Assembly: GCA_000746015.1 (NCBI GenBank)
Contig: KN050797.1
Span: 54,675 to 118,674, forward strand
From: Lachnospiraceae bacterium MA2020
GTDB lineage: Bacteria > Bacillota > Clostridia > Lachnospirales > Lachnospiraceae
Direction: 5' to 3'
Length of the DNA: 64,000 nt
The number at the start of each line of letters is the position of its first letter. Position 1 is the stretch's first letter. Shown here one piece after another: positions 1-64,000 of this stretch. Below the pieces are notes generated by a model. That model saw only the letters and a program-made list of their open reading frames with translations, did no database searches and was not told the origin of the DNA. The position numbers and the translations under genes are program-made.

Positions 1-66
1 TCAAGCAGCAGCTCATCAAGTTCGAGCAGTAGCTCAAGCAGCAGCTCATCAAGTTCAAGCAGCAGT
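1..66 (+). repeat. Two tandem 33-bp repeats encoding poly-Ser
   Basis: Bases 1-33 and 34-66 are near-identical 33-bp units (about three differences) built from AGC/TCA/AGT serine codons. The array may continue upstream of the window. Such codon-reiterated tracts encode flexible, often glycosylated stalks and tend to vary in copy number. Confidence 0.7.
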
Positions 67-333
67 TCGGATAAAAATAAAAAGAGCAAAAAACATAATA
101 GTAATGACAGCGACAGCTCGACAAATAGTGTAGCAAGTGCAGGAGAAGCTCCGCAGTCTGACGTACTTGGTGAAAGGATGTCACCTGATGCAGAAGCTGA
201 TAGTGGAGTATTGGGAGACAGGGAAGCACCGGAAACCGGAGATACTTCTGAGCCATTTGTATGGATTGGTATTGGCATCTTTGCCTTTGGTGTTGCATAT
301 GTGGCACTTAAGGAATTGAGAAAGGAAAAGTGA
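1..333 (+). CDS. C-terminal part of a Ser-rich wall-anchored surface protein (5' end outside window)
   Basis: The reading frame is open from base 1 and stops at 331-333, so only the last 110 residues are visible. They begin with a poly-Ser tract, followed by a Lys/Asn/Ser linker, the segment VLGERMSPDAEADSGVLGDR, then APETGD, a hydrophobic stretch of about 20 residues and the charged tail KELRKEK. This is the layout of a sortase sorting signal, with APETG in place of LPXTG. The motif VLG(E/D)R just before the signal recurs before the LPQTG of the minor pilin at 9958-11061, which ties the protein to the pilus system. The sortase gene follows at once, its possible starts overlapping or lying just after this stop. 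It could be a shaft, basal or separate adhesin subunit; the missing N-terminus prevents a choice. Confidence 0.75.
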   Translation, partial: SSSSSSSSSSSSSSSSSSSSSSSDKNKKSKKHNSNDSDSSTNSVASAGEAPQSDVLGERMSPDAEADSGVLGDREAPETGDTSEPFVWIGIGIFAFGVAYVALKELRKEK

Positions 334-338
334 TAAGT

Positions 339-1106
339 ATGCGTAAGACGATTTCATTACTTACACTGATCATAGCTATTGTGATCTTTGCTATATCGGC
401 CTATGAGCTTTTTAGCATATATAATGAGTATGGCAAGGCTGATACTGAGTATAATGAATTGTCCCAGCAATACGTTAATAAAAATATAAGTGCCGGAGCA
501 TCAGACTCTGGCGCTTCATCTTTACCGGAGAATAGCTGGGATATTGATTTTGAATCACTCAAAGATATAAACTCAGATATTGTAGCCTGGATAAGTGTTC
601 CTGCATGCGGGATAAGCTATCCGATCGTACAGGCAGATGACAACAGCAAATATCTTACAAAGACATTTGAGCTGAATAAAAATAAAAGTGGTGCGATATT
701 TGTTGATCATGACTGCAAGCCTGATTTTTCGGATTTTAATACGATCATATATGGTCACAACATGAAAAACGGAAGTATGTTTGGATCATTAAAAAAGTTG
801 TATCAGGATACGGCTTTAATGGAAGGAGCTCCTTATTTTGAGATAATCCTGCCGGGTAATAGAGTAAAAAGATATGAGATCTTTTCATATTACATAGATA
901 GTTCAGTTTCTACCAGTTATGTTCTGACAAATACGGAAGAAGATGATCAGGCATATCTGGACTACATAATGCCTAAGACGATCAAAAACAGAGGGATTTC
1001 GGTTTCAACGGATGATCATATAGTGACGCTCGCAACATGCTCGGGTTCATCTGGAAGTAAAAAGAGATTTTTTGTACATGGAGTTTTAGTAGAAGGACAA
1101 CAGTGA
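339..1106 (+). CDS. srtB: Class B-type sortase
   Basis: A membrane-anchored cysteine transpeptidase of 255 residues that would attach sorting-signal proteins to peptidoglycan or to a pilus base. An N-terminal membrane segment covers about residues 4-24. The catalytic triad is visible: His140 in YGHNMKNGSMFGSL, Cys234 in TLATCSG and Arg243 in KKRFFVHG. The spacing and the GHNMKNGSMFGSL signature fit class B rather than A or C. A GTG at 330 overlaps the previous stop, but the ATG at 339 sits behind an AAAGGAAA ribosome site and gives a normal N-terminus, so it is preferred. The gene is coupled to the upstream APETG protein, its likely substrate, and ends in a terminator that overlaps its stop codon, so it belongs to a transcription unit separate from the pilus genes downstream. 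Confidence 0.85.
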   Translation: MRKTISLLTLIIAIVIFAISAYELFSIYNEYGKADTEYNELSQQYVNKNISAGASDSGASSLPENSWDIDFESLKDINSDIVAWISVPACGISYPIVQADDNSKYLTKTFELNKNKSGAIFVDHDCKPDFSDFNTIIYGHNMKNGSMFGSLKKLYQDTALMEGAPYFEIILPGNRVKRYEIFSYYIDSSVSTSYVLTNTEEDDQAYLDYIMPKTIKNRGISVSTDDHIVTLATCSGSSGSKKRFFVHGVLVEGQQ

Positions 1107-1125
1107 AAGCTGTTGTCCTTTAACT
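1093..1125 (+). terminator. Rho-independent terminator overlapping the sortase stop
   Basis: An 11-bp perfect stem (AAGGACAACAG / CTGTTGTCCTT) with a six-base loop TGAAAG that contains the TGA stop codon at 1104-1106. A short T-rich stretch follows. It ends the srtB transcript. Confidence 0.8.
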
Positions 1126-1259
1126 TTTATACTAAAAATAATTTTATACAGTATTATGTATACAATAAACAAGTTTTTGACTGAATTTGATGACGGAAGA
1201 TGAAGGATTTTTTGCATAAACTGTACTTGAAAAAATACCTAAAAATATTTAAAATTCTA

Positions 1260-1288
1260 TTTACACTGTGTACAAGATACATTATATT
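1260..1288 (+). promoter_or_regulatory. Predicted sigma-A promoter for the coiled-coil/pilus operon
   Basis: TTTACA at 1260-1265 and TATATT at 1283-1288 are separated by 17 bases. This is about 100 bp upstream of the coiled-coil gene. Palindromes TGTGTACA (1267-1274) and TGTATACA (1157-1164 and 1295-1302) surround it and could bind a regulator. The rest of the 1126-1385 gap is AT-rich with no gene seen. Confidence 0.5.
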
Positions 1289-1347
1289 GTGCATTGTATA
1301 CATGTAAATGGTTATATCTGTTGTTTTGATGGATATGCGTTGTGCTT

Positions 1348-1373
1348 GTATCTGTGAAATTTTTTGCAGATAC
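1348..1373 (+). promoter_or_regulatory. Leader hairpin just before the ribosome site
   Basis: GTATCTG (1348-1354) and CAGATAC (1367-1373) can pair as a 7-bp stem with a 12-base loop, ending one base before the GGAG ribosome site of the coiled-coil gene. It could modulate translation. No known riboswitch family was recognised. Confidence 0.35.
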
Positions 1374-1385
1374 CGGAGATAAAAA

Positions 1386-1901
1386 ATGGCAGAGGTGAAT
1401 CTTAGAAAGTTAAAAAGAGCCGAGCTTCTGGAAATGATGATCAAGTTTTCGGAAGATGCAGAGGCAGCTGATAAGCGCGCAAAGCAGCGTGAGGCTGAGC
1501 TTGAGGCAGAAAAAGAGCAGTTTATAGCTCAGATGGCTGAAGAGAGAGCTCAGATGCTTGAAAAGTTTGATGCCGAAAAAGCTGAGATGCGAGCAAAGTT
1601 TAATGAGCAAAAAGCCGCAATGCAGGCGAAGTTTGATAAGGATATCAACGGTCTGAAAGCAAGGCTTGAAAGAGAAAAAGCAGAAATACAGGACGAGGTA
1701 GATTTAGCGATAGACAAGATAGAGAGGGCAGGAAACCTTGCAGAAGCAGCACTTTCGCTCAATGATGTCTTTAAGGCAAGTCAGAAAGCTGCAGCGCTGT
1801 ATTATAAGGGTGTTAAGGCTAAGTGTGATGAAATGGAAGCCGAAACACGAGCCAAGTGCGAAAAGATGCTTGAAGAAGCTAAGAGAAAAAGTCAGCAGTA
1901 A
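1386..1901 (+). CDS. Coiled-coil protein of unknown function, first gene of the pilus operon
   Basis: This 171-residue soluble protein has no signal peptide or membrane segment. Residues about 25-110 are a highly charged Ala/Glu/Lys/Arg helix with repeated AEKAEMRAKF-like heptads, typical of a long coiled coil. A second helical part (about 115-170) contains AALYYKGVKAKCDEMEAE. GGAG at 1375-1378 lies seven bases before the ATG. It is followed 14 bases later by the signal peptidase gene, so it is probably co-transcribed with the pilus genes. Database annotations of such proteins as DNA-repair or scaffold proteins rest on the coiled coil alone. A role in organising or timing pilus assembly at the membrane is only a guess. 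Confidence 0.6.
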   Translation: MAEVNLRKLKRAELLEMMIKFSEDAEAADKRAKQREAELEAEKEQFIAQMAEERAQMLEKFDAEKAEMRAKFNEQKAAMQAKFDKDINGLKARLEREKAEIQDEVDLAIDKIERAGNLAEAALSLNDVFKASQKAAALYYKGVKAKCDEMEAETRAKCEKMLEEAKRKSQQ

Positions 1902-1915
1902 TTATTGCAGAGGTT

Positions 1916-2518
1916 ATGATGGATAGCACAGTGATGATGAAGCCTTCTTTAGCGCAGCTCAAGGCAGAGCTGAGACATGAGAAGCGTAAAAAGGAATACA
2001 GCAGGACATTTCGCGGAACAATCTTTGTTCTTTTGGTTGTAGCTGCGGTCTCAGTTCTAATATCAAGCTTTTTCCTTACAGTACTTAAGGTATCTGGAGA
2101 GAGCATGTCGCCATCGCTCGAAACCGGGCAGATTGTAGTTGCTTTAAATAGTGACAAATTTACACCGGGTGAGATGATAGCGTTTTATTACAATAATAAG
2201 GTTTTGGTAAAAAGAGTAGTTGGATCCCCCGGTGACTGGATAAATATAGATGAAGATGGAAATGTATCTGTTAATGGAGAGCCTCTCGATGAGCCGTACT
2301 TAAAAGTTAAAGCTAAGTATGCGTCTTCTACATCGGAGAGTGAGCAGATCAAGTTTCCATATCAGGTACCGGAGAGCAGGTACTTTGTCCTCGGTGACAA
2401 CAGAGACGTGTCGATAGACAGTCGTTCGACAGTAGTAGGATGTGTTTCTAAGGAGCAGCTTATAGGAAAGCTTGTATACAGAGTATTTCCATTTAAGGAA
2501 ATTAGTAAGTTAAATTAA
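1916..2518 (+). CDS. lepB: Signal peptidase I dedicated to the pilus locus
   Basis: Type I signal peptidase of 200 residues that removes signal peptides from exported preproteins on the outer face of the membrane. One membrane anchor covers about residues 33-56. The catalytic Ser63 is in SGESMSP, the general-base Lys99 is in KRVVGSPGD, and the C-terminal signature GDNRDVSIDSR is present, so all family boxes are intact. It sits between the coiled-coil gene and the giant adhesin. Signal peptidases inside pilus loci are known in Gram-positives, some of them catalytically dead chaperone-like forms; here the Ser and Lys are present, so an active enzyme is expected. ATGs at 1916 and 1919 are both possible starts behind AGAGG. 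Confidence 0.9.
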   Translation: MMDSTVMMKPSLAQLKAELRHEKRKKEYSRTFRGTIFVLLVVAAVSVLISSFFLTVLKVSGESMSPSLETGQIVVALNSDKFTPGEMIAFYYNNKVLVKRVVGSPGDWINIDEDGNVSVNGEPLDEPYLKVKAKYASSTSESEQIKFPYQVPESRYFVLGDNRDVSIDSRSTVVGCVSKEQLIGKLVYRVFPFKEISKLN

Positions 2519-2535
2519 TTTTTTTTGAGTAAAAG

Positions 2536-2553
2536 ATGTCAATCGATTGACAT
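2536..2553. promoter_or_regulatory. 18-bp perfect palindrome, possible operator
   Basis: ATGTCAATCGATTGACAT is an exact 9+9 palindrome without spacer, located between the signal peptidase stop and the giant adhesin's ribosome site. It resembles a dimer-binding operator. It is too short and loopless to be a terminator and has no T-tract. Confidence 0.4.
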
Positions 2554-2582
2554 ATTAGTTGGGTATATTAGGAGTGTGAAAA

Positions 2583-5500
2583 ATGCGACGTGAAGCAGAA
2601 AATCGCGCAGAAAAGTTCATAAAAAAGCGTTTGCTGAAGAAAAGACTTGCGGGCATGCTTCTCGTAATGTCACTGATCGTAGGTTCGGTGACTATGTATA
2701 TGCTTAAACATTCGGCGGTGGCTGTATCTGATGAAGCTGCTGAAGAAGTGGGCATGGTTATGGAAGGTGAAAACGACAGCGATGGAGGAGAGGAAATCGT
2801 TGTTGAAGAAATGGAAAACGATCAGGCCGAGGAAAACTCCGCAGAAGAAACAGACGGATCAGAATCACATGGATCAGAACCAGAGCAGAATGAAGCTGAA
2901 GAATCTGATGAAAACTCTGTGGCAGAGGAATCTTCAAATGAAGAAAATAAAGAGAATTCAGATGAGACTTCAGGTGAAGAAGTGACAGAAGGTTCAAATG
3001 AAGAGTCAAGCGAAGAGTCTGTGCCTACAGAAGAAGCACAGGAGAGCAGTGAAGTTTCTCTTGAAGCCGGTGCAGAGAAGCAGCTTGAAAGCAGCAGCGG
3101 ATCTAACGATACTGATGAGAGCTCAGTAAGTAATAACACATCAGAAGAAAAAGAAAGCACAGAGGACAACGAAAAACAGGTTGTATCTGATAATGAGGCA
3201 TCCGGTGAAGGTAGTTCACAGGAGGAAGACGTAGAGAAGACAGTATCAGATAATACAGCATCTGATGAAGCGGCTTCAAACGATTCAGACGAAAAGAGTG
3301 CAGTATCAGACAACAATACTGAAAAAGAAAGTGCTTCAGATAATAGCGTATCAAATAATGATGCAAAAGATGACAGCACTTCAGATAATGGTGTATCAAA
3401 TAATAGAGCGGAAGATAACAGCGTATCAGACAATAGCGTGTCAGATAACAGTGTTTCAAACAATAGTGTTTCAGGCAACAGCGTTTCGGGCAACACAGTT
3501 TCCGATGACAGTGTTTCAAAGAACGCCGTAAAGACGGAGTATGTATATGAAGACAGTAAGGTAAAGGTAGTAGCTACACTCGAAAGAGCAGATGCAATAC
3601 CTGACGAGGCAGAATTTAAGGTTACGGAAGTAACAAAGACTACCAAAGATTATAACTATGATGCTTATATGGATGCACTTAATGAGGGTGTGTCAGACAA
3701 TAAGGTATCAGCAAATAGTGTCCAGTATGATGAAAGCAATACGCTGCTTTATGATATCGCTTTCATAAGTGACGGAAAAGAAGTAGAGCCAAAAGAAGGA
3801 TTTGTCAGTATAAGCGCTGAATTTAAGAAAAATCAGCTGACGGAGGATCTGTCAGTTGAAGATAAAGAGGATATAGCAGTAATCCATCTTCCAATCAAAG
3901 AGGAAGTTAAGGAAAGTACGGAAATTACTGCTACACAGACAGCAACACAGATCAGTTCTAATGACATAGAAGTGAAGGAACTTACAGAAACAACAGTGGA
4001 AGTGAGTGACAGTGAGAAAATTCAGTTTAGTGAGGATAGTTTCTCAGTATATGCGATAACGGTTTATCAGAGTCACGAAGCAGGAACTGATAATTTTAAG
4101 ACAGTTCTCGGTGATGCGATCAACTATGGTATAACAGCGGATACATTTTCGCTTGGAGGAGATTCACAGACAAACTTTGCAGCCGGCTATGTATCTAGTG
4201 CAACGCATCAGACAGGTAATAACCTTACAAATGAAGCCGAGCAGACTTTTATGATTGGTTCAATCGCTTCTGGCTATACGCTGAATTATAGAGGAGGCTC
4301 GTATCCGGCATACTTCCTGATTCCTTCAAAGTATTCAAAGCAGCTTAACAACAGCGGTAATAATAATACTTATTTTAAGGTGGATACATCATATTCATCT
4401 GAAGCTATCAAAAAAGATGTAAGTGACATGCTCAGCTATGCAAAAGCTGCGTCAAAAGAGCTTGCATCAAGAAGCCAGACAGCCTGGCTTTCATATAGTA
4501 ATTCTAAGTGGGTCCTTGATATAAGAAATAAGCCCGATGGAACATACTATGTGACAATGAACGAATCGGATATGGAAAAAATAGCTGAGGCTGATAAGCT
4601 TCGGATATACAAACATGATGGTCAGACCATTGTGTTTAATGTCACATCTTCCGAAACGATAAACATGTATAAGTACAGTGTTAACGGACTTGGAAGTGAT
4701 TCGATGCTCAATAGTAACAGTTATAGTAAAACTTCTGAGACGATAATTTGGAATTTTACTAAAGCTACAACTATCAATGCAAATGGCTCAGTTGTTGGAA
4801 CATTTATTGCACCGACATCAGTATGGTATAACTACGCTACTTCTGCAGGCTGGCTTGTTGCAAAGACTGCTTATATTTATTCGGGTGAGTGGCACAACAT
4901 TTACAATGGTGTAAAGCAGATAAGCGGAACAGTAGTATTTGAAGCTTATAAAAATATAGACGGAAGTGCGGCAAAGGCTTCGGGTTTTGAATTTACTTTA
5001 TATCAAAAGAAATCCGGCAAATGGGCTAAGATAGAGACTGTAAAGAATGACAGACATAATATAGCTTTCAGTCCTATCACCTACTCCAAAAGCAATACCA
5101 GCCTAAAGAAAGTGGGATCCACACAGGATTTTATCTATAAAATAAGCGAAACAGCCGGAACAAAAGACAGTCATGGAAATGCGTATATCGCAGACTCAAC
5201 AGAGTATTTTGCTAAAGTTACTGTTACACTGAAAAATAACGGTAAAAATTATTATACGGTATCAGAGCCGGTATACTACACTGACGAAAGCTGTAAGAAC
5301 AGATATACCGCCGAAGACAGACCGGTATTTAATAATATGTCCGGCAATGGCAGTGTAACACTTAAGTTGTTTAAGTACCTTAATAAGGGTGATCCGGGAA
5401 ATAACAAATACAAGTTTACGGTCAGGGTACTTAAGAGTGATGGTTCATTACAAAAGCTTACGGACAGTCTTGAAAACAATGGCAAAGATATTACTTTCAC

Positions 5501-7505
5501 GACTCAGCTGACATCAGCCTATTTGTCACGGAACGGAGACGCATCTTTTGCATATTTTGTCATTACTGAGAATGATTTAAGCGACGACAAAGTCACTAAG
5601 GACAGTGGGTATATTATTGCCAAAGTAATAAATCCAATGACGGATAAACAGTCTGTAGAATACTATAAACATAACGAAGCTGAAGACGAAAGTATGTATG
5701 TAAACGTAAAGCGTCTGGAAGATGCTGGATATCCTAATAAAGCTGGATATCTTGAATCTCTTACAAAACGCTCTGCATATAGAATTGGTAACGCTTCGGA
5801 TGTAGCCTTCTACAATGAAGGTAAGGGTAATCTCCGCATTCACAAGATGGTTGTAAATGACTATGGAACCAAGATGGTCAGAGATGCCACAAATGACAAG
5901 GCTTTACTTGATATGGTGAAATTCAGGGTTACGAATAATGATACCGGAAATTACATTGTATTTAGAGGCTTTACAGGTAAAAATCAAGACAAAGTTGGTT
6001 GGGCTGAAGAGTATGATAAGGACACACATAAGCCGACTAAGAAGACTTACAGTGTTGCATACAACAATAATGCACAATGGACGTTGATAGGGATACCTGC
6101 TGGTACATATACTGTTGATGAAGTTGCAGATGGATATACATTTACATATGATCCGGATACAAACAAAAGCTCTTTCATAGATAATGCAAAATTCTGCAGG
6201 GTTACAAAGTATGACCTGACAGTAGACAAAGAAGGTAGATTTTGGGTTGGCACCGGTGGAACTAATTACCGCAAGGTATTTTCGGTAGACCTTGAAAACC
6301 ACAATAATACCGGTCCTACAAATGTTAAAGTAGGGGATATGACAGTTGATAATGATTCACATACGGAGACTGTCCAGGTTTGTAACTATTACAGTATACC
6401 GGTTGGACCTGTTGTCATAAACAAAAACTTTAACAGTAAGGACTGGGAGTCAAATCTGAGCTTCAGCTTTAACATCGAGCCTATTGGATATATAGCGCAT
6501 GATTCTGAGGGTAATGATGTGACTTTAAGCTCACAACCTATGCCTGATATTACTAAGGCAACAGTTACGCGTGATTCGGCGGTACTAAATGGTAATGTAT
6601 GGAGTGCTACTGCAAGTTTTGGTGCTATACCATTCAGGTGTGAAGGTACGTACAAGTATAAGATAACAGAGGTTAATGAAGGTAAAGATGGTATAACTTA
6701 TGATTCAGCAGTCTATTATTTAGAGATTGTTGTTCAGAAAGATCATACATACTTTTCAAAAACCTATTCTTATGAAAATATGACTAATCCTGAAAAGTAT
6801 ACATCGGATACAACTCTTGACGAAGACTTTTATTATCTTCGCGCAGACATAACATATTCTGACAAAAAAGATATGAGTCATATACTTGCAAAAGAAAAGC
6901 TGTATTTAGGAAATAACCCAGATACATCTGAGAAATATGATAATCACTTTATTGAAGAGTGGGATAAGAATTACAGTAATGGTGCCCCGGCATTCAAGAA
7001 TACAAGATCCGGAATTCTTAATGTAAAGAAAGTATGGCTCGACGACAAGGGTAAGGATGACTCAAAAAGCTATACTTCACTGAAGCTTAAGATAATGCGT
7101 AAGACGGCAGCAAGTAACAGCTGGGAATATTATAAAGACGTAGAATTGTATCAGAAAGCAGGATGGACTGCGACAGTAGAAAATCTTGAACAGCAGGATA
7201 GTAATGGTAATGACTATATCTATTGTGTAAAAGAGGATGATGCCTACTCAAAAACTCACGTTGTAATATATAGCTATAACGGGCATGAATATTTTTCAGA
7301 TCAAGAGTATGAAATAAAGCTTGATGATACAGGTCTTAGCTATGGCAGTGTTACAGTTACAAATAAAAAAGTAGTTACAACTGTTTTGCCGGCAACAGGT
7401 GGTATAGGCACTTTACCATTTAAGATTATTGGTATGATAATGCTTGCTTTGTCAGTTCTGGGCTATGAGATACATAGGAAGAAACTGAAAAATATTAATG
7501 GTTAA
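2583..7505 (+). CDS. Giant LPATG pilus adhesin with choice-of-anchor A and pilin domains
   Basis: A 1640-residue wall-anchored protein, probably the pilus tip adhesin. A long basic N-region and hydrophobic core (about 19-41) form a YSIRK-free signal peptide. Residues 45-310 are an acidic Glu/Ser/Asn stalk ending in VSDN-type pentapeptide repeats. Residues about 500-775 resemble a choice-of-anchor A domain: opening VLGDAINYGITADTFSLGGD and closing IIWNFTKATTINANG then VVGTFIAPTSVW. Then come pilin isopeptide-type domains (about 780-925 and 1276-1386, the latter with GTYKYKITEVNEGKDGITYD), a SpaA/Cna_B-like domain (about 1080-1200, GIPAGTYTVDEVADGYTF) and a Cna_B domain (about 1476-1597). LPATGG begins at residue 1602, followed by a membrane helix and HRKKLKN. 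AGGAG precedes the ATG. The stop lies in the linker before the pilin gene, so transcription continues. Confidence 0.85.
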   Translation: MRREAENRAEKFIKKRLLKKRLAGMLLVMSLIVGSVTMYMLKHSAVAVSDEAAEEVGMVMEGENDSDGGEEIVVEEMENDQAEENSAEETDGSESHGSEPEQNEAEESDENSVAEESSNEENKENSDETSGEEVTEGSNEESSEESVPTEEAQESSEVSLEAGAEKQLESSSGSNDTDESSVSNNTSEEKESTEDNEKQVVSDNEASGEGSSQEEDVEKTVSDNTASDEAASNDSDEKSAVSDNNTEKESASDNSVSNNDAKDDSTSDNGVSNNRAEDNSVSDNSVSDNSVSNNSVSGNSVSGNTVSDDSVSKNAVKTEYVYEDSKVKVVATLERADAIPDEAEFKVTEVTKTTKDYNYDAYMDALNEGVSDNKVSANSVQYDESNTLLYDIAFISDGKEVEPKEGFVSISAEFKKNQLTEDLSVEDKEDIAVIHLPIKEEVKESTEITATQTATQISSNDIEVKELTETTVEVSDSEKIQFSEDSFSVYAITVYQSHEAGTDNFKTVLGDAINYGITADTFSLGGDSQTNFAAGYVSSATHQTGNNLTNEAEQTFMIGSIASGYTLNYRGGSYPAYFLIPSKYSKQLNNSGNNNTYFKVDTSYSSEAIKKDVSDMLSYAKAASKELASRSQTAWLSYSNSKWVLDIRNKPDGTYYVTMNESDMEKIAEADKLRIYKHDGQTIVFNVTSSETINMYKYSVNGLGSDSMLNSNSYSKTSETIIWNFTKATTINANGSVVGTFIAPTSVWYNYATSAGWLVAKTAYIYSGEWHNIYNGVKQISGTVVFEAYKNIDGSAAKASGFEFTLYQKKSGKWAKIETVKNDRHNIAFSPITYSKSNTSLKKVGSTQDFIYKISETAGTKDSHGNAYIADSTEYFAKVTVTLKNNGKNYYTVSEPVYYTDESCKNRYTAEDRPVFNNMSGNGSVTLKLFKYLNKGDPGNNKYKFTVRVLKSDGSLQKLTDSLENNGKDITFTTQLTSAYLSRNGDASFAYFVITENDLSDDKVTKDSGYIIAKVINPMTDKQSVEYYKHNEAEDESMYVNVKRLEDAGYPNKAGYLESLTKRSAYRIGNASDVAFYNEGKGNLRIHKMVVNDYGTKMVRDATNDKALLDMVKFRVTNNDTGNYIVFRGFTGKNQDKVGWAEEYDKDTHKPTKKTYSVAYNNNAQWTLIGIPAGTYTVDEVADGYTFTYDPDTNKSSFIDNAKFCRVTKYDLTVDKEGRFWVGTGGTNYRKVFSVDLENHNNTGPTNVKVGDMTVDNDSHTETVQVCNYYSIPVGPVVINKNFNSKDWESNLSFSFNIEPIGYIAHDSEGNDVTLSSQPMPDITKATVTRDSAVLNGNVWSATASFGAIPFRCEGTYKYKITEVNEGKDGITYDSAVYYLEIVVQKDHTYFSKTYSYENMTNPEKYTSDTTLDEDFYYLRADITYSDKKDMSHILAKEKLYLGNNPDTSEKYDNHFIEEWDKNYSNGAPAFKNTRSGILNVKKVWLDDKGKDDSKSYTSLKLKIMRKTAASNSWEYYKDVELYQKAGWTATVENLEQQDSNGNDYIYCVKEDDAYSKTHVVIYSYNGHEYFSDQEYEIKLDDTGLSYGSVTVTNKKVVTTVLPATGGIGTLPFKIIGMIMLALSVLGYEIHRKKLKNING
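3295..3530 (+). repeat. Degenerate 15-bp repeats encoding SVSDN-type pentapeptides
   Basis: Successive 15-bp units encode SVSDN, SVSNN, SVSGN and similar peptides within the stalk of the giant adhesin (about residues 240-315). The units differ mostly at third codon positions, so the repeat is conserved at protein level. Related VSxN motifs occur in the proteins at 13192 and 50252. Confidence 0.65.
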
Positions 7506-7572
7506 AGGTGCAGAAATGCATTTTAACAATAGAGTAACAAAGGGTATAAAAAATTTTAACAGGAGAATGAAA

Positions 7573-9042
7573 ATGAAAGGTCTTTTCAAGAAACTTGCGG
7601 TGGGATTTATGGTATCTGCTATGGTGCTTACATCTAGCTTACCTGTAATGGCAGAGTCAATCACGATTACAAATCAGAACAATAACGAGGGAGATATTGC
7701 TAAAATTGACTACACATACTATCAGATAATGAAGGCTGATATCCTCAGTGTAACAAATAATGGTGCAGATCAGAGTGGAACAGCAGCTTACTATGTAGAA
7801 AGCGAAGCTCTTGCAGATTTAATTTCAAAGACAGGTCTTTTTAAGGTTGAGAAGGTTTCATCAGGCGATAGATGGAATGTAACACTTGTTTATGAAGGTG
7901 AGGATGCAGCAGCTAAAATCGTTGAGGCATTTGATAAAGATGCAATTAAGAATGCTGTTACAGTAACTGGTGTATTCGATAATATCGGTGCAGATGGAAA
8001 GGCTCAGAAAACAGCCACAAAGGATGGACTTGATGCAGGCTACTATCTTGTGCTTTCAAGCCTTGGTACAAAGGCAGCAATTCAGACATTGGGCAATGTT
8101 ACAATCAACGAGAAGAATACATATCCTACTGTTCAGAAGACAGATGATAAGGATTATGATTCAATGTTTGACTTTGATAAGCCTATTAATTACACAATTT
8201 CAGTTAATATCCCTGCAAATGTGGCAGAGAAGGATATTGAAGTTTATGATAAGGCTTCAGTAGGCATCACAATTGATACTAGTGACAAGGCTGTAGAGGC
8301 ATATCTTGGTGGAACTAAGGTAGATGATTACACTTGGACAAAGGTTGATGAAAAATCAGATGCTCAGTATAATGTTTATAAGCTTGTAATTAAAGCAGAA
8401 AATGTTGTTAAGTGCAAGGGTCAGACTGTTGAATTTAAGTATAAAGGTACGATCAATGATAAGGCAGTAGTACTTGTTCCTGAGAAAAATACAGCTTACA
8501 TCCAGTATGATAATTACACATCATCAGAGACTGAGCCTGTAGAGGTTGAAACTCTTGGATTTAAGCTTCTCAAGATTGACGGTGCTAATAAGAAGCCTAT
8601 CAGTGGTGCTGAGTTTACACTTTGGGATGCTGATAATAACGGTAATCAGATTAAGGTAGTTGCATGTGAAGCAGTAGTTTCAGGTAACAAGATTCCGGCA
8701 TATCGTGTGGCTAAGGATGGCGAGACAGGCGTAAATATCGCAGTAGATAGTAATGGTGAGGCTTTTATAGTTGGTCTTGATGCCAAGACATATTGGCTCC
8801 AGGAGGAAGTTGCTCCTACAGGTTACAACAAGCTTGTTTCAAGAGTATCAGTAACTATCAACACTAAAGATATCAATAATCAGGTTATCGATCATCTCGA
8901 GACAACAATTGTTGAGAATAATCAGGGTTCTGTACTTCCTTCAACCGGTGGTATCGGTACAACTATTTTCTACCTTGTAGGCGGATTCTTAATCGTAGCC
9001 GGTCTTGCATGGTTTATTGTCAGAAGAAGAGTTGAGGAATAA
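7573..9042 (+). CDS. Major pilin subunit (SpaA/FimA type, LPSTG)
   Basis: A secreted shaft subunit of 489 residues polymerised by the class C sortase. The ATG at 7573 is chosen because AGGAG at 7561-7565 is seven bases away; further upstream in-frame starts lack this. The signal peptide is MKGLFKKLAVGF followed by a hydrophobic core ending VMAES (about residues 1-28). A pilin-motif-like YPTVQK lies near residue 184, giving the lysine for intersubunit linkage. A Cna_B/SpaA domain starts near 330 (GFKLLKIDGANKKPISGAEF) and includes an E-box YWLQEEVAPTGYNKL near 407. LPSTGG starts at residue 455, then a membrane helix and RRRVEE. The post-signal TGGIGT matches that of the adhesin, so both are likely substrates of the same sortase. 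Intramolecular isopeptide bonds are expected from the family. Confidence 0.9.
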   Translation: MKGLFKKLAVGFMVSAMVLTSSLPVMAESITITNQNNNEGDIAKIDYTYYQIMKADILSVTNNGADQSGTAAYYVESEALADLISKTGLFKVEKVSSGDRWNVTLVYEGEDAAAKIVEAFDKDAIKNAVTVTGVFDNIGADGKAQKTATKDGLDAGYYLVLSSLGTKAAIQTLGNVTINEKNTYPTVQKTDDKDYDSMFDFDKPINYTISVNIPANVAEKDIEVYDKASVGITIDTSDKAVEAYLGGTKVDDYTWTKVDEKSDAQYNVYKLVIKAENVVKCKGQTVEFKYKGTINDKAVVLVPEKNTAYIQYDNYTSSETEPVEVETLGFKLLKIDGANKKPISGAEFTLWDADNNGNQIKVVACEAVVSGNKIPAYRVAKDGETGVNIAVDSNGEAFIVGLDAKTYWLQEEVAPTGYNKLVSRVSVTINTKDINNQVIDHLETTIVENNQGSVLPSTGGIGTTIFYLVGGFLIVAGLAWFIVRRRVEE

Positions 9043-9065
9043 TTACTATTAATATTTGATTTAAG

Positions 9066-9087
9066 GTGGGGGATGAGTGTCCCCCAC
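9066..9087 (+). promoter_or_regulatory. GC-rich intercistronic hairpin between major pilin and pilus sortase
   Basis: GTGGGGGA (9066-9073) pairs perfectly with TCCCCCAC (9080-9087) around a TGAGTG loop. There is no T-tract after it. Its position after the major pilin suggests an attenuator or 3' stabiliser that keeps pilin mRNA more abundant than sortase mRNA. Confidence 0.6.
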
Positions 9088-9116
9088 TTGAAAAAGTATG
9101 TTTGGGATGAAGGATT

Positions 9117-9953
9117 ATGAGTAAGAAAACGGTAAAAAACCAAATACCCAATATATTGTTCGGCTTTATTTTCGTAGTGGGCTTGTGTGTTTTTTTATAT
9201 CCTTCATTCAGTAATTATGTAAATTCAAAAAATCAGAGCCGGGCTATTTCAAATTATGAAGATATGATAGGTAATCTTACAGAAGAGGATTACAGCAAGC
9301 TTTGGCAGGCAGCGCGTTCATTTAATGAAGCTTTGGCAAAGAACCCTCTTAGTCTTACGCTCACAGATGAACAGGAGAGTGAGTACAACAATGTACTAGA
9401 TGCTACAAATACAGGAATTATTGGATATATCGAGATAGAAAACATTGGTGTAAGCCTTCCTATCTATCACGGTACAGATGAGTCAGTGCTTCAGGTCGGT
9501 ATAGGGCACTTAAAAGGAACTTCTTTTCCGACAGGTACGCCTGGAACACATACAGTGCTTTCAGGACACAGAGGATTACCCTCATCCAAGCTGTTTTCAG
9601 ATTTGGATCAGATGGTAGTAGGAGATTCATTTCTACTTCATGTTCTTGATCAGACATTTGCCTATCAGGTAGATCAGATAAATATTGTACTGCCTGATGA
9701 AACCCAGCTTTTGGGAATATATGATAAAGAAGACTATTGCACGCTTGTAACCTGTACGCCATATGGAGTCAATTCTCACAGGCTTCTGGTGAGAGGTAAG
9801 CGTGTTGAATATAATGCAGAGTCGAGACTTATAGTGGCAGCAGACGGCATACGCTATAGTCCGCTTCTGGTAGCTCCTTTTATAGGAGTTCCGATACTTA
9901 TAATATTGATAGTAGTTTATTTTGCAGTAACATCACGTCACAGGCGGAGATAA
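9117..9953 (+). CDS. srtC: Class C (pilus-polymerising) sortase
   Basis: A 278-residue membrane transpeptidase that joins pilin subunits through the pilin-motif lysine. N-terminal membrane helix about 11-31 and a second C-terminal helix about 250-272, the two-anchor layout of class C. Catalytic His151 in SGHRGL, Cys213 in TLVTCTPYG and Arg222 in NSHRLLVRGKR. The TCTPYGVNSHRLLVRG signature is diagnostic of class C. The usual lid motif Asp-Pro-aromatic is not obvious; AKNPLSL occupies the expected region, so gating may differ. AAGGA precedes the ATG. The gene follows the pilin hairpin and is five bases from the minor pilin start. Confidence 0.92.
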   Translation: MSKKTVKNQIPNILFGFIFVVGLCVFLYPSFSNYVNSKNQSRAISNYEDMIGNLTEEDYSKLWQAARSFNEALAKNPLSLTLTDEQESEYNNVLDATNTGIIGYIEIENIGVSLPIYHGTDESVLQVGIGHLKGTSFPTGTPGTHTVLSGHRGLPSSKLFSDLDQMVVGDSFLLHVLDQTFAYQVDQINIVLPDETQLLGIYDKEDYCTLVTCTPYGVNSHRLLVRGKRVEYNAESRLIVAADGIRYSPLLVAPFIGVPILIILIVVYFAVTSRHRRR

Positions 9954-9957
9954 TAAA

Positions 9958-11061
9958 ATGAGAAAGATTTTAAGCTCACATATTTACAACTTAATAGTCG
10001 CTGTTGTGGCATTGATATTGCTGGTGCTTGAGCTTCCTTCATCTGCCTTTGCAGCGGGAGATATTGATCTGTCAAAGAAGGGAAGTCTGGAGATCACATA
10101 TCAGTATCAGGAAGAGCTGATAGATGGTGTAAATTCACGTATTTATCGCGTGGCTGAGATCGACAGCGTGGGTAATTTTTCACTATTGCCGCCATATAAT
10201 GATGTCACTTCATTTCCTGTTACGGATCTTAATGAAATAGATATTCAATCTGAATGGGATGACATGCTCAATCCTATTGAGGCATATATTTATACAAATA
10301 AAATCGCACCTACAGCTTCCGCCATTACAGACAGCGAAGGAATTGCAAAATTTGAAAACCTTGACCTTGGACTTTATCTTGTGATAGCAGATTCTGTTGT
10401 AAAGGGTTATTGCACTTATACGTTCTCATCTTTCTTTATGTCTGTGCCTACAAAGGATGCAGATGGAAACTGGGTGAATGCGGTATATGATGTCATAGCG
10501 GTACCAAAATGTGAGAAATATGAAACAGAAGTACCAAAAGAGGTAGAATATAACCTCTATAAAAGATGGGATGATGACGGACATGAGAGTGTGCGCCCTA
10601 CGTCAATAGAGGTAAGTATCTATAAGGACGGTACTCTCTATAAGACAGTAACGCTTTCTTCTGAGAACAGCTGGCATTACTCCTGGAAATCAGAGCCGGG
10701 GCATAGCTGGACTATGGCAGAGCCAAATCTCACCGGATATACGATGAAGCTTACTTTAGGCGGTAATAGCTTCACACTTACAAATACATACAGCAAGAAG
10801 AAAAAGAAGCCTAAGGGAGATAATGATGAAACTCCGCCCGGAGATTCGGTAAAAATAACTACACCGCCGTCGGTAGGAGAGCGTATCCTATCTCCGATAG
10901 CAGAAGTTTTGGGAGAGATATTTGGTCCTGAATCTGATGTACTTGGTGAACGCAAGCTTCCGCAGACAGGACAGCTCTGGTGGCCGGTTTTTGTTTTGAT
11001 GATACTTGGCGTGATAAGTTTTATATATGGTTTTATCACTGACAGGATAAATGATAGGTAA
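9958..11061 (+). CDS. Minor/basal pilin with LPQTG sorting signal
   Basis: A secreted pilin of 367 residues, probably the basal subunit that ends polymerisation and anchors the fibre. Signal peptide about residues 1-32 ending SAFAAG. An N-terminal domain contains KFENLDLGLYLVIADS, the sheet edge of SpaA-like folds. A Cna_B domain starts near 200 (YNLYKRWDDDGHESVRPTSI) and ends LTLTNTY-like. A Lys/Pro-rich linker (about 281-300) resembles the proline-rich tail of basal pilins that holds the wall anchor. LPQTG begins at residue 334, preceded by SDVLGERK, and is followed by a membrane helix and DRINDR. A GGCGGAG ribosome site within the end of srtC serves it. LPQTG differs from the LPxTGG of the shaft proteins and may be the target of the third sortase. 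Confidence 0.82.
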   Translation: MRKILSSHIYNLIVAVVALILLVLELPSSAFAAGDIDLSKKGSLEITYQYQEELIDGVNSRIYRVAEIDSVGNFSLLPPYNDVTSFPVTDLNEIDIQSEWDDMLNPIEAYIYTNKIAPTASAITDSEGIAKFENLDLGLYLVIADSVVKGYCTYTFSSFFMSVPTKDADGNWVNAVYDVIAVPKCEKYETEVPKEVEYNLYKRWDDDGHESVRPTSIEVSIYKDGTLYKTVTLSSENSWHYSWKSEPGHSWTMAEPNLTGYTMKLTLGGNSFTLTNTYSKKKKKPKGDNDETPPGDSVKITTPPSVGERILSPIAEVLGEIFGPESDVLGERKLPQTGQLWWPVFVLMILGVISFIYGFITDRINDR

Positions 11062-11066
11062 GAAGT

Positions 11067-11711
11067 ATGAATTCTATCAAGGGAAAGATTTTTATGTTGA
11101 TAGGTGTGTTGTGTATAGCTGGCGCTGTAAGCCTCTATATGCACAACCGCACTGAAGATGTGATGGCCGGAGAAACGGCGGGACGCGACCTCGGAAGTGT
11201 CATGGAGCAGGTAGTAGATGGCAATAAAGAGATACCGACTTCCGGTGATATGCCGGCAGTTGATGTGAGCGGCAATACTTATATAGGTATAGTCACAGTT
11301 CCATCGCTTTCGCTTCAGCTTCCTATACAGAGAGACTGGTCTAAGGCAAACGCAAAGATTTCTCCATGCCGATACAAGGGATCTGTATATGATAACAATT
11401 TAATTGTGGCTGCGCATAATTATGAGCGTCACTTTGGACTCTTAAAAAATCTCATGAGTGGTGATGAGGTCATCATAACCGACATGGATGGACATAGCTT
11501 CTATTATCAGGTGGTAAATACTGAGATAATCGATTCATTCGGTATAGAAGAGATGGATGCAGGAGACTGGGATCTGACGCTGTTTACATGTACGGTGGGA
11601 GGTCAGTCAAGGGTTACTGTAAGATGTGCCACTACAGGCAAGATTAGAAGTGACTGGTCATCAGTAAAAACAGAATTAACAAATGCAATGTATAATGCAG
11701 CAAAGCATTAA
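11067..11711 (+). CDS. Third sortase, accessory or anchoring
   Basis: A 214-residue sortase with an N-terminal membrane helix (about 7-25). Catalytic His lies in VAAHNYERHFG, Cys in LTLFTCTVGG and Arg in QSRVTVRC, so the enzyme should be active. It lacks the class C signature and second membrane helix and the class B signature, and resembles the short class A/D-like sortases found beside pilus genes in clostridia. The close linkage to the LPQTG minor pilin (five bases) suggests it transfers the base of the pilus to the wall or loads the basal subunit. It is the last gene of the pilus operon; a strong terminator begins inside its final codon region. Confidence 0.82.
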   Translation: MNSIKGKIFMLIGVLCIAGAVSLYMHNRTEDVMAGETAGRDLGSVMEQVVDGNKEIPTSGDMPAVDVSGNTYIGIVTVPSLSLQLPIQRDWSKANAKISPCRYKGSVYDNNLIVAAHNYERHFGLLKNLMSGDEVIITDMDGHSFYYQVVNTEIIDSFGIEEMDAGDWDLTLFTCTVGGQSRVTVRCATTGKIRSDWSSVKTELTNAMYNAAKH

Positions 11712-11761
11712 TAAATACGTAAAGGGTATGGCTCAGATGGCCATACCCTTTACGTATTTAT
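11711..11761. terminator. Bidirectional terminator, 21-bp stem
   Basis: ATAAATACGTAAAGGGTATGG (21 bases, 11711-11731) pairs perfectly with 11741-11761 around a nine-base loop. It separates the convergent pilus operon and guaD. The right arm lies inside the guaD coding region and encodes its last residues. AT-rich ends give U-runs in either direction. Confidence 0.85.
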
Positions 11762-13010
11762 CAGTTATTTTTATTTCACGTTCGTTGTAAGCTGCCCGTT
11801 CGATCCTTGAAACGACGCTTACCTTGTCTGCTGTGCGGATGGCACTGTCATCAAGCACAAGTGCATCAAATTCGTATCCGTCTTCGAAACTTCCGACTTT
11901 TCCAAAGAACTTTCCGCCGCCAAGTGTAGCAATGTAGAAAGCATCAGCAAAGCTGAGAGGTTTAACATTATTGTCGATATATCTCCAATACATTTTTGAC
12001 GACTGGATTGCCAAAGTGATCTGTTTCATCATAGATATCGAGCTGCCGGCTGCAATATCTGTAGCGAGTCCGACATTTATGCCCTCCTTAAGCATAAGGC
12101 TGATAGGAGCAATACCTGATGAGAGATTGAGGTTTGACTCAGGTGAGTGTGCTACAAATGTACCACATTTTTTTAAAAGGTCTCGCTCGGCTTTGTCGCT
12201 ATAGACACAGTGAGCCATGATAGCAGGATTCTCTTTGCTTCCAAGCATGCCATTTATGTTGTAAGCATCTCCGTATCCCTTTGATGCAGGCACAAGCTCC
12301 TGTACCCATTGGATCTCGGATGGATTCTCAGAAAGGTGTGACTGTACACGAAGACCCAGTCTTTTGCGTGTCTGACCAAGCCATTCCATCATTTCATCAT
12401 CACATGAAGGTATGAATCTTGGTGTAAGTATAGGCATCGTACGATCAAATCTGCCTTCTGTTTCTTTAAGCCATTCTTCAGTAGCACTGATAGACCCTTT
12501 GATAGATTCTGAGAGACAGTCAGGACTGTTACGTGTCATGTTTACTTTGCCTACGTAGCTGATGAGGCCGCTTTTCTCCATCTTATCCATCAGAAGAAGT
12601 GTAGCATCCTTATGGATAGTACCAAATATAACGGCTCTTGTGGTAAAGCTGTTTTTGATATCATCTGCAAAGATGCTATATGCTTTTTCAGCATATTCGA
12701 TGTTTGAATACTTTGCCTCCTCAGGGAAAGTATTGTTGTTGAGCCAGTCAAGCAGCTCTTCGTCCATGTTGAAGCCCCTGAAAGAATACTGCGGAGCATG
12801 TACATGCAGATCAACGAGTCCCGGGATGATAAGTGACTCTTTTTTGTCTATAAGTTCAAAATCTCTGTATGTGGATGGTATATCATCAAAGATGCGAAAT
12901 ACTCCGCGGCTTATGCCATTTTCACATACAACATAAGAGTTTTCATATACGTTCAGAGTGCGGTCAGCATCTGAAAAAATAATGTTTCCCTTTAGTATAA
13001 AATTACCCAT
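11733..13010 (-). CDS. guaD: Guanine deaminase
   Basis: A metal-dependent amidohydrolase (425 residues) that converts guanine to xanthine in purine salvage and catabolism. Family motifs in order: PGLVDLHVHAPQYSFRG (first metal histidines), VQSHLSENPSEI, MAHCVYSD, VAHSPESNLNLSSG and GLATDIAAGSS (metal Asp). Length and the HAPQY signature fit GuaD rather than other cytosine/atrazine-type deaminases. An AGGAGG at 13015-13020 gives a clear start. Its product xanthine is the substrate of the phosphoribosyltransferase at 22689, so the two could act together, although they lie far apart. No purine riboswitch is visible upstream. The last codons lie in the terminator stem. Confidence 0.88.
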   Translation of the reverse strand: MGNFILKGNIIFSDADRTLNVYENSYVVCENGISRGVFRIFDDIPSTYRDFELIDKKESLIIPGLVDLHVHAPQYSFRGFNMDEELLDWLNNNTFPEEAKYSNIEYAEKAYSIFADDIKNSFTTRAVIFGTIHKDATLLLMDKMEKSGLISYVGKVNMTRNSPDCLSESIKGSISATEEWLKETEGRFDRTMPILTPRFIPSCDDEMMEWLGQTRKRLGLRVQSHLSENPSEIQWVQELVPASKGYGDAYNINGMLGSKENPAIMAHCVYSDKAERDLLKKCGTFVAHSPESNLNLSSGIAPISLMLKEGINVGLATDIAAGSSISMMKQITLAIQSSKMYWRYIDNNVKPLSFADAFYIATLGGGKFFGKVGSFEDGYEFDALVLDDSAIRTADKVSVVSRIERAAYNEREIKITDKYVKGMAI

Positions 13011-13064
13011 AAAACCTCCTGCGCCATCAAAAAGATTAGTAGTCTGAAAAAAGGAGCGAGTGCC

Positions 13065-13097
13065 ATTGTAGCATAATAGAATTTAAAAAGCTACAAT
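13065..13097. promoter_or_regulatory. Inverted repeat in the divergent guaD / lectin-like intergenic region
   Basis: ATTGTAGC (13065-13072) and GCTACAAT (13090-13097) form perfect 8-bp arms separated by 17 AT-rich bases. The arms look like -35 or -10 half-elements on both strands, so a regulator bound here could control both genes. A possible plus-strand -10 (TATAAT) lies at 13138-13143. Confidence 0.4.
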
Positions 13098-13191
13098 ATT
13101 CACAAAAACTTAAGTTTTATTTTAAATACAATGATGATATAATGTTAAAGGCTATGCCAAAAAGGGATATTTAAGAGGAGATTATTATTTA

Positions 13192-14370
13192 ATGAAGAAG
13201 GATTATTTATCGTTTATTATAGCGATAGCGGTTATCGTTGTTGCTCTTATAGGAGCTGTGGGACTCATTTATTCTGAGAATACCACGAAGAAGGTTGAAA
13301 CGATCGCTACTATTGAGGAGATAGTAAGTGACGATGCTGCTTCTACAAGTGTATCTGCTTCAGAAGCTGTGAGTGTAGCTTCAAGCGAGGCGTCTACAGA
13401 AGAAGAGGATGAGGTCGACGACGGCCAGTGGATAAATGATTACAAATATATACTTGATCAGATGGATGAGGAAGATTATGAGGGGTATGCCCTTATATAT
13501 GTTGATGATGATGAGATTCCTGAGCTTGTGATGCAGGGCAGGACAAGCCGCATCTATACATGGCATGATGGAGAAGTAAGTCAGCTTGCAATAGATGCAG
13601 ATAAGATGTCATTTACAGAAAAAGGTAATGAGCTTCTCAATAATGATACTTTGTATAAGATCAAAAACGGCGACTGGGTGGAAAAAGAAGGCAATTCACT
13701 TAGCGGTAATATATCCGTCATAAGTGAGTTTTATCCATACAAAGATATGATCTCTATGTTTAAGAAGGGAAATATATCTGCAAATTCTGTAAGTACAAAT
13801 GCGGTCGTATCATTTGATGATGCTGATGATAGTGAAGAGTATGATGAGAATGAGGGTGAAGGCATAAATGTTGATTACTTTAATGCCGAGGATACCAATA
13901 TCCACAAGTATGAGTTTGTTGTCGGAGATATCTCATGGACAGGCGCATATGATTCTGTGAAGCTTAATGGCAGCAATAAGTATCTTGCACGTATCACTTC
14001 TGTAGAGGAGTTTAATTATGTGAGTGAGCTTATCAAGCAGTCAGGTCTTCAGAATTATATCTTCTGGATCGGCGGAGCAAGAGATGTAGATAATTATGGT
14101 GATGATGAGTACCACTGGATAGCAAACAGTGGCGCGATAAGCAAAAATCCTATCACTACAACAGGCATATATGAAGGCGCATGGGCAAGCGGAGAGCCTA
14201 CAAGAGTAGGTAATGGCGATGTTGAAAAGAATGTTGCAGAGGATAAGCTTTGCATGTTCTATGATCTTGGTACGGATAAGTTTTACTGGAGAGACGCTCC
14301 GGATAAGATACTTAAGACTTCACCGTCGCTTGCAGGAAAGATTGCTTTTATAGTAGAGAGTGAAGAGTAA
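13192..14370 (+). CDS. Membrane-anchored/secreted protein with C-type-lectin-like domain
   Basis: 392 residues. An N-terminal hydrophobic helix (about 7-27) acts as signal peptide or anchor, followed by a Ser/Glu-rich linker to about residue 78. Residues 80-170 hold an acidic domain with ALIYVDDDEIPELVMQG, like small secreted regions in clostridial surface proteins. From about 261 the order of motifs matches a C-type lectin fold: YLARITSVEEF, then YIFWIGGARD, YHWIAN, WASGEPT, an asparagine/glutamate-rich segment, KFYWRDAPD and the closing AFIVESEE. The family's cysteines are absent, as is common in bacterial members. Ligand unknown; carbohydrate or protein binding at the cell surface is inferred. 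VSxN motifs occur around residue 200. A GAGGAG ribosome site precedes the ATG. Confidence 0.65.
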   Translation: MKKDYLSFIIAIAVIVVALIGAVGLIYSENTTKKVETIATIEEIVSDDAASTSVSASEAVSVASSEASTEEEDEVDDGQWINDYKYILDQMDEEDYEGYALIYVDDDEIPELVMQGRTSRIYTWHDGEVSQLAIDADKMSFTEKGNELLNNDTLYKIKNGDWVEKEGNSLSGNISVISEFYPYKDMISMFKKGNISANSVSTNAVVSFDDADDSEEYDENEGEGINVDYFNAEDTNIHKYEFVVGDISWTGAYDSVKLNGSNKYLARITSVEEFNYVSELIKQSGLQNYIFWIGGARDVDNYGDDEYHWIANSGAISKNPITTTGIYEGAWASGEPTRVGNGDVEKNVAEDKLCMFYDLGTDKFYWRDAPDKILKTSPSLAGKIAFIVESEE

Positions 14371-14385
14371 GATGTTTAAAAGTTT

Positions 14386-14424
14386 GAAAGGCAGGGACTT
14401 GGTCAGAGTTCCTGCCTTTCTTGT
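14386..14424. terminator. Bidirectional terminator
   Basis: GAAAGGCAGGGAC (14386-14398) pairs with GTTCCTGCCTTTC (14408-14420) with one G-U pair; T-rich flanks on both sides. It lies between the convergent lectin-like and CAP genes. Confidence 0.8.
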
Positions 14425-14432
14425 ATATAGTC

Positions 14433-14942
14433 TTAGTTGGAGAACATGTAAGCTGTTGTAAGTCTTGTACCGCTTGGAGTTTGAACAACTGATGTAGCGA
14501 TACCGATCTTTGTAAATTGACCAAAAAGCATATTGTCAAGGTGAGTTGGACTGTTACAAAGATTTGTATACATGAGGTCTGCTGCGCTTGTCTGTTCAGC
14601 GCCTGAGCCTGTGTAACCTGAATAAGTCACGTATGAAAGATTCTCGCCTCTCCATTTATTGTGAGGGATCATGTCAGCGCCCTGACTGCCGTCCGGACGA
14701 GTATGGCTCCACTTTGTAGCTGCTTCTACACTTCTTGTCTCTGCGAATGCGCAAAGAGAAGCGTCAAGAGTAAGAGCTGCAAGACCATTTTGTGCTCTGA
14801 GTGAATTAATTTTGGAGAGCATAACTGAATCAACAGATGCGGCACCTGATGCGGTAGCGCTTGATGTTGACGCGATAACTAAGACTGTTGCTAAGATGGC
14901 AACTATAAGACACTTAAAAATATTCCTTGATGTTTTTTTCAT
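14433..14942 (-). CDS. Secreted CAP (SCP/PR-1/YkwD) domain protein under riboswitch control
   Basis: 169 residues. Signal peptide about 1-32 (basic MKKTSRN, hydrophobic core, ATASGA). The rest is a single CAP domain: ML-KINSLRAQNGLAAL, the histidine in KWSHTRPDG, GENLSYV, and LCNSPTHLDNMLF, the second conserved His region. Bacterial CAP proteins are secreted; some bind lipids or peptidoglycan, but the exact activity is unknown here. The ATG at 14942 is eight bases from GAGG, whereas the ATG at 14948 is only two, so 14942 is preferred. Transcription starts at a consensus promoter about 220 bases upstream, leaving a long leader with a c-di-GMP-I riboswitch. Confidence 0.85.
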   Translation of the reverse strand: MKKTSRNIFKCLIVAILATVLVIASTSSATASGAASVDSVMLSKINSLRAQNGLAALTLDASLCAFAETRSVEAATKWSHTRPDGSQGADMIPHNKWRGENLSYVTYSGYTGSGAEQTSAADLMYTNLCNSPTHLDNMLFGQFTKIGIATSVVQTPSGTRLTTAYMFSN

Positions 14943-14965
14943 GTTCATTTCCTCGCTTTTGCTCT

Positions 14966-15060
14966 GGAAACTACGTCATGGCAGCTGGCTATCCATAACT
15001 GGACCCTGTAGTTTTGCGTCCTTACCTTACGATAAGTTTGCCCATTATGTAGTTTTCTCC
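14966..15060 (-). ncRNA. Cyclic-di-GMP-I (GEMM) riboswitch
   Basis: Read on the minus strand, the leader contains the two GEMM hallmarks in the right order: GGGCAAAC, a hairpin CUUAUC-GUAA-GGUAAG with a GNRA-type tetraloop, then GGACGCAAAAC, and a second helix ending in the AGCCAGCUGCC region. GGAGAAAACTAC at the 5' edge pairs with GTAGTTTCC at the 3' edge to close the element (P1). The P1 3' strand ends about ten bases before the GAGG ribosome site of the CAP gene, so control of translation start by RBS masking is plausible. Whether it is an ON or OFF switch cannot be decided by eye. Confidence 0.82.
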
Positions 15061-15091
15061 ATATAACAATTGATTTGTTCCTAAGACTACT

Positions 15092-15144
15092 ACGGTTCAC
15101 CATACTTTTCGTGACCAAACGATAAGCTTTCCGAAGGAGACCGT
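15092..15144 (-). ncRNA. Unassigned structured leader element upstream of the riboswitch
   Basis: On the minus strand ACGGT (15144-15140) can pair with ACCGT (15096-15092), enclosing a small UCC-UUC-GGA hairpin, a CTTATCGTT segment and a second stem GGTCAC / GTGAACC. This is a three-way-junction-like layout between the promoter and the GEMM element. It matches no riboswitch consensus that I could recall. Confidence 0.4.
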
Positions 15145-15168
15145 TAATGTTTTGTTCTTGATGTATAC

Positions 15169-15197
15169 ATAATACTGCATTTGGTATACAAAGTCAA
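15169..15197 (-). promoter_or_regulatory. Predicted sigma-A promoter of the CAP gene
   Basis: Minus-strand TTGACT (15197-15192) and TATTAT (15174-15169) with a 17-base spacer. Start of transcription expected near 15162. TGTATACA overlaps the -10 edge and start site (15162-15169), and a near copy GGTATACA (15183-15190) lies in the spacer. Confidence 0.7.
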
Positions 15198-15207
15198 TAG
15201 ACCTAAT

Positions 15208-15255
15208 GCATATTATCAAGTACATTGGTGTGTGTTTTTGTACTTGATAATATGC
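15208..15255. promoter_or_regulatory. 16-bp perfect inverted repeat between CAP promoter and kinase array
   Basis: GCATATTATCAAGTAC (15208-15223) and GTACTTGATAATATGC (15240-15255) are perfect complements around a 16-base GT/T-rich loop. The stem begins 11 bases upstream of the CAP -35 box and about 150 bp upstream of the kinase start. It may be an operator pair, or the terminator of a gene that has been lost. Confidence 0.5.
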
Positions 15256-15305
15256 CATATCTATAGCTGAAAAAGTGTAAAATAGTTATATGATAAGGAT
15301 AATCT

Positions 15306-15407
15306 ATGCATTTGATAATGCATGACAAAGAAGGCATGGAAGCCGGTATAGATGAATATCTGACTAAACCGTTGAATGCCGCCACTCTAAGCACTGGAGA
15401 GAGCATT
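15306..15407 (+). pseudogene. Remnant of a receiver-domain C-terminus
   Basis: This short open stretch, in frame with the kinase that follows, encodes EGMEAGIDEYLTKPLNAATL, which matches the C-terminal end of the receiver domain of the BvgS-like kinase at 17945-21952 (EGMEAGMDEYLTKPLNAEEL). The receiver's phospho-acceptor half is missing. The following bases CTGGAGAGAGCATTATGGAA also match the junction at 21907-21926, where the real receiver tail contains the ribosome site of the next gene. It is best read as the tail of a lost upstream hybrid kinase, now serving as leader for the next gene. Confidence 0.7.
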
Positions 15408-17912
15408 ATGGAACAAAAATTCATCAAAGGAAAACTAAATGAGATACTTGCAGACGATATATCTTTACTCTTAAAAGCCCTAAAATATTCTGATATTTTA
15501 GTGCTTGAGTATTTTGCTACTGAAAAGGTCATGGAAGCAGTGGTTGTGCCGGAGGTCATGAATGACTATATAGAAAAGGTCACATCACTGAGAGATGACT
15601 TTTTTGAAAACATAGTTAAACTGGCAGGGTTGAATGAAACTGACGCAAAAATTCTTGAACAAACTCTTGAACATATGAAGAAGGGAGAAAAAGAAGCAAC
15701 CTGCACACTTCGTATGAATACGACGGGACAGTACAGCTGGTATCGATTGAGGATGCTTCCGGTCTTTAACAGTGACGGAGAACTTGTGCGTATACTGGGG
15801 ACAGCAGTCAATGTTGATGAATACAAGAATGTTCAGAGTCTTGTCTCAAATGAGCACATAGAGCTGACCTCTATGGATGAGCATGTTCTTAGAATGTCAT
15901 GCTTTAATGTGACGCGTGATACGGTCATTTCATCTTATACAAAGTATGATGTCAGTGAGACTGCGTCTAAGGGCTATAGTGACTGGATATATAAGGAAGC
16001 TATTGAAATCGAGCCGCTGTTAATATCCCAAAAACCGGAAACGCTTGCATATATGCTAAGCACGGCTGAGCTCATAGTCGACAGGGATAAGCGCAGGGAG
16101 TTTATAAAACTTACAAATCATTTCGGAATGTTAAAGATGTTTCATGCAGGTGTGAAAGAGAAAACCTTTGAACATGCCCGCTATATTAATGGCGAGATAA
16201 GATGGATATCGACAAGGATGGTCCTGATAAAGGAGCCGGACAGCGGAGATCTGCTGGTTTTCTTTTACACGAGGGATATAAATGATAGGAAAATTGATGA
16301 AGAGGTTGTCCGACTTGTGCTGGAAGAAGGCGCAGATATTGTGGCACTTGTTGAGCCAAAGGTCAATCGGATAAGTTTTAAGTTTGTACACAAATATGTA
16401 CATGATACTATTCCTGAGTTTGAGAATGGAAAAGCTTTAGATTACACGGAATCGTTGATAGATGGCTGCGGTGCTTTCTTTACAGAGCATAATAGGGAAT
16501 TTTATAGAAAGGCTATGTCACTTGATACGATCATAAAAGAACTGGAAGAAAAAAATATTTATTCTAACACTTATGTCATAGTACTTAAAAATGGGGATGT
16601 CAGATGTAAGCAGGTACGATTTAAGTATATTGATAAAGAAAAAAGATATCTTTTATTTATCCAAAATGACGTTACTGTAACTTATCGAAAAGAGCAGACG
16701 CATATGATGGAGCTTACTGAGTCTGTAAAGAAGGCTGAGGATGCGATACTTGCCAAGACACAGTTTATCTCAAGGATAAGTCATGACATCAGGACACCTA
16801 TAGGAGCCATAAAAAATCTTACTGAGTTTGCTAAAGATGATGTAGATGATAAGGAAAAGCTCCTAAAAGACATAGAGCAGATTGAGACTTCTAATAAATA
16901 TCTATTGTCACTTATAAATGATACCCTTGATATATCAAAAGCAGACAGCGGCAAGATAAGATTTAACCCAGAGGCATATCCACATAGTGAATATACTGAG
17001 ATGGTGAAAAATACACTTGAGCCACTATGTAATGAGAAGCACTTAAAGTGCATAATCGATAATCCGAGCAGACCTGAGATAACAGGAACCATATTTATTG
17101 ATAAGGTCAGACTCAATCAGATAATTCTTAATCTTGTTTCAAATGCCGTCAAATATACGCCTGAGGGCGGTACAATCACATACAGATCGCTCACTCGCAA
17201 GATAGGCAGGGACAGGATAAGATTTGGATGCGAGATAACTGATACTGGAATCGGAATGAGTCAGGAATTCCAAAAGCATATGTTTGACGAATTTGACCAG
17301 GAATATAACAATCCGTATCGCGATAAGACTACGACAGGTACTGGACTTGGGCTTGCTATCGTAAAGAGGATGATCGATCTCATGGGTGGTACGATAGAAG
17401 TAGAAAGCGAGATAGGTAAAGGCACAAAGATAACTCTTTATATAGAGGTATTTAATGCCGATACTATGGACAATGGCAAGAAAGCTGAGCTGCATAATGA
17501 AGAAGGCAAGTTTGAGGAAAAAATCGGCGGAAAGATACTACTTGTGGAGGACAATGATATAAACATCAGGATAGTCAAGCGTATGTTGAAACGTTTTGAA
17601 ATAGAACATGATGTAGCTACTGATGGACTGCAGGGGCTTGAATTATTTAAAAAATCCAATGTGAATGAGTATGATCTCATACTTATGGATATACAGATGC
17701 CGGTGATGGACGGATATGAGGCGACAAAGCAGATCAGAGCGTCAGGCAGATCTGATGCGGCTACTGTTCCAATCATTGCAATGACGGCAGATGCTTTTGA
17801 AGAGGCAAGGAAGAAAGCTTTTGAATGCGGTGTATCCGGATATATAACCAAGCCGATAAATATGATGGAGTTAAATAAAACGATCAGGAAATTAAAGGCG
17901 CAGAGTGCCTGA
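15408..17912 (+). CDS. Soluble hybrid sensor histidine kinase (PAS-like, HisKA, HATPase, receiver)
   Basis: 834 residues without signal peptide or membrane helix, so a cytoplasmic sensor. The ATG at 15408 is chosen because TGGAGAGAG lies just upstream and because everything before it is a receiver remnant. Residues 1-430 form about three PAS-like regions (for example WYRLRMLPVFNSDGELVRIL then GTAVNVDE). HisKA: His459 in ISRISHDIRTPIGA. HATPase: NLVSNAVKYTPEGG, DTGIGMS, GTGLGLAIVKRM. Receiver: KILLVEDN, Asp761 in LILMDIQMP, Thr in IIAMTADAF, Lys in GYITKPIN. It autophosphorylates and passes phosphate to its own receiver; an HPt partner is not in the window. It heads the array and is followed 32 bases later by the BvgS-like kinase. 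Signal unknown. Confidence 0.88.
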   Translation: MEQKFIKGKLNEILADDISLLLKALKYSDILVLEYFATEKVMEAVVVPEVMNDYIEKVTSLRDDFFENIVKLAGLNETDAKILEQTLEHMKKGEKEATCTLRMNTTGQYSWYRLRMLPVFNSDGELVRILGTAVNVDEYKNVQSLVSNEHIELTSMDEHVLRMSCFNVTRDTVISSYTKYDVSETASKGYSDWIYKEAIEIEPLLISQKPETLAYMLSTAELIVDRDKRREFIKLTNHFGMLKMFHAGVKEKTFEHARYINGEIRWISTRMVLIKEPDSGDLLVFFYTRDINDRKIDEEVVRLVLEEGADIVALVEPKVNRISFKFVHKYVHDTIPEFENGKALDYTESLIDGCGAFFTEHNREFYRKAMSLDTIIKELEEKNIYSNTYVIVLKNGDVRCKQVRFKYIDKEKRYLLFIQNDVTVTYRKEQTHMMELTESVKKAEDAILAKTQFISRISHDIRTPIGAIKNLTEFAKDDVDDKEKLLKDIEQIETSNKYLLSLINDTLDISKADSGKIRFNPEAYPHSEYTEMVKNTLEPLCNEKHLKCIIDNPSRPEITGTIFIDKVRLNQIILNLVSNAVKYTPEGGTITYRSLTRKIGRDRIRFGCEITDTGIGMSQEFQKHMFDEFDQEYNNPYRDKTTTGTGLGLAIVKRMIDLMGGTIEVESEIGKGTKITLYIEVFNADTMDNGKKAELHNEEGKFEEKIGGKILLVEDNDINIRIVKRMLKRFEIEHDVATDGLQGLELFKKSNVNEYDLILMDIQMPVMDGYEATKQIRASGRSDAATVPIIAMTADAFEEARKKAFECGVSGYITKPINMMELNKTIRKLKAQSA

Positions 17913-17944
17913 TAGTTTGTTCCAATTTTTGTGGGGGAGATTTA

Positions 17945-20900
17945 ATGAAACGAAAAGTTCTATTGTCTATAGTTGTTTTATCTATGCTCATGATCGCAAT
18001 CTGTGCCGCTTTTACGCTTAATTCTACCAAATCTATTGCTGCATCAGAAAATTTTGATAAGGTAAAGGTCGGCATAGTAGAGCAAAAAAGGTATTTTTCA
18101 AAAGATGAAGATGGCTATGAAGTAGGCTTTGATGCAGAGTTTCTTATGAATATCTGTACAACAGCCAGACTAGAACCAGAGTTTATAGTATATCAAAATT
18201 ATGATGAGCTTCTCAGTGCGCTCGAAAAGGGAGAAGTGCAGATGACCGTGGGGGTTTCGAAAACTCCTGAACGAGAGGAAAAATTTTTATATGCCGATAC
18301 TGCATTTAATGAGTCGGCAGTAGCTATATCTGTGCCTAAATATGATGAAAAGTACTCTTATAATGACCCAGTTGCCGTAAACAATATGAGGATAGGATAC
18401 ACTAAGGGCAGCGTGCAGGGGACAAAGGTTTTGGCATGGGCAGAGGCGAACAAGTCTGAGTCTGAGATAATTGAATATAATACCGACCAGGATCTTATAG
18501 ATGCATTGCATAGTGGAGAGATCGATGGCGCAGCGGTCGCGACTCCTGATGCATTTGATCTGAAGAGAATCTTTGTGTATAGCTATACCGGATATTATCC
18601 TGTATTTAACAAGAACGAAACTATTCTCTGCCAGAGAGTAAATGCGGCAATGGCTAGTATTCTTGGCAATAATCAGAACTATTCTGAAAAACTGAGTGAA
18701 AAATATAATACTTCAACAAAAAACTCTCAGTTTGAATTTACTGAAAGTGAAAAAAAATACATCAGAGATAAAAAAATGATCAAAGTAGCTGTAGCCGCGT
18801 TTGATCCTCCGTATAGTTATCTGGATAAAGATCAAAATGTTACAGGCATAACTGTAGATTTTTACAAAAAGATGTCCGAGAAGACAGGCTTAAATTTTAT
18901 CTATTTGCCTTATAAAGATCAGGAAGAGGCTATTGAGGCAGTCAGGAATGGAACTGCTGATGTCATAGGTATAATATGCTCTGACCCAATACAGATAGAT
19001 AAAGTCGGGCTGATGCTGACTCATACTTATTCTGAGCAGGAACTTTATCTTATAGATGAAAAGGAAAGTAATAAAATAGATAACATAGCAGCTATTAGAA
19101 GTGACAGAGACTATATTTCGAGACTATATGGGTATAGGGGACTGAGCGAAAATATAGTTCCTTACGATAATATAAGAGGTTGTTTTAAGGCATTGAAAAA
19201 GAAAGAAGTAGATGCAGTAATATGTGACATGCCGGAAACCATATGGTTGATGAACAATTATCAGTTTACAAACTTTACGATTGAGAGCGCTGACGGCCTG
19301 AGTTATTTCTTGCAAGGGGCGGTACGGAAAGGGAATGTTGAGTTAGTAGAAGTACTAAATAAAGCTTCCAGGCTGGCGAGACATGATATGTACGAGATAA
19401 TCTCCAGACAGGGAATGCAGGAGGATTCTCTATGGACACTGCTTCGTAAGATGTCCTTAAAATGGCAGCTATTGCTTATGGCTATAATAGTCGGATTCTT
19501 TTACTCAATTCTATTTATGCTGGTACGTACACACAATATGAAGATCACTCGAGACAGGATGAGAGAAATAGCTGAAAATGAGCGCCAGATAAATGAGATG
19601 ATGAGTGCAGCTGTTGACAGCGCAGAGATGATACTGTGGGAGATAAATCTGAAAAGCGGAGAGTTGAAGGTATTTAAGACTCAGTATACAGTCAAAGCAA
19701 TGGGAATGCATGATATCCCGGAAAGCATTCCATCAGCGGTTGATTTTGTGAAGCATATGACTACAAAGGGTCATGCAGCGACTGTCCAACACATGTTTGA
19801 GAGTATGTGTGATGGTATAGAACAGATATCGGAGGTTATCCCGTTTAAGATCAAAGAGTCTGATGATACTATTCCGGTAAAGATCACCTGCATAGGCATA
19901 AAAGAGGAAAACGGCAAGCCGGCAGTGGCTTATGGATCATGCAAAAATATAGCAAAAGAGGTCAAAAAACATGATGATTATGACGAGGAGATGACCTATT
20001 TTAAGAAATTCCTGGATAAAGATCTTAAGAGAAAACTTCATTGCGATATTTCTTCAAATAAGATACTTAGCAGTGTGCCGATACGTGAAGAATATGAAGG
20101 TATGTCCTATAGTGAAGTATTTAAGCATGAAGGAAATATAAGGACTACTGAAGGTGAAAGAGTAAATGAAAAACTGTCAGTTCAAAGATTGCTGGTCGAT
20201 TATTCAAAGGGAGAACGCAAATTTACGCTTGAATATAGCCTAAGAGATGGCTTGACGGCAAGGTATATTCATTCAGATGTTGTGCTGATTGAAAACCCTG
20301 AAAATGGACATATAGAGATGTTTTTGTATGTTAAAGATAGTACAGAGTCGGCAATTGAGCAGATGATAGTTGAAAGGATGACAAATACCGTTTATGAGTA
20401 TGTTTCGATAATAGAAGTATTATCAAAGAAAGTGATGGAAATAGGAATTTCCGACTCGGATTCTCCGGATGAAAAGTGTACCTATGATGAAAGCATGATA
20501 AGGAGAGTTGACACTAATGTACCGGAAAAGTATAGGGAAGAGGTCAAGAGTGCGCTTAGCTATAATAAGGTAAAAGAAGAACTTGAGGCGAACGGAACGT
20601 ATGTATATTCATGCTCTGTACTCCCATCAGCGACCGATACAGGTAAAAATGGAAGGCATATGATACAGTATTCATATCTTGATGACGAAAAGACCATGAT
20701 ATTCCTTGGAATACTTGATATAACAATGCAGTACGAGCGTGAAAAGGAGAGCATGGAAAAGCTTGAAAAAGCGCTTGAAGAGGCAAATAAGGCAAATAAA
20801 GCTAAATCTGAGTTTATTTCAAGGATAAGTCATGACATAAGGACGCCTATCGGAATAGTTAAAAACCTTGCGGCATTTGCACGTGAGGATATTCACGATG

Positions 20901-21952
20901 AAGAGATGCTCAATAAAGATCTTGACCAGATAGAGGCATCAGGCAAATTCCTTTTGTCACTTATCAATGATGTACTCGATATATCAAAGGTTGACAGCGG
21001 TAAGATATCCCTTAAGTATGAACCGTACAGCTATAGTGAGTACATAAGAAATGTCAAAAATATGATTGAACCTATGTGTATTGATAAGCATCAGGAGTAT
21101 GAGATAATTAGGGAAGATGATTTTGCGGGCTATGTGATGGCTGACAAGGCCCGGGTAAATCAGGTAGTACTTAATATAATCTCGAATGCTGTAAAATATA
21201 CGCCTGAAGGCGGAAAGATCATATACAGATCTCATAATGAAGAAATCGGTGGCAATAAGATCAAATACCGATTCAGCGTTATCGATAACGGTATAGGCAT
21301 GAGTGAAGAATTCCAAAAGCATCTGTTTGAGGACTTCATGCAGGAAACAGACAATCCGCTGAGACCGGAGGGCGTGAGTGGAACAGGTCTTGGAATGTCC
21401 ATTGTAAAGAAGATGGTAGAGCTCATGAATGGAACTATCCAAGTGCAGTCTGAGCGTGGTAAGGGAACTACGGTAACGATCGAGTATGTCTTTGATATGA
21501 CCGACTATACGCCTACAAATCTGGAAGAAGCTACAAGAAAAGAGAAGCTGTCGGGCAAGATTCTGATAGCTGAAGATAATGCTATAAATTACCAGATAGT
21601 AAACAGGATACTGACTAAGTTTGGCCTTGAGAATACCTGGGCTAAAAATGGCAAGAAAGCGGTTGAAATATTTGAAAGTAGCCCGGAAGGTGAATTTGGT
21701 GCTATACTTATGGATGTACAGATGCCTGAGATGGATGGACTTGAGGCCACAAGGCGTATAAGAAGTTCATCGAAGGAAGAGGGAAAACAGATAAGGATCA
21801 TTGCCATGACTGCGGATGCGTTTGACAATGCAAGGCAGGAAGGAATGGAAGCAGGTATGGATGAATATCTGACGAAACCTTTAAATGCTGAAGAACTTAG
21901 AGAAGCGTTGGAGAGAGCACTATGGGACAAGAAGATCAATATAACAAGCTGA
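17945..21952 (+). CDS. BvgS/EvgS-like hybrid histidine kinase with two extracellular solute-binding domains
   Basis: 1335 residues. Signal peptide about 1-33. Two tandem family-3 solute-binding (Venus-flytrap) domains follow: about 38-265 (VKVGIVEQKRYF, YDELLSALEKGEVQMTVGVS) and about 275-500 (KVAVAAFDPPYSYLD, then AVRNGTADVIG). One membrane helix lies at about 508-530, then a PAS-like part, HisKA with His963 in SRISHDIRTPIG, HATPase (NIISNAVKYTPEGG, DNGIGMS, GTGLGMSIVKKM) and a receiver with Asp1257 in AILMDVQMP and Lys in YLTKPLN. Such binding domains sense amino acids or similar small molecules in BvgS relatives; the ligand here is unknown. GGGGGAG precedes the ATG. Its 3' end overlaps the next gene by 31 bases and supplies that gene's ribosome site. 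Confidence 0.9.
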   Translation: MKRKVLLSIVVLSMLMIAICAAFTLNSTKSIAASENFDKVKVGIVEQKRYFSKDEDGYEVGFDAEFLMNICTTARLEPEFIVYQNYDELLSALEKGEVQMTVGVSKTPEREEKFLYADTAFNESAVAISVPKYDEKYSYNDPVAVNNMRIGYTKGSVQGTKVLAWAEANKSESEIIEYNTDQDLIDALHSGEIDGAAVATPDAFDLKRIFVYSYTGYYPVFNKNETILCQRVNAAMASILGNNQNYSEKLSEKYNTSTKNSQFEFTESEKKYIRDKKMIKVAVAAFDPPYSYLDKDQNVTGITVDFYKKMSEKTGLNFIYLPYKDQEEAIEAVRNGTADVIGIICSDPIQIDKVGLMLTHTYSEQELYLIDEKESNKIDNIAAIRSDRDYISRLYGYRGLSENIVPYDNIRGCFKALKKKEVDAVICDMPETIWLMNNYQFTNFTIESADGLSYFLQGAVRKGNVELVEVLNKASRLARHDMYEIISRQGMQEDSLWTLLRKMSLKWQLLLMAIIVGFFYSILFMLVRTHNMKITRDRMREIAENERQINEMMSAAVDSAEMILWEINLKSGELKVFKTQYTVKAMGMHDIPESIPSAVDFVKHMTTKGHAATVQHMFESMCDGIEQISEVIPFKIKESDDTIPVKITCIGIKEENGKPAVAYGSCKNIAKEVKKHDDYDEEMTYFKKFLDKDLKRKLHCDISSNKILSSVPIREEYEGMSYSEVFKHEGNIRTTEGERVNEKLSVQRLLVDYSKGERKFTLEYSLRDGLTARYIHSDVVLIENPENGHIEMFLYVKDSTESAIEQMIVERMTNTVYEYVSIIEVLSKKVMEIGISDSDSPDEKCTYDESMIRRVDTNVPEKYREEVKSALSYNKVKEELEANGTYVYSCSVLPSATDTGKNGRHMIQYSYLDDEKTMIFLGILDITMQYEREKESMEKLEKALEEANKANKAKSEFISRISHDIRTPIGIVKNLAAFAREDIHDEEMLNKDLDQIEASGKFLLSLINDVLDISKVDSGKISLKYEPYSYSEYIRNVKNMIEPMCIDKHQEYEIIREDDFAGYVMADKARVNQVVLNIISNAVKYTPEGGKIIYRSHNEEIGGNKIKYRFSVIDNGIGMSEEFQKHLFEDFMQETDNPLRPEGVSGTGLGMSIVKKMVELMNGTIQVQSERGKGTTVTIEYVFDMTDYTPTNLEEATRKEKLSGKILIAEDNAINYQIVNRILTKFGLENTWAKNGKKAVEIFESSPEGEFGAILMDVQMPEMDGLEATRRIRSSSKEEGKQIRIIAMTADAFDNARQEGMEAGMDEYLTKPLNAEELREALERALWDKKINITS

Positions 21953-22659
21953 GTAGGATTTTAGAGGACAATGATGGTTATAATAAGACAAGGTTTGTGT
22001 CAAGGGTAAGTCACGATATAAGGACCTCAATAGGAGCAATCCAAAATCTTGTGGAGTTTGCAAGAGAGGATTATGAGGACAAAGAAAAGCTGATGAAAGA
22101 CTTAGATCAGATAGAGCGATCATGCTATTCTCTTCTTTCGTTTTTTGACAATGCCGTTAAGTCTGCAACTGTTGATGCTTCGGCAAAAGTTCTCATGTAT
22201 GAGGCAAGCAAGCAGTCGGATTATGTAAGACAGAGGAAAAAGGCAAGGACCAGATTTGAGGAGAAGATCGGCGGCAAGATCCTTTTGGTAGAGGATAATG
22301 AGATCAATGCGAAAATAGTCATGCGTATGATGGAAAGATTTGGCATTGAGTGTGACTATGCATATGACGGACTCAGAGGGATGGAATTATTTAATCGCTC
22401 GAAGCCTGATGAATATGACATGATCATAATGGACATGGAGATGCCGGTCATGGACGGATATGATGCTACACGCCATATCCGTGCCCTTGACAGATCTGAT
22501 TCCAAGAGGATCCCTATAGTGGCTATGACGGCAGATGCTTTTCCGGATTCCAAGAGGAAAGCGATTGAGTGCGGTGTGAATGAATATCTTACAAAGCCGC
22601 TTGATATGATGGAATTAAATCTTGCTATAAGAAGAATGAAAGAGCAGCGCGTTAAATGA
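21922..22659 (+). CDS. HisKA-receiver protein lacking the HATPase domain
   Basis: 245 residues, cytoplasmic. Residues about 20-90 are a HisKA dimerisation domain with His31 in SRVSHDIRTSIGAI and the second helix LMKDLDQIERSCYSLLS. Residues about 115-240 are a complete receiver (KILLVEDNEIN, Asp171 in IIMDMEMP, Thr in VAMTADAF, Lys in YLTKPLD). The ATP-binding N, G1 and G2 boxes that normally sit between are absent; a 35-residue charged linker joins the two. FEEKIGGKILLVEDN at the junction also occurs in the kinase at 15408, so this looks like a paralogue that lost its middle. It cannot phosphorylate itself but could be phosphorylated by, or form mixed dimers with, the neighbouring kinases. 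The alternative is a decaying gene; the open frame, intact residues and terminator argue against that. Confidence 0.85.
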   Translation: MGQEDQYNKLSRILEDNDGYNKTRFVSRVSHDIRTSIGAIQNLVEFAREDYEDKEKLMKDLDQIERSCYSLLSFFDNAVKSATVDASAKVLMYEASKQSDYVRQRKKARTRFEEKIGGKILLVEDNEINAKIVMRMMERFGIECDYAYDGLRGMELFNRSKPDEYDMIIMDMEMPVMDGYDATRHIRALDRSDSKRIPIVAMTADAFPDSKRKAIECGVNEYLTKPLDMMELNLAIRRMKEQRVK

Positions 22660-22674
22660 CGCGCTGCTCCTTTT
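22642..22674. terminator. Terminator of the kinase array
   Basis: GAGCAGCGCGT (22642-22652) and ACGCGCTGCTC (22659-22669) form an 11-bp GC-rich stem with loop TAAATG containing the stop codon, followed by CTTTT. It also faces the convergent xpt gene and may serve it. Confidence 0.85.
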
Positions 22675-22688
22675 GATGTCGATATGTT

Positions 22689-23261
22689 TTAATCAATAAA
22701 CTCAATGTGACCTGTACTCATTTCTTTGATGCGTGCAAGCGAGTAAACTTCAAAACCGGCTTCCTCGAGCTTTTTACGGCCCGGCTGGAAAGATTTCTCG
22801 ATAAGGATACCGATACCTGCAACGGTTGCGTGAGCCATGCGGAGAAGTCGGATGGCACCTGTAACTGCTTCGCCGTTAGCAAGGAAGTCATCTATAATAA
22901 GCACGTGGTCGTCGCTTTTTAAGAACTTAGGAGATGCTGTAAGCTCATAGGTAGAATTAGTTGTGAAAGATGTAACTTCGGTCTGTAGAAGGCTGCCGTT
23001 GAGCACTCGTGAAGCCTTCTTTTTGAAGATAACAAGCGGTACACCAAGCTCATGGGCTGTAAGAAGTGCCGGTGCAATACCGGAGCTCTCAATAGTTACG
23101 ATCTTTGTGATGCCCTTGTCTTTAAAATGTCTTGCGAAATCCTCAGCTACGGCCTCCATAAGTACAGTGTCAACCTGATGATTAATGAAGCTGTCAACCT
23201 TGAGTACATCGGCGTTGATAGCTCTTCCGTCAGATAATATTCTCTCCTTAAGTAGATTCAT
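22689..23261 (-). CDS. xpt: Xanthine phosphoribosyltransferase
   Basis: 190 residues, the usual Xpt length. It converts xanthine and PRPP to XMP in purine salvage. Visible features: MNLLKERILSDGRAINADVLKVDSF-type N-terminus, FINHQVD, the segment TIESSGIAPA, FKKKAS, and the PRPP-binding loop VLIIDDFLANGEA. GGAGG just upstream supports the start. The gene is alone on the minus strand between two plus-strand units. In many Firmicutes xpt has a guanine riboswitch; the 170-bp upstream region shows none of the conserved purine aptamer loops, so regulation differs or is constitutive. It would use the xanthine made by guaD. Confidence 0.92.
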   Translation of the reverse strand: MNLLKERILSDGRAINADVLKVDSFINHQVDTVLMEAVAEDFARHFKDKGITKIVTIESSGIAPALLTAHELGVPLVIFKKKASRVLNGSLLQTEVTSFTTNSTYELTASPKFLKSDDHVLIIDDFLANGEAVTGAIRLLRMAHATVAGIGILIEKSFQPGRKKLEEAGFEVYSLARIKEMSTGHIEFID

Positions 23262-23329
23262 GACTGATCCTCCGTTCGTTTTCTATTACTGTATAGTATA
23301 AGCCTTTTTTACAATATTTTCCATATCTC

Positions 23330-23358
23330 TTGCACTTTCTTTTCATATGTTTTAAAAT
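23330..23358 (+). promoter_or_regulatory. Predicted sigma-A promoter of nfnAB
   Basis: TTGCAC (23330-23335), 17-base spacer, TAAAAT (23353-23358), about 70 bp before the nfnA ATG. Confidence 0.6.
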
Positions 23359-23430
23359 GTCATTTGTGTGTTTGTATATTCATACATGCAAACATATATT
23401 CACACGACTAAAAGAATAGGAGATTGCACT

Positions 23431-24321
23431 ATGTTCAGAATTGTAAAGGCTAAGATGCTCGTTGAGAAGATCTACCTTCTCGAAGTAGAAGCACCTCGTA
23501 TCGCACATACCTGCGAACCGGGACAGTTTGTTATTGTTCGTGCTGACGAGACTTCAGAGAGAATCCCGTTGACTATTTGTGACTATGACAGAGAGGCTGG
23601 AACAGTAACACTCGTTATCCAGGTGATCGGAGCTTCATCATATAAGATCGCCCAGCTTAAGACTGGCGAGATGATGGCTGACATTACAGGCCCACTTGGA
23701 CTGCCTTCAGATTTCGTGAACGAAGATATTGAAGAAGTACGTAAGAGAAATTATCTCTTTGTATGCGGCGGTCTTGGTACAGCACCTGTACTTCCACAGA
23801 TCAAGTGGATGAAGGAGCACGGTGTTTCTTTCGATGTAATCGTAGGAACAAAGACTCACGATACTCTTATTCTTGAAAAAGAGTTTGAAGAAGTAGCAGG
23901 AGAGCATTACTTCATCACTACAGACGATGGATCATACAAGAGATCAGGTATGGTCACAGTATGTATGGAGGATCTTATCGGTAACGAGGGCAGACACTAC
24001 GATGTTTGTGTTGCCATTGGACCTATGATCATGATGAAATTTGCTTCTCAGACTTCTCTTAAGTACGGTATCCATACTATCGTATCAATGAACCCTATCA
24101 TGGTTGATGGTACCGGTATGTGTGGTGCATGTCGTCTGCTTGTTGACGGTGAAGTTAAGTTTGCCTGCGTTGACGGACCTGAGTTTGATGCAGCAAAGGT
24201 TGACTTTGACTCAGCTATGAAGAGGATGGCTCTTTACAAGACAGAAGAAGGAAGAGCATATCTTAAGGCACAGGAAGGCGATACACATCACGGTGGCTGC
24301 GGCAACTGCAACGGCGACTGA
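23431..24321 (+). CDS. nfnA: NfnA, FAD/[2Fe-2S] subunit of electron-bifurcating ferredoxin:NADP oxidoreductase
   Basis: 296 residues. In NfnAB this subunit binds NADH and FAD and passes electrons via a [2Fe-2S] cluster; the complex couples NADH and reduced ferredoxin oxidation to NADPH formation. The N-terminal FAD-binding barrel has GQFVIVRADETSERIPLTI, the NAD-binding part has VCGGLGTAPVLPQIKW, and the cluster site has Cys231 and Cys234 in GTGMCGACR plus a further Cys in FACVDGPEFD. A C-terminal GGCGNC tail adds two more cysteines (290, 293). The ATG at 23431 has TAGGAG upstream; an in-frame upstream start would add 21 residues not found in the family. The partner gene nfnB follows after 26 bases, which makes NfnA a better call than a PyrK-type or sulfide dehydrogenase subunit. 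Confidence 0.88.
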   Translation: MFRIVKAKMLVEKIYLLEVEAPRIAHTCEPGQFVIVRADETSERIPLTICDYDREAGTVTLVIQVIGASSYKIAQLKTGEMMADITGPLGLPSDFVNEDIEEVRKRNYLFVCGGLGTAPVLPQIKWMKEHGVSFDVIVGTKTHDTLILEKEFEEVAGEHYFITTDDGSYKRSGMVTVCMEDLIGNEGRHYDVCVAIGPMIMMKFASQTSLKYGIHTIVSMNPIMVDGTGMCGACRLLVDGEVKFACVDGPEFDAAKVDFDSAMKRMALYKTEEGRAYLKAQEGDTHHGGCGNCNGD

Positions 24322-24347
24322 TATTCTGTATAAGAGGAGATACGACA

Positions 24348-25742
24348 ATGGCTATAGATATGATGAAGAAAGTTCCTGTCAGAGAGCAGGAGCCTAAGGT
24401 TAGGGCTACAAATTTTGACGAGGTTTGCCTTGGATACAACAAGGAAGAGGCTATGGACGAGGCTACAAGATGTCTCAACTGTAAGAATCCTCAGTGTGTG
24501 GTTGGATGTCCGGTATCTATCAATATTCCAGGTTTCATTGATGAGGTTAAGAAGGGCGATTTCAAGAAGGCATCTGAGATAATCGCAGAGTCTTCAGCAC
24601 TTCCTGCAGTATGCGGTCGTGTATGTCCACAGGAGAGTCAGTGCGAGGGTAAATGTGTACGTGGTATCAAGGGAGAAGCTGTTTCAATCGGTAAGCTCGA
24701 GAGATTCGTTGCTGACTGGGCTCGTGAAAACGGAGTAAAGCCTGAGGTTAAAGCAGAGAAGAAGGGCAAGAAGGTTGCAGTTATCGGTTCCGGTCCATCC
24801 GGACTCACATGTGCAGGTGATCTTGCAAAGCTTGGCTATGATGTGACTATTTTTGAGGCACTTCACAAAGCAGGCGGTGTTTTGGTTTATGGTATCCCTG
24901 AGTTCCGTCTTCCAAAGGACAAGGTTGTACAGCCTGAGATCGAGAATGTTGAGGCTCTTGGCGTAAAGATTGAGACAGATGTTGTTATCGGTAAGTCAAC
25001 TACTATCGATGCACTTCTTGAGGAAGAGGGCTTTGATGCAGTATATGTAGGATCAGGTGCCGGACTTCCTAAGTTCATGGGTATCCCTGGTGAACAGGCA
25101 CTTGGCGTATATTCAGCAAACGAGTTCCTTACAAGAAACAACCTCATGAAGGCTTACAGAGATGACTATGATACACCTATCGCAAGAGGTAAGAAGGTTG
25201 TAGTTGTCGGCGGTGGTAACGTTGCTATGGATGCTGCAAGAACAGCACTCAGACTTGGTGCAGAGGTACACATCGTATATCGTCGTTCTGAGGCAGAGCT
25301 TCCTGCAAGAGCAGAGGAAGTACATCACGCTAAGGAAGAGGGCATCATCTTTGATCTTCTTCAGAACCCAACAGAGATCCTCGAGGACGAGAATGGCTGG
25401 GTAAAGGGTATCAAGGTTATCAAGATGGAGCTCGGCGAGCCTGATGCTTCAGGAAGAAGGAGACCTGTAGAGATAGAGGGCTCTGAGTATGAGATAGAGT
25501 GTGACACAGTTATCATGTCACTTGGTACATCACCAAATCCACTTATCTCTTCAACTACAAAGGGGCTTGAGATCAACAAGCGTCAGTGTATCGTAGCTGA
25601 TGAAGATACTGGTGCAACATCAAAGAGCGGAGTTTACGCCGGTGGTGATGCCGTAACAGGTGCTGCTACTGTTATCCTTGCAATGGGTGCAGGTAAGGCA
25701 GCTGCAAAGGGAATCGATGAGTTCCTTTCAAAAGTACAGTAA
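24348..25742 (+). CDS. nfnB: NfnB, NADPH-binding FAD/[4Fe-4S] subunit
   Basis: 464 residues, related to the glutamate synthase small subunit. The N-terminal ferredoxin-like part holds the cluster cysteines CLNCKNPQCVVGCP and CGRVCPQESQCEGKC. An FAD-binding Rossmann motif follows (AVIGSGPSGLTCAGDLA), then the NADP-binding motif VVVVGGGNVAMDAARTALR, and a terminal FAD segment YAGGDAVTGAATVILAMGAG. The pairing with nfnA defines the bifurcating complex; without it the protein would be annotated as GltA/GltD-like. Codon use is strongly biased to preferred codons in both nfn genes, suggesting high expression. A zinc-ribbon protein follows 18 bases later. Confidence 0.9.
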   Translation: MAIDMMKKVPVREQEPKVRATNFDEVCLGYNKEEAMDEATRCLNCKNPQCVVGCPVSINIPGFIDEVKKGDFKKASEIIAESSALPAVCGRVCPQESQCEGKCVRGIKGEAVSIGKLERFVADWARENGVKPEVKAEKKGKKVAVIGSGPSGLTCAGDLAKLGYDVTIFEALHKAGGVLVYGIPEFRLPKDKVVQPEIENVEALGVKIETDVVIGKSTTIDALLEEEGFDAVYVGSGAGLPKFMGIPGEQALGVYSANEFLTRNNLMKAYRDDYDTPIARGKKVVVVGGGNVAMDAARTALRLGAEVHIVYRRSEAELPARAEEVHHAKEEGIIFDLLQNPTEILEDENGWVKGIKVIKMELGEPDASGRRRPVEIEGSEYEIECDTVIMSLGTSPNPLISSTTKGLEINKRQCIVADEDTGATSKSGVYAGGDAVTGAATVILAMGAGKAAAKGIDEFLSKVQ

Positions 25743-25760
25743 TATTTGGAGGTTTTAGAA

Positions 25761-26447
25761 ATGTTTTGTCCTAAATGCGGTCTTGAGTTCAGAGAGGGAT
25801 TTGAAGAGTGTGCATACTGTCATATCCCTTTGGTTGAAGAATTACCGGAGAACTTTGAGGAGAATAGCGAGGATGCCGATATGAGCGTGACCGCATCAGT
25901 GGAAATGCAAGGCATTGATGAAACAGAGGCAAAGGAGGAGCCGGAAGCAGCGGCTCCTTCAAAGCCATTTATGACTGCGGCAGAAAAAGCAAATGATATG
26001 AAGTCATCAGGTACAACATTATTGTTTGTATCTATAGTTGGATTCGTATTTCTTATACTTGCATCTGTTGGAGCACTTCCTATACAGATCGGAGGAGCTG
26101 GCGCGTTCATTACTTATATAGTTATGGGTGGTCTTTTCCTCATATTCTTCATATCAGGCGTCAGATCCTTAAAAAAGGTGGCTCAGCTGGAAGAAGATGC
26201 TGACAGAGAAGCTGCTAAGGCTGAGGAGATCAGCAAGTGGTTCATAGAGAATCATACAGCATATAGTATCGATCTTGAGATCAAGGAGGCTCAGTCTGAA
26301 GCTGAGACAGGCGGAGATGAGTACTTCGAGAGGATTCAGATTATGAAAAAGCATATTCAGGAGCGTTTTATGGATCTTGATCCACAGTTCCTTGACTTTT
26401 TAATTGATGAAATTTATCCGGAGGTCTTTGAAACAGAAGATTTATGA
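25761..26447 (+). CDS. Zinc-ribbon two-helix membrane protein, function unknown
   Basis: 228 residues. The N-terminus FCPKCGLEFREGFEECAYCH is a four-cysteine zinc ribbon. An acidic low-complexity linker follows (about 30-75), then two membrane helices (about 85-105 and 112-135) and a charged C-terminal domain rich in Glu and aromatic residues. GGAGG at 25749-25753 selects the ATG at 25761. The last four bases overlap the rlmH start (ATGA), so translation is coupled. The domain order is common in Lachnospiraceae proteins of unknown role. No function is assigned. Confidence 0.7.
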   Translation: MFCPKCGLEFREGFEECAYCHIPLVEELPENFEENSEDADMSVTASVEMQGIDETEAKEEPEAAAPSKPFMTAAEKANDMKSSGTTLLFVSIVGFVFLILASVGALPIQIGGAGAFITYIVMGGLFLIFFISGVRSLKKVAQLEEDADREAAKAEEISKWFIENHTAYSIDLEIKEAQSEAETGGDEYFERIQIMKKHIQERFMDLDPQFLDFLIDEIYPEVFETEDL

Positions 26448-26887
26448 ATATAACAGTACTTTGTGCCGGAAAGATTAAAGAAAAATTTTTTCAAGACGCG
26501 ATAGCCGAGTATTCAAAAAGGCTGTCGCGTTATTGTAAGTGTAAGGTGACAGAGGTTGCGGACGGACCGGATATGTATGCCGAGAGAGACCGTTTCCTTG
26601 CACACTTACCGGAAAACGCGTATATTATAACTTTGGAAATAGGCGGTAAAAAGTTGGATTCAGTCCAGCTTTCGCATAAAATAGAGCAGCTTGGGATAGA
26701 TGGTAAGAGCAATATCTGCTTCATCATAGGCGGGTCTGACGGCCTTGCTGATGAGATAAAGCAAAAGAGTAATTTTGCTCTGAGCTTTTCTGATATGACA
26801 TTTCCGCATCAGCTGATGAGGGTCATATTGTTTGAGCAGATATATCGTTCGTTCAAGATCATTGCACACGAGCCTTACCATAAGTGA
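26444..26887 (+). CDS. rlmH: 23S rRNA pseudouridine-1915 N3-methyltransferase
   Basis: 147 residues, slightly shorter than the usual 155-160. A SPOUT-fold methyltransferase acting on helix 69 of 23S rRNA in the 70S ribosome. Features: N-terminal MNITVLCAGKIKEKF, the SAM-binding knot segment FIIGGSDGL, and the C-terminal LSFSDMTFPHQLMRVILFEQIYRSFKI ending HEPYHK, which is the signature end of the family. It starts within the stop of the previous gene and lies in a ribosome-maturation context with phoH and ybeY. Confidence 0.95.
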   Translation: MNITVLCAGKIKEKFFQDAIAEYSKRLSRYCKCKVTEVADGPDMYAERDRFLAHLPENAYIITLEIGGKKLDSVQLSHKIEQLGIDGKSNICFIIGGSDGLADEIKQKSNFALSFSDMTFPHQLMRVILFEQIYRSFKIIAHEPYHK

Positions 26888-26893
26888 GAAAAA

Positions 26894-27913
26894 ATGGAAA
26901 ACGAGATAATTCATACTATAAAAGATGTTCCGCTTGAGCATCTGAGAAATATATTTGGTCAGTTTGACAAGTTTGAAAAGCAGATAGAAGACAGCTACGG
27001 TGTTAGTTTGGTTGTCCGCGATAATGAGCTTAAGATAAAGGGGGAGGAGCCGGGAGCTTCTCATGCTGAGAAGGTTTTGAGAGAGCTTTTGAAGAAATCT
27101 ATGGCCGGAAACGTAATAGAAGAGCAGAATGTAACCTATGCGATCGATATGGTCAAAGAAGATGATGATGTATTTGGCGAGATCGATGGCGATATTATAT
27201 GCCATACCGTACAGGGAAAGCCTGTAAAGCCTAAAACTAAAGGACAGATGAAGTATATCAATGCTATCAGAGACAAAATGATAGTGTTTGGCATAGGACC
27301 TGCGGGTACAGGTAAGACTTACCTTGCAATGGCAATGGCTATCATGGCTTTCAAAAATGAAGAGGTCAGCAGGATCATTCTCACAAGACCTGCAATTGAG
27401 GCGGGTGAGAAGCTTGGATTTTTGCCGGGAGATCTTCAGAGCAAGGTTGATCCATATCTTCGCCCTCTTTACGATGCGCTTTATCAGATAATGGGTGCCG
27501 ATTCTTTCCAGAAAAACATGGAAAAGGGACTTATTGAAGTGGCTCCGCTCGCATACATGAGAGGACGTACACTTGACAATGCATATATAATACTTGATGA
27601 GGCTCAAAATACCACACCGGCGCAGATGAAGATGTTTCTGACACGTATAGGATTTGGCTCTAAGGTTGTCATCACAGGAGATAAGACGCAGAAGGATCTG
27701 GCAGCGGGTACTGTATCAGGACTTGATGTTGCTGAGAGAGTGCTTGGCAAGATGAGTGATATCGGTTTTATATACCTCACATCAAAAGACGTGGTCAGAC
27801 ATCCTCTTGTACAGAAGATCGTCAAGGCTTATGAGGATTTTGAAGCAAAGCATAAAGAGAGGAAAGACCTGAAGCACAGGAGGCTACATGCAGTTAAGCG
27901 CCATAATATGTGA
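26894..27913 (+). CDS. phoH: PhoH family ATPase
   Basis: 339 residues. A cytoplasmic P-loop ATPase related to superfamily 1 helicases, usually beside ybeY and thought to act in RNA metabolism. The Walker A motif GPAGTGKTYLAMAMA lies near residue 135, the Walker B-type segment YIILDEAQNTTPAQMK near 230, followed by KVVITGDKTQKDL. The N-terminal 100 residues are the KH-like region of the longer PhoH proteins. Spacing to rlmH is six bases. The 3' end overlaps the next gene by 26 bases, a strong sign of coupled translation. Confidence 0.93.
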   Translation: MENEIIHTIKDVPLEHLRNIFGQFDKFEKQIEDSYGVSLVVRDNELKIKGEEPGASHAEKVLRELLKKSMAGNVIEEQNVTYAIDMVKEDDDVFGEIDGDIICHTVQGKPVKPKTKGQMKYINAIRDKMIVFGIGPAGTGKTYLAMAMAIMAFKNEEVSRIILTRPAIEAGEKLGFLPGDLQSKVDPYLRPLYDALYQIMGADSFQKNMEKGLIEVAPLAYMRGRTLDNAYIILDEAQNTTPAQMKMFLTRIGFGSKVVITGDKTQKDLAAGTVSGLDVAERVLGKMSDIGFIYLTSKDVVRHPLVQKIVKAYEDFEAKHKERKDLKHRRLHAVKRHNM

Positions 27914-28964
27914 TATTGTAATCCTGGCTGTTTCGGCAGTATTACTTATAATATCTTTAGATAAATTAAAGGATGATCGCCATAAGAAGCCAGCTGTGAG
28001 GGCAATGCTTATAGGTATGGTGCTTTCGATCGTGGCGTTTTTTACTCCGGAGTTTATATTTCCTTTTCAGGCGATAGCATTGATCTTTATGGTTTATACG
28101 GATTTTGCAGCGGGTACAGGGCTTTTGGCATTTTATTCTGCTGTTTCCATGGTCGCCTACAATGATGGAAGTGTTTATTTCTTCTATTGCTTTGTATCCG
28201 GGCTTATTTTGCTTTTGCTCTATAGAAACCCGGTCAATGGTTTTACCTACAAAAAGCCTTTGCTGCTTTACAGTCTCTATTCAATACTGATCTATGTGGC
28301 ATTTATGCTTAAGTTTTCTGTCAGACTTACACCTGAGAGTGTTATAGGACCTGCATGCGGACTCTTTGTAAATGTGATAATAGTGCTGATAGCTCTGCCA
28401 AAGATCGGGCATGAGGTACTGTTTGCACTTGAAGAAAAGTACGCAGCTGTTGTAGATCCTGAGTATGAGTTAATGCTCAGGCTAAAGAAGGAAAATAATC
28501 TTGAGTATAAGAGAGCACTTCACGGCGGATATCTGGCAGACAGGCTTGCTGAAAAGATCGGAGCAGATCGAAGGATGGCAAGAGCATGTGCATATTATCA
28601 CAGGATAGGCGGACTCGTGGAGAACGACAGTTCACCTTCTGAGCGTACTGCAAATCTCATTGCCGAGCATGAGTTTCCGGATGATATGCAAAGGTGTATA
28701 AATGTCTACACAGGATATGTTCGCGACAGATATTCAAAAGAAAATGCTATTACAATGTTCTCGGATGAGCTTATTAAGTCTCTTTTAAGACTTATGAGTG
28801 AAAGACCGGGAGAGAAGATCAATTATGATGCCCTTATAAATCTTGTATGCGAAAAGGTTTCTGCAAGACCTCAGATCATGGAGTCAGATCTGAGTATGAG
28901 AGATTTAAGGGTTATAAAGCAGCGTTTAAAAGAGGAGAAGCTTTATTATGACTTTTTACGTTGA
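27888..28964 (+). CDS. Shortened PgpH-like membrane protein with degenerate HD domain
   Basis: 358 residues, placed between phoH and ybeY where Firmicutes often carry the c-di-AMP phosphodiesterase PgpH (7TM-HD, about 700 residues). Here the large extracellular domain is missing. Five or six membrane helices fill about residues 5-172, followed by a cytoplasmic part. The HD-domain frame is recognisable: RALHGGYLADRLAEKIGADRRMARACAYYHRIG aligns with the family pattern His-x-x-x-V-x-x-LAE...AYYHDIGK, but the HD doublet is His238-Arg239 and the later HHGTT region is replaced by EHEFPDDMQ. Metal binding and catalysis are therefore unlikely. It could act as a sensor or scaffold, or be decaying. Overlaps of 26 and 17 bases tie it to both neighbours. 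Confidence 0.7.
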   Translation: MQLSAIICDIVILAVSAVLLIISLDKLKDDRHKKPAVRAMLIGMVLSIVAFFTPEFIFPFQAIALIFMVYTDFAAGTGLLAFYSAVSMVAYNDGSVYFFYCFVSGLILLLLYRNPVNGFTYKKPLLLYSLYSILIYVAFMLKFSVRLTPESVIGPACGLFVNVIIVLIALPKIGHEVLFALEEKYAAVVDPEYELMLRLKKENNLEYKRALHGGYLADRLAEKIGADRRMARACAYYHRIGGLVENDSSPSERTANLIAEHEFPDDMQRCINVYTGYVRDRYSKENAITMFSDELIKSLLRLMSERPGEKINYDALINLVCEKVSARPQIMESDLSMRDLRVIKQRLKEEKLYYDFLR

Positions 28965-29445
28965 GAAAGAAACAGAAACAGATCTTGGACTTGACTACCG
29001 TGCTATATTAGAAAAGGTGGCTTTAAAAGTTCTTGAGCAGGAAAAGTGTCCTTATGAGGCTGAGATAAGCCTTACTTTAGTAGATCCGGAGGATATCCGT
29101 GCTACAAACAATGAGTTCAGAGGCATTGATAAAGTGACAGATGTACTGTCATTTCCTATGGTTGAGTATCAGTCACCGGCAGATTTTTCTAATATTGAGG
29201 AGGATTTTCCGGACTGCTTTAACCCGGAGACAGGTGAGCTTATGCTTGGTGATATCGTGATATGTCTTGAGAGGGCAAGAGAGCAGGCTGAGGAGTACGG
29301 CCACAGCGTTTTAAGAGAATTTGCTTTTCTTATTGCTCATAGTATGCTACACTTACTTGGGTTTGACCATATGGAGCCTGATGAGGCAGCAGTTATGGAA
29401 GCCAAGCAGCGAGAGGCTTTGGACAGCCTTGGCATTACAAGATAA
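28948..29445 (+). CDS. ybeY: Endoribonuclease YbeY
   Basis: 165 residues. A zinc-dependent endoribonuclease needed for 16S rRNA 3' maturation and ribosome quality control. The metal-binding motif H-x3-H-x5-H is intact as HSMLHLLGFDH, and the segments NNEFRGIDKVTDVLSFP and LGDIVICLERA are family hallmarks. It starts inside the PgpH-like gene. The order rlmH-phoH-(pgpH)-ybeY puts it in an RNA-processing operon. Confidence 0.96.
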   Translation: MTFYVEKETETDLGLDYRAILEKVALKVLEQEKCPYEAEISLTLVDPEDIRATNNEFRGIDKVTDVLSFPMVEYQSPADFSNIEEDFPDCFNPETGELMLGDIVICLERAREQAEEYGHSVLREFAFLIAHSMLHLLGFDHMEPDEAAVMEAKQREALDSLGITR

Positions 29446-29487
29446 ATGATCATTATTGATATGATAAAGATTTTTTTGGAGGTTTTT

Positions 29488-30678
29488 ATGATAAGAAAAA
29501 ATCTGATCTCTGCAGTACTGATATCTGCACTTTCATGTGTTTTACTTTTTACAGCATGTGGCAAGTCAGCCGGAAATCCGAACACTGCAGGTACAGCAGA
29601 AGTAGAGGATGGGATGGAGGAAGTGTCAGATCCTGACGCATACAAAAATTTTGAGAACTCTACTTCAACAGCAACCGGAAGTGCAAGTGGTCTTATCGCT
29701 GAGTACGATCACACAACAAGCTATGGTGCTGAGAGAGAGACAAAGGGCGACCAGATCAGAAGCTATCTTACAGGTAAATGGGTAGACAAAAAGATAGGCG
29801 AGAGAAGACCTATCGCTGTCATGCTCAATAATATCAAAGAAGCTCAGCCTATGTCTGGCTCATCGATGGCAGATGTGCTGTATGAGTGCGTAGTTGAGGG
29901 CTCTCTTACAAGAATGATGGGTATCTTTGAAAACTATGATAAGCTTGATAAGATCGGTTCTGTAAGAAGCTGCCGTAATTACTTTGTTTATTATGCACTT
30001 GAGTTTGATTCGATTTATTGTCATTACGGACAGTCAGCTTATGCTATGCCTCTTTTGCAGCAGGATTTCGTTAACAATCTGAGTGGACTTTCATCTGAGG
30101 GTGATATTGTTTTCTATAGGACAACTGACAGAGTAGTTCCACATAATGCTTATGCATCTGCAAAGGGAATAAAGAAAGGCATAGAGAAGCTTGGATATGA
30201 GACATCATACAGAAGTGACTATAAGGGAAAGTTTACTTTTGCAAATGATGATGAGATCATTGTACCTGATTCTGCTGATGCTTTTGATGCAACAAGAGTT
30301 GAGCCGGGTTATCTTGTAAATAAGCCTTGGTTTGAATACAATGCAGAAGATGGAAAGTATTACAGGTTTGAGTATGATGAGCCTCAGGTTGATGCTGAGA
30401 ATAATGAGCAGCTTGCTGTAGATAATATCATTCTCCAGTATTCTTCATGGGAGAAGGTTGATGACAAGGGATACCTTGGATTTGACTGTCATTCCGGCGG
30501 ACAGATGACTTACATTACTCATGGTAAGGCAAGGACAGGTACCTGGATCAGATTTGATGGAGATCAGGGCTCAGTTCGCTACTTCGACTCAGAGGGTAAG
30601 GAAATAGTTGTAAATCAAGGAAAGACCTGGATATGCATCATCCAGGATACAATGGCTGATAAGGTGGTTATAAGTTAA
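29488..30678 (+). CDS. DUF3048 (YerB-type) lipoprotein
   Basis: 396 residues. The ATG at 29488 follows GGAGG; the signal peptide ends in the lipobox FTAC (Cys about 25), so the protein is a membrane-anchored lipoprotein facing outward. A short low-complexity linker (about 28-75) precedes two DUF3048-type parts: RPIAVMLNNIKEAQPMSG, LYECVVEGSLTRMMGIFENY, IGSVRSCRNYFV, then the C-terminal NIILQYSSWEKVD and GTWIRFDGDQGSVRYFD. The biochemical role of the family is not established. Its place between ybeY and a flippase suggests cell-envelope upkeep, but that is only context. Confidence 0.88.
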   Translation: MIRKNLISAVLISALSCVLLFTACGKSAGNPNTAGTAEVEDGMEEVSDPDAYKNFENSTSTATGSASGLIAEYDHTTSYGAERETKGDQIRSYLTGKWVDKKIGERRPIAVMLNNIKEAQPMSGSSMADVLYECVVEGSLTRMMGIFENYDKLDKIGSVRSCRNYFVYYALEFDSIYCHYGQSAYAMPLLQQDFVNNLSGLSSEGDIVFYRTTDRVVPHNAYASAKGIKKGIEKLGYETSYRSDYKGKFTFANDDEIIVPDSADAFDATRVEPGYLVNKPWFEYNAEDGKYYRFEYDEPQVDAENNEQLAVDNIILQYSSWEKVDDKGYLGFDCHSGGQMTYITHGKARTGTWIRFDGDQGSVRYFDSEGKEIVVNQGKTWICIIQDTMADKVVIS

Positions 30679-30679
30679 T

Positions 30680-32326
30680 ATGCCTTCTAAAAAAAAGAAA
30701 GCAAATAATTTCATAGTGCAGGGTGGAATTCTTGCAATAGCCGGTGTTATCACAAGGATCATCGGTATGTTTTATAGGATCCCTGTCACAAACATCATTG
30801 GTGACGAGGGAAATGGATATTACGCGGCGGCGTATCAGATATACAATATTATGTTGTTGATATCTTCTTACAGCCTGCCGTTGGCTATCTCTAAGATTGT
30901 TTCTGTAAGATATTCAAGGCAGGAATATACAAATTCAGACCGTGTTTTTAAGGGCGGTCTGATTTTTGCGTTTATCTCAGGCGGTATTGTTTGCCTGCTC
31001 CTTTTCTTTGGTGCCGGCTTCTTTGCGGGTACTCTGATGAGTGAGCCTATGAGCGCGATAGCCTTGAGGATATTTGCACCGACACTTCTGATAGTTGCGA
31101 TAATGGGTGTAGTCAGAGGATATTTCCAGGGTATGGGGACCATGGTTCCTACTGCAATATCTCAGATAATCGAGCAGATCGTAAACGCTGTTGTCAGCAT
31201 ACTTGCGGCAAAGACATTATTCAGCTACGGTGAAAAGGTTGCAAAGCTTCTTAAAAACAAGCATTATTCATATGCGTATGGCGCAGCCGGAAGTACTCTT
31301 GGTACGAGCTCCGGTGCTTTGGCAGGTCTTATATTTCTGCTGATAGTCCTTTTACTGGTTTCGGGCTCACTTCGCCGTTACAGGGCAAAGGAAGAAAGAC
31401 GTTCCGTTGAGTCAATGGGTGAGATCATGTCACTTATTGCACTTACTGCGATCCCGGTAATATTAAGTACAGCTATCTATAATGTAAGCGATGTTCTGGA
31501 TAACGGAATATTTAACAAAATAATGACGCTTAAAGGGCAGGGCGTTGAAAAAACAGCAATATGGGGTATTTATTCCGGTAAATACAAGCTTATGATGAAT
31601 ATCCCTATAGCACTTGCAAATGCTATGTGTTCATCAGTAGTGCCTACACTTGCTTCGTGTATGGCAGCTGAGAATACAAGAGCTGCAAAGCGCAAGATAT
31701 TTACTGCACTCAGAGTTACAATGCTCATAGCATTCCCTTGCTGTGTAGGTATGACAGTCCTTGCTGAGCCTATTCTTTCAATGCTCTTTAAGGGTGATCT
31801 TACATTAGCAGCACAGCTTATGAGAGTCGGAAGTATCTCGATATTGTTCTTCTCGATCTCGACACTTACAAATGGAGTGCTCCAGGGTATCAATCATCTG
31901 GAGGTGCCTGTAAGACACTCTGCTATATCACTTGTAATACATCTTGCAGCACTTTGGGTAATGCTTGATTATTTTAACATGGGTATCTATGGAGTAGTAT
32001 TTGCAAACATCCTTTTTGCAGTGCTTATGTGCATAATGAATCAGTTTGCTATCAAGAGATACCTCCATTACAAGCAGGAGATGCCGCGTACTTTTGTTAT
32101 ACCGGCTATATCTTCTGTGATCATGGGTATCATAGTATTTACGCTTTACAAGCTGTTTAGCAAATTTTTAGGCAATATCCCTGCAACGATAATCTCTATT
32201 GTTGTAGGTGGTGCAGCATATTTCTTCTGCATACTGAAGCTTCGCGGCATCAGGCAGGAGGAGCTTAACGAGATACCAGGCGGCGCATTTATTGGCAGGA
32301 TTGCCAGAATTTTTGGGATTTTTTGA
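30680..32326 (+). CDS. MurJ/SpoVB-type polysaccharide or lipid-II flippase (MOP family)
   Basis: 548 residues with about 14 membrane helices, typical of the MVF/PST branch of the MOP superfamily. N-terminus NNFIVQGGILAIAGVITRIIG and the YRIPVTNIIGDEGNGYYAAAY motif match SpoVB/YtgP proteins, one of which (YtgP) is the Bacillus lipid-II flippase MurJ. Substrate cannot be settled by sequence; lipid II or another undecaprenyl-linked sugar is likely. A charged cytoplasmic loop (about residues 230-245) separates two helical bundles. It begins one base after the DUF3048 stop and is followed after three bases by a flavoprotein. Confidence 0.85.
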   Translation: MPSKKKKANNFIVQGGILAIAGVITRIIGMFYRIPVTNIIGDEGNGYYAAAYQIYNIMLLISSYSLPLAISKIVSVRYSRQEYTNSDRVFKGGLIFAFISGGIVCLLLFFGAGFFAGTLMSEPMSAIALRIFAPTLLIVAIMGVVRGYFQGMGTMVPTAISQIIEQIVNAVVSILAAKTLFSYGEKVAKLLKNKHYSYAYGAAGSTLGTSSGALAGLIFLLIVLLLVSGSLRRYRAKEERRSVESMGEIMSLIALTAIPVILSTAIYNVSDVLDNGIFNKIMTLKGQGVEKTAIWGIYSGKYKLMMNIPIALANAMCSSVVPTLASCMAAENTRAAKRKIFTALRVTMLIAFPCCVGMTVLAEPILSMLFKGDLTLAAQLMRVGSISILFFSISTLTNGVLQGINHLEVPVRHSAISLVIHLAALWVMLDYFNMGIYGVVFANILFAVLMCIMNQFAIKRYLHYKQEMPRTFVIPAISSVIMGIIVFTLYKLFSKFLGNIPATIISIVVGGAAYFFCILKLRGIRQEELNEIPGGAFIGRIARIFGIF

Positions 32327-32329
32327 TAA

Positions 32330-33538
32330 ATGAAAAAAATATGCGTGATAGGTGCGGGAGCGTCAGGAATGGTAGCAGCAATATCTGCCGCCCGTTCTGG
32401 CGCCTCTGTGGCACTATATGAAAAAAATGCAGCTGTCGGCAGGAAGATACTTCAGACCGGCAACGGCAAATGCAATTTCACAAATGAAGATATGGATACG
32501 GCATATTTTCGCTCATCGACTGAGAGTACTTTGATAAAAAGTGTTCTCAGCCGTTTTGATGAAAAGGACACGATCAACTTTTTCGAAAATCTGGGTATAA
32601 AGAAACGTGTGAGAAATGGCGGACTTTATCCGTATTCAGAGACAGCAGTGTCAATAGTGGATGCTCTCAGCTTTGAGCTTGAAAGGCTTGGAGTAAAGAT
32701 TATCTTTGAGTGCCCCAAGATATATATCAAGAAAAAAGGCGATGGATATGATGTATCCGGCACATATTATGATGCTGTCATAGTCGCAACCGGAGGCAAG
32801 ACGGTTCCAAAAAGCGGCTCAACCGGAGATGGCTACTGGTTTGCTGAGAATTTTGGCTTAAAAGTAGTAAAGCCGCTTCCAGCGCTCACTCAGATAAAAA
32901 GCAGCCAGAAGTGGTTTAAGGATGTTGCAGGAGTGAGAGTTGAGGCGGAGCTTTCGCTCTATATTGATGGCAGCTTTGTACATAAAAGTCATGGAGAGCT
33001 TCAGCTTACAGACTATGGAATATCCGGCATATGTACATTTGAGATCTCAGGGCTTGTTTCAAGGGCAACTGATAATGGGCAGAAGTGCCGGGTAGAGATA
33101 AATTTACTTCCGGAATGTACATTTAAAGAGGCTCTTTCAATGCTTGAAAAGCGAAGAGAGATATTTGCTGAGAGATCAGTGGGAGAGATGTTCACGGGCC
33201 TCTTTAATAAAAAGCTGTCGGATATGCTCATAAAGGAGGCAGGAATAAAGCCTCAAAAGAAAGCAGGTTCTCTGGATGATAAGGAGCTGAAAAAGCTTGC
33301 ACATATTTCAACTCAGCTTATAGTAGAGGCTGATGGAGTAAATGACTTTGCAAAAGCTCAGGTAACGAGCGGTGGTGTTTCACTTGATGAGCTGACAGAG
33401 GATATGGAGGCTAAAAAAGCCAGGGGACTTTTCTTTGTAGGTGAAGTTGTGGACGTTGATGGCATATGTGGTGGCTACAATCTGCAGTGGGCATGGGCAA
33501 CAGGCTATTTAGCAGGAAAGGCGGCAAGTATTGATTAA
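32330..33538 (+). CDS. HI0933-family FAD-dependent oxidoreductase (YhiN/BaiN type)
   Basis: 402 residues. N-terminal dinucleotide-binding motif VIGAGASGMVAAISAARSG, the family signature VGRKILQTGNGKCNFTN, a second motif VIVATGGKTVPKSGSTGDGY, and the C-terminal FAD segment FFVGEVVDVDGICGGYNLQWAWATGY. Members are flavoproteins of largely unknown substrate; BaiN reduces bile-acid intermediates in some Clostridia, but that cannot be inferred here. The stop overlaps the next gene by eight bases. The two flavoprotein genes are usual neighbours in Firmicutes. Confidence 0.9.
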   Translation: MKKICVIGAGASGMVAAISAARSGASVALYEKNAAVGRKILQTGNGKCNFTNEDMDTAYFRSSTESTLIKSVLSRFDEKDTINFFENLGIKKRVRNGGLYPYSETAVSIVDALSFELERLGVKIIFECPKIYIKKKGDGYDVSGTYYDAVIVATGGKTVPKSGSTGDGYWFAENFGLKVVKPLPALTQIKSSQKWFKDVAGVRVEAELSLYIDGSFVHKSHGELQLTDYGISGICTFEISGLVSRATDNGQKCRVEINLLPECTFKEALSMLEKRREIFAERSVGEMFTGLFNKKLSDMLIKEAGIKPQKKAGSLDDKELKKLAHISTQLIVEADGVNDFAKAQVTSGGVSLDELTEDMEAKKARGLFFVGEVVDVDGICGGYNLQWAWATGYLAGKAASID

Positions 33539-35132
33539 GATAAATCAGATCAGGATGGCGAGTGAAGCTTCTCCTAAGGATCTTTATAAAAAAGCGGCGA
33601 AGCTCTTAAAAACCAAGGAAGATGCTCTTTCAAAGCTTACGATCGTCAAAAAATCTATCGATGCAAGACGTAAAAATCAGATACTTTATATTTATTCTAT
33701 CCTTGTTAGTGCAAATGATGAGGAAAGGCTTGTAAAAAGGGCGAATTCAAAGGATGTAATGATCTTTAAGCCAAAGAAGTACAGACAGCCAAAGATAATG
33801 TCTGAAAACGCTGAGATCAAGCGTCCTGTCATAGTCGGATTTGGTCCGGCAGGCATGTTTGCGGCACTTTCTCTTGCAAACGCAGGGGCAAAGCCTATAG
33901 TGATAGAGCGTGGAAGCGATGTAGATGCACGTACGGAAAAGGTCGAGCATTTCTGGAAGACAGGAGAGCTTGATACCGAGTGCAATGTACAGTTTGGTGA
34001 AGGCGGAGCCGGCACATTTTCTGATGGAAAGTTAAATACACTTGTGCATGATGATTTTGGACGAAATTATTATGTGCTCGAGAAATTTGTGCAGTTTGGC
34101 GCTGATAATGCCATACTGACAGATGCCAAGCCTCATATTGGCTCAGATGTACTTAAAACTGTAGTAAAAAATCTGCGTAAGGAGCTTATAGAGCTTGGTG
34201 GTGAAGTTCGATTTGACACTAAGCTTACGGGATTTGAATTTGGGGATGATGGCAATCTTAAAGCAGTCGTGATCAATGACGGAGAGAAGATAGAGACGGA
34301 CAGATGTCTTTTATGTCTCGGACACTCTGCACGCGATACTTTTGAGATGCTTGAAAAGACCGGTATCGGTATGCAGCCAAAAGCTTTTGCTGTGGGAGTC
34401 CGGGTTGAGCATCCACAGGAGATGATAAACAGATCTCAGTATGGCGAAGAATATGATGAGAATCTTCCGGCATCACCATACAAGGTTACGGCAAAGGCAA
34501 GCGACGGCAGAGGAGTATACTCATTTTGTATGTGTCCTGGCGGCTATGTTGTAAATGCTTCGAGTGAAGAGGGGCTTCTTGCAACAAACGGCATGAGCGA
34601 GCATAAAAGAGATGCAGCTAATGCAAATAGTGCTATAATAGTGACTATCTCGCCTGAAGACTATGGCGCTTCATCACCTCTTGACGGAGTGAAGTTCCAG
34701 CGTGAGCTTGAGAAGAAAGCTTTTGCGGCAGCGGGCGGCAAGCTTCCTTATCAGCGATTTGAGGATTTTGAAAATTCCCGCATGAGTACAGGCTTTGGAA
34801 AAGTAAAGCCTTCGTGCAGGGGCGAGTATGATTTTGGAAATTTACGAGAAGTGCTTCCTGAGTTTATATCTAAAGATATAGTCGAGGGCATGCACTGCTT
34901 TGCAGAAAGATTAAAAGGATTTGATGATCCTGATGCTCTTTTGTCTGGTGTTGAGAGCAGGACTTCCTCACCGGTAAGGATAAACAGAGATGAGAACACA
35001 GGACTTTCAAATGTTGATGGTATCTATCCTGTAGGAGAAGGTGCAGGATATGCAGGCGGTATCATGTCTGCGGCAATGGATGGACTTAAGGCAGTTGAAA
35101 AAATTGTTAGGAGCATAAACCAAAATGGATAA
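33531..35132 (+). CDS. FAD-dependent dehydrogenase (COG2509 type)
   Basis: 533 residues. A TTG start at 33531 gives MIKINQIRMASEASPKDL, the expected beta-strand start of the family, with AGGAAAGG upstream inside the preceding gene. A small N-terminal alpha/beta domain (1-80) is followed by the FAD motif VIVGFGPAGMFAALSLANAG, GEGGAGTFSDGKLNT, and the C-terminal VDGIYPVGEGAGYAGGIMSAAMDG. FCMCPGGYVVNAS is another family signature. Exact substrate is unknown. It overlaps both its neighbours by eight bases, so expression is coupled. Confidence 0.9.
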   Translation: MIKINQIRMASEASPKDLYKKAAKLLKTKEDALSKLTIVKKSIDARRKNQILYIYSILVSANDEERLVKRANSKDVMIFKPKKYRQPKIMSENAEIKRPVIVGFGPAGMFAALSLANAGAKPIVIERGSDVDARTEKVEHFWKTGELDTECNVQFGEGGAGTFSDGKLNTLVHDDFGRNYYVLEKFVQFGADNAILTDAKPHIGSDVLKTVVKNLRKELIELGGEVRFDTKLTGFEFGDDGNLKAVVINDGEKIETDRCLLCLGHSARDTFEMLEKTGIGMQPKAFAVGVRVEHPQEMINRSQYGEEYDENLPASPYKVTAKASDGRGVYSFCMCPGGYVVNASSEEGLLATNGMSEHKRDAANANSAIIVTISPEDYGASSPLDGVKFQRELEKKAFAAAGGKLPYQRFEDFENSRMSTGFGKVKPSCRGEYDFGNLREVLPEFISKDIVEGMHCFAERLKGFDDPDALLSGVESRTSSPVRINRDENTGLSNVDGIYPVGEGAGYAGGIMSAAMDGLKAVEKIVRSINQNG

Positions 35133-36000
35133 TAGACGGGATCTTTCAAGTGTTAAGCGAATTGTTGTTAAGATTGGTTCATCTTCGATCACACATAAGG
35201 AAACAGGCGGGGCTGACCTTATAAAGCTTGAGAAGCTGGTGAGAGAGTTGTCGGACCTCCGAAATCGTGGATTTGAGGTAGTGCTTGTATCGTCAGGTGC
35301 TATTTCTGTCGGCATTCAGGCTGCAAATATCCGTGATATATATTATGACGGAACAAGCGATCCGGAGCATCCGGATGACAAACTTCGCATAAAGCAGGCG
35401 GCTGCAGCTATAGGACAGGCAAGGCTTATGATGATCTATCAGAAGCTTTTTGCTGAGTACAATCAGCTTACAGCGCAGGTTCTTATGACAAAGAGAAATG
35501 TTGTAAATAACCTTAACAGATTTAATGTAACTAACACTTTTGACGAGCTTTTAAAGCTCGGTGCGATCCCGGTAGTCAATGAAAATGACTCCATTTCAAC
35601 TTATGAGATCAAGTTTGGTGATAATGACACACTTTCAGCGATCGTGGCTTCTTTAGTAAAGGCGGATCTCCTTATACTGCTTTCGGATATAGATGGTCTT
35701 TACACTGATGATCCAAGACAGAATCCTGATGCTGAGTTTATACCTTATGTAGAGGAAATGTCTGAAAAGTTTGATGACTATGCAAAGGGAAGTACAGGCA
35801 GTAAGGTTGGTACAGGCGGCATGGCGACAAAGATGCAGGCGGCCCACATAGCTACTGAGTCAGGCGCACATATGGTCATTGCAAATGCTAAAAACCTCGA
35901 TGTTATTCACCAGATCGTAGATGGCGAAGATGTCGGCACATGGATACAGTCACACAAGAATCCTGATTTTTACCTGAGTGATTACTTTGAGGAAGAATAA
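35125..36000 (+). CDS. proB: Glutamate 5-kinase without PUA domain
   Basis: 291 residues. It phosphorylates glutamate to glutamyl-5-phosphate, the first step of proline synthesis. Amino-acid-kinase motifs: RIVVKIGSSSITHK, VLVSSGAISVGI, IPVVNENDSISTYEIKFGDND, LLILLSDIDGLYTDDP and GSKVGTGGMATKMQAA. The C-terminal PUA domain of the E. coli enzyme is absent, as in many Firmicutes. proA, its usual neighbour, is not in the window. It is followed six bases later by the folate enzyme. Confidence 0.94.
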   Translation: MDNRRDLSSVKRIVVKIGSSSITHKETGGADLIKLEKLVRELSDLRNRGFEVVLVSSGAISVGIQAANIRDIYYDGTSDPEHPDDKLRIKQAAAAIGQARLMMIYQKLFAEYNQLTAQVLMTKRNVVNNLNRFNVTNTFDELLKLGAIPVVNENDSISTYEIKFGDNDTLSAIVASLVKADLLILLSDIDGLYTDDPRQNPDAEFIPYVEEMSEKFDDYAKGSTGSKVGTGGMATKMQAAHIATESGAHMVIANAKNLDVIHQIVDGEDVGTWIQSHKNPDFYLSDYFEEE

Positions 36001-36006
36001 GCGTAT

Positions 36007-36561
36007 ATGTGTGATATAAGAGCTGAGAAGCGTGCTCTTCGCAAAAAGATTTTGGAAATAAGAGACAATATACCATCAGAGCTCATAGATAAAAAGTCTG
36101 CTGCGATATGGTCTAAGCTGAGGTCTTGTGAAGCATTTGAGAAAGCGTCTGTCATATATTTTTTTGTTGGATATGGCTCGGAAGTACAGACAGCGCCTAT
36201 GATAAGAGAAGCGTTAAAGATAGGAAAGCGCGTGGCAGTCCCGCGTGTCGTAAGCAAGACTGATATGAAGTTTTGTGAGATACATGCGATTGACGATCTC
36301 GTAGAGGGCTTTAAGGGTATATTGGAGCCCGCAGAAGATGCACCAGTGATAAAGGCGCCTGCAGATCTCGTGGTATTGCCGGGAGTCGCTTTTGATGCAG
36401 ACAGGAACCGTATGGGATATGGCAGAGGCTACTATGACAGATTTCTTGAGGCTATAGACAAGGATGTTCCAAAAATCGCTCTGTGTTTTAATGAGCAGAT
36501 AGTAGATGAAGTGCCGCATGAGGTAACTGATATCAAAGCGGATCAGATACTGACGGATTGA
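36007..36561 (+). CDS. 5-formyltetrahydrofolate cyclo-ligase
   Basis: 184 residues. It converts 5-formyl-THF to 5,10-methenyl-THF with ATP. Family marks: basic N-terminus EKRALRKKILEIRDNIP, the FFVGYGSEVQT segment, GVAFDADRNRMGYGRGYYDRFL (the nucleotide-binding signature), and the end of the fold at ALCFNEQIVDEVP. It is the last gene of the long operon; no clear terminator follows, and an AT-rich stretch leads to the next promoter. It links to metF at 44355 through one-carbon metabolism, not through gene linkage. Confidence 0.93.
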   Translation: MCDIRAEKRALRKKILEIRDNIPSELIDKKSAAIWSKLRSCEAFEKASVIYFFVGYGSEVQTAPMIREALKIGKRVAVPRVVSKTDMKFCEIHAIDDLVEGFKGILEPAEDAPVIKAPADLVVLPGVAFDADRNRMGYGRGYYDRFLEAIDKDVPKIALCFNEQIVDEVPHEVTDIKADQILTD

Positions 36562-36641
36562 AAAGTTCAAACAATATTAAAAACTGACTAAATATTTACG
36601 AAAACGTTATAGATTGTTAGTTAAATAACACAAAAAATATG

Positions 36642-36670
36642 TTTATTTTTGCAATTTAATATAGTATAAT
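36642..36670 (+). promoter_or_regulatory. Predicted promoter of the 59-residue gene
   Basis: TTTATT (36642-36647), 17-base spacer, consensus TATAAT (36665-36670). The -10 is excellent, the -35 weak. It lies 53 bp before the small gene. Confidence 0.5.
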
Positions 36671-36723
36671 TATCCATACAAGGGGCAGCTATTTGACAGT
36701 TCAAAATTACAGGGGGTATTTTT

Positions 36724-36903
36724 ATGAATGCTAGCACTGCAACTAGAGATGAGAAGACTATATTAAACAGCTATCTTAGGCTTTTACTTGATGATTTTAT
36801 CGGTATCAAGGATGCACTTGATAAGGAGGATTACAAGAAAGCAAACTTCATCATAAATAATCTGATCGATGATACAAAAGAAGATATTGAATATGGAAAT
36901 TAA
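36724..36903 (+). CDS. Small helical protein of 59 residues, function unknown
   Basis: ATG at 36724 behind a GGGGG ribosome site, own promoter and own terminator make a complete monocistronic unit. The protein begins MNASTATRDEKTILNSYLRL and continues with LLDDFIGIKDALDKEDYKKA and a final Asn/Ile/Asp/Glu-rich helix. It is acidic, has no Cys, Trp, signal peptide or membrane segment, and appears to be two amphipathic helices. It resembles small regulatory or adaptor proteins in style only. I do not recognise the family. Confidence 0.7.
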   Translation: MNASTATRDEKTILNSYLRLLLDDFIGIKDALDKEDYKKANFIINNLIDDTKEDIEYGN

Positions 36904-36910
36904 ATGATAA

Positions 36911-36949
36911 AAAAGTTATCGCATTGAAAATATGCGATAGCTTTTTTTA
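36911..36949 (+). terminator. Terminator of the 59-residue gene
   Basis: GTTATCGCAT and ATGCGATAGC pair (one G-U) around TGAAAAT, followed by seven T residues. Confidence 0.85.
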
Positions 36950-36995
36950 TTAGGCACTGTTATAATATGTTTTACGCAAATTAATGTTGCATGAC

Positions 36996-37114
36996 TTTTT
37001 GCTGGCACAAATCTGAAATCGCCAGCAAAAATCCTGCTTCGCAGGATACGCATTTAGATAAATCTAAATGCTAGTCCAATACGATTATTGATTTTTCGAT
37101 AAAAATCAATAATC
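36996..37114. repeat. Cluster of four consecutive perfect hairpins, possible small palindromic element
   Basis: Four stems follow each other with little spacing: TTTTTGCTGGC / GCCAGCAAAAA (36996-37031, 11 bp), ATCCTGC / GCAGGAT (37031-37047, 7 bp), GCATTTAGAT / ATCTAAATGC (37050-37071, 10 bp) and GATTATTGATTTTT / AAAAATCAATAATC (37083-37114, 14 bp). No gene lies here. A simple terminator does not need four stems; a REP-like or miniature repeat, or a structured RNA leader of the MATE gene, would fit. Confidence 0.6.
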
Positions 37115-37146
37115 TATAATATTTTGCTTAAAATAGGAGTGATCTG

Positions 37147-38529
37147 ATGTCTGGTTTTTTGAAGAAGTACATAGGTGACAGAGAGTTTTATAAACGATAC
37201 ATAATTTTGGCAATACCGATGATACTTCAGAATGCGATAACAAATTTTGTAAGTTTTCTTGATAATATAATGGTAGGTCAGCTGGGGCAGGAAGCAATTT
37301 CAGCAGTAGCAACTGTAAACCAGCTGATATTTGTTTATTATCTTGCAGTGTTTGGTGCAGCATCTGCCGGAAGCATTTTTGGAGCGCAGTATTATGGCAA
37401 GGGTGATCACAAAGGTCATATGTACAGCTTCAGATTTAAGCTTTATGGAGTAATACTTGTGACATTACTTGCGATTGCTTTATTTATGGCAAAGGGAAAT
37501 GCGCTCATATCACTGTTTTTGACTGAAAGTGAGGGAGCATCGATAGAGCTTGCACTGGATCTCGGACTGAAATATCTCGGGATAATACTGATAGGACTTA
37601 TCCCGTTTGCCGTAAACCAGGCTTATTCGACTAATATTAAAGAGACTGGTCAGACCTTGATACCAATGATCGCCGGCTTTGTTGCTGTATTTGCCAATGG
37701 CATACTTGACTATTGTCTCATCTTTGGAGCAGGGCCATTTCCAAAGCTTGGTGTGGCGGGAGCGGCTATAGCAACGGTAATCGCAAGATACATTGAGGCA
37801 GCTATAGTTATTGTGTGGGCTCATAGGCACAGGAAAGAAAACAGATACCTTACAGATGCTTATAAGGGCTTCGGAATCCCAAAAGAACTCTTGTCCAAGA
37901 TCATGATAAAGGGTACACCGCTTATGATAAACGAGGTGCTTTGGGCTGCAGGTATGAGCGCTGTCACACAGAGCTATTCTGTCAGAGGAATGGATGTTTT
38001 GGCGGCTTTGAGCATTTCAAATACTGTAGGTAATCTTTTTAATATCGTGTTTATACAGCTTGGATCGTGCATAAGTATCATAGTCGGACAGTATCTTGGA
38101 TCAGGTCAGCTTGAAAAGGCTAAGGACGCAGATAATAAAATGATATTCTTTTCAGTATCATGCTGCGTGGTCATGGCATCACTGATGCTTGCCTGCGGCA
38201 GACTGTTTCCACAGCTGTATAATGTTGATGGCAATATAAGAGCACTGGCGACAAAGTTTATAGCGGTGGCAGCAATCTGGATGCCGTTCTGTTCATATAG
38301 CCATTGTTCATATTTTACACTGCGTTCGGGTGGCAAGACTTTAGTCACATTTTTGTTTGACTCAGTATTTACATGGGTGATAATCGCGCCTCTTGCCTTT
38401 GTTTTGGCTCACTTCACAAGCCTTAACATAGTTGCACTTTACTTTGTGGTTTCGGGTACAGAGCTGATAAAGGTTATAATAGGATACTTCATGGTAAAGA
38501 GCGATGTATGGCTAGTACAGATGGTTTAA
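37147..38529 (+). CDS. MATE family multidrug/metabolite exporter
   Basis: 460 residues with 12 predicted membrane helices in two similar halves. N-terminus FYKRYIILAIPMILQNAITNFVSFLDNIMVGQLG is the MATE signature (helix 1 with Asn/Asp). The second-half equivalent is GTPLMINEVLWAAGMSAVTQSYS. Cation-driven efflux of drugs or metabolites is the family role; the substrate is unknown. AGGAG is seven bases before the ATG. A TATAAT at 37115-37120, at the edge of the hairpin cluster, could be its -10. The gene stands alone. Confidence 0.92.
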   Translation: MSGFLKKYIGDREFYKRYIILAIPMILQNAITNFVSFLDNIMVGQLGQEAISAVATVNQLIFVYYLAVFGAASAGSIFGAQYYGKGDHKGHMYSFRFKLYGVILVTLLAIALFMAKGNALISLFLTESEGASIELALDLGLKYLGIILIGLIPFAVNQAYSTNIKETGQTLIPMIAGFVAVFANGILDYCLIFGAGPFPKLGVAGAAIATVIARYIEAAIVIVWAHRHRKENRYLTDAYKGFGIPKELLSKIMIKGTPLMINEVLWAAGMSAVTQSYSVRGMDVLAALSISNTVGNLFNIVFIQLGSCISIIVGQYLGSGQLEKAKDADNKMIFFSVSCCVVMASLMLACGRLFPQLYNVDGNIRALATKFIAVAAIWMPFCSYSHCSYFTLRSGGKTLVTFLFDSVFTWVIIAPLAFVLAHFTSLNIVALYFVVSGTELIKVIIGYFMVKSDVWLVQMV

Positions 38530-38547
38530 TATAGTTTTTAAAATGCA

Positions 38548-38576
38548 TTGCATACAATGTAATACTATGCTATAAT
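38548..38576 (+). promoter_or_regulatory. Predicted sigma-A promoter
   Basis: TTGCAT (38548-38553), 17-base spacer, consensus TATAAT (38571-38576), 37 bp before the PNPOx-like gene. Confidence 0.75.
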
Positions 38577-38612
38577 ACGTTCAGATTGTTTTATGATTTG
38601 GAGGTATTGAAC

Positions 38613-39005
38613 ATGAAACGAGTAGAAGAATTTTTGAAGAAAGCAGGAACTTACTATCTTGCAACAGTTGATGGTGATCAGCCACGTGTAAGACCTTTTG
38701 GAACAGCTAATATCTTTGAGGATAAACTTTATATTCAGACTGGCAAGTCAAAGGACGTTTCAAAGCAGATTCACGCCAACCCAAAGGTAGAGCTCTGCGC
38801 ATTTATGAATGGCGAGTGGCTCAGAGTTGCAGGCGAGCTTGTGGCTGATGACAGACGTGAGGCAAAGCAGGCAATGCTTGACGCTTATCCATCACTTCAG
38901 GGTATGTATTCAGCAGATGATGACAACACAGAAGTTCTTTATCTTAAGAATGCGACAGCGACTTTCAGTTCATTTACAAAGGCTCCTGAGGTTGAGAAGT
39001 TTTGA
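38613..39005 (+). CDS. Pyridoxamine 5'-phosphate oxidase-fold flavin-binding protein
   Basis: 130 residues, a single split-barrel domain. MKRVEEFLKKAGTYYLATVD starts the fold, with DQPRVRPFGTANIFEDKLYI and TGKSKDVSKQI (phosphate/FMN-binding loop), then PKVELCAFMNGEWLRVAGEL. Short members of this family bind FMN or F420-like cofactors and reduce unknown substrates; true PdxH activity is unlikely at this length. GGAGG selects the ATG at 38613 over an upstream alternative start. Monocistronic between a good promoter and a terminator. Confidence 0.85.
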   Translation: MKRVEEFLKKAGTYYLATVDGDQPRVRPFGTANIFEDKLYIQTGKSKDVSKQIHANPKVELCAFMNGEWLRVAGELVADDRREAKQAMLDAYPSLQGMYSADDDNTEVLYLKNATATFSSFTKAPEVEKF

Positions 39006-39030
39006 TTAAATTGAATTAAATGATCTAAAG

Positions 39031-39067
39031 AAAGGACAAAGAGCGTCAAAGCCCTTTGTTCTTTTTG
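39031..39067 (+). terminator. Terminator after the PNPOx-like gene
   Basis: AAAGGACAAAG (39031-39041) pairs with CTTTGTTCTTT (39054-39064, one G-U) and runs into TTTTTG. Confidence 0.8.
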
Positions 39068-39151
39068 TTTTATAGTTACAGTATACGAAACTGCATCTTT
39101 TAAAAACATAATAAAAATGGTAAACTAAAATACGATTGGAGGTATATGAAA

Positions 39152-39538
39152 ATGGCAAAAGAGGTAATTTGGACAGATAAAAAGAGAACATTATTTGGTC
39201 TTCCTTTAAGTTTTACCAGATATTCACTTACTGAAGAGAGACTTATCATTGATACGGGATTTCTGACTTCTGTAGAAAACGAAGTCAGGCTGTACAGGAT
39301 AATGGATGTGCAGCTTGTGAGGACTTTGGGACAGAAGATATTTGGGCTTGGCACCATCCACGTATGTTCAGCGGATAAGACAATGAAAGATTTTGACTTA
39401 AAAAACATCAAGAATGTAAAAGAGGTCAAGGAAATGCTGTCTGAGGCTGTAGAAAAGGAAAGACAGTCAAAACGAGTTATGAATCGTGAAATGATGGATG
39501 ATGAAGATCACGGAAATTTTGAGGACGATGATGATTGA
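39152..39538 (+). CDS. Bacterial PH domain (DUF304/YdbT-like) protein
   Basis: About 128 residues. The central part, LFGLPLSFTRYSLTEERLII then ENEVRLYRIMDVQLVRTLGQ and GLGTIHVCSAD, follows the bacterial PH-like domain pattern (YdbS/YdbT family). Unlike membrane members it has no hydrophobic helices, and it ends in a very acidic tail DDEDHGNFEDDDD. ATGs at 39146 and 39152 are both in frame; the second is nine bases from GGAGG and is preferred. Function unknown. It is followed after 84 bases by the DUF512 operon, which has its own promoter. Confidence 0.75.
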   Translation: MAKEVIWTDKKRTLFGLPLSFTRYSLTEERLIIDTGFLTSVENEVRLYRIMDVQLVRTLGQKIFGLGTIHVCSADKTMKDFDLKNIKNVKEVKEMLSEAVEKERQSKRVMNREMMDDEDHGNFEDDDD

Positions 39539-39549
39539 TCATATTTGAT

Positions 39550-39579
39550 TTGACGTTTGACACAATAATAGTGTACAAT
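39550..39579 (+). promoter_or_regulatory. Predicted promoter of the DUF512-der-plsY-gpsA operon
   Basis: TTGACG (39550-39555), 18-base spacer, TACAAT (39574-39579), 44 bp before the DUF512 start. Confidence 0.6.
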
Positions 39580-39622
39580 CAAAACTTGCGCATAAATTGT
39601 TTTTTGAGTTTAGGAAGTATAT

Positions 39623-40936
39623 ATGGAAGTTAAGCACATTGTAAAAAGCGTAGTTGCAGATAGTATAGCTGAAGAAATGGAAATCGAGCCGGGCGATGAG
39701 GTCGTATCGGTCAATGACACTAAAATAGAAGATATATTTGATTATCAGTATCTTACAGAAGATACTCACATTGTGGTACTCATAAGAAAGCCCAATGGAG
39801 AGGAATGGGAGCTTGAGATCGATAAGGACGAGGACGAGGATCTCGGTATAGAGTTTGAGAACGGTCTTATGGACAATTATCGCTCATGCCATAACAAGTG
39901 CATATTCTGTTTCATAGATCAGATGCCAAAGGGCATGAGAGAGACACTGTATTTTAAGGATGATGATTCACGCCTTTCTTTCCTGCAGGGCAACTATGTT
40001 ACTCTGACAAATATGTCAGACCATGATGTAGACAGGATCATCAAGTATCATCTTGGCCCGATAAATGTATCTTTTCAGACTACTAATCCTGAGCTCAGAT
40101 GCAAGATGCTTAATAATCGCTTTGCGGGAGAAGCTCTTAAAAAGGTAGACAGGCTCTGCGAGGCCGGTATTACCATGAATGGTCAGATCGTGCTCTGTAA
40201 GGGTGTAAATGATGGCCCGGAGCTTGAAAGATCGATCTCTGACCTTACAAAGTATATCCCATATCTGGAAAGTGTATCAGTAGTGCCGGTAGGACTTAGC
40301 AAGCATCGTGACGGGCTTTACCCACTGGAGCCATTCACAAAGGAGGATGCAAAGGAAGTCCTTAAGGTGATACATTCATGGCAGGATAAGATATACAAAG
40401 AGCATCATACGCATTTTATACATGCAGGAGATGAGTTTTATTTCCTTGCAGAAGAGCCTTTGCCGGATGCAGATAATTATGACGGCTATATTCAGTATGA
40501 AAACGGCGTAGGAATGGTGCGCAGTTTCATAGATGAGTTTGAAGAGGAGATTGAGGAAAGAACTCCGGACAGCACGATAAAGCGTGAAGTATCGATCGCA
40601 GGCGGCATGATCATGGATAAGGTAAAGAAGGAGCTGATAGAGAAGCTTCACGAGTATTATCCAAACGTTATCATACACAATTATGCTATCAGAAATGACT
40701 TCTTTGGAGAGAGGATAACTGTAACAGGTCTTCTTACAGGACAGGATATCATAGCGCAGCTCAAAGGCCAGCCGCTTGGAGAGAAGCTTTATCTCCCGGC
40801 AAATCTCCTGAGAGCGCAGTCAGATCTCCTGCTTGATGATATGACATTGGCGGATATCAGCGATGCTTTACAAGTCGAGGTTGATATTGTAGAATCAGAT
40901 GGGCATGATTTCGTGTATAAATTGATAGAAGGATAA
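39623..40936 (+). CDS. DUF512 protein: PDZ-like plus radical-SAM-type iron-sulfur domain
   Basis: 437 residues. An N-terminal PDZ-like domain (about 1-65, SIAEEMEIEPGDEVVSVNDT) leads to a CxxxCxxC cluster motif in YRSCHNKCIFCFIDQMPKGM, then DDDSRLSFLQGNYVTLTN, a signature of the family, and the DUF512 C-terminal domain (VVPVGLSKHRDGL to the end). The cysteine spacing suggests a radical-SAM enzyme. The biochemical function is unknown, but the gene is almost always next to der in Firmicutes, hinting at ribosome or envelope biogenesis. AGGAAG precedes the ATG. der follows after 24 bases. Confidence 0.9.
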   Translation: MEVKHIVKSVVADSIAEEMEIEPGDEVVSVNDTKIEDIFDYQYLTEDTHIVVLIRKPNGEEWELEIDKDEDEDLGIEFENGLMDNYRSCHNKCIFCFIDQMPKGMRETLYFKDDDSRLSFLQGNYVTLTNMSDHDVDRIIKYHLGPINVSFQTTNPELRCKMLNNRFAGEALKKVDRLCEAGITMNGQIVLCKGVNDGPELERSISDLTKYIPYLESVSVVPVGLSKHRDGLYPLEPFTKEDAKEVLKVIHSWQDKIYKEHHTHFIHAGDEFYFLAEEPLPDADNYDGYIQYENGVGMVRSFIDEFEEEIEERTPDSTIKREVSIAGGMIMDKVKKELIEKLHEYYPNVIIHNYAIRNDFFGERITVTGLLTGQDIIAQLKGQPLGEKLYLPANLLRAQSDLLLDDMTLADISDALQVEVDIVESDGHDFVYKLIEG

Positions 40937-40960
40937 ATGTAGAAAGTTTAGAGGTAATAA

Positions 40961-42286
40961 ATGAGTAAACCAATCGTTGCACTTGTGGGACGTCCAAACG
41001 TTGGTAAGTCAACACTTTTTAATGTACTCGCCGGAGAGCGTATCTCAATAGTACAGGATACTCCAGGCATTACACGTGACAGGATTTATGCAGATGTAAA
41101 CTGGGCAGGCAGGGACTTTACTGTCATTGATACAGGTGGTATCGAGCCTGATTCAAGTGATATCATCCTTTCTCAGATGAGAGAGCAGGCACAGATAGCT
41201 ATAGACAGTGCAGATGTCATCATATTTATAACAGATGTAAAGATGGGCGCTACGGATACAGATTCAAAGGTAGCAGATATGCTCCGCCGCTCAAGAAAGC
41301 CAGTAGTGCTTGCAGTAAACAAGGTAGATAACTTCACAAAGGAAGAGCTTGCAGTATACGAGTTCTATAATCTTGGTATGGGAGATCCTGTAGCTATTTC
41401 AGCAGGACAAAAAACCGGTCTTGGAGACCTTCTCGATGAAGTGATCAAGTACTTCCCAGAGAAGGGTGAAAACGAAGAAGATGACGACAGACCAAGGATC
41501 GCTATAGTAGGTAAGCCAAATGTTGGTAAGTCATCTATCATCAATAAGCTTCTTGGTACAAACAGAGTAATAGTATCTGATATTGCTGGTACGACAAGAG
41601 ATGCAGTAGATACTGAGATCGTGCATGACGGCAAGGAGTACGTATTCATTGATACAGCAGGACTTCGTCGTAAAAATAAGATTAAAGAGAGTCTTGAGCA
41701 TTACATGATCCTCAGGACCGTAAGTGCGGTAGAAAGAGCAGATGTCGTAATGATCGTCATCGACGGTAAGGAAGGCATCACAGAGCAGGATGCCAAGATC
41801 GCCGGTATCGCGCATGATAGAGGAAAGGGTATCATCGTTGTAGTCAATAAGTGGGACCTTGTTGAGAAGAATGACAAGACCATGAATGAGTACAGAAAGC
41901 AGATATTCAATACTCTTTCATTCATGCCTTACATGGAGATAATGTTCATTTCTGCGCAGACAGGACAGCGTATGCACAAGATGTTTGAAGAGATCGACAT
42001 GGTTGTAAACAACTGTGCAATGCGTATTCAGACAGGTGTGCTCAACGAGATCATGACAGAGGCTGTTGCGCTTAATCAGCCGCCTACAGATAAGGGTAAG
42101 AGACTCAGACTCTTCTATATCACTCAGGCATCTGTTAAGCCGCCTACATTTGTTATATTTGTAAATAGCAAGGAGCTTATGCACTTCTCATATACGAGAT
42201 ACATTGAGAATAAGATAAGAGAAGCATTCGGATTTTCTGGTACACCAATAAAATTTATCATTAGGGAACGAGGAGAGAAAGATTAA
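40961..42286 (+). CDS. der: Ribosome-assembly GTPase Der
   Basis: 441 residues. Tandem GTPase domains with G1 motifs GRPNVGKST (near 10) and GKPNVGKSS (near 187), G3 DTGG and DTAG, G4 NKVD and NKWD, and a C-terminal KH-like domain (about 350-441). It acts in 50S subunit maturation. GAGG lies upstream of the start. The stop TAA is directly followed by the ATG of plsY with no gap, so the two are translationally coupled. Confidence 0.97.
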   Translation: MSKPIVALVGRPNVGKSTLFNVLAGERISIVQDTPGITRDRIYADVNWAGRDFTVIDTGGIEPDSSDIILSQMREQAQIAIDSADVIIFITDVKMGATDTDSKVADMLRRSRKPVVLAVNKVDNFTKEELAVYEFYNLGMGDPVAISAGQKTGLGDLLDEVIKYFPEKGENEEDDDRPRIAIVGKPNVGKSSIINKLLGTNRVIVSDIAGTTRDAVDTEIVHDGKEYVFIDTAGLRRKNKIKESLEHYMILRTVSAVERADVVMIVIDGKEGITEQDAKIAGIAHDRGKGIIVVVNKWDLVEKNDKTMNEYRKQIFNTLSFMPYMEIMFISAQTGQRMHKMFEEIDMVVNNCAMRIQTGVLNEIMTEAVALNQPPTDKGKRLRLFYITQASVKPPTFVIFVNSKELMHFSYTRYIENKIREAFGFSGTPIKFIIRERGEKD

Positions 42287-42985
42287 ATGCTGGCACGTGT
42301 ATGTTGTGTTTTGATCGGCTACTGCTGTGGACTTTTGCAGACCGGCTATATTTATGGAAAGCTTAATGGTATTGATATTCGTTCGGTAGGCTCTGGAAAT
42401 GCAGGAACAACAAACATGCTGAGGACACTTGGACCTAAGGCCGGACTTATCACACTTCTGTTTGACGCATTGAAGACTGTATTTGCTATCTCTATAAGCT
42501 GGCTTGTATTTCACGCTTCAAATGCTGATATAATGCCTCTTTTAGAGCTGTACGCAGCTGCAGGTGCTATTCTTGGACATGATTTTCCGTTCTATATGCA
42601 CTTCAAGGGCGGAAAGGGTATAGCGGCAACAGCGGGCCTTATACTCGGGCTTCATGATCCGATAATCCTTATCCTTGGAATCATCACATTCTTTGGGATT
42701 TTTGCTGCAACGCATTACGTATCACTTGGATCTTTGGCTGTCTATGTTGGCCTTGTGACAGAGTGTGTGGTAATGGGGCAGCTCCACTATGGCAGATTTA
42801 AGGTTCTTTCTCAGAATTCGCTTATAGAGTTTTACGTAGTGCTCATATTGCTCGCAGTGCTTGCTTTTTATCAGCATCGCGCAAATATTCACCGTCTTCT
42901 TACAGGTACGGAGAGAAAGACCTATATTTCCAAGGAAAAGAATAAAGCGGAAGCGGAACGCTATAATAATATCGTTAATAAATAA
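42287..42985 (+). CDS. plsY: Glycerol-3-phosphate acyltransferase PlsY
   Basis: 232 residues. A multi-helix membrane enzyme that acylates glycerol-3-phosphate from acyl-phosphate, the first step of phospholipid synthesis. Family motif 1 is SVGSGNAGTTNMLRTLG, motif 2 is GHDFPFYMHFKGGKGIAATA, and the third motif region contains FGIFAATHYVSLGS. The C-terminal tail is longer and more charged than in short homologues. gpsA, which makes its substrate, follows, so the pair forms a phospholipid entry module. Confidence 0.95.
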   Translation: MLARVCCVLIGYCCGLLQTGYIYGKLNGIDIRSVGSGNAGTTNMLRTLGPKAGLITLLFDALKTVFAISISWLVFHASNADIMPLLELYAAAGAILGHDFPFYMHFKGGKGIAATAGLILGLHDPIILILGIITFFGIFAATHYVSLGSLAVYVGLVTECVVMGQLHYGRFKVLSQNSLIEFYVVLILLAVLAFYQHRANIHRLLTGTERKTYISKEKNKAEAERYNNIVNK

Positions 42986-43006
42986 ATTGTAGTAGAGGTG
43001 GTTATT

Positions 43007-43999
43007 TTGGCAGAAATAGGAATGATAGGAGCAGGCAGCTGGGGAACAGCACTTACATGGCTCCTTGGTAATAATGGACATCATGTGACAGTATGGTCAG
43101 CAATCAAAGATGAGATAGATCTTCTCAATGAGAACCGTGAGCATACAGATAAGCTTCCGGGTGTAAAGCTGAAAGATGATGTTATATTTACTACAGACCT
43201 TAAAGAAGCTTGTTCAAATAAGGATATATTAGTGCTCGCAGTACCTTCACCATTTACAAGAAGTACTGCAAAGCAGATGAAAGACCACGTAAGATATGGT
43301 CAGCTCATTGTCAGTGTTGCAAAGGGACTTGAGGAGGACACTCTCGATACTCTTTCAATGATCATTGAAGAGGAAATCCCGCAGTCTAAGGTTGTTGTAC
43401 TCTGCGGACCTTCACATGCTGAGGAAGTTGGAAAGGGCATGCCTACAGTAGTTGTAGCTGGCTCTAAGGACTGTCAGGATGCAAAGTATGTTCAGGATAT
43501 CTTCATGAGCGATGTTTTCAGAGTTTATACTTCTGATGATCCATATGGCATGCAGCTTGGTGCAGCACTTAAGAATGTCATTGCACTTGCAGCTGGTATC
43601 GAGGATGGCATTGGCTATGGAGATAATACAAAGGCAGCTCTTATCACAAGAGGTATTGCTGAGATATCAAGACTTGGTGTTGCTGCCGGCGGTGATGAGG
43701 CTACATTCCATGGCCTTACAGGTATCGGAGATCTTATTGTTACATGTGCCTCACAGCATTCAAGAAACAGAAGAGCCGGTATTCTCATAGGTCAGGGTAA
43801 GTCTTATGATGAGGCTATGAAAGAAGTAAAGCAGGTAGTAGAGGGTGTTTACTCTGCAAAGTCTGCAATGCAGCTCGCAAAAAAATATCATGTTGAGATA
43901 CCTATCATTGAGCAGGTAAATGCTATACTCTTTGATGGAAAAGATCCAAAACAGGCTATCAACGATCTCATGTGCAGGGATAAAAAAGAGGAAATTTAA
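43007..43999 (+). CDS. gpsA: NAD(P)-dependent glycerol-3-phosphate dehydrogenase
   Basis: 330 residues. It reduces dihydroxyacetone phosphate to sn-glycerol-3-phosphate for PlsY. The Rossmann motif IGMIGAGSWGTALTWLL opens the protein; ALKNVIALAAGIEDGIGYGDNTKAALITRG holds the catalytic Lys and family signature, and GLTGIGDLIVTCAS follows. A TTG start at 43007 five bases after AGAGGTGG gives the expected N-terminus; the GTG at 42998 lies within the ribosome site and is less likely. No strong terminator follows; a short imperfect stem with TTTTTG lies at 43999-44021. Confidence 0.95.
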   Translation: MAEIGMIGAGSWGTALTWLLGNNGHHVTVWSAIKDEIDLLNENREHTDKLPGVKLKDDVIFTTDLKEACSNKDILVLAVPSPFTRSTAKQMKDHVRYGQLIVSVAKGLEEDTLDTLSMIIEEEIPQSKVVVLCGPSHAEEVGKGMPTVVVAGSKDCQDAKYVQDIFMSDVFRVYTSDDPYGMQLGAALKNVIALAAGIEDGIGYGDNTKAALITRGIAEISRLGVAAGGDEATFHGLTGIGDLIVTCASQHSRNRRAGILIGQGKSYDEAMKEVKQVVEGVYSAKSAMQLAKKYHVEIPIIEQVNAILFDGKDPKQAINDLMCRDKKEEI

Positions 44000-44030
44000 A
44001 GTACTTTTTTAAGAACTTTTTGTATACATA

Positions 44031-44060
44031 TTTACAATAAGTGTTGAAAAAAGGTATAAT
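44031..44060 (+). promoter_or_regulatory. Predicted sigma-A promoter of the double-glycine peptide
   Basis: TTTACA (44031-44036), 18-base spacer, consensus TATAAT (44055-44060). TGTATACA (44021-44028) precedes it and TGTGTACA (44060-44067) follows, like the promoter of the coiled-coil gene at 1386. Confidence 0.7.
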
Positions 44061-44101
44061 GTGTACAACACCTATTTTAGGTCGAATAGGAAGGTGATTG
44101 T

Positions 44102-44305
44102 ATGAGCATTGAGATAATGGCGGGAAGAGCTCTTTCAAGAGAAGAGCTTGACAAGGTAGTTGGAGGACAGGCAGTAAGTGCAAAACCTATGGCTGTCGCA
44201 TCAGCACCGGTTGTGGTTGATAGCGGTGTACTTGATAGTCAGAGATTTGCACCTACACAGTCAAGTGCATTGGCTCCGATAGGGGTTATGGCACCGACAA
44301 AGTAA
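44102..44305 (+). CDS. Orphan double-glycine leader peptide (bacteriocin/RiPP-like precursor candidate)
   Basis: 67 residues. The first 22, MSIEIMAGRALSREELDKVV plus GG, follow the double-glycine leader pattern L-S-x-x-E-L-x-x-V-x-GG recognised by C39-peptidase ABC exporters. The 45-residue remainder is Ala/Val/Pro/Ser-rich with no Cys, Trp or Tyr and ends APIGVMAPTK. AAGGTG lies upstream of the ATG, and the gene has its own promoter and a strong terminator. No exporter, immunity or modification gene is next to it. It may be a bacteriocin-like or signalling peptide matured by a transporter elsewhere. The GG motif in a small Gly-rich protein could also be chance. Confidence 0.6.
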   Translation: MSIEIMAGRALSREELDKVVGGQAVSAKPMAVASAPVVVDSGVLDSQRFAPTQSSALAPIGVMAPTK

Positions 44306-44310
44306 GAAAA

Positions 44311-44343
44311 CAAGAATCCGGCTTAGGCCGGATTCTTGCTATG
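44311..44343. terminator. Terminator between the GG peptide and metF
   Basis: CAAGAATCCGGC (44311-44322) and GCCGGATTCTTG (44327-44338) form a 12-bp perfect stem with a TTAG loop. It lies between convergent genes and may work both ways. Confidence 0.82.
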
Positions 44344-44354
44344 TTTAAGCATAT

Positions 44355-45212
44355 TTATCTGATAGCTGAGAAGATCTCTTCGACATATTCTGGCTTGTTC
44401 ATGGCATAGACATGGATACCGTCTACGTCGTGGTTGGCAAGGTCGATCGCCTGGCGGACAGCAAAGTCCAGTCCGGCCTTTTTCATATCTTCAGCATTAT
44501 CGCCATATTTAGCAATAATATCAGCAAGCTCTTTAGGTACGGAGGTTCCGGAAAGTGACACTGTAGTACCAAGCTGCTTCGCGGAAGTAATAGGCATGAT
44601 ACCGGCATCTATGTGTGTATTAATGCCTATTTTTTCAGCGCTGTCGCACAGACGATAGAAGTAATTGTTGTCGAAGAAGAGCTGGCTTATAAGGAAGTTG
44701 CAGCCGGCATTTACCTTCTTTTTAAGATTCTGGAGGTCTGTGAGCATATCCGGAGCCTCGAAATGCTTTTCTGGATAGCAGGCACCGGCGATGCAGAATT
44801 TACCATGCTCTTTGATGAAGGAGATCATATCGCTCGCATGCTCAAATTCGCGGGAGTTATATTCCTCGTCAGTCATTGTCTTTGGCCTGTCACCTCTGAG
44901 TGCAAGAACATTATCTATTCCATTTGCCTTGAGCTCATCAAGCCCCTCGGCGAGCTTTGCTTTGCTGTAGCCTACACTTGTCATATGAGCAAGAGCTTCG
45001 ATATGGCAGTTGTTCTTGATGTAGCTGGCTATTTCTACGTTTTTACCGGCATTGGTGCCGCCAGCGCCATATGTGACACTTATAAAGTCAGGCTCGCAGG
45101 CAGCGATACGGTCAAGTACCTGGAAGACTTTTGCAAAGTCGTCATCTTTTTTAGGGGGAAATACTTCACAGGAAATTGTAAGTCGGTTTCTTTCAAAAAG
45201 CTTAGTGATCAT
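44355..45212 (-). CDS. metF: 5,10-methylenetetrahydrofolate reductase
   Basis: 285 residues. A flavoprotein reducing methylene-THF to methyl-THF for methionine synthesis or, in acetogenic relatives, the Wood-Ljungdahl methyl branch. Motifs: TISCEVFPPKKDDDFAKVF, FISVTYGAGGT, ALAHMTSVGYSKA, LALRGDRPK and FLISQLFFDNNYFYRLCD. The ATG at 45212 is nine bases from a GGAGA; the ATG at 45227 overlaps that site and is rejected. Single gene on the minus strand. The 223-bp gap to the next gene shows AT-rich DNA with a leader-type hairpin for the following gene; no other gene seen. Confidence 0.93.
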   Translation of the reverse strand: MITKLFERNRLTISCEVFPPKKDDDFAKVFQVLDRIAACEPDFISVTYGAGGTNAGKNVEIASYIKNNCHIEALAHMTSVGYSKAKLAEGLDELKANGIDNVLALRGDRPKTMTDEEYNSREFEHASDMISFIKEHGKFCIAGACYPEKHFEAPDMLTDLQNLKKKVNAGCNFLISQLFFDNNYFYRLCDSAEKIGINTHIDAGIMPITSAKQLGTTVSLSGTSVPKELADIIAKYGDNAEDMKKAGLDFAVRQAIDLANHDVDGIHVYAMNKPEYVEEIFSAIR

Positions 45213-45376
45213 ATGATATCTCTCCATCTGTTTAAAATTGTATAAAAAGTGCTAAAACACTATTTTTGGTAAAAATGTATCTTGATTTATACCATCAAAT
45301 ATCGTAACATATTGTATAGAATTAAGTCAACTTTACAGTGAATTGACTGTACGAATTGTTGCTGTTCACAGGAGAA

Positions 45377-45405
45377 CTGATCACCGGCATCAGACAGGTG
45401 AGCAG
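45377..45405 (+). promoter_or_regulatory. Leader hairpin upstream of the lone receiver gene
   Basis: CTGATCACC (45377-45385) and GGTGAGCAG (45397-45405) pair with a single mismatch around an 11-base loop. It lies about 20 bases before the ribosome site GGAGGG of the receiver gene and has no T-tract. Confidence 0.35.
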
Positions 45406-45435
45406 TGATTACGAATTTATGGAGGGCGAGAGAGA

Positions 45436-45837
45436 ATGGGTAAGACAGGAAAAAAGGTATTGGTTGTAGATGATATGCCTACAATCCTTGATGAAGCGCA
45501 GAATTTACTTGAGATCCGCTATGATTTTGAGAGAGCAGAGTCAGGCAGCGAGGCTATTGAGAAGGCTAAGAATACCAGGCCGGACATCATCTTGATCGAT
45601 ATGCATATGCCTGATATGAACGGTATCACATGTATGCAGGCTATTCACAAGGTTCCGGATCTTGAGAATGTGCCAATCCTTATTACTATGAACGATGTAT
45701 CAGTTATCACAAAGGCAAGGGCTTTTGACCACGGTGCAATCGACTTTTTACAGAAGCCTTTTATTGAAGAAAATGTATATCGCAAGATTGACATGCACCT
45801 CAAGCTTGCAGAAGCAGGATATAAGTACGAAGGATAA
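45436..45837 (+). CDS. Single-domain response regulator
   Basis: 133 residues, one receiver domain only. VLVVDDMPTILDEAQNLL carries the acidic pocket, the phospho-acceptor Asp lies in IILIDMHMPDMNG, the switch Thr in ILITMND and the Lys in FLQKPF. No output domain follows; a short charged C-terminal tail remains. Stand-alone receivers act by binding partners, for example in chemotaxis or phosphorelays. The hybrid kinases at 15408-22659 lack an HPt partner in the window, so a link is possible but unproven. It is nine bases upstream of the rluF gene and probably co-transcribed. Confidence 0.88.
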   Translation: MGKTGKKVLVVDDMPTILDEAQNLLEIRYDFERAESGSEAIEKAKNTRPDIILIDMHMPDMNGITCMQAIHKVPDLENVPILITMNDVSVITKARAFDHGAIDFLQKPFIEENVYRKIDMHLKLAEAGYKYEG

Positions 45838-45846
45838 GCAGAATTA

Positions 45847-46566
45847 ATGAATGAACCAGTAAGGCTCAATAAATACCTGTCGGCTGTCGGCGTCTGTTCC
45901 AGACGTGAAGCCGACAGGTTTATTGATGAAGGGAGAATTTTAGTAAACGGCAGATTTCCCGAAAAAGGACAGAAGGTAACAGATGCTGACGAAATTCTCA
46001 TTGATAACAAAAGTATAAAGACAGAAAGCAGGAAAGTAGTACTTGCCTGCTACAAAAAAAGAGGCATCATCTGCTCTACAAAAGATCAGGGCAGAGTGGG
46101 TGAAAATATTGTAGATACTATCGGGTATCCTATACGCGTATACCCCGTTGGAAGGCTCGATAAGGACTCTGAGGGGCTCATATTGCTCACTAATGACGGT
46201 GAGCTGGTAAATGGGCTTTTGAAGTCAAAATACGGCCATGAGAAGGAATATGAAGTGGTCTGTGACAAGCCTTTGAACGATAGGGATTTAAAGGAGATGG
46301 CAAAGGGCGGTCTTACACTGATAGAAGGTGATGAGCGCAGGAGTAAGCCATGCCGTATAAGAAGATTGTCTGACAATAGCTTTAATTGTATATTGACAGA
46401 AGGTATGAACAGACAGATCAGACGAATGTGTGCACATTTTGGCTACGAAGTAAAGAGCCTTAAGAGAATAAGATTTATGAATATTACTCTGGAAGGACTC
46501 GCTATGGGTGAGTGGCGGGAGCTCTCAGAAGAAGAAATACAAGGATTGAGGACTGATGGCAGATAA
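45847..46566 (+). CDS. rluF: 23S rRNA pseudouridine synthase, RluF type
   Basis: 239 residues. An S4 RNA-binding domain (about 1-60, RLNKYLSAVGVCSRREADRF) precedes the pseudouridine synthase fold with YPVGRLDKDSEGLILLTNDG, where the Asp is catalytic. The end, EGMNRQIRRMCAHFGYEVKS, matches RluF (U2604) better than RsuA or RluB. Its last 11 bases overlap ligA. The weak ribosome site and close spacing suggest coupling to the receiver gene upstream. Confidence 0.88.
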   Translation: MNEPVRLNKYLSAVGVCSRREADRFIDEGRILVNGRFPEKGQKVTDADEILIDNKSIKTESRKVVLACYKKRGIICSTKDQGRVGENIVDTIGYPIRVYPVGRLDKDSEGLILLTNDGELVNGLLKSKYGHEKEYEVVCDKPLNDRDLKEMAKGGLTLIEGDERRSKPCRIRRLSDNSFNCILTEGMNRQIRRMCAHFGYEVKSLKRIRFMNITLEGLAMGEWRELSEEEIQGLRTDGR

Positions 46567-48520
46567 AAGAGACAGGATAGAGGAGCTTGTAGTTACACTT
46601 AATAATGCTTCAGAGGCATATTATAACGGTAAGGATGAGATAATGTCCAACTTCGAGTGGGACGCTATGTTTGATGAGCTTAGCGCACTTGAGGCTGAGA
46701 CGGGTATCATACTGCCGGATAGTCCTACACAGAACGCAGGATATGCATCAGAGGGACAGAACCGTGAGATGCATGAGTTTCCTGCGCTTTCTCTTGCAAA
46801 GACGAAGCAGGTAAGCGAGCTTATGACATGGGCAGGGGACAAGGAGATATGGCTTTCGTGGAAGCTTGATGGCCTTACGCTTGTGATCACTTATGACAAT
46901 GGAAAGCTCACAAAGATCCTTACACGTGGAAACGGAACAGTAGGAAACAATATTACATTTTTGCAGGATTCAATAGCTGGTTTTCCAAAGAAGATCGATT
47001 ATAAGGGACATATGGTAGTGCGCGGAGAGGCGACCATTTCATATCCGGATTTTGACGAGATCAACGAGATGATAGAGGATGATGATGAAAAGTATGCCAA
47101 TCCGAGAAACCTTGCATCCGGAACGCTTGCCCTTGATGATCCGGCAAAGGTAAAGGAAAGACACGTTCATTTTAATGCCTTCACACTAGTGCATATTGAT
47201 GACGATATAAGTTCATGGGGCGAGAGAATGAATCTTCTTGAGAAAATGGGCTTTACAGTCGTTGATCGTGAAAAAACGGATGCAAATGGTATAGGTGAGG
47301 TCATCGAGCGTTGGACAGAGCGAGTTGAAAACGGCGAGATGCCTATTCCGGTTGACGGGCTTGTAATAGCATACGAGGATAATGACTATGCGCAGGGCGG
47401 CTCTGTGACGGGGCATCATGCAACAAGAGCCGGCTATGCTTTTAAGTGGCAGGATACAGCAGCTGAGACAAAGCTGGATCATATTGAGTGGTCATGTGCT
47501 GTTTCGACTATCTCACCGGTTGCAGTGTTTGAGCCGGTTTCTCTTGAAGGTACTACGGTTTCAAGAGCATCACTTTGTAATCTTTCCGAAATCGAGAGAC
47601 TTGGAGTGGGCGCAAAAGGTACAGTCATGAGCTGTATCAAGGCAAATAAGATAATCCCAAAGATCATCGAGGTAAAGGAAAAGGTCGGAGAAGTTGAGAT
47701 CCCGCATGAATGTCCGGTGTGCCATGCTCCAACTGAGATCAGAGTAAGTGAGAATAGCGGCACAAAGACACTTCACTGCAGCAATGCAGAGTGCCCGGCA
47801 AAGCACTTAAAGATCTATACAAGATTTGTAAGTAAGAGCGGCATGGATATAGACGGCCTTTCCATACAGACAATGCTCAGATTTATGAATGAGGGCTTTA
47901 TATCTGAGTTTGCGGATATTTATAAGCTACGTGCGCATTATGATGTCATAAAGGATATGGATGGCTTTGGAGAGAAGTCTGTAGAAAACATGAATGCTGC
48001 AATAGAAAAGAGCCGTAAGGCAAATCCGGTGAACTTTATCTTTGCGCTCTGTATACCTATGATTGGCGTAGACGCTGCGAAGAAGATAATTGGCAAGCTT
48101 GGGTTTGACGGTTTCCTTGAAAGACTGCGTACAAGTGCAGGATTTGACGACATAGACGGCATAGGCTCAGAGAAGTCTGACTCCATACTTAAGTGGTATG
48201 CTGATGAAAGAAATGCTGCCTCACTTTCAAGACTTCTTGCGGAAGTAGAAGTAGAGAATGGTGGAGCAGCGGTGGATGAAAACGGAAAGTGCTCCAACCT
48301 CACATTTGTAATTACCGGAGATGTACACCATTTCAAAAACAGAAATGAATTCAAGGCATATGTCGAGTCACAGAATGGCTCTGTGACCGGCTCAGTGTCA
48401 AAGAAAACAAATTTCCTTGTAAACAATGATATAGAAAGTACTTCTTCTAAAAATAAGAAGGCTAAAGAGCTTGGAATCCCGATAATCACAGAGGATGAGT
48501 TTGTGGAGAGGTTTATGTGA
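46556..48520 (+). CDS. ligA: Divergent NAD-dependent DNA ligase (LigA-like)
   Basis: 654 residues with the full LigA order: domain Ia, nucleotidyl-transferase with Lys103 in SWKLDGL, VVRGEA, NPRNLASGTL, an OB fold, a four-cysteine zinc finger (CPVCHAP ... HCSNAECPAKH), helix-hairpin-helix repeats and a C-terminal BRCT (LTFVITGDVHHFKN). Several residues differ from the usual ligase. In domain Ia the NMN-contact positions read YYN ... SNFEWD in place of YH ... DAEYD, and motif IV reads VDGLVIAYED where DGVVIK with a catalytic Lys is expected. The AFKW segment keeps its Lys. It may be a second, specialised ligase or have altered substrate use. The gene starts inside rluF and is followed by a terminator. 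Confidence 0.85.
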   Translation: MADKRDRIEELVVTLNNASEAYYNGKDEIMSNFEWDAMFDELSALEAETGIILPDSPTQNAGYASEGQNREMHEFPALSLAKTKQVSELMTWAGDKEIWLSWKLDGLTLVITYDNGKLTKILTRGNGTVGNNITFLQDSIAGFPKKIDYKGHMVVRGEATISYPDFDEINEMIEDDDEKYANPRNLASGTLALDDPAKVKERHVHFNAFTLVHIDDDISSWGERMNLLEKMGFTVVDREKTDANGIGEVIERWTERVENGEMPIPVDGLVIAYEDNDYAQGGSVTGHHATRAGYAFKWQDTAAETKLDHIEWSCAVSTISPVAVFEPVSLEGTTVSRASLCNLSEIERLGVGAKGTVMSCIKANKIIPKIIEVKEKVGEVEIPHECPVCHAPTEIRVSENSGTKTLHCSNAECPAKHLKIYTRFVSKSGMDIDGLSIQTMLRFMNEGFISEFADIYKLRAHYDVIKDMDGFGEKSVENMNAAIEKSRKANPVNFIFALCIPMIGVDAAKKIIGKLGFDGFLERLRTSAGFDDIDGIGSEKSDSILKWYADERNAASLSRLLAEVEVENGGAAVDENGKCSNLTFVITGDVHHFKNRNEFKAYVESQNGSVTGSVSKKTNFLVNNDIESTSSKNKKAKELGIPIITEDEFVERFM

Positions 48521-48569
48521 TCTACCCACTGTTCTGCTCTGGGTGCGGCGATTTTTTGCAGTAATTATT

Positions 48570-48609
48570 AAGATGCAATAGATGAAATTCATCTCTTGCA
48601 TCTTTTTTT
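48570..48609 (+). terminator. Terminator after ligA
   Basis: AAGATGCAA and TTGCATCTT, with inner GATGAA / TTCATC pairs and a small internal loop, followed by seven T residues. The remaining gap to 48746 is AT-rich; TGTAAACGCAATTA at 48633-48646 partly resembles a catabolite-control (cre) site, with two deviations. Confidence 0.82.
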
Positions 48610-48746
48610 GTTGTACAAAAGTCGGTGCAAATTGTAAACGCAATTATTAAAAATTTGAAAAGATGATATTGCAATGATTGCTTAAAATCATGTCATGGGT
48701 TAACGCGGGATATCCAAAATAAAGACTTTTTTAGAGAGGTATTGCA

Positions 48747-50144
48747 ATGGGAAAGAAGAAAATGGCTTCCACAATAGGCACAGTATGCTATGGACTTGGG
48801 GACCTGGCATCACAGTTTGTATGGACATATGTTGGTTCATACCTGACGATCTACTACACTGATATAGTAGGTCTTGCACCGCTTGCAGTCACAGTTATCA
48901 TGATGATCGCACGTATTTGGGATGCTGTAAATGATCCAATGATGGGGGCACTTGCAGAGAGAACACGTTCTAAGTTTGGACGTTTCAGACCTTATATAGC
49001 GTTTGGAGCACCATTCCTTGCAGTTTTAAGTGTACTTACATTTGTAAATCCATTTGGGGGACATACAACAGCAGGTGTTATCTGGGCAGCACTCACCTAT
49101 ATCGTAGCAGGCATGGTTTACACACTTGTAAATATCCCTTATGGTGCTCTTGCAGGTGTTATGACTGAGGATACAAACCAGAGAAATATCATCAATACAT
49201 GCAGAAATATCGGCATGAACCTTGGTATGGTTATCGTTAATGGTGTTTCTGCAGGACTTGCACTCAAGTTTTCACATGCAGGCGCTCAGGTAGCTGACGG
49301 ACACGGTTATATGATGGTTGCTGTAGTTTACGGCATCGTTGCAGTACCACTTTTTATTATCGTTGCTCTAACAGGTAAGGAAGTTGTACAGCCTATCGGA
49401 GAGGTAAAGGGCTTTTCTTTCAAGGAGACTATCGCTAATCTTGTAAACAACAAGTATCTTATGATAATCACTCTTGTAATGGCACTTCAGATGACAGCTT
49501 TCATGGGACGTATCGCAGTTACAGCATACTATGTTATCTACTGCCTTGGTTCATTTACTATGATTGGTCTAATTATGACAATTCCATCAATAGGTGGAAT
49601 CATCGGATCATTCTTCGTACCTTTCTTTGCTAAGAGATTTGGCAAGAGAAATGTGCTTATGTTCTCTATGATCGCACAGGGTATCGGTCTTTTGGTAATG
49701 TACGCAGCACCATTTGACAACATGAACATGGTTATCGCAGGCGACTGCATATTTGGTCTTTTCAATGTTGGATTCCCTATGAGTCTTTCAATGGTTGCTG
49801 ACTCTGTTGATTACATGGAGCTCAAGACAGGTGTTCGTACAGATGGTACAGCTTATGCAACATATGGCCTTTCAACAAAGGTTGGTAATGCGATCGGTGG
49901 TGCTTTTGGTATCATGATCATGAGCGCATTCGGATATGTAGCAAACGCTGAGCAGACAGTAGAAGCTTTGAAGGGTATCAATATCACAGTAAACCTCATT
50001 CCGGCAATTCTCTTTATCGGTGCAGCAGTTGCGTGTCTTCTTTGGAATATGACAGATGCTGATGCGGATGAGATCAGAAGAAAGCTTGCTGAGAGACATG
50101 CTGAAGGAAATACACATGTGATGGTAGAAGAAAAAATGGCATAA
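48747..50144 (+). CDS. GPH-family (glycoside/pentoside/hexuronide) cation symporter
   Basis: 465 residues, 12 membrane helices, MelB/XynB branch of the major facilitator superfamily. The N-terminal GTVCYGLGDLASQFVWTYVG, the DIVGLAP segment and the loop motif RIWDAVNDPMMGALAERTRSKFGRFRPYI are the GPH signature. It imports a sugar or glycoside with Na or H; the substrate is not deducible, and no glycosidase is adjacent. AGAGG precedes the ATG. The strong preferred-codon use suggests high expression. Confidence 0.9.
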   Translation: MGKKKMASTIGTVCYGLGDLASQFVWTYVGSYLTIYYTDIVGLAPLAVTVIMMIARIWDAVNDPMMGALAERTRSKFGRFRPYIAFGAPFLAVLSVLTFVNPFGGHTTAGVIWAALTYIVAGMVYTLVNIPYGALAGVMTEDTNQRNIINTCRNIGMNLGMVIVNGVSAGLALKFSHAGAQVADGHGYMMVAVVYGIVAVPLFIIVALTGKEVVQPIGEVKGFSFKETIANLVNNKYLMIITLVMALQMTAFMGRIAVTAYYVIYCLGSFTMIGLIMTIPSIGGIIGSFFVPFFAKRFGKRNVLMFSMIAQGIGLLVMYAAPFDNMNMVIAGDCIFGLFNVGFPMSLSMVADSVDYMELKTGVRTDGTAYATYGLSTKVGNAIGGAFGIMIMSAFGYVANAEQTVEALKGINITVNLIPAILFIGAAVACLLWNMTDADADEIRRKLAERHAEGNTHVMVEEKMA

Positions 50145-50177
50145 AATATTGATTTTTATCGAAAAGTCATAAAATAA

Positions 50178-50206
50178 TTGCAGAAATATTACGCATATGT
50201 TACAAT
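50178..50206 (+). promoter_or_regulatory. Predicted sigma-A promoter of the LRR surface protein
   Basis: TTGCAG (50178-50183), 17-base spacer, TACAAT (50201-50206), 46 bp before the start. Confidence 0.65.
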
Positions 50207-50251
50207 GATTATTGCATTAATTCGGAAACAATAATTAGGGAGGAAAGAAGT

Positions 50252-52114
50252 ATGCGTAAATGGGATTGTGTGGCATGGATGACCGCAGTGGCACTAGCAC
50301 TGGGGACAACCATGCCATCTTCCGTTGTGTGGGGAGATGAAGTTGTAGAGATTAATGAGGATGAAATATCATCTGCATCTGAGACTGCGGCTGAAAGCGA
50401 AGAAGACGAAGATAATGATTTCTCAATCATGGGCGATACGATAGATGATAAAACTAAGCTTGCCTATGTGATCAAAGATGGAGGAGCTGTCGTAAAAGGC
50501 TACTCCGGCGGCAACTCTGATAAGGGCGTAAAGATCGAGATACCGAAGAAACTTGGTGGTAAGAAAGTAATTCGAATTGCGAAAGAAGCTTTTAGCCATC
50601 GTGATCCAAATAAAAAATATTACACAACAGTTAAGTCAGTAGTAATACCTCCGACGGTAGAAACGATAGGTGCATCGGCGTTCGAATTTCAGGATTTGAA
50701 AAAGGTTACTTTCAGCGAGCCTGAGAAAAGTAAACTTACGGTGATAAAGGATAGCGCTTTTGCATATAATGATGAGCTTAAATCCATAAGCCTGCCGGAT
50801 AGCGTGACAACTATAGGGGAGTCAGCATTTCGCTGCAATACAGCAGGATCGACTGTGGGACAGTTTACAAGTCTTGTATTGCCGGCTCATCTGCAGACAA
50901 TAGGTGATAATGCCTTTCAGGGGCATCCAAATCTTTCATCGGTAACATTTGGAAAAGAGATCACTTCACTGGGACATGCCTCTTTTCATTATGCTGGCCT
51001 GACAAGAGTACAGCTTCCTAATTCCTGTACTAATCTTTCGGGAGCTTTTCAGAGTAATCAGAAACTGGAAGAGTTTATCTTTCCTAACAAGATCACAGAA
51101 AGCAAGTATGATTTCTACTGCTGCAGTTCGTTAAAGAAGATATATGTGCCTAAGTCAATGAAGCTGTTTGTTCCAAAAGATTTTGAAGGCAGCAGCAGTC
51201 TGACCGATGTATATTATCAGGGATCAGAGGAAGAATGGAATGCTATACAGAGGAATGATGAGTTTGATAATTATGTTTTGAAGAAGGCTACAAAGCATTT
51301 CCATGCATCATTAGCTGACTTTGGAGCAGTAGATGACCCGGCAGACCCATATGGTGATCCTACACCGAAGCCTGCACCGGCGCCAGAGCCGACACCAACG
51401 CCAGAGCCGACACCGACACCGGAGCCAACACCAACGCCGGAGCCAACACCAACGCCGGAGCCAGAACCAACACCGGAGCCGACACCAAAGCCGGATCCAA
51501 CACCGACACCAGAGCCAGAACCAACGCCGGAGCCAACACCAGCACCGGATCCAACACCGGAACCAGAGCCAACTCCAGAGCCGGCACCGACACCAACGCC
51601 ATCAGATAATACTGTTTCGCCAAATAAGCCAACACCATCAGATAACACGGTTTCACCAAATAAACCGGAGAAGACAGTTATCAATAAGGATGGTTTTGAA
51701 ATAAGCTATTATTCAGAAGTGCCATTCTCGGGTAAAAAAATGGATATCAAAAATTTTGATATCTCAGTAAATAAGGATGGAAAGTCCTACGCTGCTTCAA
51801 AATTAAAGGTTAATAAAAAGTCAGGCAAAATTCAGATAAAGAAGCTGACGCCTGTGGACAAGAAAACACAAAAGACGGTTAAGAAGCTTACAAAAGGTAA
51901 CGGTGGCTTAGATTTTAAGGTCACAGCTTACACAGTTTCGTCTGATTCACCTGTAACTGCAAAATTCACAAAGAAAGGTGAACTTAAGAGTGTCCTGATC
52001 AAATTTGGTGAAAATATTTACAAGTGCAATAAAGATGAGTATGACTTTGATAAGGCATCAAAGACTCTGACATTTAAGGGAAGTAATCTTACAGGAAAAT
52101 ATGTCATAGGTTAA
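50252..52114 (+). CDS. Secreted BspA-like leucine-rich-repeat (LRR_5) protein with Pro-Thr stalk
   Basis: 620 residues. Signal peptide about 1-29 (VWGDE cleavage region). An acidic linker leads to BspA/TpLRR repeats at about 60-345: units such as [34 protein letters not shown] and [16 protein letters not shown] Pro-Thr-Glu stalk of [10 protein letters not shown] units covers about 368-450, followed by two [10 protein letters not shown] copies, and a C-terminal domain (about 475-620) rich in Lys/Asp with [19 protein letters not shown]. No LPXTG is present, so it may be released or held by the C-terminal domain. Adhesion to host or plant polymers is the usual inference for BspA proteins. AGGGAGGA gives a strong ribosome site. 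Confidence 0.85.
51358..51606 (+). repeat. Pro-Thr-Glu codon repeat (stalk)
   Basis: Short units of 6-12 bp (ccaacacc, ccagagccg, and similar) encode alternating PT and PE dipeptides. The tract has a base composition far more C-rich than the surroundings and is likely to vary in length between strains by slipped-strand pairing. Confidence 0.8.
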
Positions 52115-52153
52115 GTTTAAGTGAGATTAAAAACATAATATTGTAGGTTATAA

Positions 52154-52193
52154 AAAGGCAGATATCGGCATAAAACCGGTATCTGTCTTTTGT
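52154..52193 (+). terminator. Terminator after the LRR protein
   Basis: AAAGGCAGATATCGG (52154-52168) pairs with CCGGTATCTGTCTTT (52176-52190) with one G-U or mismatch, followed by TTTTG. A second short stem TCCGCC-AAA-GGCGGA lies at 52200-52214. Confidence 0.8.
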
Positions 52194-52215
52194 TGCGTAT
52201 CCGCCAAAGGCGGAC

Positions 52216-52244
52216 TTGCAAGAAAAAAGATAATATCATAAAAT
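52216..52244 (+). promoter_or_regulatory. Predicted sigma-A promoter of the VTC-DUF4956-CotH operon
   Basis: TTGCAA (52216-52221), 17-base spacer, TAAAAT (52239-52244), 41 bp before the VTC gene. Confidence 0.6.
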
Positions 52245-52284
52245 TATGTAGGTGTATAAATATTAGTACAAAGAAGGTGATGTA

Positions 52285-52986
52285 ATGACGGACAGGAATT
52301 ATCGTCATGAGTTTAAGTATCTGTCCACTGAAAGAGCACTCAGACAGCTGGAAGTCAGGCTGAATGGAGTGGTGGCGCGTGACAGCCATGTCATGGATAC
52401 CGGTCGGTATCTCATACGCAGTGTGTATTTTGATGACTTAAACAATTCCTGCTATAGGGAGAATGAGGATGGAGCAGATCCAAGGGAGAAATTCAGGATA
52501 CGTATCTACAATGCAGACAGCTCAAGGATCGCTCTTGAGTGTAAGCAGAAGTATCGGTCAATGACACATAAGGATACACAGGTCATCGACAGAGATATGT
52601 ATGATATTCTGATGGGAGATGATCTATCTTTTGACATAAAAGAAAGCTGCCCTGCACTGGTTAAGAAGGTAATGATGCTCAAAAAGACAAGACTTCTGGC
52701 ACCAAAGATCATAGTGCAGTATGAGAGGATACCATTTATATGTAACAATGGAAACGTCAGGATAACCTTTGATATGAATATATCAGCTTCAAAGGACTTT
52801 GAGCATTTCTTTGAGGATCGTATAAGTACTCTGCCGGTTCTTTGCAGTGGTCAGCATTTACTTGAAGTCAAGTATGATGCATATCTGCCGGACTATATTA
52901 AGTCGGCTATAGATAATTGTGAGTTAAATTACACGACGTTTTCTAAGTATTATTTGTGCCGGAAGGCAGGGAGGTTATTATTGTGA
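52285..52986 (+). CDS. VTC-domain protein (polyphosphate polymerase-like)
   Basis: 233 residues, a single VTC domain related to the catalytic tunnel of yeast Vtc4, which makes polyphosphate from ATP. Basic and acidic tunnel segments are visible: YRHEFKYLS, YLIRSVYFDDLNNSCY, KFRIRIY, IALECKQKYR, IVQYERIPFI, VRITFDMNIS and LLEVKYDAYLP. No membrane helix is present, so membrane attachment would come from the next gene product. AAGGTG precedes the ATG. The stop overlaps the GTG start of the DUF4956 gene (GTGA). Activity is inferred from the fold; the family may use other nucleotides. Confidence 0.85.
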   Translation: MTDRNYRHEFKYLSTERALRQLEVRLNGVVARDSHVMDTGRYLIRSVYFDDLNNSCYRENEDGADPREKFRIRIYNADSSRIALECKQKYRSMTHKDTQVIDRDMYDILMGDDLSFDIKESCPALVKKVMMLKKTRLLAPKIIVQYERIPFICNNGNVRITFDMNISASKDFEHFFEDRISTLPVLCSGQHLLEVKYDAYLPDYIKSAIDNCELNYTTFSKYYLCRKAGRLLL

Positions 52987-53660
52987 AGTTTGGTGATATA
53001 TTTAAGAACTCGTTTTTGCAGGGATTTGCAGGCAGAGAAATTGGAACAATAGAGATTTTTGCTGCACTCGCGCTGACATGTGTTCTGGCATGCTACATTT
53101 TTGCAGTATACAGAGTTGTTACGCGCAAGACATTCTATTCTAAAAATTTTAATATTTCACTTGCAGTAGTCAGTGTGATAACTGCAGCTATAATTTTGAC
53201 GATACAGTCAAGCCTTGTGGTATCACTTGGTATGGTAGGTGCTCTGTCCATAGTAAGATTTCGTACGGCAGTCAAGGAGCCTATGGATCTTGCATTTATG
53301 TTTTGGTCTATAAGTATCGGTATAATGTGCGGCGCAGGTATGCTTGAGATCGCAGTGATATCTTCAATGGTGATCACAATATTAGTTGTAGTCCTTGAGA
53401 TGATACCAAATATGCATGGATCTGAGCTTTTGATCGTAAATATTGAAGATAATGATGACGCGATCGAAAAACTTGAAGCTGTGATCAAAAAGCATAGCAG
53501 CTCAAGCCATGTGAAGTCTAGAAATGTAAGAGCTGGGGTCGAAGATATAGTATATGAAGTAAGGACAAAAGAGGAAAGAAATCTTGCCAGAGCAGTAGCT
53601 GGTATTGAGGCCGTAAATTCAGTATCAGTGCTCGATCATGATGGAGAGATCATGCTATGA
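52983..53660 (+). CDS. DUF4956 four-helix membrane protein
   Basis: 225 residues from GTG 52983, chosen because GGGAGG lies nine bases upstream. About four membrane helices (about 22-44, 57-75, 80-92, 115-140) are followed by a cytoplasmic ferredoxin-like domain (about 146-225). The segment SLGMVGALSIVRFRTAVKEP is the family hallmark. DUF4956 proteins are repeatedly found next to VTC-domain and CotH genes, where they may supply the membrane channel or anchor for the VTC domain, as the membrane part does in yeast VTC. That role is inference. The gene shares four bases with both neighbours. Confidence 0.85.
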   Translation: MKFGDIFKNSFLQGFAGREIGTIEIFAALALTCVLACYIFAVYRVVTRKTFYSKNFNISLAVVSVITAAIILTIQSSLVVSLGMVGALSIVRFRTAVKEPMDLAFMFWSISIGIMCGAGMLEIAVISSMVITILVVVLEMIPNMHGSELLIVNIEDNDDAIEKLEAVIKKHSSSSHVKSRNVRAGVEDIVYEVRTKEERNLARAVAGIEAVNSVSVLDHDGEIML

Positions 53661-55495
53661 TGCGTAAAGTCCGCATTATGCCGGTGGTGTTATTGCTGCT
53701 GGCTTTGATCCCGCTTGTCCTGATAATAAAATATCTGGGGAATGATCAGGAGGAAACAAAGCTGTTTGACAGTGTAAGAATATCAGATAATTCTGATAAA
53801 GATATACTGAGTATCGGACTGCATTATGACACAAATCATGACTCCGATACATGGTATGCGTTTTTGCCTTCTGTATTTGATCCGCAAAACATCCATTTAA
53901 GTTTTAAGGGATGCGATCATATTGAGCTTGAAGATATAAATGGAGTACATTACAGCTTTGATAATAACGACCGTTTCAAGGATGTCCGTCAGAATGAAAC
54001 TTATTATATAGAGTTCTGCGACAAAAGAGGCGGAGTCATCAAAAAAGGTAAATTTATGATGATGCAGTCTAAAAAAGTGCCTGCATTATTTATAAATACG
54101 GAGTCAGGAAGCCTTGACTATATTCATTCAAGCAAAAAGCATTCAGAAGTGGCAGAGATGCTTCTTAAAAATACAGATGGAAATATAGAATATCGGGGCA
54201 GGCTTTCAAGTATAAAGGGCAGGGGTAATACTACATGGGGTTATGATAAGAGACCTTATGCTATAATTTTGGAAAAAAGTACTTCTCTTTTGGGCATGTC
54301 GAGGTCAAAAAACTGGGCACTTATCGCTAACTATGTTGACAGATCCGAGATAAGAGACAGATTTGTAAAGTACATAGCAGGCCAGATGGATATGAAATTC
54401 GTTCCCGGATGTGAATATGTAGATCTTTACTGCAATGGTGAATACAGAGGCTTGTATCTGCTTTCTGAAAAGAATGAGGTTGATAAGCAGAGGCTTGACA
54501 TAGAGGACCTTCAGCTTAAAAACAGAAGAGTCAATGTAAAGCCTCTTGGTGAGTATAGTGCGGTTTCTGTAAATGCGAGCGATCCCGGGGAGCGACGCGG
54601 ATTTGATATTTCAAGCCCTGAGGATATTACAGGCGGCTATCTTTTTGAGAAAAACTATTCTGACAGATATACCAGGTTCCCGAGCCGCTTCAGGCTTAAT
54701 AGCGGCGAGAAGTACTGTATACGCTCACCGTATAATGCTTCTATGGAGGAAGTCGAGTATATTGCAGGAATCATGCAAAAAATTGAAGATGGGGCAGCGG
54801 AAGGAGAGGATGTTTCTGAGTACGCAGATCTAAAGAGCTTTGCTGATAAGTATCTTTTGGAGGAGTTTGTGGCAAACGAAGCTTCAGGAGCTACGAGTTC
54901 TTTCTTTTATAAGGACTCTGACAGAGTGGACAGCCATGTTTTTGCAGGACCTGCCTGGGATTATGATAAATGTCTTGGAAATGCCATGAATCCAATGATA
55001 GATGATGTGAGGCATATGACATTTTTGACAGCACATGCCTCAAATACAAAGATATTCTTTAATCTTGTAACAAAAAATGAAGATTTCCGAACGATCGTAA
55101 GAGACGAATACTTAAATGTGTTCCGTCCGATAATACAGAAGATCATTAATGATGGCATTGTCTATGAATATGCAAAGATACCTACTACAGATGAAATGGA
55201 GCCGCTTCGCTGGCAGGGAAATATTGATAACGTGAAAAATGTTGTGGAAGATGTCGAGCAGTTTAGCATAGGAAGACTGAAGTTTTTTGATGATATATTT
55301 ATTGATAATGATGACGTCTGTATTATAACATTCGATGACAGAACAGGCTTAGAACTTGGGGTGATAAGCGGCGAGGCAATAGGAGAGCTTCCTCCGGCAG
55401 ATGAAGGATCTAAATGGATCAATGAGGCAAATGGTGAAGAAATCAATGAAATGTCAGTAATCACAGAAAGCATCACTGTAAAGCAGGGAAAGTAA
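53657..55495 (+). CDS. CotH-family secreted protein kinase-like protein
   Basis: 612 residues. An N-terminal signal anchor (about 6-25) puts the rest outside the membrane. Residues about 130-470 form a CotH kinase-like domain: SIKGRGNTTWGYDKRPYAI, LLGMSRSKNWALIANYVDRS, YRGLYLLSEKNEVDKQRL and the catalytic-type motif AGPAWDYDKCLGN. CotH of Bacillus phosphorylates spore-coat proteins on Ser; homologues occur widely in surface proteins of anaerobes. A beta-rich N-terminal region (about 40-125) and a C-terminal tail follow the core. Its ATG overlaps the DUF4956 stop, so all three genes are made together. Substrate unknown. Confidence 0.87.
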   Translation: MMRKVRIMPVVLLLLALIPLVLIIKYLGNDQEETKLFDSVRISDNSDKDILSIGLHYDTNHDSDTWYAFLPSVFDPQNIHLSFKGCDHIELEDINGVHYSFDNNDRFKDVRQNETYYIEFCDKRGGVIKKGKFMMMQSKKVPALFINTESGSLDYIHSSKKHSEVAEMLLKNTDGNIEYRGRLSSIKGRGNTTWGYDKRPYAIILEKSTSLLGMSRSKNWALIANYVDRSEIRDRFVKYIAGQMDMKFVPGCEYVDLYCNGEYRGLYLLSEKNEVDKQRLDIEDLQLKNRRVNVKPLGEYSAVSVNASDPGERRGFDISSPEDITGGYLFEKNYSDRYTRFPSRFRLNSGEKYCIRSPYNASMEEVEYIAGIMQKIEDGAAEGEDVSEYADLKSFADKYLLEEFVANEASGATSSFFYKDSDRVDSHVFAGPAWDYDKCLGNAMNPMIDDVRHMTFLTAHASNTKIFFNLVTKNEDFRTIVRDEYLNVFRPIIQKIINDGIVYEYAKIPTTDEMEPLRWQGNIDNVKNVVEDVEQFSIGRLKFFDDIFIDNDDVCIITFDDRTGLELGVISGEAIGELPPADEGSKWINEANGEEINEMSVITESITVKQGK

Positions 55496-55504
55496 CATAA
55501 GAAC

Positions 55505-55533
55505 TTGACAAAAGATAGGTAATTTAGTACAAA
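55505..55533 (+). promoter_or_regulatory. Predicted promoter of the Na/phosphate cotransporter
   Basis: Consensus TTGACA (55505-55510), 17-base spacer, TACAAA (55528-55533), 72 bp before the transporter start. Confidence 0.65.
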
Positions 55534-55605
55534 TTTAAAGGTATGTAATTTTATTATGGCAGAGTTAAAACGACTTAAGAATGTCATTTATGAAGGAGAA
55601 ATTTA

Positions 55606-57234
55606 ATGACGATATTTGATCTGTTCAATGTATTGGGAGGGCTTGCTTTCTTTCTGTTTGGTATGACGGTTATGTCTGGAGGTCTTAAAAAGGCAGCCGG
55701 TGGACGCATGGAAGAGATGCTTCAGAAAATGACAGATAATCTGGCTAAGAGCCTTGCTTTTGGTGCGATCATTACTATAGCGATACAGTCCTCATCGGCA
55801 TTGACAGTAATGCTTGTCGGTCTTGTAAACTCAGGTATCATGAACCTTACGCAGACTGTTGGTATAATAATGGGTTCAAACGTAGGTACTACGCTTACAG
55901 CATGGATACTCAGTACCAGCGGGATACAGACTGATAATATTTTCTTATCAATGCTCAAGCCTGAGCACTTTTCACCGATTATCGCTCTTGTGGGCGTAGT
56001 CATGATGATGGCTGCCAAGGAGGAGAGAAGAAAAGACATAGGTTCGATACTTATAGGATTTGCAGTCTTGATGAAAGGCATGCAGATCATGTCTGACACG
56101 TTGAAGCCTCTTGCAGATATGCCTGAGTTTGCGCATATTCTTACGGCTTTTCGCAATCCTATACTTGGTGTTATCGTAGGTGCGGTATTTACGGGCGTTA
56201 TCCAGTCATCAGCGGCATCTGTCGGTGTACTTCAGGCGTTATCGCTTACAGGTCAGATTTCATATGCTATGGCAATCCCGATCATCATGGGACAAAATAT
56301 CGGTACTTGTGTAACAGCCCTTTTGTCTGCTATAGGTGTAAGCAAAAATGCTAAAAGAGTATCGGTAATACATGTGAGTTTCAATCTCATAGGTACTGCA
56401 GTTGGACTTGTAGTGTATCTTATCTGTGAGTCGATCATAAGGATACCGGCTCTTGAGGAGCCTATAACCCCATTTGCGGTTGCGGGATTTCATTCCGTAT
56501 TTAATATTATGACAACTATAATCCTTTTGCCATTTGGAAAACAGCTCGTATATATAGCAAGAAAGGTAGTTAAAGAAGATACTGTTGCAGAGGTATTCCT
56601 TGATGACCGTCTTCTCATGACTCCTACTCTTGCAGTAGAAGAGTGCAGGAAAAAGACTGTACTTGTCATGAATGAGGCATTTGGCGGACTTAAGATCGCT
56701 CTTGATATGTTTGAGCAGTATGACGAGGAAAAAGACGGTCAGGTGCAGGAGATGGAAGCGACAGTTGATGACCTTGTAGAGAAGTGCAATCAGTTCCTTA
56801 TCAAGCTTTCTTCTAATAATATTACAGATATCAATGCTGTATATGTTGCTGACATGCTTCAAAGTCTTGGAGATATGGAGAGGATAAGCGACTATTCACT
56901 CTCACTTGCCGGTGCGACAAAAAAAATGAAGAAAAAGCCGCCAAAGTACTACAGAAAAGAGTGTAGAGTCCTTAATACAGAGATTACAGATCTGCTCATT
57001 GATATCGAGGAGTGTTATATCAAAAAAGATGGCAATAAAGCTTCTGACGTGATAGAGCGTGCTAATGATCTTGTAGGTCGTATCAAGCTTTTGCGTAAGA
57101 AAGATATCAAGGGACTCAAGAATGGCGAAAGTGATGCTCAGCTTAGTGTTTATATGACTGAGTATCTGACAGGATGTCGTCGTGTTGTAGAGCACGGAAT
57201 AAATATTGCAGGCTATCTGGCTGATAGCTTTTAA
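55606..57234 (+). CDS. Na/phosphate cotransporter with PhoU-like domain
   Basis: 542 residues. Two inverted helix-hairpin repeats carry the NaPi-II signature QSSSALTVMLVGLVNSG and QSSAASVGVLQALS, with GSNVGTTLTAWI and GQNIGTCVTALLSAIG. The cytoplasmic C-terminal part (about 340-540) is PhoU-like, helical, with VLVMNEAFGGLKIALDMFEQY. The protein imports phosphate with sodium; PhoU domains restrain uptake. It follows the VTC operon from its own promoter, so phosphate import and a putative polyphosphate polymerase lie together. AAGGAG precedes the ATG. Confidence 0.92.
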   Translation: MTIFDLFNVLGGLAFFLFGMTVMSGGLKKAAGGRMEEMLQKMTDNLAKSLAFGAIITIAIQSSSALTVMLVGLVNSGIMNLTQTVGIIMGSNVGTTLTAWILSTSGIQTDNIFLSMLKPEHFSPIIALVGVVMMMAAKEERRKDIGSILIGFAVLMKGMQIMSDTLKPLADMPEFAHILTAFRNPILGVIVGAVFTGVIQSSAASVGVLQALSLTGQISYAMAIPIIMGQNIGTCVTALLSAIGVSKNAKRVSVIHVSFNLIGTAVGLVVYLICESIIRIPALEEPITPFAVAGFHSVFNIMTTIILLPFGKQLVYIARKVVKEDTVAEVFLDDRLLMTPTLAVEECRKKTVLVMNEAFGGLKIALDMFEQYDEEKDGQVQEMEATVDDLVEKCNQFLIKLSSNNITDINAVYVADMLQSLGDMERISDYSLSLAGATKKMKKKPPKYYRKECRVLNTEITDLLIDIEECYIKKDGNKASDVIERANDLVGRIKLLRKKDIKGLKNGESDAQLSVYMTEYLTGCRRVVEHGINIAGYLADSF

Positions 57235-57251
57235 CTACGAAGGGAAATCGG

Positions 57252-58691
57252 ATGGAAAAGTTTTCGGAAATAGTTTCGGCTGTAGATGGGTTTGTGTGGG
57301 GACCTGTAATGCTCATATTGCTTGTCGGTACCGGAATTTATATGACAATTAGACTAAAGTTTCAGACTTGGTTTAATCTTGGTTATGCATTGAGAATCAT
57401 CTTCAGCAGTGACTCAAGGCATACAAAGAGAGGAACAGGCGACGTTTCTCCATTTGCATCACTTATGACAACTCTTGCGGCTACGATCGGTACAGGTAAT
57501 ATCGCCGGAGTTGCTACGGCGATGGCTGCAGGAGGTCCCGGAGCACTCGTATGGATGTGGATCAGTGCTCTTTTTGGACTCACGACAAAGTTTAGTGAGT
57601 GCATGCTTGCAGTAAAGTACAGAGAGAAAAATGAGATAGGCGAAATGAATGGTGGACCGATGTTCACCATGAGAAATGGCTTCAAGAACAAAAAGCTTGG
57701 TGCAGCACTAGGTTTTCTGTTTGCTTTTTTTGTATCGTTTGCATCCTTTGGAATTGGAGACATGACACAGTCAAATTCCATTGCATCGGCAGTAAATACT
57801 TCATTTGGAGTACCGCACTGGATCACGGGAGCAATTGTTACAGTACTTACTTTGGCGATAATCGTAGGCGGCATCAAGAGCATATCTAAGGTGTCATCAG
57901 TAGTCGTACCTGCCATGGCGTTATTTTACGTGATCGCCGGAGTTATATGCATTGTATTAAATATCAAGAATGTTCCATACGGCATATATCAGATTTTTAT
58001 GATGGCCTTTAATCCTAAAGCTATAGGCGGTGGAGTAGTTGGTACTATCACAGTAAGTGTGATGAATTCTATAAGATTTGGCGTAGCAAGAGGATGCTTT
58101 TCAAATGAGGCAGGCATGGGATCTGCGGCTATCACAGCTGCATCAGCTACCACGGACGATGCTGTGCGCCAGGGATACATCAACATGACAGGTACATTCT
58201 TTGACACCATAGTTGTTTGCTCTATCACAGGTCTTGTGATCGCATCTTCAGGTGTGCTCGGCACAGCAGATGCTGCGGGCAAGACGCTTTCAGCAGTTCC
58301 GTTGACTATGGCTGCTTTTGCGGCGACTCTTGGACCGATTGGTTCATATCTTGTATCGATAGGTATTGTGCTTTTTGCTTTCTCGACAATTATCGGTTGG
58401 GAGTACAACGGTGAGAAAGCAGTAGAGTACCTTATACCAAATAGAAAAGTTATATATGCATACAGAGTAGTTTATTCACTTTTTGTATTTGTTGGAGCGA
58501 CGCAGACGCTTGAGCTTATCTGGAATATATCAGATATCATGAATGCTCTTATGTCTGTTCCAAACCTCATCAGTCTTATCGCATTATCAAATGTTGTGGC
58601 AGATGAAGTGAAGCGTTTCCAGCCTACTATTGAGAGAGAAATGGCTCTGTTTAAGTGTGGAAAGCCTATAACAGTAGAAGATGAAGAATAA
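57252..58691 (+). CDS. Alanine/glycine:cation symporter (AGCS family)
   Basis: 479 residues, about 11 membrane helices. N-terminal WGPVMLILLVGTGIYMTIRL and the signatures LAATIGTGNIAGVATAMAAG, GPGALVWMWISALFG and CFSNEAGMGSAAITAA are the AGCS marks. It takes up alanine or glycine with Na. It starts 18 bases after the phosphate transporter and probably shares its transcript, which ends in a strong terminator. Physiological link to the phosphate genes is not evident. Confidence 0.94.
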   Translation: MEKFSEIVSAVDGFVWGPVMLILLVGTGIYMTIRLKFQTWFNLGYALRIIFSSDSRHTKRGTGDVSPFASLMTTLAATIGTGNIAGVATAMAAGGPGALVWMWISALFGLTTKFSECMLAVKYREKNEIGEMNGGPMFTMRNGFKNKKLGAALGFLFAFFVSFASFGIGDMTQSNSIASAVNTSFGVPHWITGAIVTVLTLAIIVGGIKSISKVSSVVVPAMALFYVIAGVICIVLNIKNVPYGIYQIFMMAFNPKAIGGGVVGTITVSVMNSIRFGVARGCFSNEAGMGSAAITAASATTDDAVRQGYINMTGTFFDTIVVCSITGLVIASSGVLGTADAAGKTLSAVPLTMAAFAATLGPIGSYLVSIGIVLFAFSTIIGWEYNGEKAVEYLIPNRKVIYAYRVVYSLFVFVGATQTLELIWNISDIMNALMSVPNLISLIALSNVVADEVKRFQPTIEREMALFKCGKPITVEDEE

Positions 58692-58707
58692 AAGATAGAA
58701 TAAAATG

Positions 58708-58745
58708 AAGATCCCCTTGCTGGATGTAAGCAAGGGGATCTTTTT
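58708..58745. terminator. Bidirectional terminator
   Basis: AAGATCCCCTTGC (58708-58720) and GCAAGGGGATCTT (58730-58742) form a 13-bp perfect stem with TTTTT after it. It lies between convergent transcripts. Confidence 0.88.
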
Positions 58746-58747
58746 GA

Positions 58748-59563
58748 TCATAGAACAGTTATAATACTCAAAGCAGCGGCTATTCCAAGTCCTAAAAGGA
58801 TGATGCCAAGGAGCATGAGACCGAGGCGTGCATGCTTTTCTGTAACAGTGCCGCTTTTGTGACTATAGTACAGCGGCATGTGCTCACCAATCTTGAAGGT
58901 ACTTTCAATACTCGAGTTGACATTGCAGAGACGGTAATTCTCTACGTCATCGATAAGATAAGAAACAATAGGGTAGTATGTGAATTTTGCACCCTTTATT
59001 ATCTTTGACTCCTTTGAGACCTGACGGGTATAAATGTCGATGATCTCTGAGTCGAGCATCTCAAGCTGCTTGTTTTTCAAGCTTATAAACTCTAAGATAA
59101 GGCTGAGCCCGCCTGATACCAATATCCCGGCGAGACAGAGCATTGCAATAGGCTCCTTGCCTTGATTTTCGGCGAGAGCGAGGAAGATGAGCAGGATGCC
59201 TGCGATAAGTATGAAAAATGGATTCATAGGATATTCATTTTCCTGACTTATGATAGATATCCTGTCATCATTACTGACTAAGTAAAGGCGTACGCTCTGA
59301 CCACTCTGGTAAGGAGCGGGAGATTTCACGTTCTTAGTATAAATGTGGTTGTTCTTTGGGTCAGTATAGGTTACTGATACATTGTAATAGTTATATAAGT
59401 CTCGTTCTTTAGAGTCTTTTTTCTGAACATGGCTGCAGCTTTTGACAGTGCCGTCAGCGCATGCATTTTTTCGATTTTGTAAAATAAACTGTTTAGTCTG
59501 GTTTGTACCTACCAGAAACATTATGATGCCCGGGACATACATAAGTATCTGAGAGAAATTCAT
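58748..59563 (-). CDS. DUF3592-type membrane protein
   Basis: 271 residues. N-terminal helix (about 5-22), two central helices (about 115-133 and 138-160) and a C-terminal helix (about 246-269) separate two similar extracytoplasmic beta segments: YYNVSVTYTDPKNNHIYTKN with YQSGQSVRLYLVSND, and TYYPIVSYLIDDVENYRLCN with FKIGEHMPLYYSHK. This is a tandem DUF3592 layout. Function unknown. It is the last gene of the minus-strand ascorbate region, 39 bases after the DeoR gene, and may be a read-through passenger. Confidence 0.7.
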   Translation of the reverse strand: MNFSQILMYVPGIIMFLVGTNQTKQFILQNRKNACADGTVKSCSHVQKKDSKERDLYNYYNVSVTYTDPKNNHIYTKNVKSPAPYQSGQSVRLYLVSNDDRISIISQENEYPMNPFFILIAGILLIFLALAENQGKEPIAMLCLAGILVSGGLSLILEFISLKNKQLEMLDSEIIDIYTRQVSKESKIIKGAKFTYYPIVSYLIDDVENYRLCNVNSSIESTFKIGEHMPLYYSHKSGTVTEKHARLGLMLLGIILLGLGIAAALSIITVL

Positions 59564-59602
59564 TTGGTCATATTCCTTTCAATATAAGTATCATAATTAG
59601 TA

Positions 59603-60379
59603 TCACATAGGTACTATGATGATCTCCATCCCATAGGAGCGGAGCTTTTCGATTATTGCAGGATCAGACTTGCTGTCAGTGATAAGTGTGACCTGCCTGT
59701 CGTAACTGCAACTGCCGTACGAGTTTTCGCGGTTTTCGCGACGCTGCAGCTTGCTGTGGTCAGCAAGTATATATAATTCATGCTTGGTACGGCTTATCAT
59801 TGCCTCATTAATACCGATCTCGTTTGGTATATTATACTGAAATTCGCCGTCATCATAAACGGCCTCACATCCTATAAAAGTCCTGTCAGCAGAGACTTCC
59901 AAGAGGTTTCTCATGGTGAAATCACCGACCATTATATGATTGCGGAGCTCACCGCCGGTCATTTTGATCGTAACGTTTGCAGGATATCTTTTAGTGATAG
60001 CCAGACCATTATTTGTATAAACAGTAACGGTCTTTTCATCAAGATAATCCAGCATCTTAAGAGCTGTTTTACTTCCGTTTATAAAAATGCTGTCGCCATC
60101 CTGTATAAGTCCGGCAGCGTATTTTGATATAACATCGCGGCTTTCCTGGATATCTTCGCGGATAGAGCGGTTGGATCTTGCTCTGTCGAGAGATATGGCA
60201 CCGCCGTGGGTGCGGCGCAGGAGATGTCGCTGCTCAAGTTCTTTAAGGTCACGTCTTACAGTCATTATGGAAATCTGAAATCTGCCTGCAATAGTATCTG
60301 AATGAACTTCACCTTTTTCACGTACGAGCTTCAAAATATCCTGTTGTCTTGCCTCTACATTAGTCTTGCTGTTCTTCAT
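59603..60379 (-). CDS. DeoR-family transcriptional regulator, probable ascorbate operon regulator
   Basis: 258 residues. DeoR-type helix-turn-helix (about 12-60): RQQDILKLVREKGEVHSDTI then ISIMTVRRDLKELEQRHLLRRTHGGA. The C-terminal DeoRC sensor domain (about 80-250) includes DGDSIFINGSKTALKM, VYTNNGLAI and DHSKL. Members bind sugar phosphates; here L-ascorbate 6-phosphate is a reasonable guess by analogy with UlaR, the DeoR-type repressor of the E. coli ula genes. It lies directly downstream of ulaB, separated by a hairpin, and so is probably co-transcribed. Confidence 0.88.
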   Translation of the reverse strand: MKNSKTNVEARQQDILKLVREKGEVHSDTIAGRFQISIMTVRRDLKELEQRHLLRRTHGGAISLDRARSNRSIREDIQESRDVISKYAAGLIQDGDSIFINGSKTALKMLDYLDEKTVTVYTNNGLAITKRYPANVTIKMTGGELRNHIMVGDFTMRNLLEVSADRTFIGCEAVYDDGEFQYNIPNEIGINEAMISRTKHELYILADHSKLQRRENRENSYGSCSYDRQVTLITDSKSDPAIIEKLRSYGMEIIIVPM

Positions 60380-60402
60380 ACTACTTACCCCGCTGTGTAA
60401 TA

Positions 60403-60432
60403 TAGCCTGGACAACCTAAATTGCCCAGGCTA
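60403..60432 (-). promoter_or_regulatory. Intercistronic hairpin between ulaB and the DeoR gene
   Basis: TAGCCTGG (60403-60410) and CCAGGCTA (60425-60432) pair perfectly around a 14-base loop. No T-tract follows on the minus strand, so it looks like a processing or stabilising element that lowers regulator expression relative to the transport genes. Confidence 0.5.
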
Positions 60433-60449
60433 CTTTGCTTTGACATATA

Positions 60450-60755
60450 TTAGTCTAACAGACCTGCTTCCTGAAGTCCAGCCTCAATCTCTTTGTCAGA
60501 CATAACATTCTTAAGAGGAATAACGATTGTCTTATCGCCAACATCTTCAAAATTCTTTGTGAATGTCTTTGCACAGAAAACTATATCGTAGTTTCTTGCA
60601 GCACTCTTGCCTTCAGAGATAGGGCAGTGGCGAAGCTCAGCAGGCTTAGCGCTGTACTTCTTCATAACCTTGTCGATAGCCTTTTCCATCATAAGTGATG
60701 AACCTGCGCCGTTTGCGCAGCATGCGAGAATTCTTTTTCCATCTAATTTACTCAT
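60450..60755 (-). CDS. ulaB: PTS ascorbate-type enzyme IIB
   Basis: 101 residues. The phospho-carrier of the L-ascorbate phosphotransferase system, receiving phosphate from IIA on the cysteine of the P-loop CCANGAGSSLMMEKA (Cys13) and passing it to the incoming sugar acid. The ATG at 60755 (MSKLDGKRIL) is preferred; the longer frame would start inside the AAAGG ribosome site. It lies eight bases from ulaA in the usual C-A-B order. Confidence 0.88.
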   Translation of the reverse strand: MSKLDGKRILACCANGAGSSLMMEKAIDKVMKKYSAKPAELRHCPISEGKSAARNYDIVFCAKTFTKNFEDVGDKTIVIPLKNVMSDKEIEAGLQEAGLLD

Positions 60756-60763
60756 AATTAAAA

Positions 60764-62245
60764 TCAACCTTTCTTTGCTTTATGCTCAACATAAGCGTCA
60801 TAATCTTCTGTAATAAGGAAGTATCCTTCTGGATCCATACGATACTCGATCTGTGGGATTGCAAGAAGTATGATAACAACGATTGCAACACCGATATAAC
60901 CAAGATAGTGCATAGATACTGTAAACAGTGGCCATACTGTATCCCAGTCGAACATTCCGAGGTATCCGCCGTAGTTAGCAAGGCCAACCCAACCAGAGAT
61001 AAGAGCTGCACCAAATACCTGGATAAGTCCTGAGAAGAATGGGATGATAAGGCAAGCCTTTAAGCCACCCTTTTCATTAGCAACAAGTCCGATAGTAGCA
61101 TTATCGAAGAATACAGGAACGAAACCACAGATGATGATAGTAGGTGAACCCATAACGATAAGTGCGATGATCGCAATGATCTGTCCTGTAAGACCTGCAA
61201 GGAAACCAAATGTTACTGCGTTTGAATCACCGAAACCGTAGCAAACTGCGCAGTCAACGCCAGGAACTGAAGCTGGAAGAAGCTTGTCAGCGATACCCTG
61301 GAATGAAGCAGTAAGCTCTGTAACGAATGTACGTACACCAAGCTGAAGTATTGCAAGGTATACAGCGAACTGAAGTGATGTATTAAATACGTAGAATGCG
61401 AAATTCTCAGTCTCCTTTGTAGCCTCAGCTGCAACGAAGAATGGCTTTCCGATGATCGCCATGATAATTCCGAAGAATACTGTCATGAGGATAGCTGTAC
61501 AAACCATGTTCTCACTGAAGATTGAGAAGAAACCAGGCATCTCGAGGTCGCCGACCTTCTTGATCTTCTTCTTGCCTGTCTTGTCGCCGAAGAGCTTTTC
61601 TGCAAGCCAGGCACCGAGGCGGATACCAAACATCTGCTGGTGAGCGATAGCGAAACCTGCGCCCTCTGTAAGCTCCTGCATAGGCTTAACTGTGAGGTTA
61701 GAACCTACTGCCCAGTATGCACCGAGGATAACTGACATAACGATCATAAGTGCTACGTCATTGTTACGAAGTGCAGGAAGAGCGAAGAGGATGAGCCAGT
61801 AAGCTGTAGCAGCCTGCTGTACCTGAACATGACCTGTTGTGAAAAGTGTACGACACTTTGTGATCTTATTGAAGCGAACAAGGATGATGTTTACGATGAA
61901 CGCGATCAAAAGAAGTGTCATAACCTGTGAGAAGCCCTTACCAAATACTTCTTCAACACCTGCTGTAACAGCGTTCTGTCCATAGTATGGATCGATAACG
62001 GCAGCAGTAAGGTTAAATCTTTCCTTAAGTCCTGCAAGGATAGGACGGAATGTGCTCGTAAGTCCGCCGGAACCAACATTAAGGATGAGCATACCAATTA
62101 TAGCTTTCAAAGTACCTGCAAGAGTATCATACCACTTTTTGCCCATGAGGCAGTATCCTAAGAGTGTCAGGAAACCAACCATGTATGGGGCCTTCTGTAA
62201 AATGTAAGTTGCAAAAAATGTCCAAATTGCATTTAATATAGCCAT
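60764..62245 (-). CDS. ulaA: PTS ascorbate-specific enzyme IIC
   Basis: 493 residues. The membrane permease of the L-ascorbate phosphotransferase system. The UlaA signature runs GYCLMGKKWYDTLAGTLKAI then GMLILNVGSGGLTSTF and DPYYGQNAVTAGVEE near the N-terminus; repeats such as PGVDCAVCYGFGDSNAVTFG follow. About 11 membrane helices. A closely related family member could carry another sugar acid, but the presence of UlaG supports ascorbate. AAGGAG at the start fits. Confidence 0.93.
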   Translation of the reverse strand: MAILNAIWTFFATYILQKAPYMVGFLTLLGYCLMGKKWYDTLAGTLKAIIGMLILNVGSGGLTSTFRPILAGLKERFNLTAAVIDPYYGQNAVTAGVEEVFGKGFSQVMTLLLIAFIVNIILVRFNKITKCRTLFTTGHVQVQQAATAYWLILFALPALRNNDVALMIVMSVILGAYWAVGSNLTVKPMQELTEGAGFAIAHQQMFGIRLGAWLAEKLFGDKTGKKKIKKVGDLEMPGFFSIFSENMVCTAILMTVFFGIIMAIIGKPFFVAAEATKETENFAFYVFNTSLQFAVYLAILQLGVRTFVTELTASFQGIADKLLPASVPGVDCAVCYGFGDSNAVTFGFLAGLTGQIIAIIALIVMGSPTIIICGFVPVFFDNATIGLVANEKGGLKACLIIPFFSGLIQVFGAALISGWVGLANYGGYLGMFDWDTVWPLFTVSMHYLGYIGVAIVVIILLAIPQIEYRMDPEGYFLITEDYDAYVEHKAKKG

Positions 62246-62283
62246 ATCTTCTCCTTAATTTAGTAACTTATGTTACTATCACA

Positions 62284-62766
62284 TCATTCATTGTCACATG
62301 GATATTTTTTCATTGCCTCCAGAATGTCCTCTGCACTTCGACACTTCCCCAAAGCGTCGATAAGGTCATCATTCATGAAAATATCCATAAGCTGCGAAAT
62401 ATTATTCATGTGCTCTTCAGAGTTGACAGCTGAAAGAGTGAAGAAAAGATTGGCTTCCTTCTTTTCTCCGTCCTCGTCCTCACCGAAGTCGATCATGTTC
62501 TCTGATACCATAAAGCCTATGCCTGTTTTATAGGCGCCCTCTGGATTTTCAGTTGTATGAGGCATTGCGATATTGTGCTCGAAAACAACATAAGGACCGT
62601 GCTTTTCGATACATGCAACGATCTGCTTGTAGTAATCTTCACTTACACTGCCATCCTCTACAAGAGGAAGTGCGCTCAAACGCACTGCCTCCTGCCATGT
62701 CACACCTTCACCGTTGATGAAGCTGTAGTGTTTCTTCTCTACGATTGTCTCTAATACATTAGCCAT
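62284..62766 (-). CDS. ulaC: PTS ascorbate-type enzyme IIA
   Basis: 160 residues, fructose/mannitol-type IIA fold. The phosphorylated His70 lies in EHNIAMPHTTENPEGAY, and the ends LFFTLSAVNSEEHMNNISQL and the helix following are typical of this family. It takes phosphate from HPr and gives it to UlaB. A GGGAG-like ribosome site lies ahead of the ATG. It is in the order G-C-A-B. Confidence 0.9.
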   Translation of the reverse strand: MANVLETIVEKKHYSFINGEGVTWQEAVRLSALPLVEDGSVSEDYYKQIVACIEKHGPYVVFEHNIAMPHTTENPEGAYKTGIGFMVSENMIDFGEDEDGEKKEANLFFTLSAVNSEEHMNNISQLMDIFMNDDLIDALGKCRSAEDILEAMKKYPCDNE

Positions 62767-62786
62767 TTATTTTTCTCCCGTTTATA

Positions 62787-63890
62787 TTACAGACATGATC
62801 TGTAAGGAATGTTCTGTGGGTGCTCGAAGCAATCCTCAAATCCACGACGGTGGTGGTAGTAGATCTTATCCTTGTCCTGTGGATACATATACTTGCCGCC
62901 TACCTGCCAGAAGAATGGATGGAACTTGTACTCGTTACGATCCTTCTTGAAATCGTAAAGGAGCTTGATCTCATCACAATCTGCCTGGAAGTTTGTCCAT
63001 ACATCCCAGTGAATAGGAACTACAACGTCACAACGAAGGTTCTCAGCCATACGGAGTACATCGATAGATGTCATCTTGTCCTGCATTCCGATAGGATTCT
63101 CACCGAATGAACCGAATGCTACGTCAATATCATAATCTTTACCGTGCTTAGCAAAGTAGATTGAGAAGTGTGAATCACCTGAGTGATAGATGTTTCCGCC
63201 AGGTGTCTTTACGAGGTAGTTTACAGCCTTCTCATCCATATCTGTAGGACACTTGCCTGTAAGCTCTTCTCTGTCCTCACCAGTAGAGTCTGTAGTAACG
63301 ATACATGTACGATCAAAGCTGTCAAGACATACGATCTCGATATCCTTAAGCTTGATAACATCGCCAGGCTTTACAATCTTGCATCTCTCTTCAGGAACTC
63401 CCCACTTTATCCATGTCTCAACAGACTTCAAAGGTCCTATAAATGGTACCGGGATTTCCTTTCCGTTCTCATCTGTTGTTGTCATGCCGCTGTTAATAAC
63501 ATGTGCAGCCCACTCAGCAGACATATGATCCTGATGATAATGTGTAGCAAGGACTGCATCAACCTGCTTAAAAGCGAATGGATCAATAACGAATGGTACA
63601 TTCCTTAAGTTTGGCTGCATAAGGCGTCCGCCGCACATATTTGCCATCTGGTGTCCCGGCTTCATCTTGCCGTCACCGTGTGTGCGCTTACCATTTCCAC
63701 ACCAAAGGTCGATAGTAATGTTTGCGCCACCTGGTGTCTTGAACCAGATGCCTGTGCATCCGAGCCACCACATTGCTACCTGTCCCTCAGGTACTACTGC
63801 ATTTTCGATGTCCTCTACAAGCCATGTGCCCCACTCTGGGAAAGTACTGTTGATCCAGCTTTCGCGGGTCATTTCTGAAATCTTACTCAT
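62787..63890 (-). CDS. ulaG: L-ascorbate-6-phosphate lactonase
   Basis: 367 residues, metallo-beta-lactamase fold. Opens the lactone of L-ascorbate 6-phosphate in the cytoplasm, giving 3-keto-L-gulonate 6-phosphate. Metal ligands are visible in THYHQDHMSAEW (His117, His119, Asp121, His122) and YHSGDSHFS; the C-terminal segment FQADCDEIKLLYDFKKDRN is typical of UlaG. AGGAGGAG precedes the start. It is the first visible gene of the operon. The later steps (UlaD, UlaE, UlaF) are not in the window. The 110 bp before it are AT-rich and should hold the promoter, but I could not fix its boxes. Confidence 0.93.
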   Translation of the reverse strand: MSKISEMTRESWINSTFPEWGTWLVEDIENAVVPEGQVAMWWLGCTGIWFKTPGGANITIDLWCGNGKRTHGDGKMKPGHQMANMCGGRLMQPNLRNVPFVIDPFAFKQVDAVLATHYHQDHMSAEWAAHVINSGMTTTDENGKEIPVPFIGPLKSVETWIKWGVPEERCKIVKPGDVIKLKDIEIVCLDSFDRTCIVTTDSTGEDREELTGKCPTDMDEKAVNYLVKTPGGNIYHSGDSHFSIYFAKHGKDYDIDVAFGSFGENPIGMQDKMTSIDVLRMAENLRCDVVVPIHWDVWTNFQADCDEIKLLYDFKKDRNEYKFHPFFWQVGGKYMYPQDKDKIYYHHRRGFEDCFEHPQNIPYRSCL

Positions 63891-64000
63891 TTCTCCTCCT
63901 TTATGATAATGACATTTTCAAAACATGAGTAATGGTTGGATTAAATGTTTATGTTCCGTCCATATTTGCTTTATGACTATATAATAATCTTGTTTCGAAA

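Follow-up and report, generated by a model that had tools for sequence, protein, structure and literature searches.

The window, by which we mean the whole 64-kb stretch of DNA from Lachnospiraceae bacterium MA2020 that was analysed, holds a compact three-gene set encoding a VTC-domain protein, a DUF4956 protein and a CotH-fold protein, followed by two transporter genes. The features of this locus are:

52153–52191, + strand: hairpin with a 3' arm ending in TTTT (RNA fold −22.1 kcal/mol, z −6.4)
52285–52986, + strand: VTC/TTM-domain protein, 233 aa (PF09359, E 1.8e-33, residues 7–225)
52983–53660, + strand: DUF4956 protein, 225 aa (PF16316, E 5.3e-14)
53657–55495, + strand: CotH-fold protein, 612 aa (PF08757, E 5.7e-24)
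55606–57234, + strand: Na/Pi cotransporter with PhoU domain (PF02690, E 5.9e-60; PF01895, E 1.9e-11)
57252–58691, + strand: sodium:alanine symporter (PF01235, E 5e-132)

Gene calls and Pfam matches bore out the original prediction of three genes joined by four-base overlaps: the DUF4956 start that yields the overlap is the GTG at 52983 (GTGA), and CotH starts at 53657, within an ATGA. The hairpin sits between an upstream BspA-type gene and the VTC gene, and none of 200 shuffled sequences folded as well; the terminator pattern scan did not list it. It is a likely terminator, and from its position upstream of VTC the VTC-DUF4956-CotH set is probably a separate transcription unit.

The end of CotH and the start of the Na/Pi gene are 110 nt apart, with no marked hairpin in the gap (z 0.76). 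A promoter belonging to the Na/Pi gene had been proposed and is possible, as TTGACA and TACAAA can be picked out by eye 17 nt apart in the gap, but the promoter scan lists no site there (23 sites across 51900–59000, compared with 20.5 ± 4.8 in shuffled sequence). The sodium:alanine symporter gene begins 17 nt downstream of Na/Pi. We compared the locus with 80 named loci, the 80 top-ranked among 586 confirmed places for a profile of CotH-linked DUF4956, which therefore lean toward the CotH-linked type. A Na/Pi match was present in none of these 80 loci (both 8-kb flanks being available for 40) and in none of the neighbourhoods of eight same-genus relatives, while the symporter was matched in one of the 80. 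Both transporter genes are outside the conserved set; the Na/Pi gene looks like a chance neighbour, and a functional link to it was dropped on this synteny. The single pathway first envisaged, running from Na/Pi uptake to a polymer and on to phosphorylated surface proteins, can point to adjacent genes in MA2020 without a marked hairpin in between. However, with Na/Pi absent from the other loci, the route from uptake to polymer rests on one genome, and the MA2020 CotH lacks its catalytic Asp. We consider such a pathway very improbable.

The VTC protein was matched by PF09359 with 116.5 bits against a cut-off of 23, across the domain. Neither an SPX domain nor a Vtc-type membrane part was matched in its 233 residues, which hold the VTC domain only. 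Single-sequence PDB searches with VTC and with CotH returned no match, but profile searches did: the VTC profile matched Vtc4 chains (best E 2.7e-16), and all of its significant structural matches were Vtc subunits. In the main alignment segment K11, R71, R73, K87, K96, Y146 and R148 align with Vtc4 K200, R264, R266, K281, K294, Y359 and R361, respectively, and in a second, low-scoring segment E194, S220 and K221 align with E426, S457 and K458. The residues that line the tunnel and bind metal in yeast Vtc4 are thus kept at 10 of 10 positions, seven in the main and three in the low-scoring segment. The yeast VTC complex carrying R264A/R266A/E426N is catalytically impaired (PMC9911596). A VTC domain devoid of the basic tunnel residues was to have counted against the original prediction; with these residues in place, its putative polyphosphate polymerase stands, and from the sequence we predict that the MA2020 VTC protein is a polyphosphate polymerase. 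Among the literature matches listed, we found no account of a bacterial VTC domain that makes polyphosphate on its own. As a PPK-family gene is present in the MA2020 genome, VTC is probably not the only polyphosphate enzyme of the cell.

Comparison across genomes reveals how closely VTC is tied to DUF4956. Within 196 genomes of the host's order, 122 carry both, one VTC only, one DUF4956 only and 72 neither. Across the phylum, 15 of 119 genomes have either gene, and all 15 have both in equal copy numbers; in the 14 named control genomes the two again coincide, in three. One of the controls, Corynebacterium glutamicum, has matches to all three families. Among 150 DUF4956 matches listed, 142 have a listed VTC no more than 3 kb away, always upstream and in the same orientation, and the median gap between the domain matches of these pairs is 146 nt. 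A simple ORF caller was used, and the 12 DUF4956 genes lacking a called VTC perhaps reflect missed genes. The pairing is nearly obligate and far above chance. CotH is a frequent third member, found within 6 kb of at least 72 of the 150 VTC matches listed (the MA2020 CotH itself is not among the 150 matches listed); VTC is present in 84 of 90 CotH genomes, and in 39 of the 123 genomes with VTC no CotH was matched. The neighbourhood survey thus upheld the association of the three genes, most strongly for the VTC-DUF4956 pair. In ten hand-picked contexts this pair was constant and the outer partner varied, with CotH in four and a Cthe_2159 protein directly 3' of DUF4956 in three.

The DUF4956 protein has about five membrane helices and a C-terminal ACT-like domain (AlphaFold2 model, pLDDT 88.9). 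ACT domains top its Foldseek list (best E 1.7e-3), and no MgtC membrane structure appears in the fold lists, which cover the ACT-like part; the DUF4956 profile gave weak, unrelated matches only against PDB sequences. In hhalign, DUF4956 aligned to five MgtC proteins at 96.4% (E 1.4e-9) over 192 columns spanning the membrane and ACT parts. The MgtC profile PF02308 matched the MA2020 protein at E 5.3e-4 with 20.8 bits, below the curated cut-off of 31.4, and reached E ≤0.001 for eight of 60 DUF4956 alignment members, the MA2020 protein among them. By these profile comparisons DUF4956 is kin of MgtC and, by Pfam's rule, not an MgtC/SapB member. Y43, G86, R92, R94 and G113 are invariant across 60 sequences. 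Of its proposed role as the membrane channel for VTC, the part of a membrane partner agrees with the near-constant co-occurrence. MgtC proteins, however, are known as regulators and not as channels, which speaks against a translocase.

The yeast VTC complex (Vtc1/3/4) shares these tunnel residues in its catalytic TTM domain and, by the analogy that we propose, its coupling of synthesis to membrane passage may have a counterpart here. It differs from the MA2020 pair, in which the VTC protein lacks SPX and Vtc-type membrane parts and DUF4956 is MgtC-like with an ACT-like domain. We suggest, at a little under even confidence, that VTC and DUF4956 may together make up a polyphosphate synthase-translocase of bacteria, each supplying one half. 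In the cytosol, the basic tunnel of the VTC domain would turn ATP into polyphosphate, as the conserved residues suggest, and the chain would leave toward DUF4956. The invariant Arg pair of this MgtC-like protein, R92 and R94, is, judging from charge, probably at the cytosolic side of the membrane. Polyphosphate would then cross the membrane through a DUF4956 oligomer, and the ACT-like domain may take the regulatory place of the yeast SPX domains.

The set had been described as lacking a known mechanism. No mechanism was found among the literature matches listed, but the set itself is in print. In Streptococcus intermedius and related bacteria the pel-locus accessory genes SIR_1592–1594 (PMC12345266, PMC7112168) likewise encode an MgtC-type membrane protein with an ACT domain (DUF4956), a polyphosphate-polymerase domain and CotH, and the contiguous CotH, VTC and DUF4956 genes that define this accessory set are present at the MA2020 locus. 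In S. intermedius the set lies in a pel cluster with a DUF4832 protein, whereas PelF, PelG, DUF4832 and DUF2194, queried from one same-family pel locus, gave no match at E 1e-3 anywhere in the 64-kb window, and membership of the MA2020 locus in pel was dropped on this result. The MA2020 set also differs in having CotH last in gene order and without its catalytic Asp. The same four queries found nothing in loci L038 and L039 or in the 80 named loci. PMC12345266 did not find the set outside pel. A same-family genome (L191) carries CotH-VTC-DUF4956 beside PelF, PelG and DUF4832, so the family includes both contexts. A match to one of five polysaccharide markers occurs in 14 of the 80 named loci (40 of the 80 with both 8-kb flanks), a partial tie to polysaccharide genes in general. 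A set similar in kind is found in Clostridium perfringens NELoc-2, where each of two VTC-domain genes precedes a gene for a membrane protein of 222–226 aa, with CotH next and a glycosyltransferase beyond it (PMC2879425); the membrane genes are labelled tubulin/FtsZ, and we infer from their size and place that they encode DUF4956.

Deletions of the S. intermedius DUF4956 and CotH genes (SIR_1592 and SIR_1594) alter Pel amount and aggregation, whereas no change in either is reported when the VTC gene, SIR_1593, is deleted (PMC12345266). These phenotypes are ill-suited to one linear pathway. Together with the DUF4956-MgtC similarity they would fit a module that regulates a surface polymer, in which DUF4956 acts in the manner of MgtC on phosphate/ATP balance, VTC senses or trims triphosphate and CotH tunes the envelope. 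TTM-fold enzymes do include hydrolases and cyclases. However, the structural matches and tunnel residues of VTC point to Vtc subunits, and the polysaccharide markers tested reached few of the named loci, many of which have cut flanks; we regard such a regulatory module as rather unlikely.

The MA2020 CotH is predicted to be a membrane-anchored or secreted protein. Its fold is kept, as indicated by PF08757 and by the model (pLDDT 87.1), which superimposes on 5jd9 with Z 22.5 and rmsd 2.9 over 330 aligned residues. Relative to the spore-coat kinase CotH of B. subtilis and B. cereus (PDB 5jd9/5jda) it retains the metal-site Asp (Asp435), and likewise Trp434 and Lys198, but has Ala409 in place of the catalytic Asp228, extra N- and C-terminal parts, and a gene grouped with VTC and DUF4956. 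The B. subtilis D228Q protein is inactive (PMC7821199). Of the secreted CotH-type kinase originally predicted, the fold is therefore retained, but on its sequence this copy is not filed as an active kinase, and a role as outer kinase is unlikely for it.

Ala or Gly replaces the catalytic Asp in all 16 readable CotHs of the MA2020 clade and the closest same-genus modules, that is the MA2020 protein and 15 others (L071 and L231, on contigs of equal length and probably one record, were counted once). Five of the 16 were placed in the tree and the others are kin by neighbourhood and motif; the site was unreadable in two further CotHs beside a close DUF4956 (L204 and the second copy of L235). Both Asp residues are present in 74 of 88 CotH tree rows, four rows have no residue at either column and one has none at the first. 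The MA2020 genome itself has further, Asp-containing CotHs on contigs C5 and C2. Outside the clade, non-Asp rows are L145 (Arg) and L170, L171 and L173 (Glu), and Arg at the metal column (L038 and copies, L092, L143) appears to reflect alignment slips, with an Asp close by. The Asp-less CotHs of the relatives are under purifying selection (dN/dS 0.045–0.097 in five pairs with dS < 1.5), as measured on relatives, pairs with the MA2020 CotH being saturated. This constraint, and the retained Asp435, Trp434 and Lys198, would be consistent with another transfer activity, such as that of SelO-type kinase-fold proteins. Yet the residue preceding the lost Asp varies between E, D, S, Q and N, giving no constant acidic replacement and thus no fixed substitute base, and one clade member (L080) lacks the metal Asp as well, and we think another transfer activity unlikely.

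Exported polyphosphate might alternatively be fuel, a high-energy phosphate donor where there is no ATP, with which CotH would phosphorylate surface glycans or proteins. The frequency of CotHs with both Asp residues, the presence of VTC in most CotH genomes, and the modules inside pel or other polysaccharide clusters agree with this, as does the phosphorylation of a sugar by Fam20B (PMC5413348), whose fold group CotH shares (Z 8.0 to a Fam20C chain). It is opposed by the missing catalytic Asp in all 16 CotHs described above, by the 39 VTC genomes that have no CotH match and by the description of CotH as an ATP-binding kinase (PMC12189002). We judge the use of polyphosphate as fuel to be improbable.

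Returning to the synthase-translocase, we propose that an exchangeable envelope partner would handle its product outside, either an active CotH or a Cthe_2159-type carbohydrate-binding lipoprotein. In the MA2020 clade, Asp-less CotH-fold proteins may instead bind or scaffold. Fam20A, of the same fold group, is a secretory pseudokinase that activates Fam20C (PMC5413348), and the comparison is one of logic only. In its full form, which we put forward tentatively and hold to be somewhat doubtful, bacteria and some archaea would have their own two-gene VTC system, composed of a free VTC polymerase domain coupled to an MgtC-like polyphosphate-exporting translocase, whose envelope partners would be interchangeable. 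In one clade that includes Lachnospiraceae, the partner would be one CotH pseudokinase or two, conserved and located outside the cytoplasm, that either bind polyphosphate once it is exported or control an active CotH.

The loci described here supply cases outside pel, of which PMC12345266 found none. The Asp-less CotH group provides a natural test of CotH roles beyond phosphorylation. If VTC and DUF4956 export polyphosphate, they would define a pathway by which bacteria place polyphosphate beyond the cytosol, give a function to a family still called DUF4956, and link MgtC-type proteins to the movement of phosphate polymers.

The gene for VTC, a predicted polyphosphate polymerase domain, is followed by those for DUF4956, an MgtC-like membrane protein, and CotH, a kinase-fold protein. 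As the original prediction had it, the three are joined by four-base overlaps:

52285-52986, + strand: VTC gene (gene call and family match)
52983-53660, + strand: DUF4956 gene (GTG start placed over the VTC stop)
53657-55495, + strand: CotH gene (gene call and family match)

RNA folding places a strong hairpin between the upstream BspA-type gene and VTC, and CotH is followed on its 3' side by a Na/phosphate cotransporter gene (Na/Pi, with PhoU) and then a sodium:alanine symporter gene. The BspA-type leucine-rich-repeat protein (PF13306, window 50252-52114), encoded 5' of the operon, carries a long Pro-Thr-Glu-Pro repeat linker. On the minus strand at 59603-63890 of the window, PTS genes (EIIA, EIIB, EIIC-GAT) lie with those for a beta-lactamase-fold protein and a DeoR regulator, a set that we take to resemble an ascorbate-type uptake set. 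The source genome (3.72 Mb in 49 contigs) holds a second set on contig C5 (locus L038), in the order CotH, VTC, DUF4956, with an HD-domain protein gene immediately 5' (L038 13297-14418), as well as a third CotH alone on contig C2 and a PPK-family gene on contig C16.

VTC and DUF4956 form a nearly obligate pair. Both were found in 122 of 196 genomes of the order and neither in 72, with VTC alone in one and DUF4956 alone in one; of these exceptions, G006 has its DUF4956 match at a contig edge and G086 has a weaker VTC match (E 4.3e-14). The phylum sample has both families in the same 15 of 119 genomes, with equal copy numbers in each, and the same three of 14 named controls match both (Bacteroides ihuae, Corynebacterium glutamicum and Methanosarcina acetivorans). 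A listed VTC lies ≤3 kb from 142 of the 150 DUF4956 matches listed in the order, upstream and on the same strand in 142 of 142. Among 21 phylum matches, VTC comes first in 17 and DUF4956 in three (G410, G395 and one of G487), and in G448 the two are on separate contigs. The window DUF4956 was matched in 47 of the 48 genomes of its genus (E 1e-10). One DUF4956 match with four internal stops (G001:C25:22017-22301) adjoins an intact VTC, possibly a decaying pair.

The VTC profile found structures of the yeast subunit Vtc4 (best E 2.7e-16). The original prediction would have been undermined by a VTC domain lacking the basic tunnel residues; of the tunnel positions of Vtc4, the window VTC keeps seven within the main segment of the alignment and another three within a second, low-scoring one. 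A yeast VTC complex changed at R264, R266 and E426 is described as catalytically impaired in the available text of PMC9911596. Beyond residue 20, the predicted DUF4956 model (pLDDT 88.9) consists of five long helices and an ACT-like domain. ACT domains top its structural match list (best E 1.7e-3), a second fold comparison aligned about 75 of its residues with NikR and ACT domains (Z roughly 10-11.5), and alignment to MgtC spans 192 columns (E 1.4e-9), in agreement with the description of Streptococcus intermedius SIR_1592 as MgtC plus ACT (PMC12345266, in part).

CotH is more loosely tied, since VTC occurs in 84 of 90 CotH genomes but 39 of the 123 genomes with VTC lack a CotH match; the proposed three-family co-occurrence held closely for VTC-DUF4956 and less so for CotH. 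The 80 named loci (the best 80 of 586 confirmed places for the profile of CotH-linked DUF4956) contain 65 called VTC-DUF4956 pairs. Of these, 33 have CotH upstream, 10 have it downstream and three are flanked by it on either side; in 19 it was not seen. Across eight same-genus neighbourhoods, CotH flanks the pair on both sides in four and upstream only in four; one of the former is truncated where its contig stops, and the ORF caller missed its DUF4956. By Pfam, genes for ETF and for phosphate acetyl/butyryl transferase flank the L231 set, acetokinase-family and SecA genes lie further out, and the L232 set is followed by a ribosomal protein L3 gene; the remaining same-genus neighbourhoods are partly alike by eye. 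The suggested link to Na/Pi was not recovered, with no match in these eight neighbourhoods or in the best 80 of 586 loci. Those 80 loci likewise gave no PelF or PelG match; 14 carry a sugar-transferase, GT2 or LCP marker and seven a Cthe_2159 protein. Ten further hand-picked contexts have a Cthe_2159 lipoprotein directly 3' of DUF4956 in three and CotH in four, one of the latter adjoining PelF, PelG and DUF4832. The invariant core is VTC plus DUF4956, and the outer partner is variable. A Cthe_2159 carbohydrate-binding protein takes the place of CotH after DUF4956 in L186 (8061-10175), L185 (8246-9544) and L187 (5225-6520). Response-regulator-like and sensor-kinase-like genes were seen by eye near the pairs of L182, L183, L186, L188 and L189.

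In the predicted model of the window CotH, an N-terminal helix and a beta part precede a kinase-like domain that matches 5jd9 (Z 22.5) as well as Fam20C (Z 8.0); the C-terminal part is again beta. The 5jd9 alignment holds two Asp residues 23 apart, the same spacing as residues 228 and 251 of Bacillus subtilis CotH, whose D228Q and D251A forms are given as inactive in the accessible portion of PMC7821199. These positions are Ala409 and Asp435 in the window CotH. Both Asp are present in 74 of 88 rows of the CotH tree, and the first is absent throughout a five-row clade (SH-aLRT 95) of the window, two CotHs of L071, L152 and L080, the last with Asn at the second site too. The first-site Asp is also missing from 11 of 11 readable CotHs beside close DUF4956 in the eight same-genus neighbourhoods (the two L071 CotHs being counted here, under L231) and from both CotHs of G349 (L210), again beside close DUF4956. 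It is therefore absent in 16 of 16 readable CotHs of the group (11 same-genus, two G349, window, L152 and L080), two more of this kind being unreadable at the site. In contrast, where the neighbouring DUF4956 is more distant (44-54% identity), six of six readable same-genus CotHs keep the Asp (L213, L218, L221, L222, L224 and L225). Outside the window's clade, CotH relatives in L170, L171 and L173 have Glu at the catalytic Asp site. Among CotH pairs of relatives, the five whose dS is below 1.5 give dN/dS values of 0.045-0.097; the values are 0.039 for one VTC pair and 0.016-0.099 for three DUF4956 pairs. VTC, DUF4956 and the Asp-less CotHs are conserved proteins, not decaying ones, and we predict the window-group CotHs to be pseudokinases.

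The VTC-DUF4956-CotH set itself is already reported in print. The text available of PMC7112168 describes pel genes adjoined by CotH, polyphosphate polymerase, DUF4956 and DUF4832, and a diguanylate cyclase/phosphodiesterase gene in bifidobacterial pel clusters bearing this set; VTC and CotH genes are tabulated for Clostridium perfringens NELoc-2 in the part seen of PMC2879425. For S. intermedius, the accessible sections of PMC12345266 report that deletion of SIR_1592 or SIR_1594, accessory genes of the pel locus, more than halved the aggregation seen in 10% artificial sputum medium and altered the amount of Pel (more and less), with no change reported for SIR_1593, and that the authors' analyses did not detect the three genes in synteny beyond the Pel locus. 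Unlike that set, the window set, the L038 set and the 80 named loci (best 80 of 586) have no pel match. In the collection searched, largely of open-access journal papers, DUF4956 is named in three papers, and none of the matches listed explains how a bacterial VTC works or describes a CotH pseudokinase.

The computed results (the VTC-DUF4956 pairing, the retained residues, the fold predictions and the missing Asp) are best explained by a polyphosphate synthase-translocase core whose envelope partner can be exchanged. The VTC-DUF4956 core would make polyphosphate, which may cross the membrane through the same core, and CotH would be the exchangeable partner, probably non-catalytic in the window. 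The interest of the set lies in the near-perfect pairing of VTC with DUF4956 and in a conserved group of Asp-less CotHs.
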